Source of the DNA: Ferruginibacter sp.
GTDB taxonomy: Bacteria; Bacteroidota; Bacteroidia; Chitinophagales; Chitinophagaceae
Assembly: GCA_025351645.1 (NCBI GenBank)
Contig: JANXVN010000159.1
Location: 1 to 54,772 of the forward strand
Direction of reading: 5' to 3'
DNA length: 54,772 nt
Under the pieces are notes generated by a model. It was not told where the DNA came from and did no database searches. It saw only the letters and a list, made by a program, of their open reading frames with translations. The translations under genes and the position numbers were made by a program. Below are positions 1 through 54,772 of this stretch, one piece after another. Numbering within the stretch: the first letter of the stretch is position 1; each line of letters starts with the position of its first letter.

Positions 1-69
1 TGGGGCGCTACTTTGGTTAAGTGGGGGTATGATACAGCACCCTCCTTCGCCCCAAAGGGGGAACTTTAG
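1..69 (+). CDS. Possible 3' end of an upstream gene (partial)
   Basis: The first frame of the window is open from base 1 to a TAG at 67-69 and reads WGATLVKWGYDT followed by APSFAPKGEL. The last ten residues come from a GC-rich palindromic repeat. A plus-strand terminator at 125-152 fits a plus-strand gene ending here. A second frame is also open to about base 78, so the frame choice is uncertain and no function can be assigned. Confidence 0.25.
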   Translation, partial: WGATLVKWGYDTAPSFAPKGEL

Positions 70-72
70 CTT
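38..72. repeat. GC-rich palindromic repeat (CCCCCTTTGGGG family)
   Basis: Read on the minus strand this contains CCCCCTTTGGGGCGAAGGAGGG, split here as CCCCCTTTGGGG then CGAAGGAGGG. It closely resembles the repeat at the folA start (32911-32945), which reads CCCCCTTTTGGCGGGCAGGAGGG, i.e. CCCCCTTTTGG then CGGGCAGGAGGG. The two are diverged copies of one small repeat. Confidence 0.5.
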
Positions 73-124
73 ATGCTAACGCAACAACTCCACAATTAAT
101 GTTCAAAATATAAAAGATAACAAA

Positions 125-152
125 ATGCCTCCCTAATGGAGGCTATTTTTTT
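125..152 (+). terminator. Rho-independent terminator
   Basis: The stem is GCCTCC (127-132) pairing with GGAGGC (138-143) around a 5-base loop, followed by TATTTTTTTG. The T-run lies on the plus-strand side, so it most likely ends a plus-strand transcript entering from outside the window. Confidence 0.75.
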
Positions 153-246
153 GTTTGTAGATAAATTAAATATAACCTAACGGAAACCATATTCTTCTGT
201 AAGTTATATCACCCATATTGGGCGCTATATGCCTCTGATCAAAATG

Positions 247-441
247 TTAAATATCGACATTTTCAAGCTCTTTTGTAAATGGGGGCCGTTTTGCTTCCGT
301 AAAAATTTTTTCACCCATTAGCGCTATCGCATCCTCGTAACCGTAAGCTGTTACCCCACAGCCACTTCCAATACCCATTTTAAAACCAAACGCAGAAGGG
401 ATATCAAATTCAAACCAATATCTTTTTAAGCCTTTTTGCAT
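247..441 (-). CDS. Small conserved hypothetical protein (64 aa)
   Basis: The protein starts MQKGLKRYWFEFD, contains GIGSGCGVTAYGYEDAI, and has no signal peptide or membrane segment. The ATG at 441 is preferred over a TTG three codons upstream. Similar short proteins with a GCGVTAYxYEDA motif occur in Bacteroidota as far as I recall, but I know of no function. It is soluble and probably cytoplasmic. It lies 28 bases downstream of the THUMP methyltransferase on the same strand and could share its transcript. Confidence 0.6.
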   Translation of the reverse strand: MQKGLKRYWFEFDIPSAFGFKMGIGSGCGVTAYGYEDAIALMGEKIFTEAKRPPFTKELENVDI

Positions 442-469
442 TTTACCCAATTAATAATTTAATAAAAAA

Positions 470-1666
470 CTAACTTAAAGTACCTTCTTCCGGAGTTGCC
501 GGCATTACTCTTTTAGTGCCCGCGTACAATTCATACTCAAATAAACGGCAGTCTATTTTACTGGTGTAAAACTCTATACGGCGGCTTGGCTTAAGGCCTA
601 TCTTTTTTGCCAGCTCTAAGTTGCCGGTAAATATATAACCAGTGTAGCCTTTGCATTTTTTCTTTAAAAAATCGCCTATGCGGCCGTAAGTTATTTGTAA
701 TTCTGCTGCTTCCCCCAGCCTGTCGCCATACTCCGGGTTAAAATAAATTACACCGCTTTGCCCTTCGGGGATATTGGTGGTTTCAAAATCGCCGGTAGCA
801 AATTGTATCATATCGGCAACGCCAGCCGCACCTGCATTTATTTTGGAGATGTTGATGGCATCATCGCTGATGTCAGTAGCAATAATGGTTAGCCCGGGCA
901 CATCTACAACCGCATCTTTTAGTTGCTGTAATTGCTGCTGGTACATTTCTTTTTCAAAACCAACTACATGCATAAAGGCATAGTTGCTGCGATACAAGCC
1001 TGGCCTGCGGTTGGTGGCAAGCAAAGCCGCTTCGATAGCTAAGGTAGATGAGCCGCACATTGGGTTAATAAAAGGCGATTTCCTATCCCACTTTGTTGCT
1101 ATTAATGTTGCCGCCGCCAAAGCTTCCAGCATAGGTGCTTTGCCGGGTATTTTTCTATAGCCATGTTTAGATAAAGTTTCGCCCGAAGTATCAATAAAAA
1201 TCTCCGCAATCGATTCTTTCCAATATAAATGTATTACTGTTTTATCCAGTTCCGGACCGGCATTTGGGCGTTGCCCTGTTTTTTCCCTAAACCTATCCGC
1301 AATAGCATCTTTCACTTTTACGTTGGCGTATAAAGAGTTGTTGATGGTATCATTATCTACATTGCTGGTGATGGAAAAATAACCATCTGGGGCAATTATA
1401 TCTTCCCATTCAAATTCAAGCAAGGCCTTGTATAAGTCTTCCGCATTATGGGCAGTTACTTCTTTTATAGAAAATAACACCTGGCTTGCGCAACGCAGGT
1501 TTAAGTTAAGGCGGATACAGTCTGCTAAAGTGCCATCTAGTTCTACACCAGTCTTAAAAACACGTACGGGCTTAAAGCCCAGCTCTATAACTTCTTGCTG
1601 TAAAAATGGCGATAGCCTGTTACTGCAGGTAACGATTATCCTGTTGGTGGTAGTAAAAATTTGCAT
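470..1666 (-). CDS. THUMP domain class I RNA methyltransferase (RlmL N-terminal / YpsC-like)
   Basis: This is probably a 23S rRNA guanine-N2 methyltransferase using S-adenosylmethionine. The N-terminal half is a THUMP RNA-binding region and the C-terminal half a Rossmann methyltransferase. FINPMCGSSTLAIEAAL matches the family's DPMCGSGTLLIEAA SAM-binding and structural motif. NPEYGDRLGE stands where most members have NPPYG, so the second Pro is Glu here. The length of 398 aa is normal for the stand-alone form. The ATG at 1666 is chosen because a perfect TACTTTTG promoter box lies 5 bases upstream; the alternative TTG at 1684 would be upstream of that box. Confidence 0.85.
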   Translation of the reverse strand: MQIFTTTNRIIVTCSNRLSPFLQQEVIELGFKPVRVFKTGVELDGTLADCIRLNLNLRCASQVLFSIKEVTAHNAEDLYKALLEFEWEDIIAPDGYFSITSNVDNDTINNSLYANVKVKDAIADRFREKTGQRPNAGPELDKTVIHLYWKESIAEIFIDTSGETLSKHGYRKIPGKAPMLEALAAATLIATKWDRKSPFINPMCGSSTLAIEAALLATNRRPGLYRSNYAFMHVVGFEKEMYQQQLQQLKDAVVDVPGLTIIATDISDDAINISKINAGAAGVADMIQFATGDFETTNIPEGQSGVIYFNPEYGDRLGEAAELQITYGRIGDFLKKKCKGYTGYIFTGNLELAKKIGLKPSRRIEFYTSKIDCRLFEYELYAGTKRVMPATPEEGTLS

Positions 1667-1671
1667 AGCTG

Positions 1672-1679
1672 CAAAAGTA
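1672..1679 (-). promoter_or_regulatory. -7 promoter box TACTTTTG of the THUMP methyltransferase gene
   Basis: This is an exact match to the Bacteroidota -7 consensus TAnnTTTG. It ends 5 bases before the ATG at 1666. If transcription starts a few bases after the box, as usual for this promoter type, the mRNA has almost no leader. No convincing TTTG -33 element was found at the usual spacing. Confidence 0.55.
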
Positions 1680-1716
1680 AACAATACAATGACTAATTTA
1701 TTGAAAGGGTTTTGGC

Positions 1717-1740
1717 CGGTAAGGCGGTAAAGCGGTAAGG
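1717..1740. repeat. Three tandem 8-bp units CGGTAARG
   Basis: CGGTAAGG, CGGTAAAG and CGGTAAGG are directly adjacent in the divergent intergenic region between the THUMP methyltransferase and the NYN gene. No flanking gene function is implied. Confidence 0.7.
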
Positions 1741-1890
1741 CGTTTAAATGATGTTACAAAAACCTTTGCCAAATAATTGAAAAAACGTTTTACAGGCTTA
1801 CAGGCAAAATATTTTAATATCGCCTGTGCTGGATATTAGCGAAGCTAGGCCGCCTAACCAGCAAAATAAAAAAATCAATTATATTGCATA

Positions 1891-2658
1891 ATGGACTTTC
1901 AAAAAGATATACGGTTGGCGGTATTGATAGATGCCGATAATGTGCCTTATAGTAATGTAAAGGGCGTGATGGAAGAAATTGCCAAATATGGTACGCCAAC
2001 TTTTAAAAGAATTTATGGCGACTGGACAAAGCCAACCGTTAGCGGCTGGAAAAATGTGCTGCTTGAAAATGCCATTACGCCCATACAGCAATACAGTTAT
2101 ACTACAGGTAAAAATAGCAGCGACAGCGCATTGATTATTGACGCGATGGACATTTTATACTCTGGAAAAGTTGATGGGTTTTGTATTATTAGCAGCGATA
2201 GCGATTTTACAAGGCTTGCTACCAGGCTGCGAGAAGCCGGCATGAAAGTATTTGGCATTGGGCAAAAAAAAACGCCTAACCCATTTATTGTTGCCTGCGA
2301 TAAATTTATTTATATGGAAATTATTCCGCAATTTGAAAGCAATGAAACGGAAATTGGAGCTGCTACGCCAAAGAAAAAAGCCGCCAAACCACAGCCCAAA
2401 GCCGTTGTTGATAAAGTAAACAGGGAAACGCTTAAATTGATTGCCGCTACTATTAATGATTTGGCAGATGAAAATGGCTGGGCGTTTTTAAGCGACCTTG
2501 GAAATTTGGTTTTGAAAAAGCAACCCAATTTTGACTCCAGGAATTACGGTTTTTCAAAACTGATGCCTTTAATAAAATCGTTGCCGCAATTTGAAATTGA
2601 TAAACGAGAGACCGATAAGGGGAGTAAATTAATCATTATCCGCAACAAGGAATTATAA
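1891..2658 (+). CDS. NYN domain (LabA/DUF88) protein with C-terminal OST-HTH/LOTUS domain
   Basis: Residues 1-150 form an NYN (PIN-like) nuclease fold with the expected acidic motifs: VLIDADN near residue 12, SSDSALIIDAMDIL, and SSDSDFTRLATRLREAG. A Lys/Pro/Ala-rich linker follows, then about 80 residues typical of an OST-HTH/LOTUS RNA-binding domain (TLKLIAATINDLADENGW, NYGFSKLMPLIKS). The family is thought to process or bind RNA, but its substrate in bacteria is generally unknown. The 255-aa length is normal. It is transcribed alone, divergently from the THUMP methyltransferase. Confidence 0.85.
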   Translation: MDFQKDIRLAVLIDADNVPYSNVKGVMEEIAKYGTPTFKRIYGDWTKPTVSGWKNVLLENAITPIQQYSYTTGKNSSDSALIIDAMDILYSGKVDGFCIISSDSDFTRLATRLREAGMKVFGIGQKKTPNPFIVACDKFIYMEIIPQFESNETEIGAATPKKKAAKPQPKAVVDKVNRETLKLIAATINDLADENGWAFLSDLGNLVLKKQPNFDSRNYGFSKLMPLIKSLPQFEIDKRETDKGSKLIIIRNKEL

Positions 2659-2718
2659 GATTAGCCTATTATTTATTATTGGCTACCGTACCGTTTACAA
2701 TTATTTTATTTAAGGGCT

Positions 2719-3453
2719 ATGATAGAAAAGTTTGGTATTGATGGCATTTACATTGTACATGCAAAAAAAGGGTACGAATACCATGAGGAGCGGATCAATA
2801 AACTGTTTACTGCATTAGGGCTGCATTTTGAATTTGTAACTGATGGCGACCCTGCTAATTTTAATAACGGGCTGCTGAAAAAGTATTTTACTGAAGACAT
2901 CAGGCAGGTATTGCCTGACGGGGTGTTGAGCTGTACGCTGAACCATATTTTAAGTTATGAACGGATGGTTAAAAACAATAACCGCTATGCTATAATATTT
3001 GAAAACGACCCATTTTTTTTAGGAGATTTTGTACAACAGATAAAAAAGATAGCTGCCGAAGCTGCTACCTTGCAACCAGGCTTTTTAATTTCGCTGGAAA
3101 ATACTACCCTTAAATTTCCAGCCTATAAACAATTACGCAAAGGGCAGTTATTATACCCGAGTACTTATGGGCGCTGTGCAGGTGCTTATATGCTTGACTT
3201 ACAGGCTGCAAAAGATATTTTAAAAGAACTAGAAACCAATAAATGCAGGCAGGTTATAGATTGGTGGCACAATACGTTAATTGATAGAAAAGTAGTAAGC
3301 ATGTACTGGGCAGACCCGCCGATAACAGAACAAGGCTCGCATAACGGGATGTTATCTGCCGGCATATCTACAAAGAATAAAAGCCTGCAGCGCCGCATTG
3401 CCTGGGTAGCGCAAAAATATTATAAAACGTATATTTTGAGATGGTTTAAGTAG
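2719..3453 (+). CDS. Glycosyltransferase family 25 (LPS-type) protein
   Basis: The protein (244 aa) begins IDGIYIVHAKKGYEYHEERI, typical of the GT25 opening where the donor-binding strand precedes an Arg-rich helix. It has FENDPFFLGDF at the position of the family's xEDDxxL metal-binding motif, with Asn in place of the first Asp. SCTLNHILSYERM matches the conserved SHxxxW/Y region. GT25 enzymes add hexoses to LPS core or surface glycans in the cytoplasm. It converges on the sugar-nucleotide operon. The acceptor is unknown. Confidence 0.7.
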   Translation: MIEKFGIDGIYIVHAKKGYEYHEERINKLFTALGLHFEFVTDGDPANFNNGLLKKYFTEDIRQVLPDGVLSCTLNHILSYERMVKNNNRYAIIFENDPFFLGDFVQQIKKIAAEAATLQPGFLISLENTTLKFPAYKQLRKGQLLYPSTYGRCAGAYMLDLQAAKDILKELETNKCRQVIDWWHNTLIDRKVVSMYWADPPITEQGSHNGMLSAGISTKNKSLQRRIAWVAQKYYKTYILRWFK

Positions 3454-3498
3454 CTTATAAAAGGTAGGAAAACCTAAAATTTCAAAGTGATTTTTTAA

Positions 3499-3610
3499 GG
3501 ATTATTAAGCAATGCCGTTAAGTTAAGACTTTTCCTCTCCTTTGGAGAGGGTTAGGGTGAGGTAAAGACAAACATATAGATCTTTAACTTAACGGCATTG
3601 GATTATTAAG
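3499..3610. mobile_element. MITE-like element (91 bp, 3510-3600) with flanking target duplication
   Basis: The ends are perfect 17-bp inverted repeats: CAATGCCGTTAAGTTAA (3510-3526) and its complement (3584-3600). The 10-bp direct repeat GATTATTAAG flanks it on both sides (3500-3509 and 3601-3610). The centre carries a hairpin CCTCTCC-TTT-GGAGAGG (3534-3550) followed by GTTAGGGTGAGG. The element encodes no protein. A diverged second copy lies at 38658-38743. Removing the element and one direct repeat restores a different 3' end for the small reading frame at 3589-3711. Confidence 0.75.
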
Positions 3611-3711
3611 TAAGATGTAGGGATTTGTTTATTGAACACGCCCCATATATAGTGGTAAAAGCTCAATAAAAATCCGAAGTACAAGAGTGCGACGCCTGTG
3701 AAGACCAGCAT
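3589..3711 (-). CDS. Possible small membrane protein (40 aa), 3' end altered by the MITE
   Basis: An ATG 31 bases after the rfbD stop opens MLVFTGVALLYFGFLLSFYH then YIWGVFNKQIPTSYLII, which looks like one hydrophobic membrane segment with a polar tail. The last residues QCR and the stop come from the MITE. Without the insertion the frame would end ILKKSL. It would be the last gene of the sugar-nucleotide operon. It has no recognised family, and a T-rich non-coding or repeat sequence could look the same, so it is only a candidate. Confidence 0.3.
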   Translation of the reverse strand: MLVFTGVALLYFGFLLSFYHYIWGVFNKQIPTSYLIIQCR

Positions 3712-3742
3712 AGCTATGTATTGGCCGGGGCAACAAAAAACT

Positions 3743-4609
3743 TTATAACAACGTAAGGCATTTTTCCAAACTGTCTTTCCAAAAAGGAATTGTAATATTG
3801 AAAGTTTGTTGAATTTTAGTTGTGTCCATTACCGAATACGCAGGCCGTTTTGCTGGTGTTGGAAACTGTGTTGTAGGGATGGGGTTAACCATACATTTGC
3901 TTCCGGATAATTGTTTGATAGCGTCTGCAAACTGGTACCAGCTAATAACGCCCGTGTTGGAATAATTATAAATGCCTGGTTGCTGCGTTACACTTTGCGA
4001 CTGTATAATTTGCATGATGGCCGCTGCTAAATCTGCTGCATAAGTTGGGCAGCCTTGCTGGTCGCTCACTACATTTAACTGCTCTTTTTCTTTCATTAAA
4101 CGCAGCATCGTTTTCACAAAATTATTGCCGAAACTGCTATACACCCACGAGGTGCGGATGATGATACTTGCAGGGTTATTTTGTTTCGCTAACTCTTCGC
4201 CTTTTAATTTAGTGGCGCCATACATATTTACTGGTGCTACAGGATGTGCTTCTGTATAGGGCGAAGTGGCGGTGCCATCAAACACATAATCGGTGGAAAC
4301 GTGTATGAACAGTGCATTGTGCGTTTTACAAAGCTCCGCCAAATTACCTACTGCAGTAGCATTTATAAGTAAAGCATTTTCGTGTTCTGCTTCGGCTTTA
4401 TCAACTGCTGTATAGGCGGCACAGTTTACACAAAAGTTAATTTTATTAGCATTGAAATATCTTGCCGTTGCTTCTATATCGTCTATAGCCAGCTCCTGCC
4501 GGGTAACAAATAAAAAATTATAGTCTGGGTAGGCCGCTGCAACAACCCTCATTTCGTTGCCCAATTGGCCGTTGGCACCTGTTACCAGGATGGTCTTTTT
4601 TTCTGTCAC
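3743..4609 (-). CDS. rfbD: dTDP-4-dehydrorhamnose reductase
   Basis: This is the last step of dTDP-L-rhamnose synthesis, the NAD(P)H reduction of dTDP-4-keto-rhamnose. It has an N-terminal Rossmann GANGQLGNE (residues 11-19), the NCAAYTAVDKAE motif, and a YxxxK catalytic pair in YGATKLKGEE. The 288-aa length is standard. The start is GTG at 4609, 10 bases after the rfbC stop, because no ATG fits the conserved N-terminus. It follows rfbC directly, while rfbA and rfbB are not in the window. Confidence 0.93.
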   Translation of the reverse strand: MTEKKTILVTGANGQLGNEMRVVAAAYPDYNFLFVTRQELAIDDIEATARYFNANKINFCVNCAAYTAVDKAEAEHENALLINATAVGNLAELCKTHNALFIHVSTDYVFDGTATSPYTEAHPVAPVNMYGATKLKGEELAKQNNPASIIIRTSWVYSSFGNNFVKTMLRLMKEKEQLNVVSDQQGCPTYAADLAAAIMQIIQSQSVTQQPGIYNYSNTGVISWYQFADAIKQLSGSKCMVNPIPTTQFPTPAKRPAYSVMDTTKIQQTFNITIPFWKDSLEKCLTLL

Positions 4610-4619
4610 GGTAACTAAA

Positions 4620-5174
4620 TTAAAAAATGAAATTACTTATGCAATTATCTATGCCTGGAAGCACTAAATCTTTATCTGCTACCAATGCTCTATCAGCAGG
4701 CACCCGCCAATCGATAGCTAGCTTAGGGTCGTTATACATCAGCCCGCCTTCGCTTTCTTTACTGTAAAATGCATCGCACTTATACAGCACTTCTGCAGTT
4801 TCGCTTAATACAGAATATCCGTGGGCAAAACCCTTTGGCACCAACAATTGCTTTTTATTTTGGGCTGATAATTCTATGCTATAAACTTTGCCGTACATGG
4901 GCGATCCTTTACGCAGATCTACCACTACATCTAAAATTGAACCGCTTAATGCCCGTACTAATTTTGTTTGTGCAGTAGGATTTTGCTGATAATGCAATCC
5001 GCGTATAACACCATAAGTAGACCTGGCTTGATTATCCTGTACAAACTTCATTGTTGCGCCTTCAGCTACAAATGTGTTTTCATTGTAGCTTTCAAAAAAG
5101 TAACCACGATCATCATTAAATACCCGTGGCTCGTAAACAAATAATCCGGGGAAGTCTGTTGCAGTAAAAGGCAT
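4620..5174 (-). CDS. rfbC: dTDP-4-dehydrorhamnose 3,5-epimerase
   Basis: This cupin enzyme epimerises dTDP-4-keto-6-deoxyglucose to the L-rhamno form for RfbD. Diagnostic pieces are FPGLFVYEPRVFNDDRGYFF, the QDNQARSTYGVIRGLHYQ stretch with the catalytic His, and PKGFAHGYSVL. The 184-aa length is typical. It lies 15 bases downstream of the epimerase gene and 10 bases before rfbD, so it is part of the same operon. Confidence 0.95.
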   Translation of the reverse strand: MPFTATDFPGLFVYEPRVFNDDRGYFFESYNENTFVAEGATMKFVQDNQARSTYGVIRGLHYQQNPTAQTKLVRALSGSILDVVVDLRKGSPMYGKVYSIELSAQNKKQLLVPKGFAHGYSVLSETAEVLYKCDAFYSKESEGGLMYNDPKLAIDWRVPADRALVADKDLVLPGIDNCISNFIF

Positions 5175-5189
5175 AAAATAATTGTAAGT

Positions 5190-6176
5190 TTAGGTATATA
5201 AATTTTTAAAAAAACTGATTGTTTCAGTTAAGCCATCTTCAAATTTCTTGGTAGGCTGATACCCAAGCAAATTTTTAGCCAAAGAAATATCTGCTAAGGA
5301 ATTCCTTATGTCCCCTGCCCTCGGTTCTCGATAGGTGGCTTCAAAATTACTTTGTAAATGTTCTTTGCAGGCATTGTACAAATAATTAACTGAAAAATTT
5401 TCTCCTATGGCTACGTTGTAAACTTTATTGAGCGCATCGGCATTTTCTATAAACATGCCTTTTACATTTATTTGTACGGCATTATCTACAAAAGTAAAAT
5501 CCCTGGTTTGTTCCCCATCTCCATTTATATAAACGGGCAGCTGCTTCATAATACCTTTTACAAATAAAGGTATTACAGCTGCATAGGCGCCATCAGGGTC
5601 TTGCCTTGGGCCAAAGATATTGAAATACCTGAAACCCATCAACTTAATACCATATACATCAGCAAAAACCTGGGCATACAATTCGTTTGTTTTTTTTGTT
5701 GCGGCATAAGGCGATAGGCAATTGCCAATGCGTTCTTCTACTTTTGGCAAAGTGGGTTCATCACCGTACACGGATGAAGAAGAGGCATATACAAACTGCT
5801 TTACATTATTATCTACTGAGGCTTTAAGCATGTTTACAAAACCGCCCACATTTACTTCATTAAAATAAATGGGTTCTTTAATGGATCGTGGCACAGAGCC
5901 CAGGGCCGCCTGGTGGCTTACATAATTGATACCGGTACATGCATTGTTGCAAGTATCGATACTCCTTATATCGCCTTCTATAAATTCAAAATTATTGTAT
6001 TGCCTAAGTATATCAAGGTTGCTTTGAAAGCCATTTACCAGGTTATCAAGCACCCTAACTTTTTTGGCTCTATTTTTCAATAGATATTCTGCAATATGGC
6101 CGCCAATAAAACCTGCGCCGCCAGTTATTAAAAAAGAATCTTCGCTAATATTTTTTGTATGAAATGTAGTACTCAT
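5190..6176 (-). CDS. UDP-N-acetylhexosamine 4-epimerase-like SDR (WbpP/TviC type)
   Basis: This is an extended short-chain dehydrogenase of 328 aa. It has the NAD-binding TGGAGFIGGHIAEYLL motif near residue 18, HQAALGSVPRSIKEP, which is characteristic of WbpP/TviC-type epimerases, SSSVYGDEP, and the YAATK active-site Tyr/Lys. The family interconverts UDP-GlcNAc/UDP-GalNAc or their uronic acids. The UDP-HexNAc 6-dehydrogenase just upstream supports a UDP-GalNAcA branch (inference). It belongs to the same operon, with a 74-base gap to that gene. Confidence 0.85.
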   Translation of the reverse strand: MSTTFHTKNISEDSFLITGGAGFIGGHIAEYLLKNRAKKVRVLDNLVNGFQSNLDILRQYNNFEFIEGDIRSIDTCNNACTGINYVSHQAALGSVPRSIKEPIYFNEVNVGGFVNMLKASVDNNVKQFVYASSSSVYGDEPTLPKVEERIGNCLSPYAATKKTNELYAQVFADVYGIKLMGFRYFNIFGPRQDPDGAYAAVIPLFVKGIMKQLPVYINGDGEQTRDFTFVDNAVQINVKGMFIENADALNKVYNVAIGENFSVNYLYNACKEHLQSNFEATYREPRAGDIRNSLADISLAKNLLGYQPTKKFEDGLTETISFFKNLYT

Positions 6177-6250
6177 TGGTTTAAATTATGTTATTAAAAG
6201 TTATCACCTTAAGCCGGATTTAATTTAATCAGCTAAGGTAAAAAAAACTA

Positions 6251-7540
6251 TTACAAGCTCCAATATTGCCGGCTGCTTATCTTGCCACGGTAAATACCTT
6301 TAAGGTCAGCAATAATTGCGGTTGGTTTAGTGATGCCTTCAAAATAACTTTCTTCCAATAGTTTATAACTGTTGTGGGGTACGGCAACTATTACTGCGTC
6401 GTAATTGGATGCAACATCCGTAACTAACCCAAACCCGTACTCATGCATCGTTTCACTGCTATCTGCGTAAGGGTCAATAACATCTACATTTAACGAGTAC
6501 GATTGTAGTTCTTTCACTACATCTGAAACTTTACTGTTGCGGATATCACTTACATTTTCTTTAAACGTAGCGCCCATTACTAACACTTTAGCATCTTTTA
6601 CATTGCTGATGCTTTGTATGATGTGCAACAATATTTTCTTTGCGATGTATGCCGCCATGCCATCATTAATAACCCTACCCGCTAAAATAACCCTGCTATG
6701 ATAGCCAAGCTGGCCGGCTTTATGGGTAAGGTAATAAGGGTCTACACCAATGCAATGCCCGCCAACAAGGCCCGGCTGAAATTTTAAAAAATTCCATTTA
6801 GTGCCTGCTGCTTCCAGCACTTCAAAAGTGTTGATGCCCATTTTATCGAAGATGATGGAAAGCTCATTCATTAGTGCAATGTTGAGGTCACGTTGCGTAT
6901 TTTCTATAATTTTAGCGGCTTCGGCCACCATAATGCTTGATGCCCTATGTACACCAGCAGTAACTACTAATTCATACACTTTTGCCACCTCTTCTAAACT
7001 TTCTGCATCGCAGCCACTAACTACTTTTATTATTTTTGCAAGGGTATGTTCTTTATCGCCCGGGTTTATCCTTTCGGGCGAATAGCCTACTTTAAAATCA
7101 ATAATACTTTTTAAGCCACTTAATTTTTCGATAATAGGCACGCAATCTTCTTCGGTACAACCGGGGTAAACGGTACTTTCAAAAACAACATAATCTCCTT
7201 TTTTAATTACTTTGCCAATAGTTTCGCTGGCTCTTTTTATGGGCATTAAATCGGGCACATTGCTTTCATCTACAGGTGTGGGAACGGCAACAATGAAAAA
7301 ATTTGCTTGCTTTAATACTTCCAGGTCTGTTGTAAATTCTATATCGCAGCCTTCAAATGCAGCTGCTTCTAATTCCTGGCTGGGGTCAATGTTGTTGCGC
7401 ATCATCTCAACCCTTTTCGCATTTACATCAAAGCCAATTACACTTATTTTTTTTGCAAATTCTAATGCTATAGGCAGGCCAACATAGCCGAGGCCTATTA
7501 ATGCTAATTTTTTATTTTTATCGATGAGTTGCTCGTACAT
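6251..7540 (-). CDS. UDP-N-acetyl-hexosamine 6-dehydrogenase (WbpO/TviB type)
   Basis: This nucleotide-sugar dehydrogenase (429 aa) oxidises C6 of UDP-GlcNAc or UDP-GalNAc to the uronic acid with two NAD. IGLGYVGLPIALEFAKK is the Rossmann motif, FESTVYPGCTEE and GYSPERINPGDKEH are TviB/WbpO signatures, and the catalytic Cys is in GGHCIGVDPYYL. It differs clearly from the Ugd-type gene in the same operon (CFPKD motif). The promoter region upstream holds a perfect 12-bp inverted repeat (7643-7689). Confidence 0.88.
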   Translation of the reverse strand: MYEQLIDKNKKLALIGLGYVGLPIALEFAKKISVIGFDVNAKRVEMMRNNIDPSQELEAAAFEGCDIEFTTDLEVLKQANFFIVAVPTPVDESNVPDLMPIKRASETIGKVIKKGDYVVFESTVYPGCTEEDCVPIIEKLSGLKSIIDFKVGYSPERINPGDKEHTLAKIIKVVSGCDAESLEEVAKVYELVVTAGVHRASSIMVAEAAKIIENTQRDLNIALMNELSIIFDKMGINTFEVLEAAGTKWNFLKFQPGLVGGHCIGVDPYYLTHKAGQLGYHSRVILAGRVINDGMAAYIAKKILLHIIQSISNVKDAKVLVMGATFKENVSDIRNSKVSDVVKELQSYSLNVDVIDPYADSSETMHEYGFGLVTDVASNYDAVIVAVPHNSYKLLEESYFEGITKPTAIIADLKGIYRGKISSRQYWSL

Positions 7541-7642
7541 GGTATAATTTGCAGTTTAAAATTTATACACTTTAAAAAGTATAAACAGGTTAGGGGTTAC
7601 GGATTATGGTGATATTAATTTATTCTTAGTCAGGTTAAAATG

Positions 7643-7689
7643 TTTACGTCACAACTACCAGGTAATTTAAGTGGCAATTGTGACGTAAA
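7643..7689. promoter_or_regulatory. 12-bp perfect inverted repeat in the sugar-nucleotide operon
   Basis: TTTACGTCACAA (7643-7654) and TTGTGACGTAAA (7678-7689) are separated by 23 bases, in the 210-base gap before the UDP-HexNAc dehydrogenase gene. There is no T-run on either side, so it does not look like a terminator. It could be an operator, an attenuator-like RNA hairpin or a repeat remnant. No protein can be assigned to it. Confidence 0.5.
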
Positions 7690-7750
7690 TTGTATAATAT
7701 GCTTGTACACTTTTGCTAAAAAAATAGCAATAATATAGTGCCAACGATAA

Positions 7751-8725
7751 CTATTTAAAATCCTTTGGAAGTTTGTATAACTCTTCTTTTGATAAAGACT
7801 TGAAATACTCGTAAGTAATTTTAAGCCCTTCTGCCCGGTTTACTTTTGGCTGCCACCCTAAAAGTTCCTGCGCTTTTGAAATATCTGGTTTTCGCTGTTT
7901 TGGGTCATTTACAGGCAACGGTTCGTAAATAATTTTTTGGGTAGTACCTGTTAGTTTAATAATTTCTTCAGCAAAATCCTTCAGTGAAATTTCATCGGGG
8001 TTGCCAATGTTTACCGGGTATGCGTAATCGCTCATCAACAAACGGTATATGCCTTCTACAAGGTCATCTACATAACAAAAACTTCTTGTCTGGCTGCCAT
8101 CGCCAAATACAGTAAGGTCTTCTCCACGAAGTGCCTGGCCAATAAATGCGGGCAATGCACGCCCGTCGTTGAGCCTCATCCTTGGCCCATAGGTATTAAA
8201 AATCCTAATTATCCTGGTTTCTACATGGTGAAAAGTATGGTAAGCCATAGTAATTGCTTCCTGAAAACGCTTAGCCTCATCATAAACACCTCTAGGCCCT
8301 ACCGGGTTTACATTGCCAAAATACTCCTCTGTTTGCGGATGTACTAATGGGTCGCCATATACTTCGCTGGTAGACGCCACCAATATCCGTGCTTTTTTTG
8401 CAAAGGCTAGCCCAAGACAATTATGGGTACCAAGGGAGCCTACCTTTAAGGTTTGTATCGGTATTTTTAAATAATCTATCGGGCTGGCAGGAGAAGCAAA
8501 GTGAAGGATATAATCAAGCTTGCCGGATACATGTATAAATTTGGAAACATCGTGATGATAGAATTCAAATTCTTTTAATGGAAAAAGGTGCTCGATATTT
8601 TTCAGGTCTCCGGTAATCAGGTTATCCATCCCAATAACGTGAAACCCTTCTTTAATAAAACGGTCGCAAAGATGAGACCCTAAAAAGCCTGCCGCGCCGG
8701 TTATTAGTATTCTTTTACTTGCCAC
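7751..8725 (-). CDS. UDP-glucuronate decarboxylase (UDP-xylose synthase)
   Basis: This SDR enzyme converts UDP-glucuronate to UDP-xylose. It has the NAD motif [15 protein letters not shown] (residues 9-23), [11 protein letters not shown], the UXS signature [20 protein letters not shown], and [10 protein letters not shown] with the catalytic Tyr/Lys. The 324-aa length matches soluble bacterial forms. The start is GTG at 8725; no upstream ATG is in frame. Ugd, encoded just upstream, makes its substrate. Confidence 0.9.
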
Positions 8726-8805
8726 AACTATAAAAATTTATGATGAAAAATTTTATTTTGATGTTTGATACCAAATGCGTGATAAACTAAATTTGAAGAG
8801 GTAAA

Positions 8806-10131
8806 CTACTGCCCTATTTGTTTACGTCCAATGCTAACATAATAAAAACCAAGATTTTGCATCTGGCTTAAATCGAATAAATTCCTTCCGTCAAAAATCA
8901 CTTTATTTTTAAGTAAAGAAGATATTTTATTAAAGTCAGGCTGCCTAAATTCGCTCCATTCTGTGGCTATTACCAAAGCATCTGCATTTTTTAATGCATC
9001 GTACTGGCTTTCAGCATAAATGATTTTATCGCCCAATAGCTCTTTTACATTCTTCATTGCTTCTGGGTCAAAGGTAGATACAGTTGCTCCAGCTTCTAAC
9101 AATGCATCAATAATGTACAAAGCTGGTGCTTCACGGATATCGTCTGTATTTGGTTTAAAGGCCAATCCCCATATCGCAATTTTTTTACCTTTTAAATCGT
9201 TTTTAAACCAAGCTTTTATTTTTGGTACCAGGTGAAGTTTTTGTTTTTCATTTACATCCATAACCGCATCCAGAATCTTAAAGCTATAGTTTACTTCTGT
9301 TGATGATTTTGCCAATGCCTGCACATCTTTAGGAAAGCAGCTTCCTCCGTAGCCAATGCCTGGAAATAGAAACCGCCTGCCTATACGTTCGTCGCTTCCC
9401 ATGCCTTTACGGACCATGTCCACATCGGCACCAAGCAATTCGCACAGTTGGGCAATTTCGTTCATAAAGGTAATTTTTGTAGCGAGGAAAGAGTTGGCAG
9501 CATATTTTGTAAGCTCCGCACTTTTTTCATCCATAAAAATTATTGGGTTTCCCTGGCGCACAAAAGGGCCATATAAATCGCTTAATACTTTTTTTGCCCT
9601 TTCCGAACTAGTGCCTATTACTACCCTATCTGGCTTCATAAAATCATCTACCGCAACGCCTTCTCTTAAAAACTCAGGGTTGCTTACAATATCAAAAGTC
9701 CCTTTAATGCCTCCATTGGCTAAAAGGGCAGCTTCTACTTTATCGGCCGTACCTACTGGTACTGTACTTTTATCAATAATTATTTTGTAATCGCCTTCTT
9801 TAATAAGTGCGCCTAAATCTTTGGCAACTCCTAAAATATATTTCAAATCTGCACTTCCATCTTCTCCTGGTGGTGTTGGCAAAGCTAAAAATATAATCTC
9901 AGCCCCTTCAATGCCTTCGCTAAGGGAAGTTGTAAAATGAAGCCGGTTTTCTTTTTGGTTCCTTAAAAATATCTTTTCCAGTCCGGGCTCGTAAATGGTT
10001 ATTTTGCCCGAAGCCAATTTATCTACTTTACTTTTATCAATATCTACGCATATAACTTCGTTGCCTGTTTCTGCAAAGCAGGTACCTGTTACCAAGCCTA
10101 CATACCCTGTTCCGATTACTGCAATTTTCAT
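8806..10131 (-). CDS. ugd: UDP-glucose 6-dehydrogenase
   Basis: It oxidises UDP-glucose to UDP-glucuronate with NAD. MKIAVIGTGYVGLVTGTCFA is the N-terminal Rossmann motif, GGSCFPKDVQAL holds the catalytic Cys, and NPEFLREGVAVDDF is the family signature. The 441-aa length is normal. Its ATG is 2 bases after the aminotransferase stop, so the two genes are translationally close. The product feeds the UDP-xylose synthase encoded next. Confidence 0.95.
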   Translation of the reverse strand: MKIAVIGTGYVGLVTGTCFAETGNEVICVDIDKSKVDKLASGKITIYEPGLEKIFLRNQKENRLHFTTSLSEGIEGAEIIFLALPTPPGEDGSADLKYILGVAKDLGALIKEGDYKIIIDKSTVPVGTADKVEAALLANGGIKGTFDIVSNPEFLREGVAVDDFMKPDRVVIGTSSERAKKVLSDLYGPFVRQGNPIIFMDEKSAELTKYAANSFLATKITFMNEIAQLCELLGADVDMVRKGMGSDERIGRRFLFPGIGYGGSCFPKDVQALAKSSTEVNYSFKILDAVMDVNEKQKLHLVPKIKAWFKNDLKGKKIAIWGLAFKPNTDDIREAPALYIIDALLEAGATVSTFDPEAMKNVKELLGDKIIYAESQYDALKNADALVIATEWSEFRQPDFNKISSLLKNKVIFDGRNLFDLSQMQNLGFYYVSIGRKQIGQ

Positions 10132-10133
10132 AT

Positions 10134-11267
10134 TTAATTTTGATTTATGTAATTTAAAATGTTTGAAACAATAAATGATTGTTGTTCTTCATCTAACTCA
10201 GTATGTATAGGTATTGAAATAACTCTTTCTGTAAGCCAGTCTGTTACCGGCAAATTAAATTCACTGCCGCCAAAAGACGCAAACATTTTTTGGCGATGGC
10301 AAGGCAACGGATAATAAATCATTGAAGGCACGCCATTATCTGATAAATACTTACCTAGCCCGTCCCTATCAACATTATTTAAAATTAAGGTATATTGATG
10401 AAATACATGGCTACTATACGGCGCCCTGTATGGCGTAGTAATTTTTTGCTGGCCTGCAAAAGCCTTGTCATAATAATCCGCGGCCTTTATCCTGGCAGCA
10501 ATATACTCATCCAAATGCGTTAATTTAATATCTAGTATTGCGGCTTGCATCGCATCCAGCCTACTGTTGCAGCCTACAACATCATGGTAGTACCGCCTGT
10601 TTTGCCCATGTGCTGCTATCATTTTTAATTTTTCAGCTAACGCATCATCGTTAGTAAATATTGCGCCGCCATCACCAAAAGCGCCCAGGTTTTTCGAGGG
10701 ATAAAAAGAAGTGGTGCCTATATGCCCGATGCTTCCGGTCTTTTTTACCGTTCCATCGCTGAATGTGTAATTGCAGCCAATAGCCTGTGCATTATCTTCA
10801 ATTACAAATAAATTATGCTTTTTGGCAATAGCCATTATTTTCTCCATCTCCGCAGCATGCCCGTATAAATGTACCGGTAATATTGCTTTTGTTTTTGGGG
10901 TGATGGCTTTTTCAATTGCCGAGGCATCCATGCAGAAAGTCTGCTTGTCAACCTCAACAAAAACAGGCGACAGGTGCAATAATGCAGCAGCTTCTACGGT
11001 AGCAATATAGGTAAACGAAGGCGTAATTATTTCATCACCGGGCTTTAGCCCAAGTGCCATCATAGCTATTTGTAGTGCATCGGTACCATTGGCACAGGGA
11101 ATAACATGCTTTACACCATTATAAGCTGCCAGGTTTTGTGCAAAATCGTTTACAACCTTGCCGCCGATAAACATCGTGCTTTCCATTACACTCAAAACGG
11201 CTGCATCTACTTCAGTCTTAATTTTAAAATATTGCGTCTTTGTATCTACCATTTGAAGTGGCCTCAT
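10134..11267 (-). CDS. DegT/DnrJ/EryC1 sugar aminotransferase (WbpE-like)
   Basis: This PLP enzyme transfers an amino group to a keto sugar nucleotide. Visible motifs are PCANGTDALQIAMMALGLKPG, EDNAQAIGC with the PLP-binding Asp, and TTSFYPSKNLGAFGDGGA, whose Lys forms the Schiff base. MRPLQMVDTKTQY at 11267 is taken as the start: an AAAGGAT sequence sits just before it and a TATCTTTG promoter box ends 19 bases upstream, while the ATG at 11309 would precede that box. It is the first gene of the operon. The oxidase supplying a 3-keto substrate is not in the window. Confidence 0.87.
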   Translation of the reverse strand: MRPLQMVDTKTQYFKIKTEVDAAVLSVMESTMFIGGKVVNDFAQNLAAYNGVKHVIPCANGTDALQIAMMALGLKPGDEIITPSFTYIATVEAAALLHLSPVFVEVDKQTFCMDASAIEKAITPKTKAILPVHLYGHAAEMEKIMAIAKKHNLFVIEDNAQAIGCNYTFSDGTVKKTGSIGHIGTTSFYPSKNLGAFGDGGAIFTNDDALAEKLKMIAAHGQNRRYYHDVVGCNSRLDAMQAAILDIKLTHLDEYIAARIKAADYYDKAFAGQQKITTPYRAPYSSHVFHQYTLILNNVDRDGLGKYLSDNGVPSMIYYPLPCHRQKMFASFGGSEFNLPVTDWLTERVISIPIHTELDEEQQSFIVSNILNYINQN

Positions 11268-11286
11268 ATATCCTTTTTTTTGCTGG

Positions 11287-11294
11287 CAAAGATA
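11287..11294 (-). promoter_or_regulatory. -7 promoter box TATCTTTG of the sugar-nucleotide operon
   Basis: Exact TAnnTTTG match 19 bases before the ATG of the WbpE-like gene. It is probably the main promoter for the minus-strand operon down to 3.6 kb and it decides the start of the first gene. Confidence 0.6.
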
Positions 11295-11498
11295 AGGATT
11301 CAGGCTCATTTTTAATTTGAGCTTGAGAAGGGGAAAGGCAGATTATTTTATAAAAAATGGCCAGGGCAAGATATAGTGAAAATATCTTTTTTAAAATTAC
11401 CTAACGCCTAAACAAAATGAAGGCTTTTATACTAAACCGTACACTTACATTTATCCAGTATTTAAAAAAATGCTTTTAGATTTGTTATAAAATTAATT

Positions 11499-12737
11499 TT
11501 GAAAACATTTTTTTATAGTATTTTTTTAGCCGTATATGTTGGATGCATAAAGGTTTTATCGGTATGGAACCCCAAGGCAAAACTATGGCTTACGGGAAGA
11601 AAAACCTTGCCTGCGTTAAATTTTACCGGGGCTAAGACCATTTGGATGCACTGCGCAAGCCTGGGCGAATTTGAACAAGGCCGGCCTGTTTTAGAAAGTA
11701 TAAAAAAGCAATACCCTACCATTATGATAGTACTTACTTTTTTTTCGCCCAGTGGATACGAAGTACAAAAAAATTATACTGGAGCAGATGCCATTTTGTA
11801 TTTACCAATCGATAGTAAAGCAAATGCAAAAAAAATGATTGAAGCTATCAATCCTTGCCTGGTTTTATGGGTTAAATACGAATATTGGTATTACTACTTA
11901 GTGGCTTTAAAACAACGGGAAATACCTGTATTGCTTATATCCGGTATTTTTAGGGAAAGCCAGCCTTTTTTTAAATGGTATGGTGGTTTTTGGAAAGCTA
12001 TCTTACCATCCTTCAACCATTTTTTTGTGCAGGATGAAGGGTCGGAAATTTTATTGCAACAAATTGGCATCGATAAAAATGTAACCGTATCCGGCGATAC
12101 TAGGTTTGACAGGGTGATAGAAATAGCCGGCAAGTTTACCCACATCCCATTAATACAACAGTTTTGTGGCGATAGTAAAGTTATAGTTGCAGGAAGTACC
12201 TGGGAAGATGATGAGGCGGAATTGATACATTATATCCGGGCCAACCCACACATTAAATTTATTATTGCCCCGCATGAGATTGATGCCGATAATTTAAAAG
12301 ATGTACAAAAAGAATTTGCCGGCTCGATGTTGTTTTCAACGTTTGCTATTAACCCAACAACTACTAGCAATGTTTTAATTATAGATAACGTTGGCATGCT
12401 TAGCCAGCTATATTATTATGCTGATATAACATACGTTGGTGGCGGGTTTGGCAGCGATGGCGTACATAATGTACTAGAAGCAGCCGTATATGGGAAGCCT
12501 GTAATTTATGGCCCTGAATTTGAAAAGTTTATTGAGGCAGCCGAACTAGTTGATTGCGGAGGCGGGATTACTATTAGCAGTGCGCTGGAACTTGAAAAAG
12601 TGATAACAAATTTTTGGAGCGAAGAAGGAGCATTAAAAACCGCTGGCCTTGCTGCAAAAAATTATGTTTACAATAATGCCGGCGCATCTAAAAAAATAAT
12701 GGATTTTATTCAGGAAAAACGCCTTCTTACTAATTGA
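11499..12737 (+). CDS. waaA: 3-deoxy-D-manno-octulosonic acid (Kdo) transferase
   Basis: It transfers Kdo from CMP-Kdo to lipid IV-A at the inner membrane. An N-terminal hydrophobic segment (KTFFYSIFLAVYVGCIKVL) is followed by a GT-B fold: IWMHCASLGEFEQGRPVLE (the acidic catalytic region), FVQDEGSEILLQQIG, VSGDTRFDRV, IAPHEI and the donor-site GGGFGSDGVHNVLEAAVYGK. At 412 aa it is typical. The start is TTG at 11499, as no ATG fits the conserved N-terminus. Its 3' end overlaps the convergent gene by 28 bases. Confidence 0.92.
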   Translation: MKTFFYSIFLAVYVGCIKVLSVWNPKAKLWLTGRKTLPALNFTGAKTIWMHCASLGEFEQGRPVLESIKKQYPTIMIVLTFFSPSGYEVQKNYTGADAILYLPIDSKANAKKMIEAINPCLVLWVKYEYWYYYLVALKQREIPVLLISGIFRESQPFFKWYGGFWKAILPSFNHFFVQDEGSEILLQQIGIDKNVTVSGDTRFDRVIEIAGKFTHIPLIQQFCGDSKVIVAGSTWEDDEAELIHYIRANPHIKFIIAPHEIDADNLKDVQKEFAGSMLFSTFAINPTTTSNVLIIDNVGMLSQLYYYADITYVGGGFGSDGVHNVLEAAVYGKPVIYGPEFEKFIEAAELVDCGGGITISSALELEKVITNFWSEEGALKTAGLAAKNYVYNNAGASKKIMDFIQEKRLLTN

Positions 12738-13477
12738 TCAAATTGCTTTACTGTTGGCGTACTATCTACCCAGCCTAATTTGGTTTTTAACTCCCGCCGT
12801 ATCCAATACTCCGCTTCGGGCCAAATGGTAAAGCTATTGATGGTTTTAATGCTACGCTCATACATAGCTTCATCTCCCCTAAATAATTCGTTGATGTATA
12901 AAAAGCGGTCGTTTATACCGATAGCTTTCTTTAGGTCTTTTACCGGGCCATCGCTTAGTTTAGCACTAATTTCCGTAGCTGGCTGGTTTAAATATTCGTT
13001 AATAGACCGGCTTTCTTTACTTGCCCATTCATTAACTTCTTTTACGGGTGCATTTATGGGTGCAACCGGCAATTCCTGATGGATCAATGTTGGTATATCA
13101 TCTTCCAAAGGCTCCAGGTACATAGGAGGCTTACTATGAGAACTTATATTTTGTATTAAAGAGGCATTTCGTTTTATTTCTTCCAGTTCTGCTTCTACCT
13201 CCGCTTCATCTACCTGCAATACCGCTACCGTTTTTTCTTCTGTAACTGGCGCTGTAGCAGATACTTGCGCAATAATTCCAGCGTTTAAGGGCTGGTTAAT
13301 TATTGTTTGCAATGGCATGGAAACCACCGTGGCTTTGTTTGTTTCTAATGGTAAGTTGCCTTGTAAATGAGTTAATTCATGCTGCATCATTTGCACAGTC
13401 AGCAACAACCTATCTACCGAAAGCTTTTCATTTACTTGTTGTTGCAGCTTTTGCAAAAGTGTTTCCACTCTTTCCAT
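12710..13477 (-). CDS. Conserved hypothetical protein, Bacteroidota-type
   Basis: A 255-aa soluble protein: an N-terminal helix-rich segment (METLLQKL-type heptads), a long acidic low-complexity middle (EAEVEAELEEIKRNA), and a compact C-terminal part with IGINDRFLYINELFRGDEAM then YERSIKTINSF. The C-terminal motif is widely conserved in Bacteroidota as I recall, without known function. It has no signal peptide. It overlaps waaA tail to tail (12710-12737). Confidence 0.7.
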   Translation of the reverse strand: MERVETLLQKLQQQVNEKLSVDRLLLTVQMMQHELTHLQGNLPLETNKATVVSMPLQTIINQPLNAGIIAQVSATAPVTEEKTVAVLQVDEAEVEAELEEIKRNASLIQNISSHSKPPMYLEPLEDDIPTLIHQELPVAPINAPVKEVNEWASKESRSINEYLNQPATEISAKLSDGPVKDLKKAIGINDRFLYINELFRGDEAMYERSIKTINSFTIWPEAEYWIRRELKTKLGWVDSTPTVKQFDQLVRRRFS

Positions 13478-13599
13478 AAAAACCAGTTTATTGTATAAGA
13501 AATTGCAAGGAAAATTAGTTTTAATTAATGAGCCAAAACTGTAACCTTTGCAGACAATAGAATAAAGTTACAACCTCATTCTTAAAAATTTATATAAAA

Positions 13600-14166
13600 A
13601 TGTTTATTGAACCCAATTTAAATGCCGGCCGGGGATCTATTGAAGTTATTTGTGGCAGCATGTTCAGTGGCAAGACGGAAGAACTTATCCGCCGTTTAAA
13701 AAGGGTTAAGATTGCCAACTTGAAAGCAGAGATTTTTAAGCCAGCCATCGATGTACGGTTCGATAAAGACAATATTGTTAGCCACGACACCAACTTTATC
13801 CATAGCACGCCGGTAGAAAGTTCACACGCAATTTTACTGATGGCGCAGGATGTAGATGTAGTGGGCATTGACGAGGCGCAATTTTTTGATGCTGAAATTA
13901 GTTACGTGTGCGAACAACTGGCACTAAAAGGCATAAGGGTAATTGTAGCCGGGCTGGATATGGATTATACCGGCAAGCCTTTTGGGCAAATGCCTAACCT
14001 ACTGGCTATTGCAGATTATATATCTAAGCTGCATGCCATTTGTGTTATTTGCGGCAACATAGCCAACATCAGTTATAGAAAAACCGCGGAGAACGGACAA
14101 TTATTATTGGGTGAAAAAGATATTTATGAACCACGGTGCAGGACCTGCAATCACTTAAAACTGTAA
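13600..14166 (+). CDS. tdk: Thymidine kinase
   Basis: It phosphorylates thymidine with ATP (salvage pathway). The Walker A motif GSMFSGKT is at residues 19-26, DEAQ at 91-94, and a C-terminal Cys pattern (CVICGN ... CRTC) forms the zinc site. At 188 aa it is typical of type II bacterial/human TK1-like enzymes. It is divergent from the hypothetical gene at 12710-13477. A near-match -7 box AACCTTTG ends at 13550. Confidence 0.95.
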
Positions 14167-14257
14167 TTTCTATGTGTGATGCAAGATGTTGGTGTAGGAG
14201 GTAGGATGCCTGATTTTTTTTGAATCGTTATCGTTTGCTGATTTGTTATATATTATT

Positions 14258-14914
14258 ATGCTAAAAACAATTTTTGCTTTATTAAAAAAAGATTTGCTGC
14301 TGGAATTACGGCAGCAACATAGCTTTTATGGCATACTGTTATACGTTGCGTCTACTATTTTTTTGGTAAAACTGTCTTTAGATAGCCCTGCAGCGGATGT
14401 TTGGAATGCCTTATTCTGGATCATCCAATTATTTGTTTGTGTTAATGCAATAGCAAAAAGTTTTTTGCAAGAAGGCCGCGGGCGCATGTTATATTTTTAC
14501 TCCATTGCCGGTGCAAAAGAATTTATTATCGCAAAGCTTATCTACAACATCATTTTAATGCTGCTTATGAGCTTGCTAAGCCTTGCATTATTTTTTCTTC
14601 TCTTAAAAAACCCATTAGCCAACCCATTGCAATTTATTGGTATTGTATGCCTGGGCAGCATAAGCCTTAGCCTGGTATTTACATTATTGGCCGCCATTGC
14701 TGCAAAGGCACAACAAAACGCGGCGCTAATGGCCATACTTGGGTTTCCGTTAATTGTGCCTCAGTTGTTATTAGTTATCCGGCTTTCAAAAGTTGCCTTC
14801 GGCGAAATTTTTCGTGATGGGGCTTTATTACAGTTAACACTTTTAATAATTGGCTTTGATATAATGGTAATAATTTTATCAGTCATCCTATTTCCTTTTT
14901 TGTGGAAAGATTAA
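14258..14914 (+). CDS. ccmB: Heme exporter protein CcmB
   Basis: Integral membrane subunit of the cytochrome c maturation ABC system. About six hydrophobic segments follow LKKDLLLELRQQHSFYGILL, and KSFLQEGRGRMLYFYSIAGA is the conserved cytoplasmic loop (family form Q-E). The 218-aa length is normal. The ATG at 14258 is chosen over an upstream TTG. It is followed by ccmC and ccmD, but a long hairpin lies between ccmB and ccmC. No ccmA is in the window. Confidence 0.9.
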   Translation: MLKTIFALLKKDLLLELRQQHSFYGILLYVASTIFLVKLSLDSPAADVWNALFWIIQLFVCVNAIAKSFLQEGRGRMLYFYSIAGAKEFIIAKLIYNIILMLLMSLLSLALFFLLLKNPLANPLQFIGIVCLGSISLSLVFTLLAAIAAKAQQNAALMAILGFPLIVPQLLLVIRLSKVAFGEIFRDGALLQLTLLIIGFDIMVIILSVILFPFLWKD

Positions 14915-14937
14915 GTAAAGCTTTCAAATAATAATAT

Positions 14938-14992
14938 TTTTGCCGCAGATTCGCAAATTAGTGCGGTATTAATTAGCGAATCTGCGGCAAAA
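14938..14992. repeat. Palindromic repeat with 17-bp perfect arms
   Basis: TTTTGCCGCAGATTCGC (14938-14954) pairs with GCGAATCTGCGGCAAAA (14976-14992) across 21 bases whose outer parts are also nearly complementary. Repeats of the GCCGCAGATT type are familiar intergenic repeats in Bacteroidota. It lies between ccmB and ccmC and could shape their shared transcript. There is no strong T-run after it. Confidence 0.7.
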
Positions 14993-15030
14993 TTTAAATT
15001 ATCTATTGTTCTATATCTTGTAAAGCGTAG

Positions 15031-15070
15031 TTAATTATCCATTATCAATTAAAAAATTATCCATTGATAA
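15031..15070. repeat. AT-rich ATTATCCATT-type repeat
   Basis: AATTATCCATTATCAATTAA is followed by AAAATTATCCATTGATAA. The same motif recurs at 32390-32429, next to folA. It is a low-complexity dispersed intergenic repeat. Confidence 0.5.
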
Positions 15071-15109
15071 CCGGCTTCCCTTAATTTTACAATCTCATTA
15101 TTTAAAAAA

Positions 15110-15787
15110 ATGCGTAAAAGCTGGTGGAAAATATTGGCGGTAATTTTATTGGTGTACACCTTTACCGCAGGTTTTTTAATTAAAGTGCCCAATGTCGGCA
15201 ACCTTAAAGAAACTATCCGTAACTTATTTTTTCACGTGCCTATGTGGTTTAGCCAGCTTATTTTACTAGGCATTTCGCTGGTGTACTCTATCAGGTACCT
15301 CCGCAACCCAAATTTAAAATACGATATCTATGCGGAAGCTTTTGCCAAAACAGGCATACTGATGGGCGTGCTTGGGCTTGTTACCGGCTCTATATGGGCA
15401 ACCTATACCTGGGGCGAGCCGTGGAGCAACGACCCTAAACAAATAGCGGTAGTAATAGCATTGCTGATATATTTTGCGTACTTAGTATTGCGCAATGCCG
15501 TGCCGGATATAGATAAAAGAGCTAAAGTAAGTGCAGTGTACAACATTTTTGCTTATTTTATTTATGTTCCTTTAATTATGATATTACCAAGATTGGTGGA
15601 ATCTTTACATCCCGGAGGAAAAGGCGTTGAGGGTAACCCAGGTTTAAATGGGGCAGACCTTGATGCAACTATGCGGGTGGTATTTTGGCCAGCGGTAATT
15701 GGCTGGGCTTTGCTTGGCACATGGATAAGCACTTTAAGTATCAGGATATATTTAATAAGAGATAAAAATTTAATTAATGCGGAATAA
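15110..15787 (+). CDS. ccmC: Heme exporter / cytochrome c assembly protein CcmC
   Basis: Six-TM heme-handling protein of the CcmC/CcsA family. The tryptophan-rich motif WGEPWSNDPK begins at W101 between hydrophobic segments, preceded by a conserved His in FFHVPMWFSQL and followed by one in ESLHPGGKG. It presents heme to CcmE at the periplasmic face. The 225-aa length matches Bacteroidota members. The ccmD-like gene overlaps its last 11 bases. Confidence 0.93.
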   Translation: MRKSWWKILAVILLVYTFTAGFLIKVPNVGNLKETIRNLFFHVPMWFSQLILLGISLVYSIRYLRNPNLKYDIYAEAFAKTGILMGVLGLVTGSIWATYTWGEPWSNDPKQIAVVIALLIYFAYLVLRNAVPDIDKRAKVSAVYNIFAYFIYVPLIMILPRLVESLHPGGKGVEGNPGLNGADLDATMRVVFWPAVIGWALLGTWISTLSIRIYLIRDKNLINAE

Positions 15788-16004
15788 AATTTACTATTTA
15801 TTATTGATGATACCGGTAATGCTTTTATCAGGTACTGTTATTTTTGCGCAGGATAATGTTGTTACCGAATCAACTATGCGTAGTAATGGTAAAATTTATG
15901 TTGTGATGGCTATTTGCGTTACTATTTTGGTGGGTTTGTTTTTATATGTTGCCAGCATTGATAAAAAAATAGGTAAAATAGAAAAAGAAAATCAAAACAC
16001 GTAA
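15777..16004 (+). CDS. CcmD family protein
   Basis: A 75-aa protein with an N-terminal signal-like segment (YYLLLMIPVMLLSGTVIFAQ), a short periplasmic stretch and one membrane helix KIYVVMAICVTILVGLFLYV, then a charged tail KIGKIEKEN. This matches the small CcmD-family proteins found next to CcmC in Bacteroidota. It overlaps ccmC by 11 bases (ATG at 15777), suggesting translational coupling. A 14-bp palindrome TACTTTTAAAAGTA follows at 16006-16019. Confidence 0.8.
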   Translation: MRNKIYYLLLMIPVMLLSGTVIFAQDNVVTESTMRSNGKIYVVMAICVTILVGLFLYVASIDKKIGKIEKENQNT

Positions 16005-16204
16005 GTACTTTTAAAAGTATATCTCCGTTAGGCATTGGTGAACAATAAAACCGCTTGTACGTTACACTACACAGCAAAATAAATGTTCCAAAAAATTATA
16101 TAAAATTTCTCAATAAAAATTTCAAGCTCCTTTTAGGGGTTTGTTTTATGTAGCTTCTTGCCAGTTGCTATTCATATTTACGATTGCTCATTTAAACAAA
16201 AATT

Positions 16205-17626
16205 ATGTCAGCAGAACACCCTTACAGTTTTTTCGCAAGCGTAGAAAAAAGCTTCGATAAAGCTGCCTTATTTACCAAGTGGGATACCGGAATCCTGGAA
16301 CAGATAAAAGCATGCAACAGCATTTATAGCATGCGTTTCCCCATAAAAAGAGATAATGGCACCATTGAAGTAATGGAAGCCTACCGGGTACAGCACAGCC
16401 AACACAAGTTGCCGTGCAAAGGGGGTATCCGCTTTAGTGAAGCCGTAAACCAAGACGAGGTGATGGCCCTAGCGTCTTTGATGACCTACAAGTGCGCCAT
16501 TGTTAACGTGCCTTTCGGCGGCGGTAAAGGCGGCATTAAAATAAACCCCCGTAATTATAGTGTGTATGAGCTTGAAAAAATTACCCGCCGTTATACATCT
16601 GAATTAGTAAAAAAGAATTTTATTGGCCCCGGCATAGATGTACCAGCACCAGATTATGGTACCGGCGAAAGAGAAATGGCGTGGATTGTTGATACGTATG
16701 CATCTTTAAAGCCAGGCGATATTGATGCTGCTGGATGCGTTACCGGCAAGCCAATTACACAAGGCGGCGTTCGCGGGCGTAAAGAAGCTACCGGCTTAGG
16801 CGTATTTTTTGGCTTAAGGGAAGTATGCAACATGCCTGATGTAATGAAAAGGCAAGGGCTTACTTTGGGTGTAGAAGGAAAAACAGTAGTGGTGCAAGGG
16901 CTTGGTAATGTTGGCTACCATTCTGCTAAATTCTTCAGGGAGCATGGCGCCAAAGTGGTTGCATTGGCAGAATTTGAAGGCGCGATTTACGACCCTGCAG
17001 GATTAAACGAAGAAGCTGTTTTTCAGCATAGGAAAGCTACCGGGTCTATCTTAAATTTTCCTGGTGCAACCAACCTTGCAAAAAGTTCGGATGCGTTGGA
17101 ACTGGAATGCGATATATTGATACCAGCAGCGCTGGAAAACGTTATCAATGGCGAAAACGCACCAAGGGTAAAAGCAAAAATTATCGGCGAAGCTGCCAAC
17201 GGCCCATGCACGCCCGAAGCAGATGAAGTGTTTATTAAAAAAGGCATTTTATGTGTGCCCGATATGTACCTGAATGCTGGCGGCGTTACGGTAAGTTATT
17301 TTGAATGGCTAAAAAACCTTAGCCATGTGCGTTACGGCCGTATGGAAAAACGTTTTACTGAAAACCTGAATACACATATTTTATCACAAATTGAAGAACT
17401 TAGTGGCAAGAAGGTAAGCGATAAAGAAAGGCTGGCAATTATGCACGGCCCCGAAGAAGTAGACCTAGTGCACAGTGGGCTTGAAGAAACCATGATAACC
17501 GCTACAAGGGAAATTATGGAAATATGGCTAACCAACCCCGAAATACCAGATATGCGTACTGCAGCTTATGTTAGTGCCATCAATAAAGTGGGTACCTGTT
17601 ATGCGGAATTAGGCATCTTCCCTTAA
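16205..17626 (+). CDS. gdhA: Glutamate dehydrogenase (Glu/Leu/Phe/Val family)
   Basis: It interconverts glutamate and 2-oxoglutarate plus ammonia. The substrate-binding region has KGGIRFSEAVNQDEV and VPFGGGKGGIKINP with the catalytic-site Lys at about 108. VPAPDYGTGEREMAWI and the dinucleotide motif VQGLGNVGYHSAKFF follow, and ILCVPDMYLNAGGVTVSYFEW closes the C-terminal part. The 473-aa length is normal. NAD versus NADP use cannot be settled by eye. It ends at a strong bidirectional terminator. Confidence 0.93.
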   Translation: MSAEHPYSFFASVEKSFDKAALFTKWDTGILEQIKACNSIYSMRFPIKRDNGTIEVMEAYRVQHSQHKLPCKGGIRFSEAVNQDEVMALASLMTYKCAIVNVPFGGGKGGIKINPRNYSVYELEKITRRYTSELVKKNFIGPGIDVPAPDYGTGEREMAWIVDTYASLKPGDIDAAGCVTGKPITQGGVRGRKEATGLGVFFGLREVCNMPDVMKRQGLTLGVEGKTVVVQGLGNVGYHSAKFFREHGAKVVALAEFEGAIYDPAGLNEEAVFQHRKATGSILNFPGATNLAKSSDALELECDILIPAALENVINGENAPRVKAKIIGEAANGPCTPEADEVFIKKGILCVPDMYLNAGGVTVSYFEWLKNLSHVRYGRMEKRFTENLNTHILSQIEELSGKKVSDKERLAIMHGPEEVDLVHSGLEETMITATREIMEIWLTNPEIPDMRTAAYVSAINKVGTCYAELGIFP

Positions 17627-17644
17627 AAAATTTATTACTAATTA

Positions 17645-17680
17645 TAAAAAATCCTTTCTTTTTAAGAAGGGATTTTTTTT
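17645..17680. terminator. Bidirectional terminator between gdhA and the EamA gene
   Basis: AATCCTTTCTT (17650-17660) pairs with AAGAAGGGATT (17664-17674), one G-T pair, with an A-run before and a T-run after. It can end both converging transcripts. Confidence 0.85.
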
Positions 17681-17690
17681 GGTTATTTTA

Positions 17691-18104
17691 TTAAAAAATC
17701 ATAACAGCAGTGCCTGCAATAATTAATAAGGCACCGATGGCGGTTTTTATGGTAAGTGCTTCGCCTAAAAAAACAACCGATAAAATAATTGTTAAGGCCA
17801 CGCTCAATTTATCGACCGGCGCAACCTGAGATACCTTACCTATCTGCAAAGCCTTAAAATAAAATATCCACGAAAGCCCGGTTGCAATACCAGAAATGAC
17901 GAGGAAAATAATATTATGTTTCGATAAGGAAGCTAATCCTTTTGCTTCTCCCCTTGCCAGTACAATACCCCAGGCTACCATTAAAATTATAATAGTACGG
18001 ATAGCTGTGGCTAAGTTAGCGTTTACATTTGTTATGCCTACTTTGGCAAAAATTGCAGTCAGCGATGCGAACAAGGCTGATAATAAAGCGTATACCCACC
18101 ACAT
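17691..18104 (-). CDS. EamA/DMT family small membrane transporter-like protein
   Basis: At 137 aa this is a single EamA repeat with about four to five hydrophobic helices, starting WWVYALLSALFASLTAIFAK and ending ALTIKTAIGALLIIAGTAVM. GLSWIFYFKALQIGKVSQVAP then VDKLS is the family signature. Half-length EamA proteins of this kind occur widely and may act as dimers. The substrate is unknown. It is convergent with gdhA. Confidence 0.85.
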   Translation of the reverse strand: MWWVYALLSALFASLTAIFAKVGITNVNANLATAIRTIIILMVAWGIVLARGEAKGLASLSKHNIIFLVISGIATGLSWIFYFKALQIGKVSQVAPVDKLSVALTIILSVVFLGEALTIKTAIGALLIIAGTAVMIF

Positions 18105-18344
18105 AGTTTATATTTTTTAAAAATGTACAATTATCTCTGCTGCTGCTTATTTAAGTTTACAAATAGTGTAAAGGTTTCCTCGTGCATCAACGTACATATT
18201 ATTGCATAATTATTAAAATTACGGTTTAAAACCTGCTTTTTTAGCAAAATATACTATGATGCTAAATGCAACTGACTGTAGCATATTTAAATGCCTGTTT
18301 GGCTTATGCTTTGGTTCGCTTGTTACTAAACGCTATTATTTATC

Positions 18345-18631
18345 ATGAAAGAATTTATACAAGCTTTACCGTTTAGTACCATTATAGGTTTTGTTGCGGG
18401 CATACTTATAGCAATTTCTATGCTGCCGCAATTAATTAAAACGTTAAAAGAAAAAAGGCTGAAGATGTCTCTCCGGTAATGCTGGCTGTTTTAATTAGTG
18501 GCGTTTTGTTATGGATAGTATACGGCGTGTTAAAAAAAGATTTCCCTATCCTAATTACCAATTCAATTTCGTTTTTACTAAATGTGTGGATGTTTTTTTT
18601 AAGAAAAAAATATAAAGATGCTAAAGCGTGA
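18345..18631 (+). pseudogene. SemiSWEET (PQ-loop) sugar transporter, frameshifted
   Basis: MKEFIQALPFSTIIGFVAGI then LIAISMLPQLIKTLKEK is the first part of a SemiSWEET with the PQ motif. The frame breaks at an A run (18451-18456) and resumes one frame over as AEDVSPVMLAVLISGVLLW then IVYGVLKKDFPILITNSISF. One extra A (six to seven) restores a 95-aa protein, the family's normal length, with three helices. The frame as written stops after 44 residues. It may be a true mutation, a sequencing error in a homopolymer, or less likely programmed slippage. Confidence 0.85.
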
Positions 18632-18666
18632 TCAGTATTTTTTTTCGCATAATCGGGTATAATTAT

Positions 18667-20499
18667 TTACATCAATAAACTTAAATCTTTAAAATTAATT
18701 TCCATTTTACAGCCACAACCGGGTGCGGAAGTAATTTTCACATCGCCTTTGTAAATGCCTGCACGGCTAAATATATTACTAATGCCTACTCCTCTTTTGC
18801 GAGCGTTCGTATCAAAACCTATTCCATCATCATGTATACATATTATAATATGATTGGAAATTTGTTTAAAAACAATATTTATTTGTTTTGCTTGAGCATG
18901 CTTTAAAATATTATTAACCTGCTCCTGTACAATACGAAAAACATTCAGCTTAAATTTTTCATTTAATGTTTTCTGTTGTAAGTCTCCTGCATCTAAATTT
19001 ATTGTTACAGGGTTTACCTGCATAATATCTTCGGCAAGGCCTTCTATGGCTTCTACCAGCCCAATATCTTTAATGATTGGTGTTATCAACGTTTTTGAAA
19101 GCTTCCTAATTTCTTCAATGGCGCCCAATATATAAGATACCGCACTTGACAGCAATTCTTCCCTGTTAGTATCGTATGTTATAGCTCTTTCTATAAATAA
19201 TTTGGTAGCTACTAAAATTTGGTTCACGTTGTCATGCAGTTCCCTGCCAATTTCTGAGCGTTCCTTTTCCTGCCCTTCTATCATTGCTTCTGTAACTTCT
19301 TTTTGCCTGGATAAAGAAGCTTGCTCAAGCAATTTTTCTGCCAGCATGTTAGCTGTAATATCCCTGCTATTTATAACGATACCTGCAATAGCCTTTTCAT
19401 TTAGCATATTAATAGCGGTACTATGCAGCCAGCGCCACTCGCCATTTATATCTGGAAACCTAAATGGCCTAAATTCTGTAAACCCGCTATCAACCACCTT
19501 TGCAAAGTCATTTTCAATATTTATCCTATCATCCGGGTGAACAAAAGAAAAAGCATATTTTCCTGTGAAAGAATCAGGCTCATACCCCAAAATATTTTTA
19601 GTAGAATCACTTACGTACAGGTACTTGCCATCTTTATCTAAAAGTGCAATAAGGTCACTACTATATTTAATTAAAGATTTAAACCTTTTTTCTCCTACTG
19701 CTAACTTTTCATCTGCCAGTTTTTTTTCCGTAACATCCTGCATAGAGCCAATCATCCTCACAGGCTTATTCTCGTCGTTCCTTATAATATATCCCCGGCT
19801 GTAGATATGGCCGTACTGGCTATCATTTCTCAAAAATTTAAATTCGCTTTGCCAAAAATTTTGGTTGGTAGTAATTACATCATAAATACTCACCAATACT
19901 TTTTTGCGTTCATCTGGATGCAACCTTCTTAACCAAAAAAAAGCAGGCACTTCATCGCCATAGTTAGTATTGGCTTGCAAATACTTATTAATACCAATGC
20001 CACTCCAGGCAACCTTGTTAGTAACCATATCCCAATCCCATAAAACATCGTTGGTAACTTTTAACAGCGTTTCGTGCCTGTCGTTATTACCTTTTATAAT
20101 TTCCAGGTTTTTTTTTCTTTCGATGCTATACTGAATAGTTTTTTCCAGCATTTCAATGCTATGGCCACCCTTTATTAAAAAATCCTGTGCGCCAAGGGAA
20201 ATAGCTTTTAAAGCATTTTTTTTATCTTCAAAACCACTAAAAACAATAATTGGCACAGCGGTATTAACTTTTTGCAGCTCCGTAAACGATTCCAGCCCAA
20301 AGCTATCGGGTAAAAAAAGATCTAGAAAAATTAAAGAAAAATCATTTTGGCTTACTACTTTTTTTGCCTGGTATAAAGTGTTGGCAAAAACAATATCCTT
20401 TATGGGCAGGGAGGTACTTCTAATTTCATCCTCAAGCACCAACTGGTCGCTACGGTTATTGTCAACAATAAGGATAGAGCTGTAAGGCAATGAAGGCAT
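18667..20499 (-). CDS. REC-PAS-PAS sensor histidine kinase (HisKA_3/NarX type)
   Basis: The 610 aa in order: a receiver domain at 1-125 (ILIVDNN, phospho-Asp in FLDLFLPDSFG, Lys in DFLIKGG), a PAS domain near 140-265 (VLWDWDMVTNKVAWSG ... GSMQDVTEKK), and a second PAS near 270-395 (SDLIALLDKDGKYLYVS ... INSRDITA). These are followed by a HisKA_3 helix with the phospho-His in ERSEIGRELHDNVNQIL and an HATPase domain (DDGIGFD, GVGISNIFSRAG). There is no membrane segment, so it is cytoplasmic. No LuxR-type partner is adjacent, so its target is unknown. Confidence 0.9.
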   Translation of the reverse strand: MPSLPYSSILIVDNNRSDQLVLEDEIRSTSLPIKDIVFANTLYQAKKVVSQNDFSLIFLDLFLPDSFGLESFTELQKVNTAVPIIVFSGFEDKKNALKAISLGAQDFLIKGGHSIEMLEKTIQYSIERKKNLEIIKGNNDRHETLLKVTNDVLWDWDMVTNKVAWSGIGINKYLQANTNYGDEVPAFFWLRRLHPDERKKVLVSIYDVITTNQNFWQSEFKFLRNDSQYGHIYSRGYIIRNDENKPVRMIGSMQDVTEKKLADEKLAVGEKRFKSLIKYSSDLIALLDKDGKYLYVSDSTKNILGYEPDSFTGKYAFSFVHPDDRINIENDFAKVVDSGFTEFRPFRFPDINGEWRWLHSTAINMLNEKAIAGIVINSRDITANMLAEKLLEQASLSRQKEVTEAMIEGQEKERSEIGRELHDNVNQILVATKLFIERAITYDTNREELLSSAVSYILGAIEEIRKLSKTLITPIIKDIGLVEAIEGLAEDIMQVNPVTINLDAGDLQQKTLNEKFKLNVFRIVQEQVNNILKHAQAKQINIVFKQISNHIIICIHDDGIGFDTNARKRGVGISNIFSRAGIYKGDVKITSAPGCGCKMEINFKDLSLLM

Positions 20500-20943
20500 A
20501 CGTTGAAATTTAATGCAATTAGCTATTTTTTATTAATGCAGTTTTTTTAGGATTAGTGATAGAACGTATTTACATATTAATAAAATATTTAATTACTGTT
20601 ACCTTAAAGCTAAAGATTATTTGGGTTTTTAATGAAATTATTTGGACAAAAATATTTATAAATAAAAAAAATCCCCTGTCCGTAACTGTATTGCTGCACA
20701 GTGTTTGACAATGTTTACAAATAAAAATAAAAAAATAATTTATAGATGCGTGTAACAGAACCAGATAGATAACTAAGCTTACTAAAGGCTTACAAAGCTA
20801 TCTTGTTAACAGGCAATATTTAACCTGAATACAAGCGTCAAAACATTTGCATTGTAGGCTTTATATGGGGTTGAACAAGAAAAAAGCAATACTAATAAAC
20901 CAGGCATAACGCAATATGCAATAAGCATAATTGTTTACATGCA
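20500..20943. other. 444-base intergenic region, no gene seen
   Basis: AT-rich sequence between the histidine kinase start and the LysM gene stop. All frames are short and no RNA gene, strong terminator or promoter match was recognised. It must hold the kinase promoter near 20500-20560, but no exact TAnnTTTG box is visible. Confidence 0.6.
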
Positions 20944-21947
20944 CTATTTCGAATAAATCACCATGCAATCGAACCTGCCATCACCTACGCCCAGCTCATG
21001 TACGGCTGCATTGCTAATGCGTATTAGCAGCCCATTGTTTTGTTTGATATCTGGTATTACATCCAGCACTTTTGCATAAATACTTTTACCGGTTGTAATG
21101 CTCGTTATTTTTATTATTGTACCGGATGGAGCGCTATTATGAAGGCAATAATATTTCCCATCACCCCAACCACTGTTACTTTTAAATATAGCAGCCCCGC
21201 CAGTTTCGCTTACAACGCTTTCACTTTTTGCTTGTTTGTCAAAGTCCTTTTTAAATATGCCACCGTTAAAAGTTTTTGTATTGGCCATATTAACAGCCAC
21301 TTGCTGTGCCGGTTCAGCATCTTTTATTACTACTGGTTTTGTTGAGGTGCCAGCTATTTCTTTGGGTGATTCAGTCGTATCTTTTTTGGTAATAACAACA
21401 GGTTCTTTTGTAATAACAGTGGTTTCTTTTTTAATAATTGCTGGTGCTGTATTATCTGCAGGTTTTGTTTTAGATAAAGTTGCAAGGGCAGATAAATCTT
21501 TTTTTACTTTTAAATAACCCACAATTAAATTAGTGCCGTTAGGTACTGCATCGCCCTTTATGCTATTCCATTTTTTTAAGGTTTCTAACGGTAGTTTATT
21601 AAAGTTGGCGGCAACGCGGTAAAGCCCTTCTTTTTCCTCTAAGGCATGGTATACTGGAACCAATGCTTCATCTGCGGCGGCAGTACCTGTTTGTACAAAA
21701 TTGCCGGCGTTAAAGGCACTTTAATTATTTCATTAAGGTTAAGCCCTTTATCCAATTGTAAATTATTGAAGGGTGCAATTTCTTTAGGGCTAATGTTATA
21801 CATCCTTCCAAGGCTATAAAAATTTTCTTTAGGCTGTACGGTATGCGTAATGTATAATTTAGGAGAAACCCCTTCTGCCACCAGGGGCATATTTTGAGCC
21901 AGCGATAGTAAAGGCAGGCAAAATAACAATGTTATTAAACGTTTCAT
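20944..21947 (-). pseudogene. Secreted LysM protein with C-terminal double-psi-barrel-like domain, frameshifted
   Basis: The 5' part has a signal peptide (MKRLITLLFCLPLLSLAQ) and a LysM-like repeat (THTVQPKENFYSLGRMYNIS). After KVPL near 21712 the frame shifts. In the other frame NAGNFVQTGTAAADEALVPV continues directly into YHALEEKEGLYRVAANFNKL, a second LysM, then a Thr/Lys-rich linker. The C-terminus (GKYYCLHNSAPSGTIIKI ... AAVHELGVGD) resembles RlpA-like barrels that bind peptidoglycan. Adding one A at CCTTTAACG restores one open frame of about 334 aa. It may be a real frameshift or an error. A near-match -7 box CATCTTTG lies at 21967-21974. Confidence 0.8.
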
Positions 21948-22079
21948 CTAATATAAATTTTCGGTGCAAAGATGGGAAAATAAGTTGGTTACTGGCACTA
22001 TTGCAAACAACCCGTTTATTGTTTAACAAACAATATTTTAAGCGGCGCATCACATCATTTTTAAAATAAATAAAGCATT

Positions 22080-23468
22080 TTATTTATGCAGTATCCGCCA
22101 GTCTTTAGGGTAATAATTATTTATCCGGTTAGGCAAAACCTTTACCCAGCCTAACGATAGCTGTTGATAAGTTAGTAATGCCCAACCTTTATGATTAGTA
22201 GTTACATTAATTTCTTGCCGGCGTAAATATTGCAAGGCCGTTTCTTTATCCACTTCTACAAACGGTAATGCGCTGTTGAGTATTGTGCTTACAGCCAGTT
22301 CATGATCGGGTATCAATTCATTGCGGATAAGGCTGCCTAACTTAACGCCTGCTTTTTTTATGTACAAAGAAAACTGGATGGTAGCAAGGTCAAATTCCAA
22401 ATGGATGGGCATGGCAATAACTTCTTCTTTTTGTTTGATGAAGAAAAAATCATCTGTATTGTTTACATACGGCTGCAAGCTTATAATATCTTTCACCATC
22501 AATTTTTCACTCTTGCTTTTATATTTATCTGTTTGCCAGCCATTCGTTGTTGCTTCGCCTTTTTTAAATGCTGCAATAAAAAACCCTTCGCCTTTTATTT
22601 TATCAGGATAAAAACGATAACCGTATGCCTTGTGTTGTGCGGATTGTGTTTGAACAATATTCCAGGCGTCATCTATTTTTATTGGGGTAGATGATAGCTC
22701 CTTTTCTTCCACCAGCCAATCTGCGATAGCTTCATCTTCAACTGTTGAATAAGAACAGGTAGCGTATATTAAACTGCCGCCTTCTTTCAAGGAAGGCAAT
22801 ACATCTGCCAATATCCTTTGCTGGCGCTGGCTGCACATGTTTACAGCTTGTTCGCTCCATTCTTCAATCGCCTCATTATCTTTCCTAAATAAACCGCTGC
22901 CGCTGCAAGGCGCATCTACCACTATCACATCAAAATATTCCTTCAGCCTGTTAAAATCTTTGGGGTCGTTATTTGTGACTATCACATTGGCTGCGCCCCA
23001 TTTAGTAATGTTTTCTACCAACATATTAACCCTTGTTTTTATTACTTCATTGCTTATCAGTAAGCTTTTTTCATTTATAAGCGATTGTATTAAAGTAGAT
23101 TTACCGCCAGGCGCAGCGCAAAGATCAAGCACTTTTAGTGGTGCAGATAAATCGGTTACTTGTTTTAATACTTCTGCCAAAAACATGCTGCTGGCTTCTT
23201 GTACATAATAAGCGCCTGCATGAAAAATGGGGTCAAGCGTAAACGATGGGCGTTGGAAAAGATAGTATCCATCAGCATTCCAGGGAACAGCAGCCTCAAC
23301 AGTACTATCTGTAAAATTAAGCTGTAAAGCGTCGGTTAGCTTAGCAGGGTTGAGCCTTACAGATACAACCTGCTCGCCGGATTGATGCACGTTTACAAAC
23401 CCGGCTTCATCAAAACCTTTTATGCCTTGCAGCGATTGTAAGAATATTGGCGGTAAATTATAGTGCAA
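22080..23468 (-). CDS. RsmF/YebU-type rRNA cytosine-C5 methyltransferase
   Basis: A SAM-dependent m5C methyltransferase of the NOL1/NOP2/Sun family (462 aa). The SAM site is VLDLCAAPGGKSTLIQSL, the two catalytic cysteines are in VDAPCSGSGLF and YATCSYSTVEDEA. The C-terminal third (GEGFFIAAFKKGE onward, ending NYYPKDWRIL) is the RNA-recognition extension seen in RsmF. The start is TTG at 23468, with an exact TAATTTTG -7 box 21 bases upstream. It is divergent from the FAD dehydrogenase. Confidence 0.88.
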   Translation of the reverse strand: MHYNLPPIFLQSLQGIKGFDEAGFVNVHQSGEQVVSVRLNPAKLTDALQLNFTDSTVEAAVPWNADGYYLFQRPSFTLDPIFHAGAYYVQEASSMFLAEVLKQVTDLSAPLKVLDLCAAPGGKSTLIQSLINEKSLLISNEVIKTRVNMLVENITKWGAANVIVTNNDPKDFNRLKEYFDVIVVDAPCSGSGLFRKDNEAIEEWSEQAVNMCSQRQQRILADVLPSLKEGGSLIYATCSYSTVEDEAIADWLVEEKELSSTPIKIDDAWNIVQTQSAQHKAYGYRFYPDKIKGEGFFIAAFKKGEATTNGWQTDKYKSKSEKLMVKDIISLQPYVNNTDDFFFIKQKEEVIAMPIHLEFDLATIQFSLYIKKAGVKLGSLIRNELIPDHELAVSTILNSALPFVEVDKETALQYLRRQEINVTTNHKGWALLTYQQLSLGWVKVLPNRINNYYPKDWRILHK

Positions 23469-23489
23469 TTTTAAACTGTTTGATTATTT

Positions 23490-23497
23490 CAAAATTA
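23490..23497 (-). promoter_or_regulatory. -7 promoter box TAATTTTG of the RsmF-type gene
   Basis: Exact TAnnTTTG match on the minus strand, 21 bases before the TTG start at 23468. No clear -33 element at the expected distance. Confidence 0.45.
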
Positions 23498-23591
23498 ATT
23501 GAACCAGCGGGCAAACGAACAGCAGGCAAATACTTTTTACAATTCCTGATTTTCCAGTGGCTTAAGCCACTGGCAATTGATGAAAACAAAC

Positions 23592-23599
23592 TATTTTTG
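23592..23599 (+). promoter_or_regulatory. -7 promoter box TATTTTTG of the FAD dehydrogenase gene
   Basis: Exact TAnnTTTG match 20 bases before the ATG at 23620. The -33 region is poor. Confidence 0.5.
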
Positions 23600-23619
23600 C
23601 TACTTAATTTTAGTAGTAG

Positions 23620-26559
23620 ATGAAGGAAAAATTAAAGTTGCTGGCCGGTTCAATTGAAGGGGATTTTTTTACAGACAATACAATGCGCATTTTGTACGCT
23701 ACAGATGCATCGGCATATAGGGAAATGCCATTGGCGGTAGCAATACCTAAAACTACAGATGATTTAAAAAAACTGATCAGTTTTGCAACCGATAATAATA
23801 CATCGCTAATTCCACGAACAGCAGGCACATCTTTGGCGGGGCAGGTTGTTGGCAACGGCATTATTGTGGATGTATCAAAAAACTTCACTAAAATTTTAGA
23901 ATTAAACGCAGCAGAAAATTGGGTGCGTGTACAGCCTGGCGTAATAAGGGATGAGCTGAACCTATTTTTAAAACCGCATAATTTATTTTTTGGCCCTGAA
24001 ACTTCCACCGCTAACAGGGCAATGATTGGTGGCATGGTGGGCAACAATTCTTGCGGCAGCAACTCGGTTGTATATAGGAGTACCCGTGAACATTTGGTAG
24101 AAGTAAAAACAATTTTAAGCGATGGGACTGAAGCTACTTTTAATGCGGTTACCAATGATGGTTTTCACGCAAAGTGCGAGCTTGATACGTTGGAAGGAAG
24201 TATCTATAAAAACATCCGCAGCATTTTAAGCAATTACGATAACCAGCAAGAAATACGGAAACAGTTTCCAAAAAAAACGGTGGAACGGCGCAATACCGGT
24301 TATGCCATTGATTTATTGTTAGAGAAAGCACCTTTCGTAGCCGGCATGCCCGATTTTAATTTTTGTGAACTGATTGCAGGCTCCGAAGGTACGCTGGCAT
24401 TTATCACCGAAATAAAACTGCACGTAAACCCACTGCCAGCAAAGGAAACAGGCTTGCTATGCGTACATTTTAACAGCATTGATGAAAGCCTGCGGGCCAA
24501 CCTTATTGCCCTGAAATACAAGCCCAGCGCAAGCGAGCTGATTGACCATTATATTTTAGAATGCACGAAAGATAATATTGAACAAAACAAAAACCGCTTT
24601 TTTGTACAGGGAGACCCGGGCGCCATTTTAGTTGTGGAATTTGTACGGGAAACCAGGGAGGAAATAACTGCTATTTGCCAATTGGTAGAAGCAGATATGC
24701 GGGCAGCAGGCCTTGGCTATCATTTTCCTTTATTGTTTGGCAACGATACTAAAAAGATATGGACGCTACGTAAAGCAGGCCTGGGCTTGTTAAGCAACCT
24801 GCCCGGCGATGCCAAAGCGGTGCCGGTTATTGAAGATACAGCCGTGGATGTAAACGACCTGCCGGCCTATATCCGTGAGTTTAACGACATTTTGCTGAAG
24901 TACAATCTGCATGCTGTACACTATGCCCACGCTGGTTCTGGCGAAATTCACCTTCGCCCCATCATCAATTTAAAAACCGAAGAAGGCAATAAATTATTTA
25001 AGGCAATTGCGCAGGAAATTGCTACGCTAGTAAAAAAATACGATGGCTCGTTAAGTGGCGAACATGGCGATGGCAGGCTAAGGGGCGAGTTTATCGAGCA
25101 GATGGTTGGGCATAAAAACTACCAGCTCTTAAAACAATTAAAACAAGCCTGGGACCCGCTAAATATTTTTAATCCCAACAAAATTGTAGATACGCCGCCC
25201 ATGAATACCATGCTGCGGTATACGCCCGGGCAACAAACGCCAACGTTTAATACTATTTTTAGGTACCACAACCAGGATGTATTGCAGCACGCTGAACAAT
25301 GCAATGGCAGTGGCGATTGCAGAAAAACACATGTAAGCGGCGGTACCATGTGCCCATCGTTTATGGCTACGCGAAATGAAAAAGATACTACCCGTGCAAG
25401 GGCAAACATACTACGTGAGTTTTTGACTAACTCAAAGGAAGTAAACCGTTTTAACCATAAAGAAATTTATGAGGTGATGGACCTTTGCCTTAGCTGCAAG
25501 GCCTGCAAAAGCGAGTGCCCCAGCAATGTGGATGTAGCTAAATTAAAAGCAGAATTTTTACAGCAATATTATGATGCCAATGGCGTGCCCTTCCGCAGCA
25601 AGCTGATTGCTAATTTTAGCAGCTCCGCTAAATTTGGTGCGCTATTGCCGGGCATGTATAACTTTGTGATGACGAATAAAAGTATTAGCAATGCCATTAA
25701 AAAAGCAGCTGGTTTTGCTGTTGAAAGGTCGATGCCTTTAATGCATAAGACTACTTTGTTAAACTGGTATAAAAAGCGCACCCCCCATCCCCTGAAGGGG
25801 GGTACAGACGCTGTACCTTCAAATACCAGGACTATCTATTTATTTTGCGATGAGTTTACTAATTACAACGATACGCCCATTGGCATAAAAGCCATTTTAC
25901 TGTTGGAAAAATTAGGCTACAATGTGGTGATACCTAAACATATAGAAAGTGGCAGGGCATGGCTTAGCAAAGGCTTGCTGCGTAAGGCAAAAAAGATTGC
26001 CAATGAAAACATTTCTTTGTTAAAAAATATTGTTAGCAATGAATGCCCGCTTGTGGGCATAGAGCCAAGCGCCATCTTAACTTTTAGGGATGAGTATATT
26101 GACCTTGCCAACGATGATCAACTTGATGCTGCCAAACAGTTAGCAAAAAATGTTTTTTTGATAGATGAATTTATTGCTGCCGAAATTAAAAACGGCAACA
26201 TTAAAATGGAACAATTTACAACAGCGGAAAAGCAAATTTTGTTACATGGCCATTGCCAGCAAAAGTCATTGTCGAACCTCAGCAACACTTCGGATATTTT
26301 ATCTTTGCCAAAAAATTATACCGTACAAACCATAGCCAGCGGCTGTTGTGGCATGGCAGGCAGCTTCGGGTACGAGAAAGAACATTACGGATTATCAATG
26401 CAGATTGGTGAACTGGTTTTATTTCCCGCCGTGCGGAATAAAAAAAATGACGCCGTTATTGTGGCAGCGCCTGGCACTAGTTGCAGGCACCAGATAAAAG
26501 ATGGCACGCATACAATTGCTTTGCATCCGGTAGAGATTTTGTATGGTGCGTTGATTTAA
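23620..26559 (+). CDS. FAD- and Fe-S-containing dehydrogenase (D-lactate/D-2-hydroxyglutarate type)
   Basis: A 979-aa fusion. Residues about 35-180 are the FAD-binding PCMH domain (PRTAGTSLAGQVVG, GGMVGNNSCGSNS). About 200-520 is FAD-oxidase C (GSEGTLAFITEIKL, HYAHAGSGEIHLRP, SGEHGDGRLRGEF). About 550-640 holds two Fe-S clusters (CNGSGDCRKTHVSGGTMCPS, CLSCKACKSECPSNVDV). The C-terminal third is a CCG domain (HGHCQQKS, GCCGMAGSFGYEKEHYG). It probably oxidises a D-2-hydroxy acid and passes electrons to a quinone or another carrier. A palindromic repeat is inserted in frame at residues 721-733. Confidence 0.9.
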   Translation: MKEKLKLLAGSIEGDFFTDNTMRILYATDASAYREMPLAVAIPKTTDDLKKLISFATDNNTSLIPRTAGTSLAGQVVGNGIIVDVSKNFTKILELNAAENWVRVQPGVIRDELNLFLKPHNLFFGPETSTANRAMIGGMVGNNSCGSNSVVYRSTREHLVEVKTILSDGTEATFNAVTNDGFHAKCELDTLEGSIYKNIRSILSNYDNQQEIRKQFPKKTVERRNTGYAIDLLLEKAPFVAGMPDFNFCELIAGSEGTLAFITEIKLHVNPLPAKETGLLCVHFNSIDESLRANLIALKYKPSASELIDHYILECTKDNIEQNKNRFFVQGDPGAILVVEFVRETREEITAICQLVEADMRAAGLGYHFPLLFGNDTKKIWTLRKAGLGLLSNLPGDAKAVPVIEDTAVDVNDLPAYIREFNDILLKYNLHAVHYAHAGSGEIHLRPIINLKTEEGNKLFKAIAQEIATLVKKYDGSLSGEHGDGRLRGEFIEQMVGHKNYQLLKQLKQAWDPLNIFNPNKIVDTPPMNTMLRYTPGQQTPTFNTIFRYHNQDVLQHAEQCNGSGDCRKTHVSGGTMCPSFMATRNEKDTTRARANILREFLTNSKEVNRFNHKEIYEVMDLCLSCKACKSECPSNVDVAKLKAEFLQQYYDANGVPFRSKLIANFSSSAKFGALLPGMYNFVMTNKSISNAIKKAAGFAVERSMPLMHKTTLLNWYKKRTPHPLKGGTDAVPSNTRTIYLFCDEFTNYNDTPIGIKAILLLEKLGYNVVIPKHIESGRAWLSKGLLRKAKKIANENISLLKNIVSNECPLVGIEPSAILTFRDEYIDLANDDQLDAAKQLAKNVFLIDEFIAAEIKNGNIKMEQFTTAEKQILLHGHCQQKSLSNLSNTSDILSLPKNYTVQTIASGCCGMAGSFGYEKEHYGLSMQIGELVLFPAVRNKKNDAVIVAAPGTSCRHQIKDGTHTIALHPVEILYGALI
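25782..25817. repeat. Two adjacent palindromes inside the FAD dehydrogenase gene
   Basis: CCCCCATCCCCTGAAGGGG (25782-25800) is identical over 19 bases to 49646-49664, which is intergenic. It is followed by GGTACAG-ACG-CTGTACC (25801-25817), a perfect 7-bp inverted repeat. Together they encode TPHPLKGGTDAVP in a linker between the Fe-S and CCG domains. Confidence 0.75.
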
Positions 26560-26649
26560 GGCAATACATTTTATTCCATTACAGAAACTATCGAAAATAC
26601 GGTTTCGCCTAACGCAATGCTACTGGTATATGTGTATTGTTGTTTTAGT

Positions 26650-27783
26650 TTAATAACTTATTTTAACAGCCCGGCCTTCTTTTGCAGATAGTTTTGCTGC
26701 TTCTAAAATGCGCATAACCTGAACGTTATTTTCTAAAGAATATAAGCCATTTTTAGGCATAGTTATTTTGCCTTTTATAACATCTTTAAAGTAAGAAAAC
26801 GGATCAGTATAAACAGCTATATCTTTTGCAGTTACTACTGCGTTTTGTTCGGCTTTTACCTTTTTGTTGCGAATCCGCATATCGGTACTGTTTACTGTAA
26901 TAACATAACCGCTATCGCCATAAACTTCCATATCTTTTCTGCTAAACGGCCAGTTCCACGATGCCTGTATAATGCATTGGGCAGTAGGATAAGATACAAT
27001 GATGGTAGCTTCATCATCTACCTTTTTATAAACATCCGGCTTAAAATTACGCAGTACGGCTGTTACTGATGTTGGCTTTTCATCACCCATTAAAAAGGTC
27101 ATTAAGTTAGCGCCATAACAACCAAAATCTACCACTGCCCCGCCGCCATTTTGTATTGGGTCGGTAAGCCAACCTAAAAATTCCGGGCCTACGCCAATCT
27201 CTTTTGGCCCTTCGTGCCCATCGTGTACAACAACCTTTTTTACATGCCCAACATAGTTGCTATCGTTAACCAACTGGTAAGCTTTTGCGGTGGATGGGTA
27301 CCAGGCAGTTTCATAATCGGTAAGTAAAAAAATGTTGTATTTTTTTGCTAGCTGTTCCATGTGTATTGCTTGTGCCTGCGTAGTTGCCAAAGGCTTTTCT
27401 ACCATTACATGAATACCTCTCGGTGCACAAGCCTCAACAGCTTTTTCATGATCAAATATAGAACCATAAGCTGCTACGGCTTCGGGCTTTACAGCGTCCA
27501 GCATTTTATTTAAATCGGTATAAAATAATTCTTTTTTTACATGATATCTTTTTGCATACCGGGCTGCAAGTTCTTCATCGGGCTCGTAAATGCCTACTAC
27601 CACCACATCTACCGTATCTTTTCTTTCAAAAATAAATGGGGAATGGCCATGTTTTAGGCCTGCCACCGCAAGGCGCAGCGGCTTATTATCTTTGTTTTGT
27701 GCCTGTACTTGTAAAATACAAAACAGGCTTATAGATATGGTTAAAAAAGCAAAGCATAAAAAAGAACGAAAGATTGGCTTCAT
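26650..27783 (-). CDS. Secreted Gfo/Idh/MocA family oxidoreductase
   Basis: A 377-aa protein: signal peptide (FLCFAFLTISISLFCILQV then QAQ), then a Rossmann domain starting LRLAVAGLKHGH where the usual GxGxxG is replaced by GLKHGH. VMVEKPLATT is the family's EKP catalytic-region motif, and GGGAVVDFGCYGANLMTFL is in the C-terminal domain. Periplasmic or outer-envelope members of this family act on sugars or cyclic polyols. The substrate is unknown. It is a single gene. Confidence 0.85.
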   Translation of the reverse strand: MKPIFRSFLCFAFLTISISLFCILQVQAQNKDNKPLRLAVAGLKHGHSPFIFERKDTVDVVVVGIYEPDEELAARYAKRYHVKKELFYTDLNKMLDAVKPEAVAAYGSIFDHEKAVEACAPRGIHVMVEKPLATTQAQAIHMEQLAKKYNIFLLTDYETAWYPSTAKAYQLVNDSNYVGHVKKVVVHDGHEGPKEIGVGPEFLGWLTDPIQNGGGAVVDFGCYGANLMTFLMGDEKPTSVTAVLRNFKPDVYKKVDDEATIIVSYPTAQCIIQASWNWPFSRKDMEVYGDSGYVITVNSTDMRIRNKKVKAEQNAVVTAKDIAVYTDPFSYFKDVIKGKITMPKNGLYSLENNVQVMRILEAAKLSAKEGRAVKISY

Positions 27784-27911
27784 GTAAAATTTGTTTAGTG
27801 GTACTATTAGAAAATTGAATTAGATAGGTAAATATTTACAGCCTGCACCAACAAATAATGGCTACAATACAGGTTTGTAAATTGCGGTATCCATAAAAGC
27901 CTGCACGTATA

Positions 27912-27956
27912 TGATAAAAATAAGTGCCTCCTTAAATATACGCATTGAGGAGGTAC
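27912..27956 (-). terminator. Terminator after the CBS gene
   Basis: GTGCCTCCT (27924-27932) pairs with AGGAGGTAC (27948-27956), one G-T pair. On the minus strand it is followed by TTATTTTTATC. It lies 43 bases downstream of the CBS gene stop. Confidence 0.7.
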
Positions 27957-27998
27957 CTATCTTTAGAAAAAATTACTATTATTTATAGAATTACAGCC

Positions 27999-28424
27999 TT
28001 ATTGATGAATATAATTTTCCAGGTGGGAGATGGTTTCTTTTTGGGATTGGATGATAGCAGTTACTACATCGCTGATAGAAATAAGCCCGGTCACTTTACC
28101 ATTTAGCGCTACCGGAAGATGCCTTATTTTTTTTATGCTCATCAGCTCCATGCAGTGTTCAATACTATCGGCCGGAGCCACAGTAATAACATTGGCAGTC
28201 ATTATCTCACTTATCAGCGTATCCCTTGATGTACGGTTTACCAGTACTACCTTGCGTGCATAATCTCTTTCAGAAAAAATACCCTTTAGCTCATCGTCTT
28301 CTATCACCATAAGGGCACCAATATTCTTTTGCCCCATTATTTTCAGGGCATCATAAACAGAACTATCAGGCAATATAGAAAAGATGTTACTACCTTTTGC
28401 TTTTAAGATATCTGCTACTTTCAT
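27999..28424 (-). CDS. CBS domain pair protein
   Basis: A 141-aa protein with two CBS domains: the first around residues 8-65 (SVYDALKIMGQKNIGALMVI then EDDELKGIFSERDYARKVVL) and the second around 75-130 (TVAPADSIEHCMELMSIKKI then RHLPVALNGKVTGLISISDV). CBS pairs usually bind adenine nucleotides and sense energy state. No effector domain is attached. It is monocistronic, 107 bases from pntB. Confidence 0.9.
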   Translation of the reverse strand: MKVADILKAKGSNIFSILPDSSVYDALKIMGQKNIGALMVIEDDELKGIFSERDYARKVVLVNRTSRDTLISEIMTANVITVAPADSIEHCMELMSIKKIRHLPVALNGKVTGLISISDVVTAIIQSQKETISHLENYIHQ

Positions 28425-28531
28425 ATGGCAATTGTTTTAGTGAAAGATTATAAACGAAATATTGAATGTAATTTAAACAAAGATGGCGTAACTAAGAAAG
28501 GTTTTTTTAAGCAGGTATAACATTTTAGTAA

Positions 28532-29956
28532 TTAGATAGTTTTAAGCTCTGCGCATATTTGCTGCAGCACTTTTTTGGCATCGCCAAACAACATGGCTGT
28601 TTTTGGCTGAAAGAAAAGGGCATTTTCAATACCAGCATAACCCGGCTTCATGCTACGTTTGTTTACAATTACAGTTTTGGCTTGCTCAACTTCTAATATT
28701 GGCATGCCATAAATGGGCGAAGCAGGGTCGTTTTTTGCAGCAGGGTTTACCACATCATTAGCGCCTAATATCAGCACAACATCAGTTGTTTTAAATTCAT
28801 CGTTAGCAGTTTCCATTTCCAATAATTTATCGTAGCTAACATCAGCTTCTGCCAGCAAAACGTTCATGTGCCCGGGCATACGGCCGGCTACCGGGTGAAT
28901 GGCGTACTTTACTTCCACGCCTTTTTCTTCCAATATTTTCTCAAGTTCATGGCAAATATGCTGAGCTTGGGCAACTGCCAAACCATAGCCCGGCACTATC
29001 ATTACTTTAGTAGCGTAATTCATAACCATAGCACCATCGCTAATGCTGATTTCTTTATAAGCGACCTGATTTGTATTTTCACCAGCCGCACCAGTTTTAT
29101 TACTGCCCCCAAAGGAGCCTACCAATACGTTTAACAAAGACCGGTTCATGGCTTTGCACATCAATACCGTTAATAATGTACCAGCCGCACCTACTAAAAT
29201 ACCACCGGTAAGCATCACTTTATTATCATACAAAAAACCGCCACAAGCCGCTGCCACACCGGTAAAAGAGTTAAGCAACGAAATTACTACAGGCATATCC
29301 GCACCACCAATGGGCATTACAAACAGCACGCCGTACACTAACGATAATGCCAATATACCGTAAAGTATAAAAGTTTGCGCAGGATCAATTATAAGGTAAA
29401 CGCCAAGCCCAAGTGCGATGGCTAAAAAAGCAAGGTTTAAAATGTTTTGTCCCGGGAAGCTGAAATCTTTTACACGCCCGTTTAATTTGCCCCAGGCAAC
29501 CATGCTGCCGGCAAAAGAGATAGACCCGATGATAAGGCCTAAAACAATTATCAGCACCGTGGGCTGTACAGCACTAATTTCTAAAGTACCTTCTTTTAAT
29601 TCCTTTGACAGATGATTAAATTCAACCAACGAGATTAATGCCGCACATGCCCCGCCCATACCATTGAACAGGCTCACCATTTCAGGCATGGAAGTCATTT
29701 TTACTTTTTTGGCAGATAATGTGCCTACGATGCCACCAATCAATAACCCACCGAAAATCCATGCATAATTGTGCAGGTGTAGCCCGGTTTCGCTATTACG
29801 GTATAAAAAGATAGTTGCTAAAATTGCTACGGCCATGCCCACAGCGGCTATTATATTGCCTTTACGTGCAGAAGCAGGGCTAGCCAGCATTTTAAGCCCC
29901 ACAATAAATGTTACGGAGCCAAATAAGTAGCAAACTGTCAATAAGTGTAAGCCCAT
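28532..29956 (-). CDS. pntB: NAD(P) transhydrogenase subunit beta
   Basis: Membrane and NADP-binding subunit of the proton-translocating transhydrogenase. Residues 1-260 hold about nine hydrophobic helices. The C-terminal dIII domain has VPGYGLAVAQAQHICHELEK, YAIHPVAGRMPGHMNVLLAE and LILGANDVVNPAAKNDP, all NADP-site motifs. The 474-aa length is typical. It is last in the pntAA-pntAB-pntB order and probably supplies NADPH from the proton gradient. Confidence 0.96.
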   Translation of the reverse strand: MGLHLLTVCYLFGSVTFIVGLKMLASPASARKGNIIAAVGMAVAILATIFLYRNSETGLHLHNYAWIFGGLLIGGIVGTLSAKKVKMTSMPEMVSLFNGMGGACAALISLVEFNHLSKELKEGTLEISAVQPTVLIIVLGLIIGSISFAGSMVAWGKLNGRVKDFSFPGQNILNLAFLAIALGLGVYLIIDPAQTFILYGILALSLVYGVLFVMPIGGADMPVVISLLNSFTGVAAACGGFLYDNKVMLTGGILVGAAGTLLTVLMCKAMNRSLLNVLVGSFGGSNKTGAAGENTNQVAYKEISISDGAMVMNYATKVMIVPGYGLAVAQAQHICHELEKILEEKGVEVKYAIHPVAGRMPGHMNVLLAEADVSYDKLLEMETANDEFKTTDVVLILGANDVVNPAAKNDPASPIYGMPILEVEQAKTVIVNKRSMKPGYAGIENALFFQPKTAMLFGDAKKVLQQICAELKTI

Positions 29957-30037
29957 AGGTAAAGTTAGATGATGGTATAAAAATTCATGTTGCCCTAATA
30001 TTAAAAACCTGTGTGCCTAAAATTGTATAACCAATAT

Positions 30038-30349
30038 TTATGCTTTCTTTTTCTTAAACATTTCCAGCATCCTGTCGGTAACTACAAACCCACCAACAAC
30101 ATTTATTGTTCCTAAAACAACTGCAAAAAACCCAAGGGTCAAAGCTAAATAATTATCTGTTTCAGCCTTGCCCATAACAATAATTGCCCCGATAACTACC
30201 ACGCCATGTATGGCATTGGCACCGCTCATTAAAGGTGTATGCAGCACACTTGGCACACGCCCAATAACTTCAATACCAACAAAAACCATTAATATAACAA
30301 TGTAAATAATTTGCTGGTTGGCTGAAATAAAACTTAAGATACTATCCAT
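30038..30349 (-). CDS. pntAB: NAD(P) transhydrogenase subunit alpha, part 2 (membrane)
   Basis: A 103-aa membrane subunit with three hydrophobic helices (IYIVILMVFVGIEVIG, GVVVIGAIIVMGKA, ALTLGFFAVVLGTINVVGGF) and the conserved RVPSVLHTPLMSGANAIHG loop. It corresponds to the C-terminal membrane part of E. coli PntA, encoded separately as usual in Bacteroidota and Rhodospirillum. It lies between pntAA and pntB. Confidence 0.95.
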   Translation of the reverse strand: MDSILSFISANQQIIYIVILMVFVGIEVIGRVPSVLHTPLMSGANAIHGVVVIGAIIVMGKAETDNYLALTLGFFAVVLGTINVVGGFVVTDRMLEMFKKKKA

Positions 30350-30375
30350 AACCTAAACAATTTTGCGATTGCGAA

Positions 30376-30394
30376 AACTCATAACTCATAACTC
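30376..30394. repeat. ACTCATA tandem repeat at the pntAA 3' end
   Basis: AACTCATAACTCATAACTC is an imperfect 8-base tandem repeat overlapping the pntAA stop codon region. Its complement recurs at 32351-32382. The final Glu-Leu-stop of pntAA is encoded by it. Confidence 0.55.
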
Positions 30395-31513
30395 AAAAAG
30401 GGCTTTTACCCTTTCATTTGTAATTTCCCTTTCATGGATAATACAAGTGCCTTTCACCAATTCATCGGCAAAGTTTAAATGTAGTTGCCCTTCTTTATCA
30501 ATAATTAATTGCAAAAAATTAAGTACGTTTTTGCCGTATAATTTGCTTGCATCACTGGGCATTGTACCCGGCAGACTGGAGTTGCCAACAATGCTTACAC
30601 CGTTATAAATAACCGTCTCCTCGTTTTTTGTGAGCTCCGTATTTCCGCCTGTTGCCGCAGCAAGGTCTATTATAACAGACCCATTTTTCATGGCACTTAT
30701 CATACCAGTTGTTATTAGTACTGGCGCAGGTTTACCAGGTATTTGGGCTGTGGTTATAATAATATCTGCCTTGGCAACGCTCTCTGCAATTTTTTCTTTT
30801 TGCCGTTGTAAAAATTCTTCGCTTTGCGCCACCGCGTAACCGCCTGCCTTGCTTGCATCTGCGGCTCCTTCTACTTCTATAAACTTTGCGCCCAGGCTCA
30901 TTACTTCTTCTTTTACAGCAGGCCTGGTATCAAAAACTTCTACTACTGCACCGAGCCTTTTGCCGGTAGCAATTGCTTGTAAGCCTGCAACGCCTGCACC
31001 GAGTATAAGCATTTTGGCAGGCGGTATGCTGCCGGCTGCCGTCATAAACATAGGGAAATATTTAGGGAACAAATTAGCAGCGGTAAGTACTGCCTTATAC
31101 CCTGCAATATTTGCCTGGCTGCTTAACACATCCATTGTTTGTGCGCGGGTTGTGCGGGGCAACATATCCATGCTAAAAACAGTTACGCCTTTGGCTGCCC
31201 AGTTATGCATTAATTTGTAATGAAACAATGGTTGATAAACACCTAATAATACGGCATTGCCATTAATTGATAAAATATCCGCGTCAGATAAATTATTGAT
31301 CGATAAAATGAGGGAAGCTGTTTTTACTATTTCTTCCCGGTTAGTTATTGTAGCACCAGCTTTAACATATGTATCATTATTGGCAAAAGCTGTAGCGCCT
31401 GCACCATCTTCAACTACTACTTGTACATTCCATTTTTTTAAGATGGCCACATGTTCTGGCAGTAGAGAGGTTCTTGTTTCGGGAAATGGTTCTTTTAGGA
31501 CGCCAATAATCAT
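30386..31513 (-). CDS. pntAA: NAD(P) transhydrogenase subunit alpha, part 1 (NAD-binding)
   Basis: The NAD(H)-binding dI subunit, 375 aa. GVLKEPFPETRTSLLPEHV is the N-terminal signature, and GAGVAGLQAIATGKRLGAVV with EVFDTRPAVKEEVMSLGAKF is the NAD site. QIPGKPAPVLIT is also typical. It is the first gene of the pnt operon. A weak -7 match TATCTTTA lies 18 bases upstream (31531-31538). The C-terminus runs into an ACTCATA repeat. Confidence 0.95.
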   Translation of the reverse strand: MIIGVLKEPFPETRTSLLPEHVAILKKWNVQVVVEDGAGATAFANNDTYVKAGATITNREEIVKTASLILSINNLSDADILSINGNAVLLGVYQPLFHYKLMHNWAAKGVTVFSMDMLPRTTRAQTMDVLSSQANIAGYKAVLTAANLFPKYFPMFMTAAGSIPPAKMLILGAGVAGLQAIATGKRLGAVVEVFDTRPAVKEEVMSLGAKFIEVEGAADASKAGGYAVAQSEEFLQRQKEKIAESVAKADIIITTAQIPGKPAPVLITTGMISAMKNGSVIIDLAAATGGNTELTKNEETVIYNGVSIVGNSSLPGTMPSDASKLYGKNVLNFLQLIIDKEGQLHLNFADELVKGTCIIHEREITNERVKALFEL

Positions 31514-31546
31514 AAGAAAGAATGTTACAATAAAGATAGTTAAAAA

Positions 31547-32344
31547 TTAACACGCTATGGTGAAGTGTTGCTTAACTTTTATAGCAGTATTAATGCTAAC
31601 GATGCCAATAAAAAAAAGATCGATAGTAAGCGTAACGGCAGGATGCTGTTGGATAACCGCCCATGCTTCTTCCATTTCTATGCTCCAGTGTATATCATCA
31701 AAAACTAAAATTGTTGTGTTGGAAGCATGTAATAGTAACTGCTCAAAATACTGTAGCGTAGGCTGTTTGCGGTGGTTGCCATCTATAAAGGCAAAATCCA
31801 TTTTGTTAAAAGAAGAAAAAAGCGGCGGCAGTGTTACATCAAAATCACCCTTTATAACTTTTATATTTTGCAGCTTTAATTGTTTAAAATTTTGTTGTGC
31901 TATCGCTGCTATAGTTGTTGCTCCTTCGCAAGTAAATATTGTTGCAGCTTTATTTCCAAAAGCCAGGTAAGCGGTGGTTATGCCGAAGGAAGTACCTAGC
32001 TCAAGCACATTTTGCGGCTGGTAATATTGCACCATCCTATATAATAACTGTGCATATTTTTTTGGTTTTAAAGATGAACGGGCTATATCTTTTACAACTC
32101 GTTTATTGGTTTTGATATATGCCGAGCCTGCTCCAAAATCTTCTACCTCTATATTGGTATCGTTTTTTCGTAAAGCTAACCTTAGCTTTTCAATTTCCGC
32201 ATAGCAACTGTACACCTTTTTATCGTTCAACACCTGCGTTATAAAATCAAATACAAACGGAGAGTGTGTGCCATGCCCCTTTCCGTTGGATGCAGTAAAA
32301 TAATAATGCAGGTATTTTTTAGCTAACTGAAAAGAAGAATACAA
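31547..32344 (-). CDS. Class I SAM-dependent methyltransferase (O-methyltransferase-like)
   Basis: A 265-aa protein with NVLELGTSFGITTAYLAFG as the SAM-binding motif, CEGATTIAAIAQQNF as motif II and MDFAFIDGNHRKQPTL at the position of the metal-binding Asp in O-methyltransferases. The N-terminal region (GKGHGTHSPFVFDFITQVL) is conserved among Bacteroidota members. The start is TTG at 32344; upstream is repeat sequence with no in-frame ATG. The substrate is unknown. Confidence 0.75.
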   Translation of the reverse strand: MYSSFQLAKKYLHYYFTASNGKGHGTHSPFVFDFITQVLNDKKVYSCYAEIEKLRLALRKNDTNIEVEDFGAGSAYIKTNKRVVKDIARSSLKPKKYAQLLYRMVQYYQPQNVLELGTSFGITTAYLAFGNKAATIFTCEGATTIAAIAQQNFKQLKLQNIKVIKGDFDVTLPPLFSSFNKMDFAFIDGNHRKQPTLQYFEQLLLHASNTTILVFDDIHWSIEMEEAWAVIQQHPAVTLTIDLFFIGIVSINTAIKVKQHFTIAC

Positions 32345-32348
32345 ACGT

Positions 32349-32429
32349 TGAGTTATAAGTTATGAGTGATGAGTTATGAGTTGGGGGTATTATCAATTAT
32401 CCATTATTAAATTATCAATTAACCATTAT
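32349..32429. repeat. Adjacent ACTCATA-type and ATTATCAATT-type repeats
   Basis: 32351-32382 reads, on the minus strand, AACTCATAACTCATCACTCA then TAACTTATAACT, related to 30376-30394. 32390-32429 reads ATTATCAATTATCCATTATT then AAATTATCAATTAACCATTA, related to 15031-15070. The last codons of folA (MVN and the stop) are encoded inside it. Confidence 0.55.
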
Positions 32430-32969
32430 TTTCTCCCAAATTTGAAAGCTGTAACTGTAGGCATGCTTGTCATCAACCGGAAAATCTTCATTGGAAGTTA
32501 ACTTCCATTTGCTGGCATCAATTACCGGAAAAAAAGTATCGCCATCAAGCGCTGCATGTACCCTGGTTATATAAATACTATCGGCGAGTTCCATTGATTG
32601 TTTGTAAATTTCGCCACCACCAATTATAAAAATTTGTTTGCTGTTTGTTTCTGCCGCTTTTGTAATGCCTTCTTCAATAGTGGCTACTGTTATGGCTCCC
32701 TCTGAATGCCAGCCTGCCTTTGTAGTTACTACAATATTCGTGCGTCCCGGTAGTGGCTTGTTTACAGATTCATAGGTTTTTCGCCCCATGATAACGGGAA
32801 AGCCCCAGGTGGTATTCTTAAAAAATTTAAGGTCGTTCGGCAGGTTCCAAAGCAGCTCGTTATTTTTACCAATGGCATTGTTTTCTGATGCGGCTACTAC
32901 TAAGCTAATAGCCCTCCTGCCCGCCAAAAGGGGGTTCTTAAAATCCGCTGATTGTAATGTTCCTGTCAT
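32415..32969 (-). CDS. folA: Dihydrofolate reductase with repeat-derived N-terminal extension
   Basis: It reduces dihydrofolate to tetrahydrofolate with NADPH. The core starts ISLVVAASENNAIGKNNELL then WNLPNDLKFFKNTTWG, with MGRKTYESV and IIGGGEIYKQ. Normal enzymes begin with Met just before ISLV. Here a GC-rich repeat occupies that place and translation must start 20 codons upstream at ATG 32969, giving the extra MTGTLQSADFKNPLLAGRRA. At 184 aa it is about 20 residues longer than usual. It lies next to thyA, whose reaction generates its substrate. Confidence 0.92.
   Translation of the reverse strand: MTGTLQSADFKNPLLAGRRAISLVVAASENNAIGKNNELLWNLPNDLKFFKNTTWGFPVIMGRKTYESVNKPLPGRTNIVVTTKAGWHSEGAITVATIEEGITKAAETNSKQIFIIGGGEIYKQSMELADSIYITRVHAALDGDTFFPVIDASKWKLTSNEDFPVDDKHAYSYSFQIWEKIMVN
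32911..32945. repeat. GC-rich palindromic repeat at the folA start
   Basis: Minus strand: TTAAGAACCCCCTTTTGG then CGGGCAGGAGGGC. It is the same family as 38-72. It encodes residues of the FolA extension (FKNPLLAGRR). Confidence 0.6.
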
Positions 32970-33043
32970 AAATCGTGTCTTTAAAAAATTATTGAACTAG
33001 TATTTGTATCGTGCCATTAAAATCAATTCCTTAAATTATGATG

Positions 33044-33064
33044 CTCCAAAATCCCCCTTTGGAG
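33044..33064 (-). repeat. Short CTCCAAA/CTTTGGAG hairpin after thyA
   Basis: CTCCAAA and TTTGGAG pair around ATCCCCC, 8 bases beyond the thyA stop. It may be a fragment of the CCCCCTTTGG repeat family acting as a weak transcription end; no long T-run follows. Confidence 0.4.
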
Positions 33065-33071
33065 AATTTGG

Positions 33072-33899
33072 CTAAACTGCTACTGGTGCTTTAATGGCTG
33101 GGTGGGCTTGGTAATCCAGCAATTCAAAATCTTCAAATGTAAAGTCGAAAATATTTTTTATTGCCGGATTTATTTTCATTGCTGGCAAAGCAAATGGTGC
33201 CCTGCTCAACTGTAATCCGGCCTGTTCAAAATGGTTATTGTACAAATGCACATCGCCAAAAGTATGGATAAAGTCCCCGGCTTCCATATCGCAAACCTGT
33301 GCAATCATCATGGTTAACAAAGCATACGAGGCAATGTTAAACGGCACGCCTAAAAATACATCTGCGGAGCGCTGGTATAATTGGCAGGATAAGCTTCCTC
33401 TTATCCCTCTTTCACTTTGTTCAACTGTTGGTGGTTGTACATAAAATTGAAAAAGGCAATGACAGGGCATTAATTTCATCTTTGGCAAATCTGCCACATT
33501 CCATGCACTGATGATCATCCTGCGGCTATCCGGATTTGTTTTTAGTTGATGTATCAAATCTTTTACCTGGTCAACTTCTACCCCATCTGCCCCTTGCCAG
33601 CTACGCCATTGCTTGCCGTACACCGGGCCCAGGTTGCCATTTTCATCTGCCCATTCATCCCATATTTTTACGTTGTGCTCTTTCAGGTATTTTATGTTTG
33701 TATCGCCCTGCAAAAACCAAAGCAGCTCGTAAATAATACTTTTGATATGCACTTTTTTAGTTGTCACCAATGGAAAGCCATCGCTTAAATTAAACCGTAG
33801 CTGGTAACCAAAAAGGCTGCGGGTACCCGTTCCAGTACGGTCGCTTTTATCTGTGCCGGTAGTAATAATATTTTTTAAAAGATGTAAGTACTGCTGCAT
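33072..33899 (-). CDS. thyA: Thymidylate synthase
   Basis: It methylates dUMP using methylene-tetrahydrofolate. [17 protein letters not shown], the catalytic Cys in [32 protein letters not shown] and [12 protein letters not shown] are all present. Compared with E. coli ThyA it carries about 11 extra residues ([15 protein letters not shown], positions 155-169) between the strands after the catalytic Cys. The ATG at 33899 is preferred to the adjacent GTG. It is upstream of folA in the same direction. Confidence 0.95.
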
Positions 33900-34023
33900 C
33901 ACCGCAAGTTAAGCCGTATATGGCGAAGCCTTCTAAAACGGACTATTTTTTTAATAACAAATGCTGTCGTTGAATGTGGATTGATTATGCGACTTTTGGG
34001 CCCTAAAATGTATAAAGGTAATT

Positions 34024-34476
34024 ATGAGCATTATTATTAGAAAAGCAGTAAAGGACGATTGTGCCCGTATAATGGAACTGGTACTGGAGCTGGCCATTTT
34101 TGAAAAAGCGCCTAACGAAATAACCGTTAGCCCTGCCCATTTTGAAGAAAGCGGTTTTGGCAAAAACCCAGTTTGGTGGGCATTTGTGGCTGAAAAAGAG
34201 GGCTTAGTAGAAGCATTTGCCTTGTACTATATCCGTTACAGCACGTGGAAGGGGCAGCGCATGTACCTGGAAGATTTGGTGGTTACAGAAAATTTACGCG
34301 GACAAGGCGTAGGAAAATTACTTTTCGATAAATTAATTGAAGAAGCAACCGAAAAAAACTTAAACGGCATAGCCTGGCAGGTACTAGACTGGAACGAACC
34401 GGCCATTAAATTTTACAAAAAACTAAAGGGGATCAGTTTTGATAATGGGTGGATTAATTGTAGTATGCCTGTTTAA
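34024..34476 (+). CDS. GNAT family N-acetyltransferase
   Basis: A 150-aa protein. IIIRKAVKDDCARIMELVLE is the N-terminal strand-helix, MYLEDLVVTENLRGQGVGKL holds the acetyl-CoA pyrophosphate-binding RGQGVGK loop, and WQVLDWNEPAIKFYKKL is motif B. The layout is closest to diamine (spermidine/spermine) acetyltransferase-like members. The substrate is not determined. It is a single gene, followed by a decayed gene. Confidence 0.88.
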   Translation: MSIIIRKAVKDDCARIMELVLELAIFEKAPNEITVSPAHFEESGFGKNPVWWAFVAEKEGLVEAFALYYIRYSTWKGQRMYLEDLVVTENLRGQGVGKLLFDKLIEEATEKNLNGIAWQVLDWNEPAIKFYKKLKGISFDNGWINCSMPV

Positions 34477-34565
34477 TAAATAAATATCCTTTATTGGGCA
34501 GCAATATTTCATTACTGAGCATCTTATTTTTTATAAACAAAACCCTTTTACTTTAAAACAAAACT

Positions 34566-35450
34566 ATGCAAACGATTTTATTTTAAAAATATAGGGCAAG
34601 CTCAATCTTTAGAGATACACAAACAGTTGGTTCCAGGTATAGCTATACGGATACTTCAGGCTTTGTAGCAGGCGCAATACCTGGCAACGCTCAATTAACT
34701 ATAGATGTATTAGGCGAAAATAGCTGCACCGGCACACTATATATACAAACATTTGCCAGCACTACTGCAGATGTTGCCCTAGGCAGGGTTACCATAGCAA
34801 GCGGCAATACCACCATTGTAACAGGCAATGTAACCAATTGCACCAACGTTGCTGTAACAAAAGGCTATATCATACTAAATAGAAAAGGGCAAAATTACAG
34901 GTATCCATCAAGCAGCGGCTCATTTTCCTTTTCTACTTTATTTTGCAGCAGCACCGCGTCTGTAAGCATTTTTACAGTAGATATGGATGGCTTGCAACAA
35001 AGCGCACCTGTTACAATAACCCTTGCTACCGGCACTAATGCTGCAGGCACTTTAACTGCTTGTGGCACAGTAATACAGCAATTTGTAAATTAAACTATCA
35101 ATGGGGTTGCTTATGCAATAGTTGCCCCTTGCGATAGCCTGGCACAAAATCTTTATACTGATGAATATTTATACGCCTTTCAAACCGGACAAGGCAGAAC
35201 GGCAAGCATAAACATCGATTTTACACATACGGGCATTGCAAAAAATAGTGTTCAGGCGTTACAATATTTGGCAATAAATAGCATTAAAGACTCTACTAAC
35301 TTTACAGCTGCCATTGCTGTAAACATAACCGAATACAGCGCTGTAAACCAGTTTATAGCCGGTAATTTTACAGGTAGCCTAACAGGTGCGAGCCCTGCAA
35401 ATAAACAGTACGCCATTACCTGTAGCTTTAGGGTAAGGCGTAGCCAATAA
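34566..35450 (+). pseudogene. Decayed extracellular carboxypeptidase-regulatory-like domain protein
   Basis: One frame runs through the whole stretch but is broken by TAA at 34584-34586 and 35091-35093. It reads MQTILF, stop, then SSIFRDTQTVGSRYSYTDTS ..., GKVTNC-like VTGNVTNCTNVAVTKGYIIL, TVDMDGLQQSAPVTITLATG and QQFVN, stop, TINGVAYAIVAPCDSL to the end FRVRRSQ. Intact relatives, as I recall, have Tyr where the second stop is, and a much longer N-terminus. It is thus a 5'-truncated gene with a nonsense change. Its terminator survives (35467-35499). Confidence 0.8.
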
Positions 35451-35466
35451 CATATTACTCCAACCA

Positions 35467-35499
35467 AAACTTCCCGCCAAATAGCGGGAAGTTTTTTTA
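35467..35499 (+). terminator. Rho-independent terminator after the decayed gene
   Basis: ACTTCCCGC (35469-35477) pairs perfectly with GCGGGAAGT (35484-35492), a 6-base loop, followed by seven T. One of the best terminators in the window. Confidence 0.9.
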
Positions 35500-35646
35500 T
35501 GCGACAAGCTTTCGTTTTTTAATAATTTTTATCCGGGCAAATACAGCAGCGATGGTCATCATCGTTGTGTCCCTTTTACGGCATACCAATTTGGCACACC
35601 TCCTCAACTCGCTACCTTATTTGTTTTTTGCTGTAACCCGCCTTGC

Positions 35647-35678
35647 TTTGGTTTCAACCATTCCAACACTTACTTTTG
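35647..35678 (+). promoter_or_regulatory. Promoter of icd: TTTG-N20-TACTTTTG
   Basis: A -33 TTTG (35647-35650) and an exact -7 TACTTTTG (35671-35678) with 20-base spacing match the Bacteroidota consensus in both elements. The leader to the ATG at 35713 is about 30 bases. Confidence 0.75.
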
Positions 35679-35712
35679 TATTTCAATAATTCAATCATTT
35701 TAAATTGTATTT

Positions 35713-36978
35713 ATGGCGCAAAAAATTACGATGGGTGCAGATGGTAAACTGGTAGTCCCAAATAACCCTACAATCCCTTTTATTATTGGCGATGGCATTG
35801 GCCCGGATATTTGGGGCGCAGCAGTAAGGGTTTTTGATGCAGCAATAAAAAAAGCCTACAAAGGCGAAAAAAAAATTGAATGGCTGGAAGTACTTGCAGG
35901 CGAAAAAGCCTTTAACGAAACCGGCAGCTGGATGCCCGAAGCAACCATGGACGCGTTTAAAGAATATTTATTATCAATAAAGGGGCCGCTTACAACGCCC
36001 GTTGGTGGCGGCATGCGCAGCTTAAACGTTGCACTTAGGCAAGAGCTCGACTTATATGTTTGCCTGCGCCCGGTAAAGTATTTTGAAGGCGTGCCTTCAC
36101 CAATGTGGCAGCCAGAAAAGGTAAGCATGACCATCTTCAGGGAAAATACAGAAGATATTTATGCAGGCATAGAATACATGACCGGAACACCGGAAGCTAA
36201 AAAATTACTCGATTTCCTTATCAACGAAATGGGCGTAAAAAATATCCGTTTTCCTGAAACCACTTCGCTGGGCATAAAGCCCGTAAGTAAAGAAGGCAGC
36301 GAAAGGCTGATACGTTCTGCGCTTGAATTTGCTATTTTAAACAAGCTTCCTTCTGTTACTATTGTGCATAAAGGCAACATAATGAAGTTTACAGAAGGTG
36401 CTTTTAAAAACTGGGGCTACGAATTAGCCGAAAGGGAATTTGGCGGCAACGTTTATACGTGGAACCAATGGGAACGCACAAAAAAAGAAAGCGGCGAAGC
36501 GGTAGCCAACGAAGAAATGAAACTAAGCGCCATTGGAGGCAAAGTAATAATTAAAGATGCCATTGCAGATAACTTTTTACAACAAGCATTATTAGCACCA
36601 CAAGATTATTCTGTTATCGCCACCCTAAACTTAAATGGCGATTACATTAGCGATGCACTGGCAGCACAGGTTGGCGGTATCGGTATTGCACCTGGCGCAA
36701 ACATTAATTACTTAACTGGCCATGCGGTTTTTGAAGCAACACACGGCACTGCACCACGCTTTGCCAACACCAATACTATGAACCCAAGCAGCGTAATATT
36801 GAGCGGCGTTATGATGCTGGAATACATGGGCTGGCGGGATGCTGCAGAATCCATTACTAACTCCGTAGGCAAAACTATCCGTAATAAAATGGTGACTATC
36901 GATTTTTACAATTTGATGAAAGAAGGCACTTTGCTTAAAACCAGCGAGTTTGCCGATGAGATTATCAAGAATTTGTAA
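35713..36978 (+). CDS. icd: Isocitrate dehydrogenase, E. coli Icd class
   Basis: Oxidative decarboxylation of isocitrate to 2-oxoglutarate (TCA cycle). [20 protein letters not shown] holds the substrate Ser and Arg residues, [14 protein letters not shown] and [14 protein letters not shown] are class I signatures. The 421-aa length fits. At the cofactor site ATHGTAPRF has Arg-Phe where E. coli has Lys344-Tyr345, and MVTIDFYNL has Ile and Asn where E. coli has Tyr391 and Arg395. So NADP use is likely but not certain. A second, unrelated-class Icd is encoded 0.4 kb downstream. Confidence 0.92.
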
Positions 36979-37004
36979 GGTGTATAGATTTTGATATATT
37001 TTTG
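36972..37004 (+). promoter_or_regulatory. Promoter of the vapBC remnant: TTTG-N21-TATTTTTG
   Basis: TTTG (36972-36975) overlaps the last codons of icd, and TATTTTTG (36997-37004) is an exact -7 box 19 bases before the vapB ATG. The promoter is intact although the genes it serves are broken; it may now serve the second isocitrate dehydrogenase gene. Confidence 0.7.
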
Positions 37005-37023
37005 TAGAGAAAACTTTATTATC

Positions 37024-37238
37024 ATGAAAACAACTATTGATATTGATGATAAGCTGCTGGAGAAAGTAATGGAAATTTCTAACCTTTCAACTAAAAAAGA
37101 GGCAGTAAACTTTGCATTGAATAAAGTAATTAACTTTCATAATCGAAAATTACTTTATCCTTACAGGGAAAAGTAAAATGGGAAGGAAACCTTGACGAAA
37201 TGAGGACGTATGATAAATGGGAAGATAGCAGGCAGTAG
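37024..37238 (+). pseudogene. VapB-type antitoxin, frameshifted
   Basis: MKTTIDIDDKLLEKVMEISN then LSTKKEAVNFALNKVINFHN is a VapB (DUF2191-like) antitoxin DNA-binding part. At 37146-37149 (four A) the frame is lost and the written frame ends LLYPYREK. One base over, LSLQGKVKWEGNLDEMRTYD then KWEDSRQ is the usual toxin-binding tail, ending at TAG 37236-37238. One extra A restores a protein of about 71 aa. It may be a real frameshift or a homopolymer error, but the damaged toxin next to it favours real decay. Confidence 0.85.
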
Positions 37239-37419
37239 GCTTTGGATAGATTATTGGAATAATATTATTGACGGGGTATTAATTCTGCACCTGATTTTAT
37301 TGAGAACCAAACGATTGCCTTATCCTGTTATTTGTATAAAAAATAATTTCATGCTTTTACACAACGATAACAATTTTACAAACATTGCAAAACACACATC
37401 ACTCAAAATTTATAAATAA
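37239..37419 (+). pseudogene. VapC-type PIN toxin remnant with internal deletion
   Basis: The frame has LWIDYWNNI, matching the N-terminal WIDY segment of VapC, then after about 18 unrelated residues CIKNNFMLLHNDNNFTNIAK then HTSLKIYK, a typical VapC C-terminus. VapC is about 130 aa. Here only about 60 aa remain, the start Met and first catalytic Asp are missing and the central acidic residues are gone. It is certainly non-functional. Its stop is 3 bases before the ATG of the second isocitrate dehydrogenase. Confidence 0.75.
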
Positions 37420-37422
37420 CTA

Positions 37423-38655
37423 ATGGCAAAAATTAAAGTAGCCAATCCCGTGGTAGAACTGGATGGTGACGAGATGACAAGGATTATCTGGAAATTTATT
37501 AAAGATAAACTGATTGTTCCTTACCTGGACGTAGATATTAAATACTATGACCTTGGCATGGAATACCGTGACGAAACCAATGACCAGGTTACCATCGATG
37601 CAGCAAATGCCATTAAAGAATTTGGTGTGGGTATAAAATGCGCTACCATTACGCCTGATGAAGACAGGGTAAAGGAATTCAACCTCAAGCAAATGTGGAA
37701 ATCGCCCAATGGCACTATCCGTAATATTTTGGATGGTACTGTTTTTCGTGAGCCAATCGTAATGCAGAATGTACCCCGGTTAGTAACCAACTGGACGGCT
37801 CCAATTATTGTTGGCCGCCATGCATTTGGCGACCAGTATCGTGCAACCGATACCGTTATTAAAGGCAAGGGAAAGTTAACCATGACCTTTACACCGGAAA
37901 ATGGCGGCGAACCAACTGTTTTTGATGTGTACAATTTTAAAGGCGATGGCGTTGCCATGAGCATGTACAATACCGATGAAAGTATTTTTGGTTTTGCAAG
38001 AAGCTGCTTCAATATGGCGCTTACCAAAAAATGGCCGTTGTATCTTTCTACAAAAAATACCATCCTTAAAAAATACGATGGCCGCTTTAAAGATATTTTT
38101 GAAGAAGTGTACCAAAATGAATTTAAGGCCGCTTACCAAACTGCAGGCATAACCTATGAACATCGTTTAATTGATGACATGGTTGCCAGCGCTTTAAAGT
38201 GGAACGGCAATTTTGTATGGGCCTGTAAAAATTATGATGGCGATGTACAAAGCGATACCGTTGCGCAAGGCTTTGGTTCTTTGGGCTTAATGACTTCTGT
38301 TTTGGTTACGCCTGATGGCAATACTTTAGAAGCCGAAGCTGCTCATGGCACTGTAACCCGCCACTATCGGGATCATCAGGCCGGCAAGCCAACATCTACT
38401 AACCCAATTGCTTCTATTTTTGCATGGACAAGAGGGCTGGAATTTAGGGGTAAAGTGGATGGCAACCAGCCATTGATTGATTTTTGCCAGGCTTTAGAAG
38501 CGGTTTGTATTGAAACAGTAGAAAGCGGTAAAATGACAAAAGACCTTGCAGTGTGCATACATGGAAACAAAGTGAGCCATGGAGCACATTATTTGTACAC
38601 GGAAGAATTTTTAGATGCTATCGATGAAAACCTAAAAAAGAAAATGGGTTTATAA
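37423..38655 (+). CDS. NADP-dependent isocitrate dehydrogenase, eukaryotic-type (IDH1/2 class)
   Basis: It catalyses the same reaction as Icd but belongs to the homodimeric class related to human IDH1/2. Signatures are [60 protein letters not shown] and [20 protein letters not shown]. The 410-aa length is normal. The ATG follows the vapC remnant stop by 3 bases. The stop codon lies in the direct repeat of a MITE-like element, and a strong terminator follows at 38779-38810. Confidence 0.95.
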
Positions 38656-38752
38656 TTCAATGCCATTTAATTAAGCCCTTTCTTTTAGAAAGGATTAGGG
38701 TGAGGCAAAGAAAGACAAGGAATGTTTAACTTAACGGCGTAGGTTTTATAAT
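38649..38752. mobile_element. MITE-like element, second copy (about 38658-38743)
   Basis: Left end CAATGCCATTTAATTAA and right end TTAACTTAACGGCGTAGG are diverged versions of the ends at 3510-3600. The core hairpin CCTTTCT-TTT-AGAAAGG (38677-38693) and GATTAGGGTGAGG are kept. TTTATAAT occurs on both sides (38649-38656 and 38745-38752). The left direct repeat contains the stop codon of the second isocitrate dehydrogenase gene. Confidence 0.65.
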
Positions 38753-38778
38753 GCTATAAAAGTTATGTATTTTTTAAT

Positions 38779-38810
38779 AAAAAGGGCAGCATGAATTTGT
38801 TGCCCTTTTT
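38779..38810 (+). terminator. Terminator after the second isocitrate dehydrogenase
   Basis: AAAAAGGGCA (38779-38788) and TGCCCTTTTT (38801-38810) form a perfect 10-bp stem with a 12-base loop and T-run. Confidence 0.9.
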
Positions 38811-38838
38811 ATATCCTATAATAATTTTACCATTAAAA

Positions 38839-38863
38839 AAACGCTTCACAAGTGGAAGCGTTT
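38839..38863 (-). terminator. Terminator after the small membrane protein gene
   Basis: AAACGCTTC (38839-38847) pairs with GAAGCGTTT (38855-38863). On the minus strand it is followed by more T. A-runs on both sides make it potentially bidirectional. Confidence 0.75.
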
Positions 38864-38893
38864 CAAAAAAAAACTTATAATAACTGTAGTTAT

Positions 38894-39214
38894 TTATTTC
38901 AAAATAAGTATCAGTATTAAAATAATAATTATAATAGCTCCCACTGAAAGATAAACCCTCTTATCAAGGCCATCTGCCTTGCGCTTCATATCTTTTAATT
39001 CTTTTTTTAACGAGGTCTTTTCAGATGCAGATAAATTTGTCTTATCCATGTTCTGAATTTCCGTTACCCTGTTAATAATGTCGCTCAACACACGGGCGTC
39101 TGTAGTACTATCCCTTACAGAAGAAGTGATTACAGCGGCGTTGGAATAAGTAGGCATTGCGAATGCCATAACAAGCATTACAGTTGCAATTTTAAAAAGA
39201 TTCCTGATTCTCAT
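38894..39214 (-). CDS. Small secreted/membrane protein with coiled coil
   Basis: A 106-aa protein: signal peptide (LFKIATVMLVMAFAMPTYSNA), then a helical charged segment (IINRVTEIQNMDKTNLSASE, EKTSLKKELKDMKRKADGLD) likely to be a coiled coil, and a C-terminal hydrophobic tail (YLSVGAIIIIILILILILK) with a final Lys. Similar signal-helix-TM proteins are common in Chitinophagaceae, with no known function. It is 32 bases downstream of the TonB-like lipoprotein gene and has its own terminator. Confidence 0.7.
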   Translation of the reverse strand: MRIRNLFKIATVMLVMAFAMPTYSNAAVITSSVRDSTTDARVLSDIINRVTEIQNMDKTNLSASEKTSLKKELKDMKRKADGLDKRVYLSVGAIIIIILILILILK

Positions 39215-39246
39215 TTTGTATATATTTTGAAGTTAAAAAAAAGCAA

Positions 39247-39897
39247 TTAATCTAATTTAAATTTAATAGGCAAGGTATATTTTGTCTTAACATTTTTGCC
39301 CTTAATTTTTCCTGGAGTCCATTTTGGCATTTTATTAAAAACCCTCAATGCTTCTGGTTCTATTCCGTAGCCAATATTTTTACTTACTACTTTTGGCGCA
39401 TATACTTTACCACTTTCATCTACAGCAAAAGTTAAGTTTACGGTTCCTTCTGCATTATTTTCAGTGGCATTATCAGGGTATTGTATATTATCTTCAAAAA
39501 AACGTTCTAAAGCTTTTTGTCCACCAGGAAAAGCTGGAAGTACTTCCGTATTGGTATAAAAACCTTCTTTATCTGCTGTCATATCACCTGTTGCCTTAGT
39601 ACCCTCTGCAATACTTACTTTACCTTTTTTAGATTTTTTTGCACCCATGCTTATGCTTGAGTCTGTTTTTACAATGGCAGCTTTTGTATCAGCAGAGCCA
39701 ACTGTAGTTTTAGTTCCTAATGCTGCGGAACTTGTATCACCAACCAATGTTGCACTAGTGTTACTTGTACTGGAATCTTTCGCCATCATCGTACTATCCG
39801 TTCCGGGTGCAATTACATCTGTGTTACTTTTTTTCATGTTGCAACTAACTATTACGGCAATTAAAATTATATTAGCAAAAATGTCCCTGGTTTTCAT
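39247..39897 (-). CDS. Lipoprotein with C-terminal TonB domain
   Basis: A 216-aa protein. The ATG at 39897 opens MKTRDIFANIILIAVIVSC, a lipoprotein signal whose Cys would be lipidated; the TTG 13 codons upstream is rejected. A Ser/Thr/Lys-rich linker follows, then from about residue 130 a TonB C-terminal domain (PAFPGGQKALERFFEDNIQY, GTVNLTFAVDESGKVYAPKV, MPKWTPGKIKGKNV). Ordinary TonB is held by an N-terminal inner-membrane helix, so a lipid anchor is unusual. No ExbB/ExbD genes are nearby. Confidence 0.8.
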   Translation of the reverse strand: MKTRDIFANIILIAVIVSCNMKKSNTDVIAPGTDSTMMAKDSSTSNTSATLVGDTSSAALGTKTTVGSADTKAAIVKTDSSISMGAKKSKKGKVSIAEGTKATGDMTADKEGFYTNTEVLPAFPGGQKALERFFEDNIQYPDNATENNAEGTVNLTFAVDESGKVYAPKVVSKNIGYGIEPEALRVFNKMPKWTPGKIKGKNVKTKYTLPIKFKLD

Positions 39898-40077
39898 AAT
39901 AAATTTATTATTGATTTTCAAGTTAATTGTTTTCAAATTCGATGCCTATTTTATATTATAGCTAGTAATTAGGTGTTTATTAGATAAAAATCAACTTTTG
40001 CCTACATAATTTCATCGTATTTAGTACTCAATACGAGGAAGAAAATCAACATCCATTTATATTTAGTAATGGAATTG

Positions 40078-40085
40078 TATCTTTG
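40078..40085 (+). promoter_or_regulatory. -7 promoter box TATCTTTG of mnmA
   Basis: Exact TAnnTTTG match 17 bases before the mnmA ATG. TTTA at 40056-40059 is a possible -33 element with 18-base spacing. Confidence 0.6.
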
Positions 40086-40102
40086 CATCGAAGAATTTCG
40101 AT

Positions 40103-41218
40103 ATGAGTACAAAAGGAAAAGTTTTAATGGCCATGAGCGGCGGTATAGACAGTACCGTAGCGGCTCTTATGCTGCATAAACAAGGTTATGATGTTGTAGG
40201 GATTACCATGAAAACATGGGATTATGCAACCAGCGTAGGCACAACAGGCAAAAAGGAAACTGGTTGTTGCAACCTTGATAGTTTTAACGATGCCCGCCAG
40301 GCGGCGGTGCAACACGGCTTTCCGCATTTTATTTTAGACATAAGGGAAGAGTTTGGCGATTTTGTAATTGATAATTTTATAGAAGAATACATTGCCGGCC
40401 GCACGCCTAACCCATGTGTGATGTGCAATACGCATATTAAGTGGCGGGCATTACTAAAAAGGGCAGATGCTTTAGGCTGCGACTTTATAGCCACCGGCCA
40501 CTACGCACAAATTCATCAGCATATAAACGGCAGGTATTTTATACGCAAAGGCATTGATGACACAAAAGACCAGAGTTATGTACTGTGGGGCTTACAGCAA
40601 GATTTATTAAGCAGGACATTGTTGCCATTGGGCACTTACCATAAAAGCGAAATTCGCCATATGGCGCACGATTTTGGCTACCCCGAGCTGGCAAAAAAAG
40701 CTGAAAGCTATGAAATTTGTTTTGTGCCCGATAACGATTATCGGGGGTTTTTGAGGCGCAATGTTGAAGGATTGGAAGAAAGAGTAAATGGTGGTAATTT
40801 TGTAGATAAATCTGGTAAAATATTGGGGCAACATAAAGGTTACCCTTTTTACACAATCGGCCAACGCAAAGGGCTGGATATCGCTCTTGGCAAACCCGCT
40901 TTTGTAACCAATATAGATGCCGATACCAATACCATTGTTTTGGGTGAAGAAGAAGACCTAAAAGGCGATGATATGATGGTTGCCAAAATAAACTGGATAA
41001 AATATGATGGCCTTACAGAAGGCATGGAAGTACTTACCAAAATACGTTATAAGGATAAAGGCGCATTAAGTAACTTGCATACATACCAAAATGGCGTTAA
41101 TGTTCGTTTTTACGAAAACGTAAAAGGTATAACGCCCGGACAAAGCGCTGTTTTTTACGAAGGCGATGATGTTATTGGTGGTGGCATTATTCAGCGTAAT
41201 AAACCACTTTTTGTTTAA
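40103..41218 (+). CDS. mnmA: tRNA-specific 2-thiouridylase
   Basis: It places sulphur on U34 of Lys/Glu/Gln tRNAs. The PP-loop SGGIDSTVAALML is near residue 12. The catalytic cysteines are in NPCVMCNTHIKW (Cys108, with Cys105 nearby) and YEICFVPDNDYRGFL (Cys206), and ATGHYAQ is the adenylation-site motif. At 371 aa it is typical. The C-terminal beta-barrel contains YTIGQRKGLDIALGKPAFV. Confidence 0.96.
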   Translation: MSTKGKVLMAMSGGIDSTVAALMLHKQGYDVVGITMKTWDYATSVGTTGKKETGCCNLDSFNDARQAAVQHGFPHFILDIREEFGDFVIDNFIEEYIAGRTPNPCVMCNTHIKWRALLKRADALGCDFIATGHYAQIHQHINGRYFIRKGIDDTKDQSYVLWGLQQDLLSRTLLPLGTYHKSEIRHMAHDFGYPELAKKAESYEICFVPDNDYRGFLRRNVEGLEERVNGGNFVDKSGKILGQHKGYPFYTIGQRKGLDIALGKPAFVTNIDADTNTIVLGEEEDLKGDDMMVAKINWIKYDGLTEGMEVLTKIRYKDKGALSNLHTYQNGVNVRFYENVKGITPGQSAVFYEGDDVIGGGIIQRNKPLFV

Positions 41219-41252
41219 AATAATTCTTACATAAGCCAACCCGTCTGTTTTT

Positions 41253-41990
41253 ATGAAAAAAAATATTTTATTGCCTGCCATGCTTTTGGTGCTTATTTTT
41301 AGTGCGTGCAGCAAAAAAACAGAGCATCTTACATTCGCTGCTATTAGCGATTATGCACCTTTAATACCAGGCAAATACATAACATACCAGCTGGATTCAT
41401 TAATTTTTGCAGATAATGTAATCCCTTATGATAGGGTATATAGTTATCAGGTTAAGCAGCTTGTAATGGATACAGTAACCGATAATTTAGGGAGAAAAGG
41501 ATTTAGCATAAGAAGGTACATACGAAAAACAGCTGCAGATACCTGGGTACCTGATAATACTTTTTTTGCGGTAAATACTGGCAATACTTTTGAATTTATA
41601 GAAAATAACCTTCGCTATTTAAAGCTTACAGAACCGTTAGTAAATGGTGGTACCTGGAAAGGCAACAGCTTTATCGACACAAAATCTTCTACTACTAATT
41701 TTCAATATCTTGATAATTGGGACTATACTTATGATAGCCTGAATACACATTTAGTATTGGGCAATATCAATTTAGACAGTACTTTAAAAGTAGCAGAGAG
41801 CGATTATAGTGACGGATTCTTTACTGACACTACTTTTCACACAACAACTTATAGTTCATCTAATTATAGTAAAGGGATTGGATTAGTTTACCATCGTTTT
41901 TTTCATCAAGAATATCAGCCGTCTACGCCAGGCACCCCTAGCTATAGTGTTGGTTACGGCGTTACACTTACCATGATAGACCATAACTAA
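41253..41990 (+). CDS. Hypothetical lipoprotein
   Basis: A 245-aa protein with a clear lipoprotein signal (LLPAMLLVLIFSACSKK, Cys at about residue 20). The mature part is beta-rich, starting AAISDYAPLIPGKYITYQLD, a pattern seen in Bacteroidota lipoproteins of unknown function. It lies 34 bases after mnmA and 61 bases before the subtilase gene on the same strand, so it may be cotranscribed with either. No enzymatic motif was recognised. Confidence 0.75.
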   Translation: MKKNILLPAMLLVLIFSACSKKTEHLTFAAISDYAPLIPGKYITYQLDSLIFADNVIPYDRVYSYQVKQLVMDTVTDNLGRKGFSIRRYIRKTAADTWVPDNTFFAVNTGNTFEFIENNLRYLKLTEPLVNGGTWKGNSFIDTKSSTTNFQYLDNWDYTYDSLNTHLVLGNINLDSTLKVAESDYSDGFFTDTTFHTTTYSSSNYSKGIGLVYHRFFHQEYQPSTPGTPSYSVGYGVTLTMIDHN

Positions 41991-42051
41991 AGCCACTTCT
42001 TTATTTCTTTTTATATTTAATACTAAATCATCCCCCTAATTACAGTATAAT

Positions 42052-44025
42052 ATGAAGAAGTCAATATTTTATTTTTTACTAATTTTTATTGTTGGCACTA
42101 CCAGTAGTTACGCTCAGTTTTCCCGTTATATAATCCGTTTAAAAGATAAGGCAGGCAGCAGCTTTACTATTAGCAATCCGGTTCAATACCTTACCCAGCG
42201 TGCCATTGACAGGCGAAAACGCTATAATATCAGCATAGACCAAACTGACTTGCCGGTTATTGGGGCTTACATTGATAGCATCCGTTTATCTGGCGCTGTT
42301 ACTATTTTAAATGTTAGCAAATGGTTTAACCAGGTATGCATACAAACAACAGACGCAGCAGCTTTAACCAAAATTAATTCCTTCTCATTTGTGCTATCCT
42401 CATCGCCCATTGCAGCAAGGGCAAATAATCAAATTTCAATAATAAATAAGTTTGCAACTGAGCCGGCACCAGCCATTTTACCCAACAATAATTTACGCCA
42501 GCAAGGCACGGCAGATTATTATAACTATGGCCAATCTTACGGACAGATAAATTTAAATAATACGGAGTTTTTGCACAACCACGGTTTTAGGGGAGAAGGC
42601 ATGCAAATGTCTATAATGGATGCAGGCTTTTTAAATTATAAAACTTTACCAACTTTTGATAGTGTGCGCAATAATAATCAAATACTCGGCACCTGGGATT
42701 TTGTGGCAAATACGGAAGATGTAAACAACGTTGCTACGGGCGCACATGGCGTTGAGTGTTTCAGCACCATATCGGCCAATAACCCCGGCACATTTGTGGG
42801 CACGGCACCAAAAACATCTTTTTATTTATTTCGTACCGAAGATGTTAACAGCGAATACCCGGTAGAAGAACAAAATTGGGCTGCAGCAGCAGAACGGGCT
42901 GATAGTTTAGGGGTAGATGTATTTTCTGTTTCTTTAGGCTATAATACCTTTGATAGTAGCAGGTTCGATTATACCTACTCAGATATGGACGGCCATACCA
43001 CCCTTATGGCAAGGGCTGCAAACATGGCTGCAAGAAAAGGCATTGTAACAGTGGTAGCAAATGGCAATGAAGGCGGCAATAGCTGGCATTACCTTACCAC
43101 ACCTGCAGATGCAGATAGTGTTGTAGCAGTTGGCGCTGTAAACGTTGCCCGGCAAATAGCCAGCTTTAGCAGCTATGGCCCAAGTAGCGATGGGCAAATA
43201 AAGCCAGATGTTGCCGCAGTTGGTGCTTACGCAGTAGTAGCCAACGCAAATACCGGTGCGCCAACATATGGCAATGGCACCTCCTTTGCATGCCCTATTA
43301 TGGCAGGGCTTACCACATGTTTATGGCAGGCTTTTCCGGAAGTTAACAATATGGCCATTATCGATGCATTGCACTATGCCGGAGATAAATACACATCGCC
43401 AGATAACCGCACCGGATATGGCATACCCGATTCAAAAAAAGCTTTTGTTCATCTTATAAAAAAATTATTCTCGCAGCAAATTGCTATTAATAATACCTGC
43501 AAAACAACTATAAGCCTAACCGTTAAAACAGCTTCGGACATGAGCATTTTTATACAAAGGAAATTGCCTGCGGATGCTGATTATGTAACCATCGCCACTA
43601 AAAATATTACCAGCAGTTTTATGGCAAATAATTTTGCTTACGTAGATGACCTTAGTAGTATTGCGATAAATTCCAGCATAAAGTACCGTTTTAAAATGTC
43701 CATTACAGCAGATACCACTTTTTATTTAGATTCGGCTACAGTTAATTATATACAGCCCTGCACAGGTATAATAACAGATAGTATTATTGTTACCCCAAAC
43801 CCGGTTACAGACAACCTTTCAGTAATAATAAAAAGAACTACGCCTGTGCAAGCTGCCATTGAAGTGTATGCCGAAAACGGGCAAAAATTGTACAGCCTTG
43901 TTAACCAAACTGTAACTGGAAGCACAACCTTTTTAGTGCCTATGAAAAAACTTAGCCACGGAGTTTATTTTGTATCGGTTTTTATTGACAATAAAAAAAT
44001 AATTACCAAAAGGGTGATACGTTAA
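42052..44025 (+). CDS. Secreted S8 (subtilisin-like) peptidase with T9SS sorting domain
   Basis: A 657-aa protein with a signal peptide ending SSYAQ, then a propeptide-like region and a subtilase domain. The catalytic triad appears as Asp190 (MSIMDAGF), His232 (TGAHGVECF) and Ser411 (GNGTSFACPIMAG). After a beta-rich spacer the C-terminus from about 580 (TPNPVTDNLSVII ... LSHGVYFVSVFIDNKKIITK then RVIR) is a type A T9SS sorting domain, so it should be exported to the cell surface. It converges on the next gene with one base between stops. Confidence 0.92.
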   Translation: MKKSIFYFLLIFIVGTTSSYAQFSRYIIRLKDKAGSSFTISNPVQYLTQRAIDRRKRYNISIDQTDLPVIGAYIDSIRLSGAVTILNVSKWFNQVCIQTTDAAALTKINSFSFVLSSSPIAARANNQISIINKFATEPAPAILPNNNLRQQGTADYYNYGQSYGQINLNNTEFLHNHGFRGEGMQMSIMDAGFLNYKTLPTFDSVRNNNQILGTWDFVANTEDVNNVATGAHGVECFSTISANNPGTFVGTAPKTSFYLFRTEDVNSEYPVEEQNWAAAAERADSLGVDVFSVSLGYNTFDSSRFDYTYSDMDGHTTLMARAANMAARKGIVTVVANGNEGGNSWHYLTTPADADSVVAVGAVNVARQIASFSSYGPSSDGQIKPDVAAVGAYAVVANANTGAPTYGNGTSFACPIMAGLTTCLWQAFPEVNNMAIIDALHYAGDKYTSPDNRTGYGIPDSKKAFVHLIKKLFSQQIAINNTCKTTISLTVKTASDMSIFIQRKLPADADYVTIATKNITSSFMANNFAYVDDLSSIAINSSIKYRFKMSITADTTFYLDSATVNYIQPCTGIITDSIIVTPNPVTDNLSVIIKRTTPVQAAIEVYAENGQKLYSLVNQTVTGSTTFLVPMKKLSHGVYFVSVFIDNKKIITKRVIR

Positions 44026-44026
44026 A

Positions 44027-45214
44027 TTATTTTTTAAAGATGGCTACAAACATAGTGTCCGCCCTCTTATCAAAACCCTTTAATAATTGTTGATTCAATA
44101 AATTTAAACCGAGGTTTTGTTGTATAAAATTGGCAATAGCTTCATTTTCTTCTTTAAAAACTGAGCAGGTAATATAAACAAATACGCCGCCAGGCATAAG
44201 TTGAAGTGATACGTTTTCAACAATACGTTTTTGCCTGTCGCTGTATTCTTTAATAGAATCTTCTTTAAAAAAACACACTTGTTCAGGTGTCCTTCCCCAT
44301 GTGCCGCTGCCGGTGCAGGGTGCGTCGCAAATTATAAGCTGGTACTGGGCCGCTGGTGGTTTTGTATGGATATTGCTACTATCTTCAATAAAATAGGCAT
44401 ATTCTTTTATGTTGGCCCTTTTAAAACGCTGGTGCAGGTTCAGCATAATGTTCAGGCGAATGTCGGATACAGTAAGGCTTATCTTACTCTTTAAAGTATC
44501 ATACAATAAAATAGATTTTCCACCACTAGCGGCGCAACAATCCCACACAGCTAAGGCTGTCCCTTGTAAGGTTGATGGAAAAAGGGAGGCTTCGTGCAGG
44601 CGCAGGTAATCTAATACTTGCTGAGAAATATAATCCTGCACAACCACTTCTTTATCAACTATAAAAAAATCTGCAATATTGGTAGCTGATGGCAGCTCAA
44701 TGCAATTACCCTTTAATAATTGATGGGGCAGCTGCGATTTTTTTAGTTTTTTAAGTGTGGTAACCCTACATTGCGGCCGGATGCGCAAAAAGAGAAAAGG
44801 CTGTACCAACATAGCCTGGCAATAGGTTTCCTGTGATATTGCTTCGCTTAAAACATTTTTAAAAGGAAAAATTTGCGTAAGGGAAAATGTATTCTTTATA
44901 AGAATCAATTTTTCATTCAATGGCAAGTGGATTAGCTTATTCCATTCCGGCTGTATATGCCCTAAAAAAGTAGAAGGTGTTTGTTCACATAAAAATGTGG
45001 CCATTATTATCCGCTCTTCTGCCGATGCATTTTTTAAAGCAAAGCCAAGGCGAAAATAATTATAGCAAAGCGCTGCTATTTGCCTGCGGTCGCTGGAGCC
45101 ATATTTCTTTTCTTTTGAAAAAAAATTTTTTATAAAAATAGCAAAAGGCTGCTCTCCTTTATACGATGCTATTAAATTGATGGAAGAGTTGATGTAGGAA
45201 TGATAACGGCTCAT
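44027..45214 (-). CDS. RsmB/NOP-type RNA cytosine-C5 methyltransferase
   Basis: An m5C methyltransferase probably acting on rRNA (395 aa). VWDCCAASGGKSILLYDTL is the SAM motif (AASGGK where most have AAPGGK), and the catalytic Cys residues lie in ICDAPCTGSGTWGR and YITCSVFKEENEAI. The N-terminal half is a helical RsmB-like domain. The start MSRYHSYINSS at 45214 is chosen because a perfect TATTTTTG box ends 6 bases upstream; the longer reading frame to 45283 would start before the promoter. Confidence 0.87.
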   Translation of the reverse strand: MSRYHSYINSSINLIASYKGEQPFAIFIKNFFSKEKKYGSSDRRQIAALCYNYFRLGFALKNASAEERIIMATFLCEQTPSTFLGHIQPEWNKLIHLPLNEKLILIKNTFSLTQIFPFKNVLSEAISQETYCQAMLVQPFLFLRIRPQCRVTTLKKLKKSQLPHQLLKGNCIELPSATNIADFFIVDKEVVVQDYISQQVLDYLRLHEASLFPSTLQGTALAVWDCCAASGGKSILLYDTLKSKISLTVSDIRLNIMLNLHQRFKRANIKEYAYFIEDSSNIHTKPPAAQYQLIICDAPCTGSGTWGRTPEQVCFFKEDSIKEYSDRQKRIVENVSLQLMPGGVFVYITCSVFKEENEAIANFIQQNLGLNLLNQQLLKGFDKRADTMFVAIFKK

Positions 45215-45220
45215 TAAGTA

Positions 45221-45228
45221 CAAAAATA
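45221..45228 (-). promoter_or_regulatory. -7 promoter box TATTTTTG of the RsmB-type gene
   Basis: Exact TAnnTTTG match ending 6 bases before the ATG at 45214, implying a very short or absent mRNA leader. No good -33 TTTG at standard spacing. Confidence 0.55.
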
Positions 45229-45344
45229 TAAACTGTTGTTGACTCTTTGCTTTTAGTTTTTGTTGATGCAATGCTGAAGGCATGTATCAATCAAAAAAAT
45301 AAACCAATATTTTAGCAACGGATACTAAAATATTGGTTTGTATA

Positions 45345-46559
45345 TTATAATTCTAATAAACTCTTAACAGGGTCTTTGCCAAATAAAAGCAATGCGGGGT
45401 TTTCTAATAATTCTTTTACCCTTACCAAAAAGCTTACAGATTCCCTACCGTCAATAATACGGTGGTCGTAGCTTAAAGCCAGATACATCATAGGCTTTAT
45501 AACAACCTGCCCGTTAACGGCCATTGGCCTATCCTGAATTTTATGCATGCCTAAAATAGCACTCTGGGGTATGTTGATGATAGGCGTACTCATTAAAGAG
45601 CCAAAAACACCGCCGTTAGTAACGGTAAAAGTACCGCCACTCATTTCATCAATCGTTAGCTTATTTTCTTTGGCTTTTGTTGCCAGTTCCACCACTTTCT
45701 TTTCTATTTCTGCCATGCTTAAACTTTCTGCATTGCGTATAACCGGCACCACAAGGCCTTTGGGCGCAGAAACTGCAATCGACACATCGCAGAAATCGTT
45801 GAATTTTATATTTTCCCCATCAAGGCTGGCATTTACTGCTGGCCATTCCTGCAGGGCAAAGCAGCAGGCTTTTGTAAAAAAACTCATAAAACCCAGGTTA
45901 ACACCATGGATTTCTTTAAACTTATCTTTATTTTTTGACCTTATTTCCATGATGGCGCTCATATCCACTTCATTAAAAGTGGTAAGCATTGCCGTAGTAT
46001 TTTTTGCTTCTACCAGCCTGCGGCTGATGGTCTTGCGCAGGTTACTCATTTTTTCTGTGCGGCTATTTCTTCCAAATAGCTCTACGCCAGGCTTACGGCC
46101 AGGGTTATTAATGGCTTGCAACACATCTTGCTTAACTATTTTGCCGTTGCTGCCGCTGGCAACTACTGTTTTTACATCTACTTTTTTATCTGCTATAATT
46201 GCAGCTGCAACCGGTGTGGCTTTTACCTCTGCATTTACTGCTGCTGGCGGTGCAGCTGGTGTTTCTTTTTTTGCCGCTGCCGACGGTGCCGCCGCTGGTA
46301 CTGCATTCGCTTCTGGTTTTGCGGCATCTGTATCAATTGTACAAGCAAGGTCGCCAATTTTTAATGTATCACCTTCGGCAGCTACAATTTTTAGTATGCC
46401 TGCTTGTTCTGCATTAATTTCAAAAGTAGCTTTTTCACTTTCCAATTCTGCCATTACTTCATCCCTATTTACCCATTCACCATCTTTTTTTAGCCATTTT
46501 ACAAGGGTTACCTCTGTTATGCTTTCCCCTACGGAAGGGACTTTTATTTCTATTGCCAT
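45345..46559 (-). CDS. odhB: Dihydrolipoyl succinyltransferase, E2 of 2-oxoglutarate dehydrogenase
   Basis: 404 aa: an N-terminal lipoyl domain (lipoyl Lys in [13 protein letters not shown], near residue 43), a long Ala/Pro linker ([20 protein letters not shown]), a peripheral-subunit binding segment ([16 protein letters not shown]), and the catalytic domain ending [16 protein letters not shown] with the HxxxDG motif. It transfers succinyl groups to CoA. The partner E1 gene sucA is 3.3 kb away on the same strand, separated by two surface-protein genes on the other strand. Confidence 0.94.
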
Positions 46560-46799
46560 TGTATTTATTTAGTTGTGCAAATTTCGGTTAATTTGTAGGA
46601 TTATAAAAAATCGTTTTAATAAAATTACCTTTTTTTAAATTTGTTTTAAATGTAAGGCCTTCTTATCCAATATTTATTACCAAAACACCGTTTACTAAAA
46701 GATTACTGCCATGTAATAAACTTTGTATGATTCTTTTAGATAAAACTCTAATTTTAAATATAAACCATTTTAAATGCATTTCTTGAAAAACATAATTAC

Positions 46800-48395
46800 A
46801 TGAAACTTAAAAAATTATACATAGTAATTGTTTTTTGCATATTTATATACAGGCCGGCAAAAGCTCAGTTGTATATTGATAATGCAATCTTTATTATACA
46901 GCCTGGCGCTACGGTTACCGTTCAGGGTGATATTACCAGCAATACTGATATACAGGGCACAGGCACAGTGCTATTGAAAGGTGCCGCTTTGCAAAATGTA
47001 AGCATGGCAGGCTTTACCATCCCCAACCTGGAAATTGATAATGCCCTTAATGCTACCCTTACCAGCAATACAAAAATTGGCGGCAGCCTGCTGTTTACAA
47101 ACGGTAAAATTATATTAGGCGCCAATAACCTTACCCTTGCTGATGTTGCTACTGTAAGCGGGCAAGGTACTGGCAAGTTTATTGAGACGGATGGGACTGG
47201 ACAGGTTATAAAAAACCTAAGCGCAGATGTTGCCGCTACTGAAATACCAATTGGTTTAGGTACAAGCTACCGCCCGGCATTTATTACTTCAACAGGTACT
47301 TATTCAAGTGCAGCTATTGGGGTTAAAGTGGTAGCCCAAAGCGATATTAGCAAACCTCCTATGATATCTGATTATTTAGCAGTAAACTGGCCTATAACCA
47401 AAACGGGTGTAACTGGTACTGTTGCTGTTGCAGGCCAATATCTTGATGTTACCGATATTTCTGGCAATGAAACAAATTTAAGAGGCTACTTTTTCGATGG
47501 CTCGGACTGGTCATCTGCCGGCGAAACACATGATGCTGCTTTAAATAGAGTAGGCGCACCCGTTACAGCCGCAACTGGTGAAATATCCGGGTTGGATAAA
47601 TTTACGCTTACTAAGGCTAAAGTGTTTTTACAAGGAGCTTATAATACAACAACAGGCGTAATGAGCGATGCGTTAAGGACACCTACTAACCTGATACCGC
47701 TTACAGACCCATACCGAAACGCACCTTATAATTTTGTTGAAGTTGCTAACCCTACAGCTGAAACAGCTGCTGCCAGCGTGTTTGCAGACCAATCTAATGT
47801 AAACAACAATATTGTTGACTGGGTTTTTGTTGAATTAAGGAACAGCACCGTATCGCCGGGAAATACAGTTTTACAAACAAGGAGCGCTTTATTGAAAAGA
47901 GATGGAAATATAGTTGATGTTGACGGCGTAAGCCCGGTAACATTTAATAATACACCTAATGGCAACTACACCATTGCAGTGCGGCACCGTAACCATTTAG
48001 GCATGAGCGCAGACCCTGCTACCAATTTATTAGCACTTGATGAAAAGAAATCTACTGCTGTTTTGTTAGACTTAACAACCGCAGGTGCTACAAAGATTTA
48101 TGGTTCTGCTGGAGCGTTTGCTATTGGTGGTGGCAAAAATTTATTATGGGCTGGCAATGCGAATTTTAATACAAATGTAAAATTTGTAGGTTTGGCCAAT
48201 GATAAAGACTTTATTCTTATAAATACGCTTAACAATAACCCTATACAAGTAATTTCAAATATTTATAGCCCAGCCGATTTAAATATGAACGGAGTTGTTC
48301 GCTTTGTAGGCTTAAATAACGACAAAGATATTTTACTGATAAATGCGTTGGCAAACACACCATCGAACCAAACTCTTCAGGCATTACCAAATTAA
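46800..48395 (+). CDS. Secreted surface protein with C-terminal dockerin-like repeats
   Basis: A 531-aa protein with a signal peptide (LYIVIVFCIFIYRPAKAQ) and a beta-helix-like N-terminal region (QGDITSNTDIQGTGTVLLKG, NATLTSNTKIGGSLLF). Its C-terminus has two related units: GNANFNTNVKFVGLANDKDF and ADLNMNGVVRFVGLNNDKDI. The second resembles the calcium-binding DxNxxGxV loop of dockerin-like repeats in Bacteroidota; the first is degenerate. No T9SS domain of its own was recognised. The gene for a T9SS protein follows after 37 bases. Confidence 0.75.
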   Translation: MKLKKLYIVIVFCIFIYRPAKAQLYIDNAIFIIQPGATVTVQGDITSNTDIQGTGTVLLKGAALQNVSMAGFTIPNLEIDNALNATLTSNTKIGGSLLFTNGKIILGANNLTLADVATVSGQGTGKFIETDGTGQVIKNLSADVAATEIPIGLGTSYRPAFITSTGTYSSAAIGVKVVAQSDISKPPMISDYLAVNWPITKTGVTGTVAVAGQYLDVTDISGNETNLRGYFFDGSDWSSAGETHDAALNRVGAPVTAATGEISGLDKFTLTKAKVFLQGAYNTTTGVMSDALRTPTNLIPLTDPYRNAPYNFVEVANPTAETAAASVFADQSNVNNNIVDWVFVELRNSTVSPGNTVLQTRSALLKRDGNIVDVDGVSPVTFNNTPNGNYTIAVRHRNHLGMSADPATNLLALDEKKSTAVLLDLTTAGATKIYGSAGAFAIGGGKNLLWAGNANFNTNVKFVGLANDKDFILINTLNNNPIQVISNIYSPADLNMNGVVRFVGLNNDKDILLINALANTPSNQTLQALPN

Positions 48396-48432
48396 TTCCA
48401 TTATCCACATTTAATTACTTTTAATTAATCAA

Positions 48433-49593
48433 ATGAAAAAGCTTTTTACTTTAATCACTATTGTTTCGTTTTGCTTTAATAGCTATGCTCAAACAATGCA
48501 AGCAAGCATCGGAACAGGCTCGCAAACAAACAGGGTTAAAATTTACTTACGGTCTACTACTACTTTAACTGCTAATATCTCAACATTGCAGTTTAACATA
48601 GGCATTCCTACAAGTACTACTACTACACCACCCACTATGACCGTGACTTCCGCTGCCTTTGGTATTTCATGGTCTGTATCATCTGCTTACAGTGATGGCG
48701 GCTTTTGGAATTATAATTTAATTACATCCAATAATTTCACCAATAATTTCACTGCAAATATAGAGCAAGAGGCTATGGAGGTTAATTTTACGAACGGCGT
48801 GCCAAATTCAGGTAGTGTTTCTTTAGTTACCTTAAACGGAGGTGGAATATCTCCCAACAATGCACTTTTCTTTTGTTCAGGAAATATCTTTTCAAATGGG
48901 ATGAGCAACTTATACTATACAAGATCAGGGGTTACTGTTGATAATAAAGATAGTTACACAGCAACGCAGGTTGCTGCTACAAGCGCGTCAGCAGGTACAT
49001 CATCTGCCACAATATCCAGCATTATCCTCCCTGTAAAATTCCTAAGCTTTACAGCCACTAAAAAAGATAACAGTGCAATATTAAATTGGCAAATTGAAGA
49101 TGAAAGTGCACTTACCGACCATTACGAAGTAGAAAGAAGCCTTACTGGCACTGGTTTTGAATCAGCAATTGCTATACCTGCAAAAAATAATGGAAAGTCT
49201 GCTAACACCTATACTTTTACGGATGCCAACTTATCTTCTTTACGTTCGTCAGGTGTTGTTTACTACCGTATTAAGCAAATAGATAAAGATGGCAGCGCCG
49301 TTTATACTGAAATAAAAAAAGTTAATATAGATGGCAAGGCATTGGCTGCATCTATATTTCCTAACCCTGTAAAAGGCAAAGCTACCTTATCTGTAAACCT
49401 GATAAATAATGCACCGGTTACCATTTCTATAATTGATGCAAGCGGTAAAAAAGTACAATACATACAAATAGAAGGCTCTAAGGGACTTAACACTAAATTA
49501 ATCGACTTCTCTGTGTTAGCTACGGGAAGCTATAGGGTTCAGGTGCAGACTGCAACTGAAACAATTACATTGCCGGTGATGAAAGGCAACTAA
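48433..49593 (+). CDS. Secreted protein with type A T9SS sorting domain
   Basis: A 386-aa protein. A signal peptide (LFTLITIVSFCFNSYAQ) is followed by a Ser/Thr-rich beta region to about residue 190, then LPVKFLSFTATKKDNSAILN then WQIEDE, a fibronectin-III-like segment common before T9SS domains. The C-terminus SIFPNPVKGKATLSVNLINN ... TGSYRVQVQTATETITLPVM is the sorting domain. It is probably coexpressed with the preceding gene and ends at a terminator (49612-49640). Confidence 0.85.
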   Translation: MKKLFTLITIVSFCFNSYAQTMQASIGTGSQTNRVKIYLRSTTTLTANISTLQFNIGIPTSTTTTPPTMTVTSAAFGISWSVSSAYSDGGFWNYNLITSNNFTNNFTANIEQEAMEVNFTNGVPNSGSVSLVTLNGGGISPNNALFFCSGNIFSNGMSNLYYTRSGVTVDNKDSYTATQVAATSASAGTSSATISSIILPVKFLSFTATKKDNSAILNWQIEDESALTDHYEVERSLTGTGFESAIAIPAKNNGKSANTYTFTDANLSSLRSSGVVYYRIKQIDKDGSAVYTEIKKVNIDGKALAASIFPNPVKGKATLSVNLINNAPVTISIIDASGKKVQYIQIEGSKGLNTKLIDFSVLATGSYRVQVQTATETITLPVMKGN

Positions 49594-49611
49594 AAATATT
49601 AAAACCATTGC

Positions 49612-49640
49612 AAAAGCCCAGTCTATCGACGGGGCTTTTT
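49612..49640 (+). terminator. Terminator after the T9SS protein gene
   Basis: AAAAGCCC (49612-49619) pairs with GGGCTTTT (49632-49639), 12-base loop, T-run. Confidence 0.8.
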
Positions 49641-49645
49641 GCTTT

Positions 49646-49664
49646 CCCCCATCCCCTGAAGGGG
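49646..49664. repeat. GC-rich palindrome CCCCCATCCCCTGAAGGGG
   Basis: Identical over 19 bases to 25782-25800, which lies inside the FAD dehydrogenase reading frame. CCCCT-GA-AGGGG is the palindromic core. Confidence 0.7.
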
Positions 49665-49676
49665 TGAAAGAAGGCA

Positions 49677-49761
49677 ACCTTCCCTTAGCTATTATGGCCT
49701 TTTGCATTTGGCAAAATAAAAAAGTAAGGCGCAAAAAACTATTACTCAAATAAGGGAAGGT
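49677..49761. repeat. 85-bp segment bounded by 11-bp perfect inverted repeats
   Basis: ACCTTCCCTTA (49677-49687) and TAAGGGAAGGT (49751-49761) bound 63 bases with no open frame. The layout resembles a small non-coding mobile element, but no clear target duplication flanks it. Confidence 0.45.
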
Positions 49762-49769
49762 ATAGGCAC

Positions 49770-49798
49770 AAAAAAGCCAGCTTTTAAGCCAGCTTTTT
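49770..49798 (-). terminator. Probable terminator of sucA
   Basis: On the minus strand AAAAAGC and GCTTTTT bound a nested GCTT/AAGC stem and are followed by a T-run. It lies 21 bases downstream of the sucA stop. Confidence 0.55.
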
Positions 49799-49819
49799 AA
49801 AAAAATCCACTTATTTTAT

Positions 49820-52594
49820 TTAGATAGAAAATGCAGTATCAATAATTTCCAGCTGTTCTTTAGCGTGTATTTTAGAAAAGCCCGTTGCTGTAGATGCACT
49901 CTGCGTGCGGCTTATGATGAAAAAATTGATGTTCTTCAAGTTCATGCGTAAAAAAGTGGCGGCGCCCATGTTCAATGGTTCTTCCTGTACCCAGTACCAT
50001 ATTGCTTTGCTGTATTTTTTATATAATCCGTCTAATTGATTTTGTGGTATCGGATAAATTTGTTCCAGCCTTATGATAGCAACATCTTTTCTGTTATCCT
50101 TTGATTGCCTTTCTGCCAGGTCGAAATATACTTTGCCGCTACAGAATAATACTTTCTTTACTTCATCTGCATTCTCTACAAAAACATCATCAATCACTTC
50201 TTTAAATTTGCCAGAAGTAAACTCGCTTTTTAAACTATAACTGCCAGGGTGGCGAAGGTTTGCTTTTGGCGAAAAATTGATAAGTGGCTTTCTAAAAGCC
50301 CATGTTAATTGCCTGCGGAATACATGAAATAAGTTGGCTGAAGTGGTGATGTTTGTAATAACTACATTTAGTTCCGCACACATCTGTAAAAAGCGTTCCA
50401 TCCTTGCGCTGCTATGTTCTGGGCCCTGCCCTTCGTAGCCATGCGGCAATAGCATAACCACGCCATTCATGCGCTGCCACTTGGTTTCGCCAGCTACTAT
50501 AAACTGGTCTATCATGGTTTGTGCGCCATTGCAAAAATCACCAAACTGCGCCTCCCATATCACTAATGAATTTGGGTTGGCCATAGAGTAGCCATATTCA
50601 AAGCCTAATACAGCGTACTCGCTCAACAAAGAATTATAAATCCGGAAAGGGGCTTGTGCTGTTGTAAAATGATCAAGGCGGTTGTATTCTGCATTATTTA
50701 TTTCATCATATAAAACAGCGTGGCGATGGCTGAAAGTGCCTCTTTTTACATCCTGCCCGCTCATGCGCACATCTTTTCCATCAATTAACAAACTACCGTA
50801 AGCCATCAATTCCCCGGTTGCCCAATCTACTTTTTGCTCATCGGTAAATAATTTTATTTTATCCTGTAACAGCTTTTCAACCTTCCGCAAAGGCTTAAAG
50901 TCAGCCGGCCACTTCATCAACCCATCAAACAATAATTGAAAATTATCTTCGCTGATAGCGGTAGATGGGGATGCTTCAAAATCCGCAGCAGTAGCCTTTC
51001 TCAGCGTGTTCCAAACAATTTCCGGCTGCTGGTAGCTGTAAGGCAATGGATGCTGTTTTACTTCGTCCAGCCTTTCCTGTAACTCTGCCAAAAATTGTTG
51101 CTCCATCTCTTTGGCTAATTCCTGCGCATCTGCTTCGCCATTATTAATAAGGTATTGTGTATAAATTTCACGCGGGTTAAGGTGCTTATCTATCAGCGCA
51201 TATAGTTGTGGCTGGGTAAACTTTGGTTCATCGCCTTCGTTGTGCCCGTGCTTGCGGTAACACACCATATCTATAAAAATATCGCTGTTAAATTCCTGCC
51301 GGTACCGGGTAGCTATTTCGCTTGCTTTTACGACCGCTTCGGCATCATCGCCATTTACATGCAACACGGGCGCCTGCACCATTGCAGCTACCGAGGTACA
51401 ATAATCGGCGGTACGTGCATCGCCAAAATCGGTAGTAAAGCCAATTTGGTTATTGATAACAAAATGAATGGTGCCTCCAGTGTAATAACCTTTTAACCCA
51501 CTCATCTGCAATACTTCGTACACAATGCCCTGGCCTGCCACGGATGCATCTCCATGAATTAAAATTGGTAATATCTTATCATAATCGCTATTGTACAACA
51601 CATCTGCCTTGCTTCTTGCAAACCCAATAACAACGGGGTCTACAGCTTCCAAATGCGATGGGTTAGGGCACAGCTTTAAGTGTATATCTTTTCCGTTGGG
51701 CGTTTTAAGCAAACTGCTAAAACCTAAATGGTACTTAACATCGCCGCTGCCCATGGTGGTATCCGGCGTGCTTTTTCCTTCAAATTCACTAAATATCTGT
51801 TCGTAGGTCTTTCCTAAAATATTTGCCAGCACATTCAACCTTCCCCTGTGCGCCATACCAATCACCACTTCCTGCACCCCTTCATCGGATGAGGCGTTTA
51901 TCATTGCATCCAGCGCAGCAATAGTTGTTTCGCCACCTTCCAGGCTAAACCTTTTTTGCCCGATATATTTTGTGTGCAAAAATTTTTCAAACATTACGCC
52001 TTCGTTCAGCTTCTGTAAAATCCTTTTCTTTTGAGGCAACCCTATTCCCTGCAGCATTGTTTTTTCAACCGCATTTGTTAGCCAGTCAATTTTTTTCTGG
52101 TCGCTTATATATTTAAATTCAATGCCCAAATGGGTGGAGTAGCATCTTTCCAGGTGTGCCAAAATTACCCTTAAGGTTGTATCGCCTAAACCAATAAGGT
52201 TGCCAGCTTTAAAAGTTTTATCAAGGTCGGCTTCTGTTAAGCCATAAAACGCCAGTTCTATATTAGCACCACGATTTTTACGTGGGCGTATCGGGTTGGT
52301 ATCTGCCAATAAATGCCCTTTATTCCTATAGCCTAAAATAATGCGGTATACCCTTATTTCGCTCATCCAATCTATTGTTGGGGTGGTGGTAGCGGTTGCC
52401 GCAGAAGCTGTACCAGGCAGGTTGCCATTGGTTTTGCCGTTTTGGCCGTTGCCATTATTGCTTGTAGCAAAGTCGAACCCTTCAAAAAACTTGCGCATAT
52501 CTGCATCCACGCTGGCTGGGTCTTTTACAAAATCATTGTATAAATTTTCTATGTAGGCCGGGTGCGAATTGGTGATGTACTGAAAATCGTTCAT
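49820..52594 (-). CDS. sucA: 2-oxoglutarate dehydrogenase E1 component
   Basis: TPP-dependent E1 (924 aa), which decarboxylates 2-oxoglutarate and passes the succinyl group to OdhB. The N-terminal HPAYIENLYNDFVKDPASVD is the E2-binding segment, followed by a Gly/Asn/Thr-rich linker. IGMAHRGRLNVLANILGKTY, GDASVAGQGIVYEVLQMSGL and NNQIGFTTDFGDARTADYCT are TPP-site motifs, and LPHGYEGQGPEHSSARMERF is in the C-terminal half. A probable promoter lies at 52635-52666. Confidence 0.96.
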   Translation of the reverse strand: MNDFQYITNSHPAYIENLYNDFVKDPASVDADMRKFFEGFDFATSNNGNGQNGKTNGNLPGTASAATATTTPTIDWMSEIRVYRIILGYRNKGHLLADTNPIRPRKNRGANIELAFYGLTEADLDKTFKAGNLIGLGDTTLRVILAHLERCYSTHLGIEFKYISDQKKIDWLTNAVEKTMLQGIGLPQKKRILQKLNEGVMFEKFLHTKYIGQKRFSLEGGETTIAALDAMINASSDEGVQEVVIGMAHRGRLNVLANILGKTYEQIFSEFEGKSTPDTTMGSGDVKYHLGFSSLLKTPNGKDIHLKLCPNPSHLEAVDPVVIGFARSKADVLYNSDYDKILPILIHGDASVAGQGIVYEVLQMSGLKGYYTGGTIHFVINNQIGFTTDFGDARTADYCTSVAAMVQAPVLHVNGDDAEAVVKASEIATRYRQEFNSDIFIDMVCYRKHGHNEGDEPKFTQPQLYALIDKHLNPREIYTQYLINNGEADAQELAKEMEQQFLAELQERLDEVKQHPLPYSYQQPEIVWNTLRKATAADFEASPSTAISEDNFQLLFDGLMKWPADFKPLRKVEKLLQDKIKLFTDEQKVDWATGELMAYGSLLIDGKDVRMSGQDVKRGTFSHRHAVLYDEINNAEYNRLDHFTTAQAPFRIYNSLLSEYAVLGFEYGYSMANPNSLVIWEAQFGDFCNGAQTMIDQFIVAGETKWQRMNGVVMLLPHGYEGQGPEHSSARMERFLQMCAELNVVITNITTSANLFHVFRRQLTWAFRKPLINFSPKANLRHPGSYSLKSEFTSGKFKEVIDDVFVENADEVKKVLFCSGKVYFDLAERQSKDNRKDVAIIRLEQIYPIPQNQLDGLYKKYSKAIWYWVQEEPLNMGAATFLRMNLKNINFFIISRTQSASTATGFSKIHAKEQLEIIDTAFSI

Positions 52595-52634
52595 TATGAT
52601 AGAATATTAATTTTTTAACGGCATTTTACGTCTG

Positions 52635-52666
52635 CAAATATCGGGATTTTATAAGTGAATATTCAA
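52635..52666 (-). promoter_or_regulatory. Probable sucA promoter: TTG-N21-GATATTTG
   Basis: On the minus strand a TTG (52664-52666) lies 21 bases before GATATTTG (52635-52642), which differs from TAnnTTTG at one base. The leader to the ATG is about 40 bases. Confidence 0.5.
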
Positions 52667-53070
52667 CGCATTTTACTTAAAAATGTTATAATATTTAAGA
52701 ATATCAACCAGTTTTATCTTTATGAGTTATGTAACAAGCAGGACTACTGCCCCCAATATTTAAACTCAGCGTTTCCTTATCAACAATCAGTTATCAACTT
52801 TTATTTATTTTTTATACAGGACAAATAAAAACCCTGCAAATTATTAGAGCCCTGTTTAACTAGCAGCGAGGCCATATTTTACGGTATTAGTAATTAAATT
52901 ATGTTGTATCGGCTTATATAATTTTCATTTTTTTGCGTTAGCCTTTAATTTATAGCCCCTCATACCTAAATCTTTCACCCGGTTTTCAGGTACCTTTTCT
53001 ACTATCTAAATTGAGTGTAAGTTTTAATTGAAGCCGTTTTATTAATTATGGAAAATAATTACTTCTCCCC

Positions 53071-53078
53071 TATTTTTG
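53071..53078 (+). promoter_or_regulatory. -7 promoter box TATTTTTG of murF
   Basis: Exact TAnnTTTG match ending only 4 bases before the murF ATG at 53083, so the mRNA would have almost no leader. Confidence 0.55.
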
Positions 53079-53082
53079 GTAC

Positions 53083-54360
53083 ATGGAAATACCTGATTTA
53101 TATGCGCTCTTTTTAAAGCATCCGTCAATACAGACAGATACCAGGAAACTACAGCCCGGAGACATTTTCTTTGCTTTAAAAGGGCCGGATTTTAATGGCA
53201 ACAATTTTGCACAAAAAGCATTGGATGCAGGTGCCGCATTTGCTGTAATTGACGAACCAGCAAGCTTTACAGACGAACGCCTGGTTGCCACCAATGATGT
53301 ATTAGCAACATTGCAGCAATTAGCCAAATACCACCGGCAGCAGTTCAATATCCCCTTCCTCGCCATTACAGGCAGCAATGGAAAAACAACTACCAAAGAG
53401 TTGATTCACGAAGTGCTATCAACTACTTATAAAACTTATACTACAAAAGGAAACCTCAATAACCATATAGGCATACCGCTTACTATTCTATCAATTAAAA
53501 GAGATGCAGAAATAGCAGTGATAGAAATGGGTGCCAACCATCAAAAAGAAATAGAAGGCTATTGCCTTTACACACTGCCTACACATGGCATAATTACCAA
53601 TGCAGGCAAGGCACACCTGGAAGGCTTTGGCGGCATAGAAGGCGTAAAAAAAGCTAAAGGTGAATTGTTTGATTACTTAAAGCTACATGATGGTACCGCA
53701 TTTATAATGGCCGATTATCCGTATTTAAAAGAGATGAGCCAAGGCATAGGCAGTATTAAAACTTATGGCACATCCAACGCAGAAATTACCGGTGAAGCAA
53801 TTATCGGCAAGCAATTTTTAGCAGTATTACTTTTTAACCGCACAACTATAAAAAGCATCCACACTCATTTGGTAGGTGCTTATAATTTGCCTAATGTACT
53901 AGCTGCCGTAGCGGTGGGAAATTATTTTAAGGTACCAGATGATAAAATAAAAGCTGCTTTGGAAAACTACATCCCTTCTAACAGCCGCTCGCAAATGATT
54001 GAAAAAGATGGCAACAAAATAATTTTAGATGCTTACAATGCCAACCCAAGCAGCATGAAAGCAGCTATAGAAAATTTTGCTGGCATTGAAGGGCAAAATA
54101 AAATATTAATGCTCGGCGGCATGATGGAACTAGGCGATGAAAGCCTTGCAGAACATGAAGCGCTTATTGAGTTGTTAAATAAATATCCATGGAAAAATGT
54201 GGTGCTAGTTGGTGGTGATTTTAAAAACGTGGCACACCCATATACCTATTTCAACAATGCCACAGAAGCGGGTACCTGGTTAAAAGCACAGCATTTTAAA
54301 AATGCAACATTGCTCATCAAAGGGTCCCGCAGCATGCAGATGGAAAAAGTACTGGCATAA
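53083..54360 (+). CDS. murF: UDP-N-acetylmuramoyl-tripeptide--D-alanyl-D-alanine ligase
   Basis: It adds D-Ala-D-Ala to the peptidoglycan precursor in the cytoplasm. HPSIQTDTRKLQPGDIFFAL is the N-terminal UDP-binding region, the ATP loop GSNGKTTTKE starts at residue 97, and NNHIGIPLTILS and EMGANHQKEIEGYC are Mur-ligase signatures. LDAYNANPSSMKAAIENF and LGGMMELGDES come from the C-terminal domain. At 425 aa it is normal. One base separates its stop from that of the convergent ftsK. Confidence 0.96.
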   Translation: MEIPDLYALFLKHPSIQTDTRKLQPGDIFFALKGPDFNGNNFAQKALDAGAAFAVIDEPASFTDERLVATNDVLATLQQLAKYHRQQFNIPFLAITGSNGKTTTKELIHEVLSTTYKTYTTKGNLNNHIGIPLTILSIKRDAEIAVIEMGANHQKEIEGYCLYTLPTHGIITNAGKAHLEGFGGIEGVKKAKGELFDYLKLHDGTAFIMADYPYLKEMSQGIGSIKTYGTSNAEITGEAIIGKQFLAVLLFNRTTIKSIHTHLVGAYNLPNVLAAVAVGNYFKVPDDKIKAALENYIPSNSRSQMIEKDGNKIILDAYNANPSSMKAAIENFAGIEGQNKILMLGGMMELGDESLAEHEALIELLNKYPWKNVVLVGGDFKNVAHPYTYFNNATEAGTWLKAQHFKNATLLIKGSRSMQMEKVLA

Positions 54361-54361
54361 G

Positions 54362-54772
54362 TTATGATGCACTATTCAGGTACATCTGCAGGTCGTCATC
54401 TGTCTTAATTAATACATCCCTTACTTTGCTGCCTTGATTGGGGCCAACAACGCCCGCTGCTTCCAACTGGTCCATTAGCCTGCCCGCACGGTTATAGCCC
54501 AGCTTCATCCTGCGTTGTAATAAAGATGTGCTTCCGCTTTGCGCAGATACAATTAAACGGGCCGCATCTTCAAACAAAGCATCTTTATCATTCAGGTCAA
54601 AATCTTTGCCTTCCATTTCTTTTTCATCCACATATTCCGGCAATAAAAAGGCTTGCGAGTAGCCACGCTGGCTGCCAATAAAATCTACTACCTTATCTAC
54701 TTCGGGCGTATCTACAAAAGCGCATTGTAAACGCACCAGTTCGCCATTATAGCTTATCAGCATATCGCCCTT
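54362..54772 (-). CDS. ftsK: DNA translocase FtsK, C-terminal part (runs off the window)
   Basis: The frame is open to the window edge and reads KGDMLISYNGELVRLQCAFV then DTPEVDKVVDFIGSQ, the end of the FtsK/SpoIIIE motor domain. It is followed after an acidic linker by the winged-helix gamma domain (SLLQRRMKLGYNRAGRLMDQ then LEAAGVVGP) that reads KOPS-type sequences. About 136 codons plus the stop are visible. The upstream part, including the membrane and ATPase domains, is outside. Confidence 0.93.
   Translation of the reverse strand, partial: KGDMLISYNGELVRLQCAFVDTPEVDKVVDFIGSQRGYSQAFLLPEYVDEKEMEGKDFDLNDKDALFEDAARLIVSAQSGSTSLLQRRMKLGYNRAGRLMDQLEAAGVVGPNQGSKVRDVLIKTDDDLQMYLNSAS

Follow-up and report, generated by a model that had tools for sequence, protein, structure and literature searches.

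Insertion sequences (ISs) of the IS4 subgroup are 1400 to 1650 bp long, have ends of the form -AATR--------WTW---- and generate target duplications of 10 to 13 bp, and some members show a striking specificity in the target arms, according to the sections of PMC2266710 used here. MITEs living as satellites of ISs have precedents in the excerpted parts of PMC10969869 and PMC9769881. For the TM_ECO/PIT motif of E. coli, the portion of PMC4666352 on which we draw reports no association with transposons, phages or plasmids, and it states that PIT motifs had neither promoter nor terminator activity in an earlier study.

Here we analyze a 91-bp stretch within 54,772 nucleotides of a Ferruginibacter sp. 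genome (the window). This stretch is a MITE, with about a hundred near-identical, gene-less copies in one genome. Beyond what an earlier, sequence-only reading of the same DNA had described, its centre is, judged by its sequence, a repeat in its own right, capable of triplex formation and found elsewhere without these ends.

Results

Anatomy of the element and its insertion site

The sequence-only reading had described a 91-bp element with perfect 17-bp inverted ends, flanked by a 10-bp repeat, GATTATTAAG, and we recovered exactly this arrangement at 3510 to 3600. It had placed the whole feature at 3499 to 3610; the end is correct, and the start is one base early because the repeat begins at 3500. 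The features of the window are as follows.

3510..3600, + strand: whole MITE, 91 bp, type A of the family (from the sequence and the family copies)
3500..3509, no strand: left copy of the 10-bp target duplication GATTATTAAG (from the sequence; 10-bp duplications occur family-wide)
3601..3610, no strand: right copy of the 10-bp target duplication GATTATTAAG (from the sequence)
3510..3527, + strand: left terminal inverted repeat CAATGCCGTTAAGTTAAG; the IS fragment on contig C79 has an identical outer end
3583..3600, - strand: right terminal inverted repeat, 17 of 18 bases matching the left repeat
3534..3562, + strand: core, a 29-bp repeat capable of forming an intrastrand triplex (architecture read from the sequence)
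38658..38742, + strand: second, degenerate family member, 85 bp, with three mismatches per end and a similar core

The element is short and non-coding and is bounded by terminal inverted repeats that are perfect over 17 bp in the window and over 18 bp in the family consensus. The window copy differs from that consensus at element positions 21 and 74, the latter lying in the right end. When folded as single-stranded DNA, the element reached -21.2 kcal/mol (z = -7.4); the interior without its ends gave a z of only -1.3. The 18-mer end, with up to three mismatches allowed, occurred four times in the window, compared to 0.11 expected. The flanks of the degenerate copy at 38658 to 38742, GTTTATAATT and GTTTTATAAT, are near-duplicated.

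The location of the element "at the 3' end of a gene" holds only in the sense that it lies 56 bases downstream of the gene at 2719 to 3453. That gene was present in 3 of 59 genus genomes, the source genome included. One of these, G016 (79% identity, same genus), shows an unoccupied syntenic locus, with gene order kept and the element absent; in G054 (57% identity), gene order was not kept. The proposed comparison with empty sites was thus borne out at the level of synteny but not base by base: no exact empty site was found, and the intergenic DNA of G016 is too different to show one. The remark that a small upstream frame would end ILKKSL without the insertion is literally right for the 40-amino-acid minus-strand frame once the flanks are joined (element and one repeat removed). 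However, this frame is probably no gene, since the roughly 21 bases between the two neighbouring stop codons of G016 leave no room for it.

Copies and target duplications in the source genome

We searched the source genome (4.71 Mb in 320 contigs) and found at least 40 near-full-length copies by DNA search, where the best 40 of 232 first-look candidates were scored. The end pattern AATGCCGTTAANTTAA, at one mismatch or fewer, gave 152 + 170 matches versus 1 + 2 for the reversed control. Similarly, the 18-mer end (up to one mismatch) and the core (up to two) gave 136 + 136 and 58 + 42 matches, respectively, with none in either control. The wider copy search that the sequence-only reading had proposed therefore returned many elements with the same ends.

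All 100 core matches, comprising 99 genome loci and the window copy, served as the sample for duplications. Ninety-six had both ends, one was cut by a contig edge, and three were without such ends; one of the 96 lacked a flank, leaving 95 that could be scored. The 10-bp duplication was exact in 66 of these, matched at 9 of 10 bases in 15 and at 8 or fewer in 14, so that 81 of 95 copies had 9 or 10 duplicated bases in agreement. Random pairing of the same flanks yielded exact matches in 1.0% and 9-of-10 matches in 1.6% of cases. No exact duplication of 6 to 9 or 11 to 13 bp was seen among the 95. The duplication consensus from the 81 good sites, AATTATAATT, describes a two-fold symmetric, AT-rich target, with T five bases before it in 70 of 81 sites and A five bases after it in 70 of 81. 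The 96 two-ended copies are thus dispersed in the way that defines a MITE, and most of those that could be scored carry the target duplications that go with it.

Among 89 copies of 91 bp, 16 were identical to the consensus, and the median copy had 2 differences (worst, 13). None of the 29 scorable copies (30 loci) lay inside a frame of 100 codons or more. In this genome, further elements of 112, 113, 94, 90 and 92 bp have these ends around a different or diverged interior. At one further locus (L052 130-432, contig C52 of the source genome, G000), a 303-bp element with the same ends has what appears to be a nested inverted-repeat element inside a triplex-like core. A plasmid collection searched with the element gave no match. 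Viral contigs gave one exact 18-mer match, uninformative and near the edge of the stretch examined.

We then compared relatives. Seven of 38 (23 of the same genus) matched the element, all within positions 33 to 74, the core region, and such ends were absent nearby at 7 of 7 core loci of relatives. Across 396 genomes of the order, the source genome included, the ends were found in 16, the core in 38 and both in 6. With 136 + 136 18-mer ends versus at most 22 + 25 in any of the 395 others, the source lineage shows a lineage-specific burst of these ends.

The helper insertion sequence

An exact scan with the 18-mer across a species-level genome collection returned at least 96 stretches, 80 of which were examined as loci. 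The matches listed fell in Methylococcaceae, Desulfobacteraceae, Betaproteobacteria, Bacteroidota, Lachnospiraceae, Planctomycetota and others; in a collection this large, about 8 matches would arise by chance, and single matches in odd taxa may be of that kind. At least four of the 80 loci (L076, L109, L086 and L146, the last from Chitinophagaceae) held a 1.4- to 1.6-kb element with such ends and an IS4-type transposase. A fifth IS, L281, came from a genome of the same order as the source and has a 448-codon frame. Locus L282 (G219) shows the same sequence as L149, which comes from a Bacteroidetes bacterium; with L146, such named loci with the same elements suggest a Bacteroidota source near the Chitinophagales.

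The transposase is a single long frame in L076, L109 and L281 and is broken in L086 and L146. Target duplications were exact in all five ISs (9 bp in L109, 10 bp in the other four), and L086, L146 and L281 are 1398 to 1404 bp long. The four transposases scanned (L076, L109, L086 and L146) all scored above the cut-off for PF01609, and three of the four did so for the IS4 model NF033592 of NCBIfam, L086, a fragment, falling below. The Y-2-R-3-E-6-K signature expected of such a DDE transposase was found in 5 of 5 with these ends. The nearest plasmid-borne relatives of the L281 transposase, about 31% identical, are annotated as ISPa1635 family, IS4.

Two contig edges of the source genome carry pieces of such an IS. 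Contig C79 begins inside one, with an N-terminal piece (74% translated identity to the L146 IS over 106 codons) and an exact 18-bp end, and C301 ends inside one, with a C-terminal piece (70 to 71% identity to the L146 IS) and an end with three differences from the 18-bp end. The aligned stretch of one of these two fragments contains a stop codon. They may come from one IS or from separate ones, intact or not. No intact IS4-type transposase with these ends was found in the source genome, just these two incomplete edge fragments. The search for a transposase gene bounded by the same ends thus succeeded locally for fragments, with C79 giving the element its ends in common with an autonomous element, but whole ISs were found in other genomes only.

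These ISs match the IS4 subgroup, as the consulted part of PMC2266710 describes it, in length, ends, duplication and target traits to within a few bases. Specifically, CAATGCCGTTAAGTTAAG fits the Table 1 consensus -AATR--------WTW----, and the 10-bp duplication of the MITEs and of 4 of 5 ISs lies in the 10- to 13-bp range, L109 having 9 bp. A 10-bp duplication, which had been thought long for a MITE, is therefore ordinary for this subgroup. By sequence comparison, an IS4-subgroup insertion sequence that has these 18-bp ends very probably serves as the helper. Six PF01609 matches in the source genome were considered as helpers and set aside, none lying between such ends in the flanks examined. 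The match on C218 was likewise rejected: it belongs to an IS1634-type IS adjoining a truncated MITE. At that locus (L065 ~140-2293, G000 C218), the IS1634-type frame of 654 codons abuts a MITE truncated at one end, and the duplication is unclear.

The triplex-capable core

The core consists of a pyrimidine stem, a TTT loop, a purine stem, GTTA and a purine third strand. In the window (3534 to 3562) it offers 7 triads with no mismatch, so that pyrimidine stem, purine stem and antiparallel purine third strand all lie in one strand. A strict triplex scan was passed by 76 of 96 copies and failed by 20. Compared letter by letter to the E. coli consensus CCCTCNCCCN3-6GGGNGAGGGN3GGGNGAGGG, the window core does not match, its pyrimidine side being two bases shorter and its purine sides one base shorter. 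The core is, as far as sequence can tell, related to TM_ECO/PIT in architecture and not a strict member. A search of Rfam gave two matches far below gathering scores (LPR10, 19.4 of 69 bits). The weak whalefall-1 match at 3531 to 3564 (17.9 bits versus a gathering score of 37) may reflect a hairpin that the core region and whalefall-1 have in common.

We asked whether the E. coli K-12 TM pairs could be decayed IS4 MITEs. The best matches to IS4-type ends at the five inverted pairs, taken from a table that also lists 13 unpaired sites, had 7 to 11 mismatches in 5 of 5 pairs, which rules out this origin for these five and shows them to be bare. By eye, these pairs (L342-L346) have some flanking sequence in common, such as, in several of them, GGGGAC followed by a GAGCAC-like stretch, which may mark borders of their own.

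The 55-bp interior had no match beyond 10 bp (E 0.5) to the five ISs and two local IS fragments, and beyond the 18- to 20-bp ends the element had no significant match to any of them; the centre is not recognizable as IS sequence. Core-like sequence could still lie in the middle of the local IS, a part missing from the assembly.

When 65 copies were selected by their exact ends, the core carried 0.83 single-copy mutations per site and the spacers 0.69; a rate not below that of the spacers indicates no extra constraint on the core. Total difference was 0.017 in the core compared to 0.028 and 0.052 in the spacers, and the lower core value stems largely from a few shared polymorphic spacer positions. 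An initial comparison (core 0.017, spacers 0.054) was discarded as biased, since its copies had been selected through the core. This one mutation test favours a core that would be a passenger.

The same ends around other cores

Among the 80 loci from the 18-mer scan, at least 33 had a second end within 310 bp. Five of the 33 carried exact 10-bp duplications, five more matched at 9 of 10 bases, and two others had an exact 11-bp duplication; the remaining loci were weaker, and not every pair need be a real element. Together with further loci of the order and the window, these made 43 elements and 36 non-redundant interiors. Folding was strong (z < -3) in 23 of 36 interiors versus 6 of 180 control windows, which were drawn from the same loci and include coding DNA. 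The triplex motif occurred in 6 of 36 interiors (window included) versus 4 of 1702 control windows, and GTAG-tagged hairpins occurred in 3 of 36 versus 9 of 687 random windows (shuffles: mean 0.38, maximum 3). The window interior has no GTAG tag beside a hairpin. These comparisons of sequence indicate that, in several phyla, such ends surround different cores, most of which form hairpins.

The GTAG REP GTAGGAGCGGGCC..GCCCGCGA was searched in four genomes to which the loci had led, where it matched 52, 33, 75 and 0 times; its reversed control had no match. Many of the matches formed inverted pairs. From 20 of the 160 matches, 17 distinct loci were obtained: at 4 of them both sides carried such an end, at 7 one side did and at 6 neither. 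One hundred shuffled ends gave one-sided hits in 22 of 1700 cases and two-sided hits in none. In the genomes of L117, L078 and L152, more than half of the sampled inverted GTAG REP pairs (L310-L329) adjoin IS4-type ends, and REPs there may partly travel as IS4 MITEs. Another core, GCTATAAATAT.TGACCTC, was found in 3 of 5 order genomes searched, mostly between such ends: among 8 flank-distinct loci, some of them parts of one element, 6 had ends on both sides, 1 on one side and 1 on neither.

Discussion

Ends, core, copies, duplications and target symmetry are read directly from the sequence, as are both IS ends at the contig edges and the whole ISs elsewhere. We consider it highly probable that the element is a non-autonomous IS4-subgroup MITE, moved in trans by an IS with the same ends, and that its core is not IS-derived. 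An IS4-subgroup transposase from such an IS would bind CAATGCCGTTAAGTTAAG and excise the element, presumably by the cut-and-paste chemistry of its family. The element would then be joined to the target AATTATAATT, which is symmetric and AT-rich and has a T five bases before it and an A five bases after it, and staggered target cuts 10 bp apart would produce the 10-bp duplication. At the centre lies a 29-bp repeat capable of triplex formation, known without these ends as well and probably acquired, not inherited from the IS. A full-length active IS is likely to be present now, or to have been present earlier, in the source genome. The sequence-only reading had likewise proposed a MITE, a real insertion event and a transposase acting from elsewhere, and the copies, the duplications and the matching IS support all three. 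Formation by two ISs inserting beside the repeat was rejected by geometric reasoning, since the outer borders of the ends would then face the core.

How the core came to lie between these ends, and what it does there, can be viewed differently. The core might be functional, with its hairpin or triplex aiding movement (for instance, by drawing the ends together on single-stranded DNA) or acting as a terminator that makes insertions tolerable. The hairpin-rich interiors elsewhere, the triplex scan passed by 76 of 96 copies and the absence of scorable copies from long frames are consistent with such a role. Yet the folding controls include coding DNA, the window interior without its ends folds weakly, the core accumulates single-copy mutations no more slowly than the spacers, and PIT motifs were inactive as promoters or terminators in the study that the excerpt of PMC4666352 mentions; we regard a functional core as unlikely, if still worth weighing. 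An internal deletion of a parent IS, with the core as left-over IS sequence, is a route described for the Cardinium MITECca01, with a few parental bases kept beside the end (PMC9769881, in the part used here), and the unassembled middle of the local IS leaves space for it. Nevertheless, the lack of any significant IS match past the ends, the order genomes in which core and ends mostly occur apart (38 with the core, 16 with the ends, 6 with both) and the 7 of 7 core loci of relatives without these ends make this route very improbable for the window element.

Least probable of all, to the point of being nearly negligible, is that another enzyme moves the element, either a RAYT-type protein acting on the palindromic core or a transposase of another IS family, the IS4-like ends being incidental. 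The core does resemble REP-type repeats and occurs bare elsewhere, and the genome has other transposases, such as the IS1634-type one beside the truncated copy. However, in 66 of 95 copies the duplications begin precisely where the 18-bp ends stop, five other genomes have IS4 transposase genes between these ends, and elements within the source genome have common ends and differing interiors.

A broader reading, which we offer tentatively and would not bet on, is that conserved IS4-subgroup ends are a vehicle across phyla that repeatedly takes up host palindromes (triplex repeats, GTAG-REP pairs and others) and spreads them. If this is true, small palindromes would owe some of their abundance in bacteria to hitch-hiking on IS4 MITEs, and bare repeats would be donors, or MITEs with decayed ends. 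In any case, the element provides a triplex-capable repeat with a vehicle that is copied and can be dated, whereas the consulted portion of the PMC4666352 survey found no mobile carrier for it. How triplex repeats spread becomes testable, since different cores lie between the same ends, one class of helper transposase is identified and the target is sharp and symmetric.

A literature search of titles and abstract openings, weak evidence of absence, found no description of the element, and AATGCCGTTAAGTTAAG appeared in 0 papers. The following comparisons extend as far as the excerpts of the cited papers on IS4, TM_ECO/PIT, QMITE2 and MITECca01. With the IS4 subgroup (PMC2266710), the family has in common the end consensus, the 10-bp duplication, an IS length of 1.4 to 1.6 kb, YREK and a strong target preference that includes the arms; the window element differs in being gene-less and in sharing just the 18-bp ends with the ISs. 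Like TM_ECO/PIT (PMC4666352), the core has a pyrimidine stem, a short loop, a purine stem, a 3- to 4-base TTA-type loop and a purine third strand, but its stems are shorter, and IS4-type ends enclose it whereas the E. coli pairs lack them (5 of 5).

QMITE2 of Coxiella burnetii (PMC5896051) is also a MITE with a REP-type palindrome as its interior, and its short copies look like bare REPs. It differs in its GTAG REP core, its size of 150 to 190 bp, its 7- to 11-bp duplications and its roughly 10 full-size copies, and the excerpt names no IS4 parent. GTAG REPs and REPINs (PMC3733652, PMC3116915) are likewise short intergenic palindromes, often in inverted pairs, and in three genomes to which Methylococcaceae-type loci led, GTAG REP pairs are enclosed by IS4-type ends or adjoin them; unlike the window core, which has no GTAG tag, they are thought to be moved by RAYTs. 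Finally, MITECca01 of Cardinium (PMC9769881) is, like the family described here, a high-copy (169), lineage-specific bacteroidete MITE sustained by a parental IS, but its parent is IS982 and its interior is described as parent-derived.
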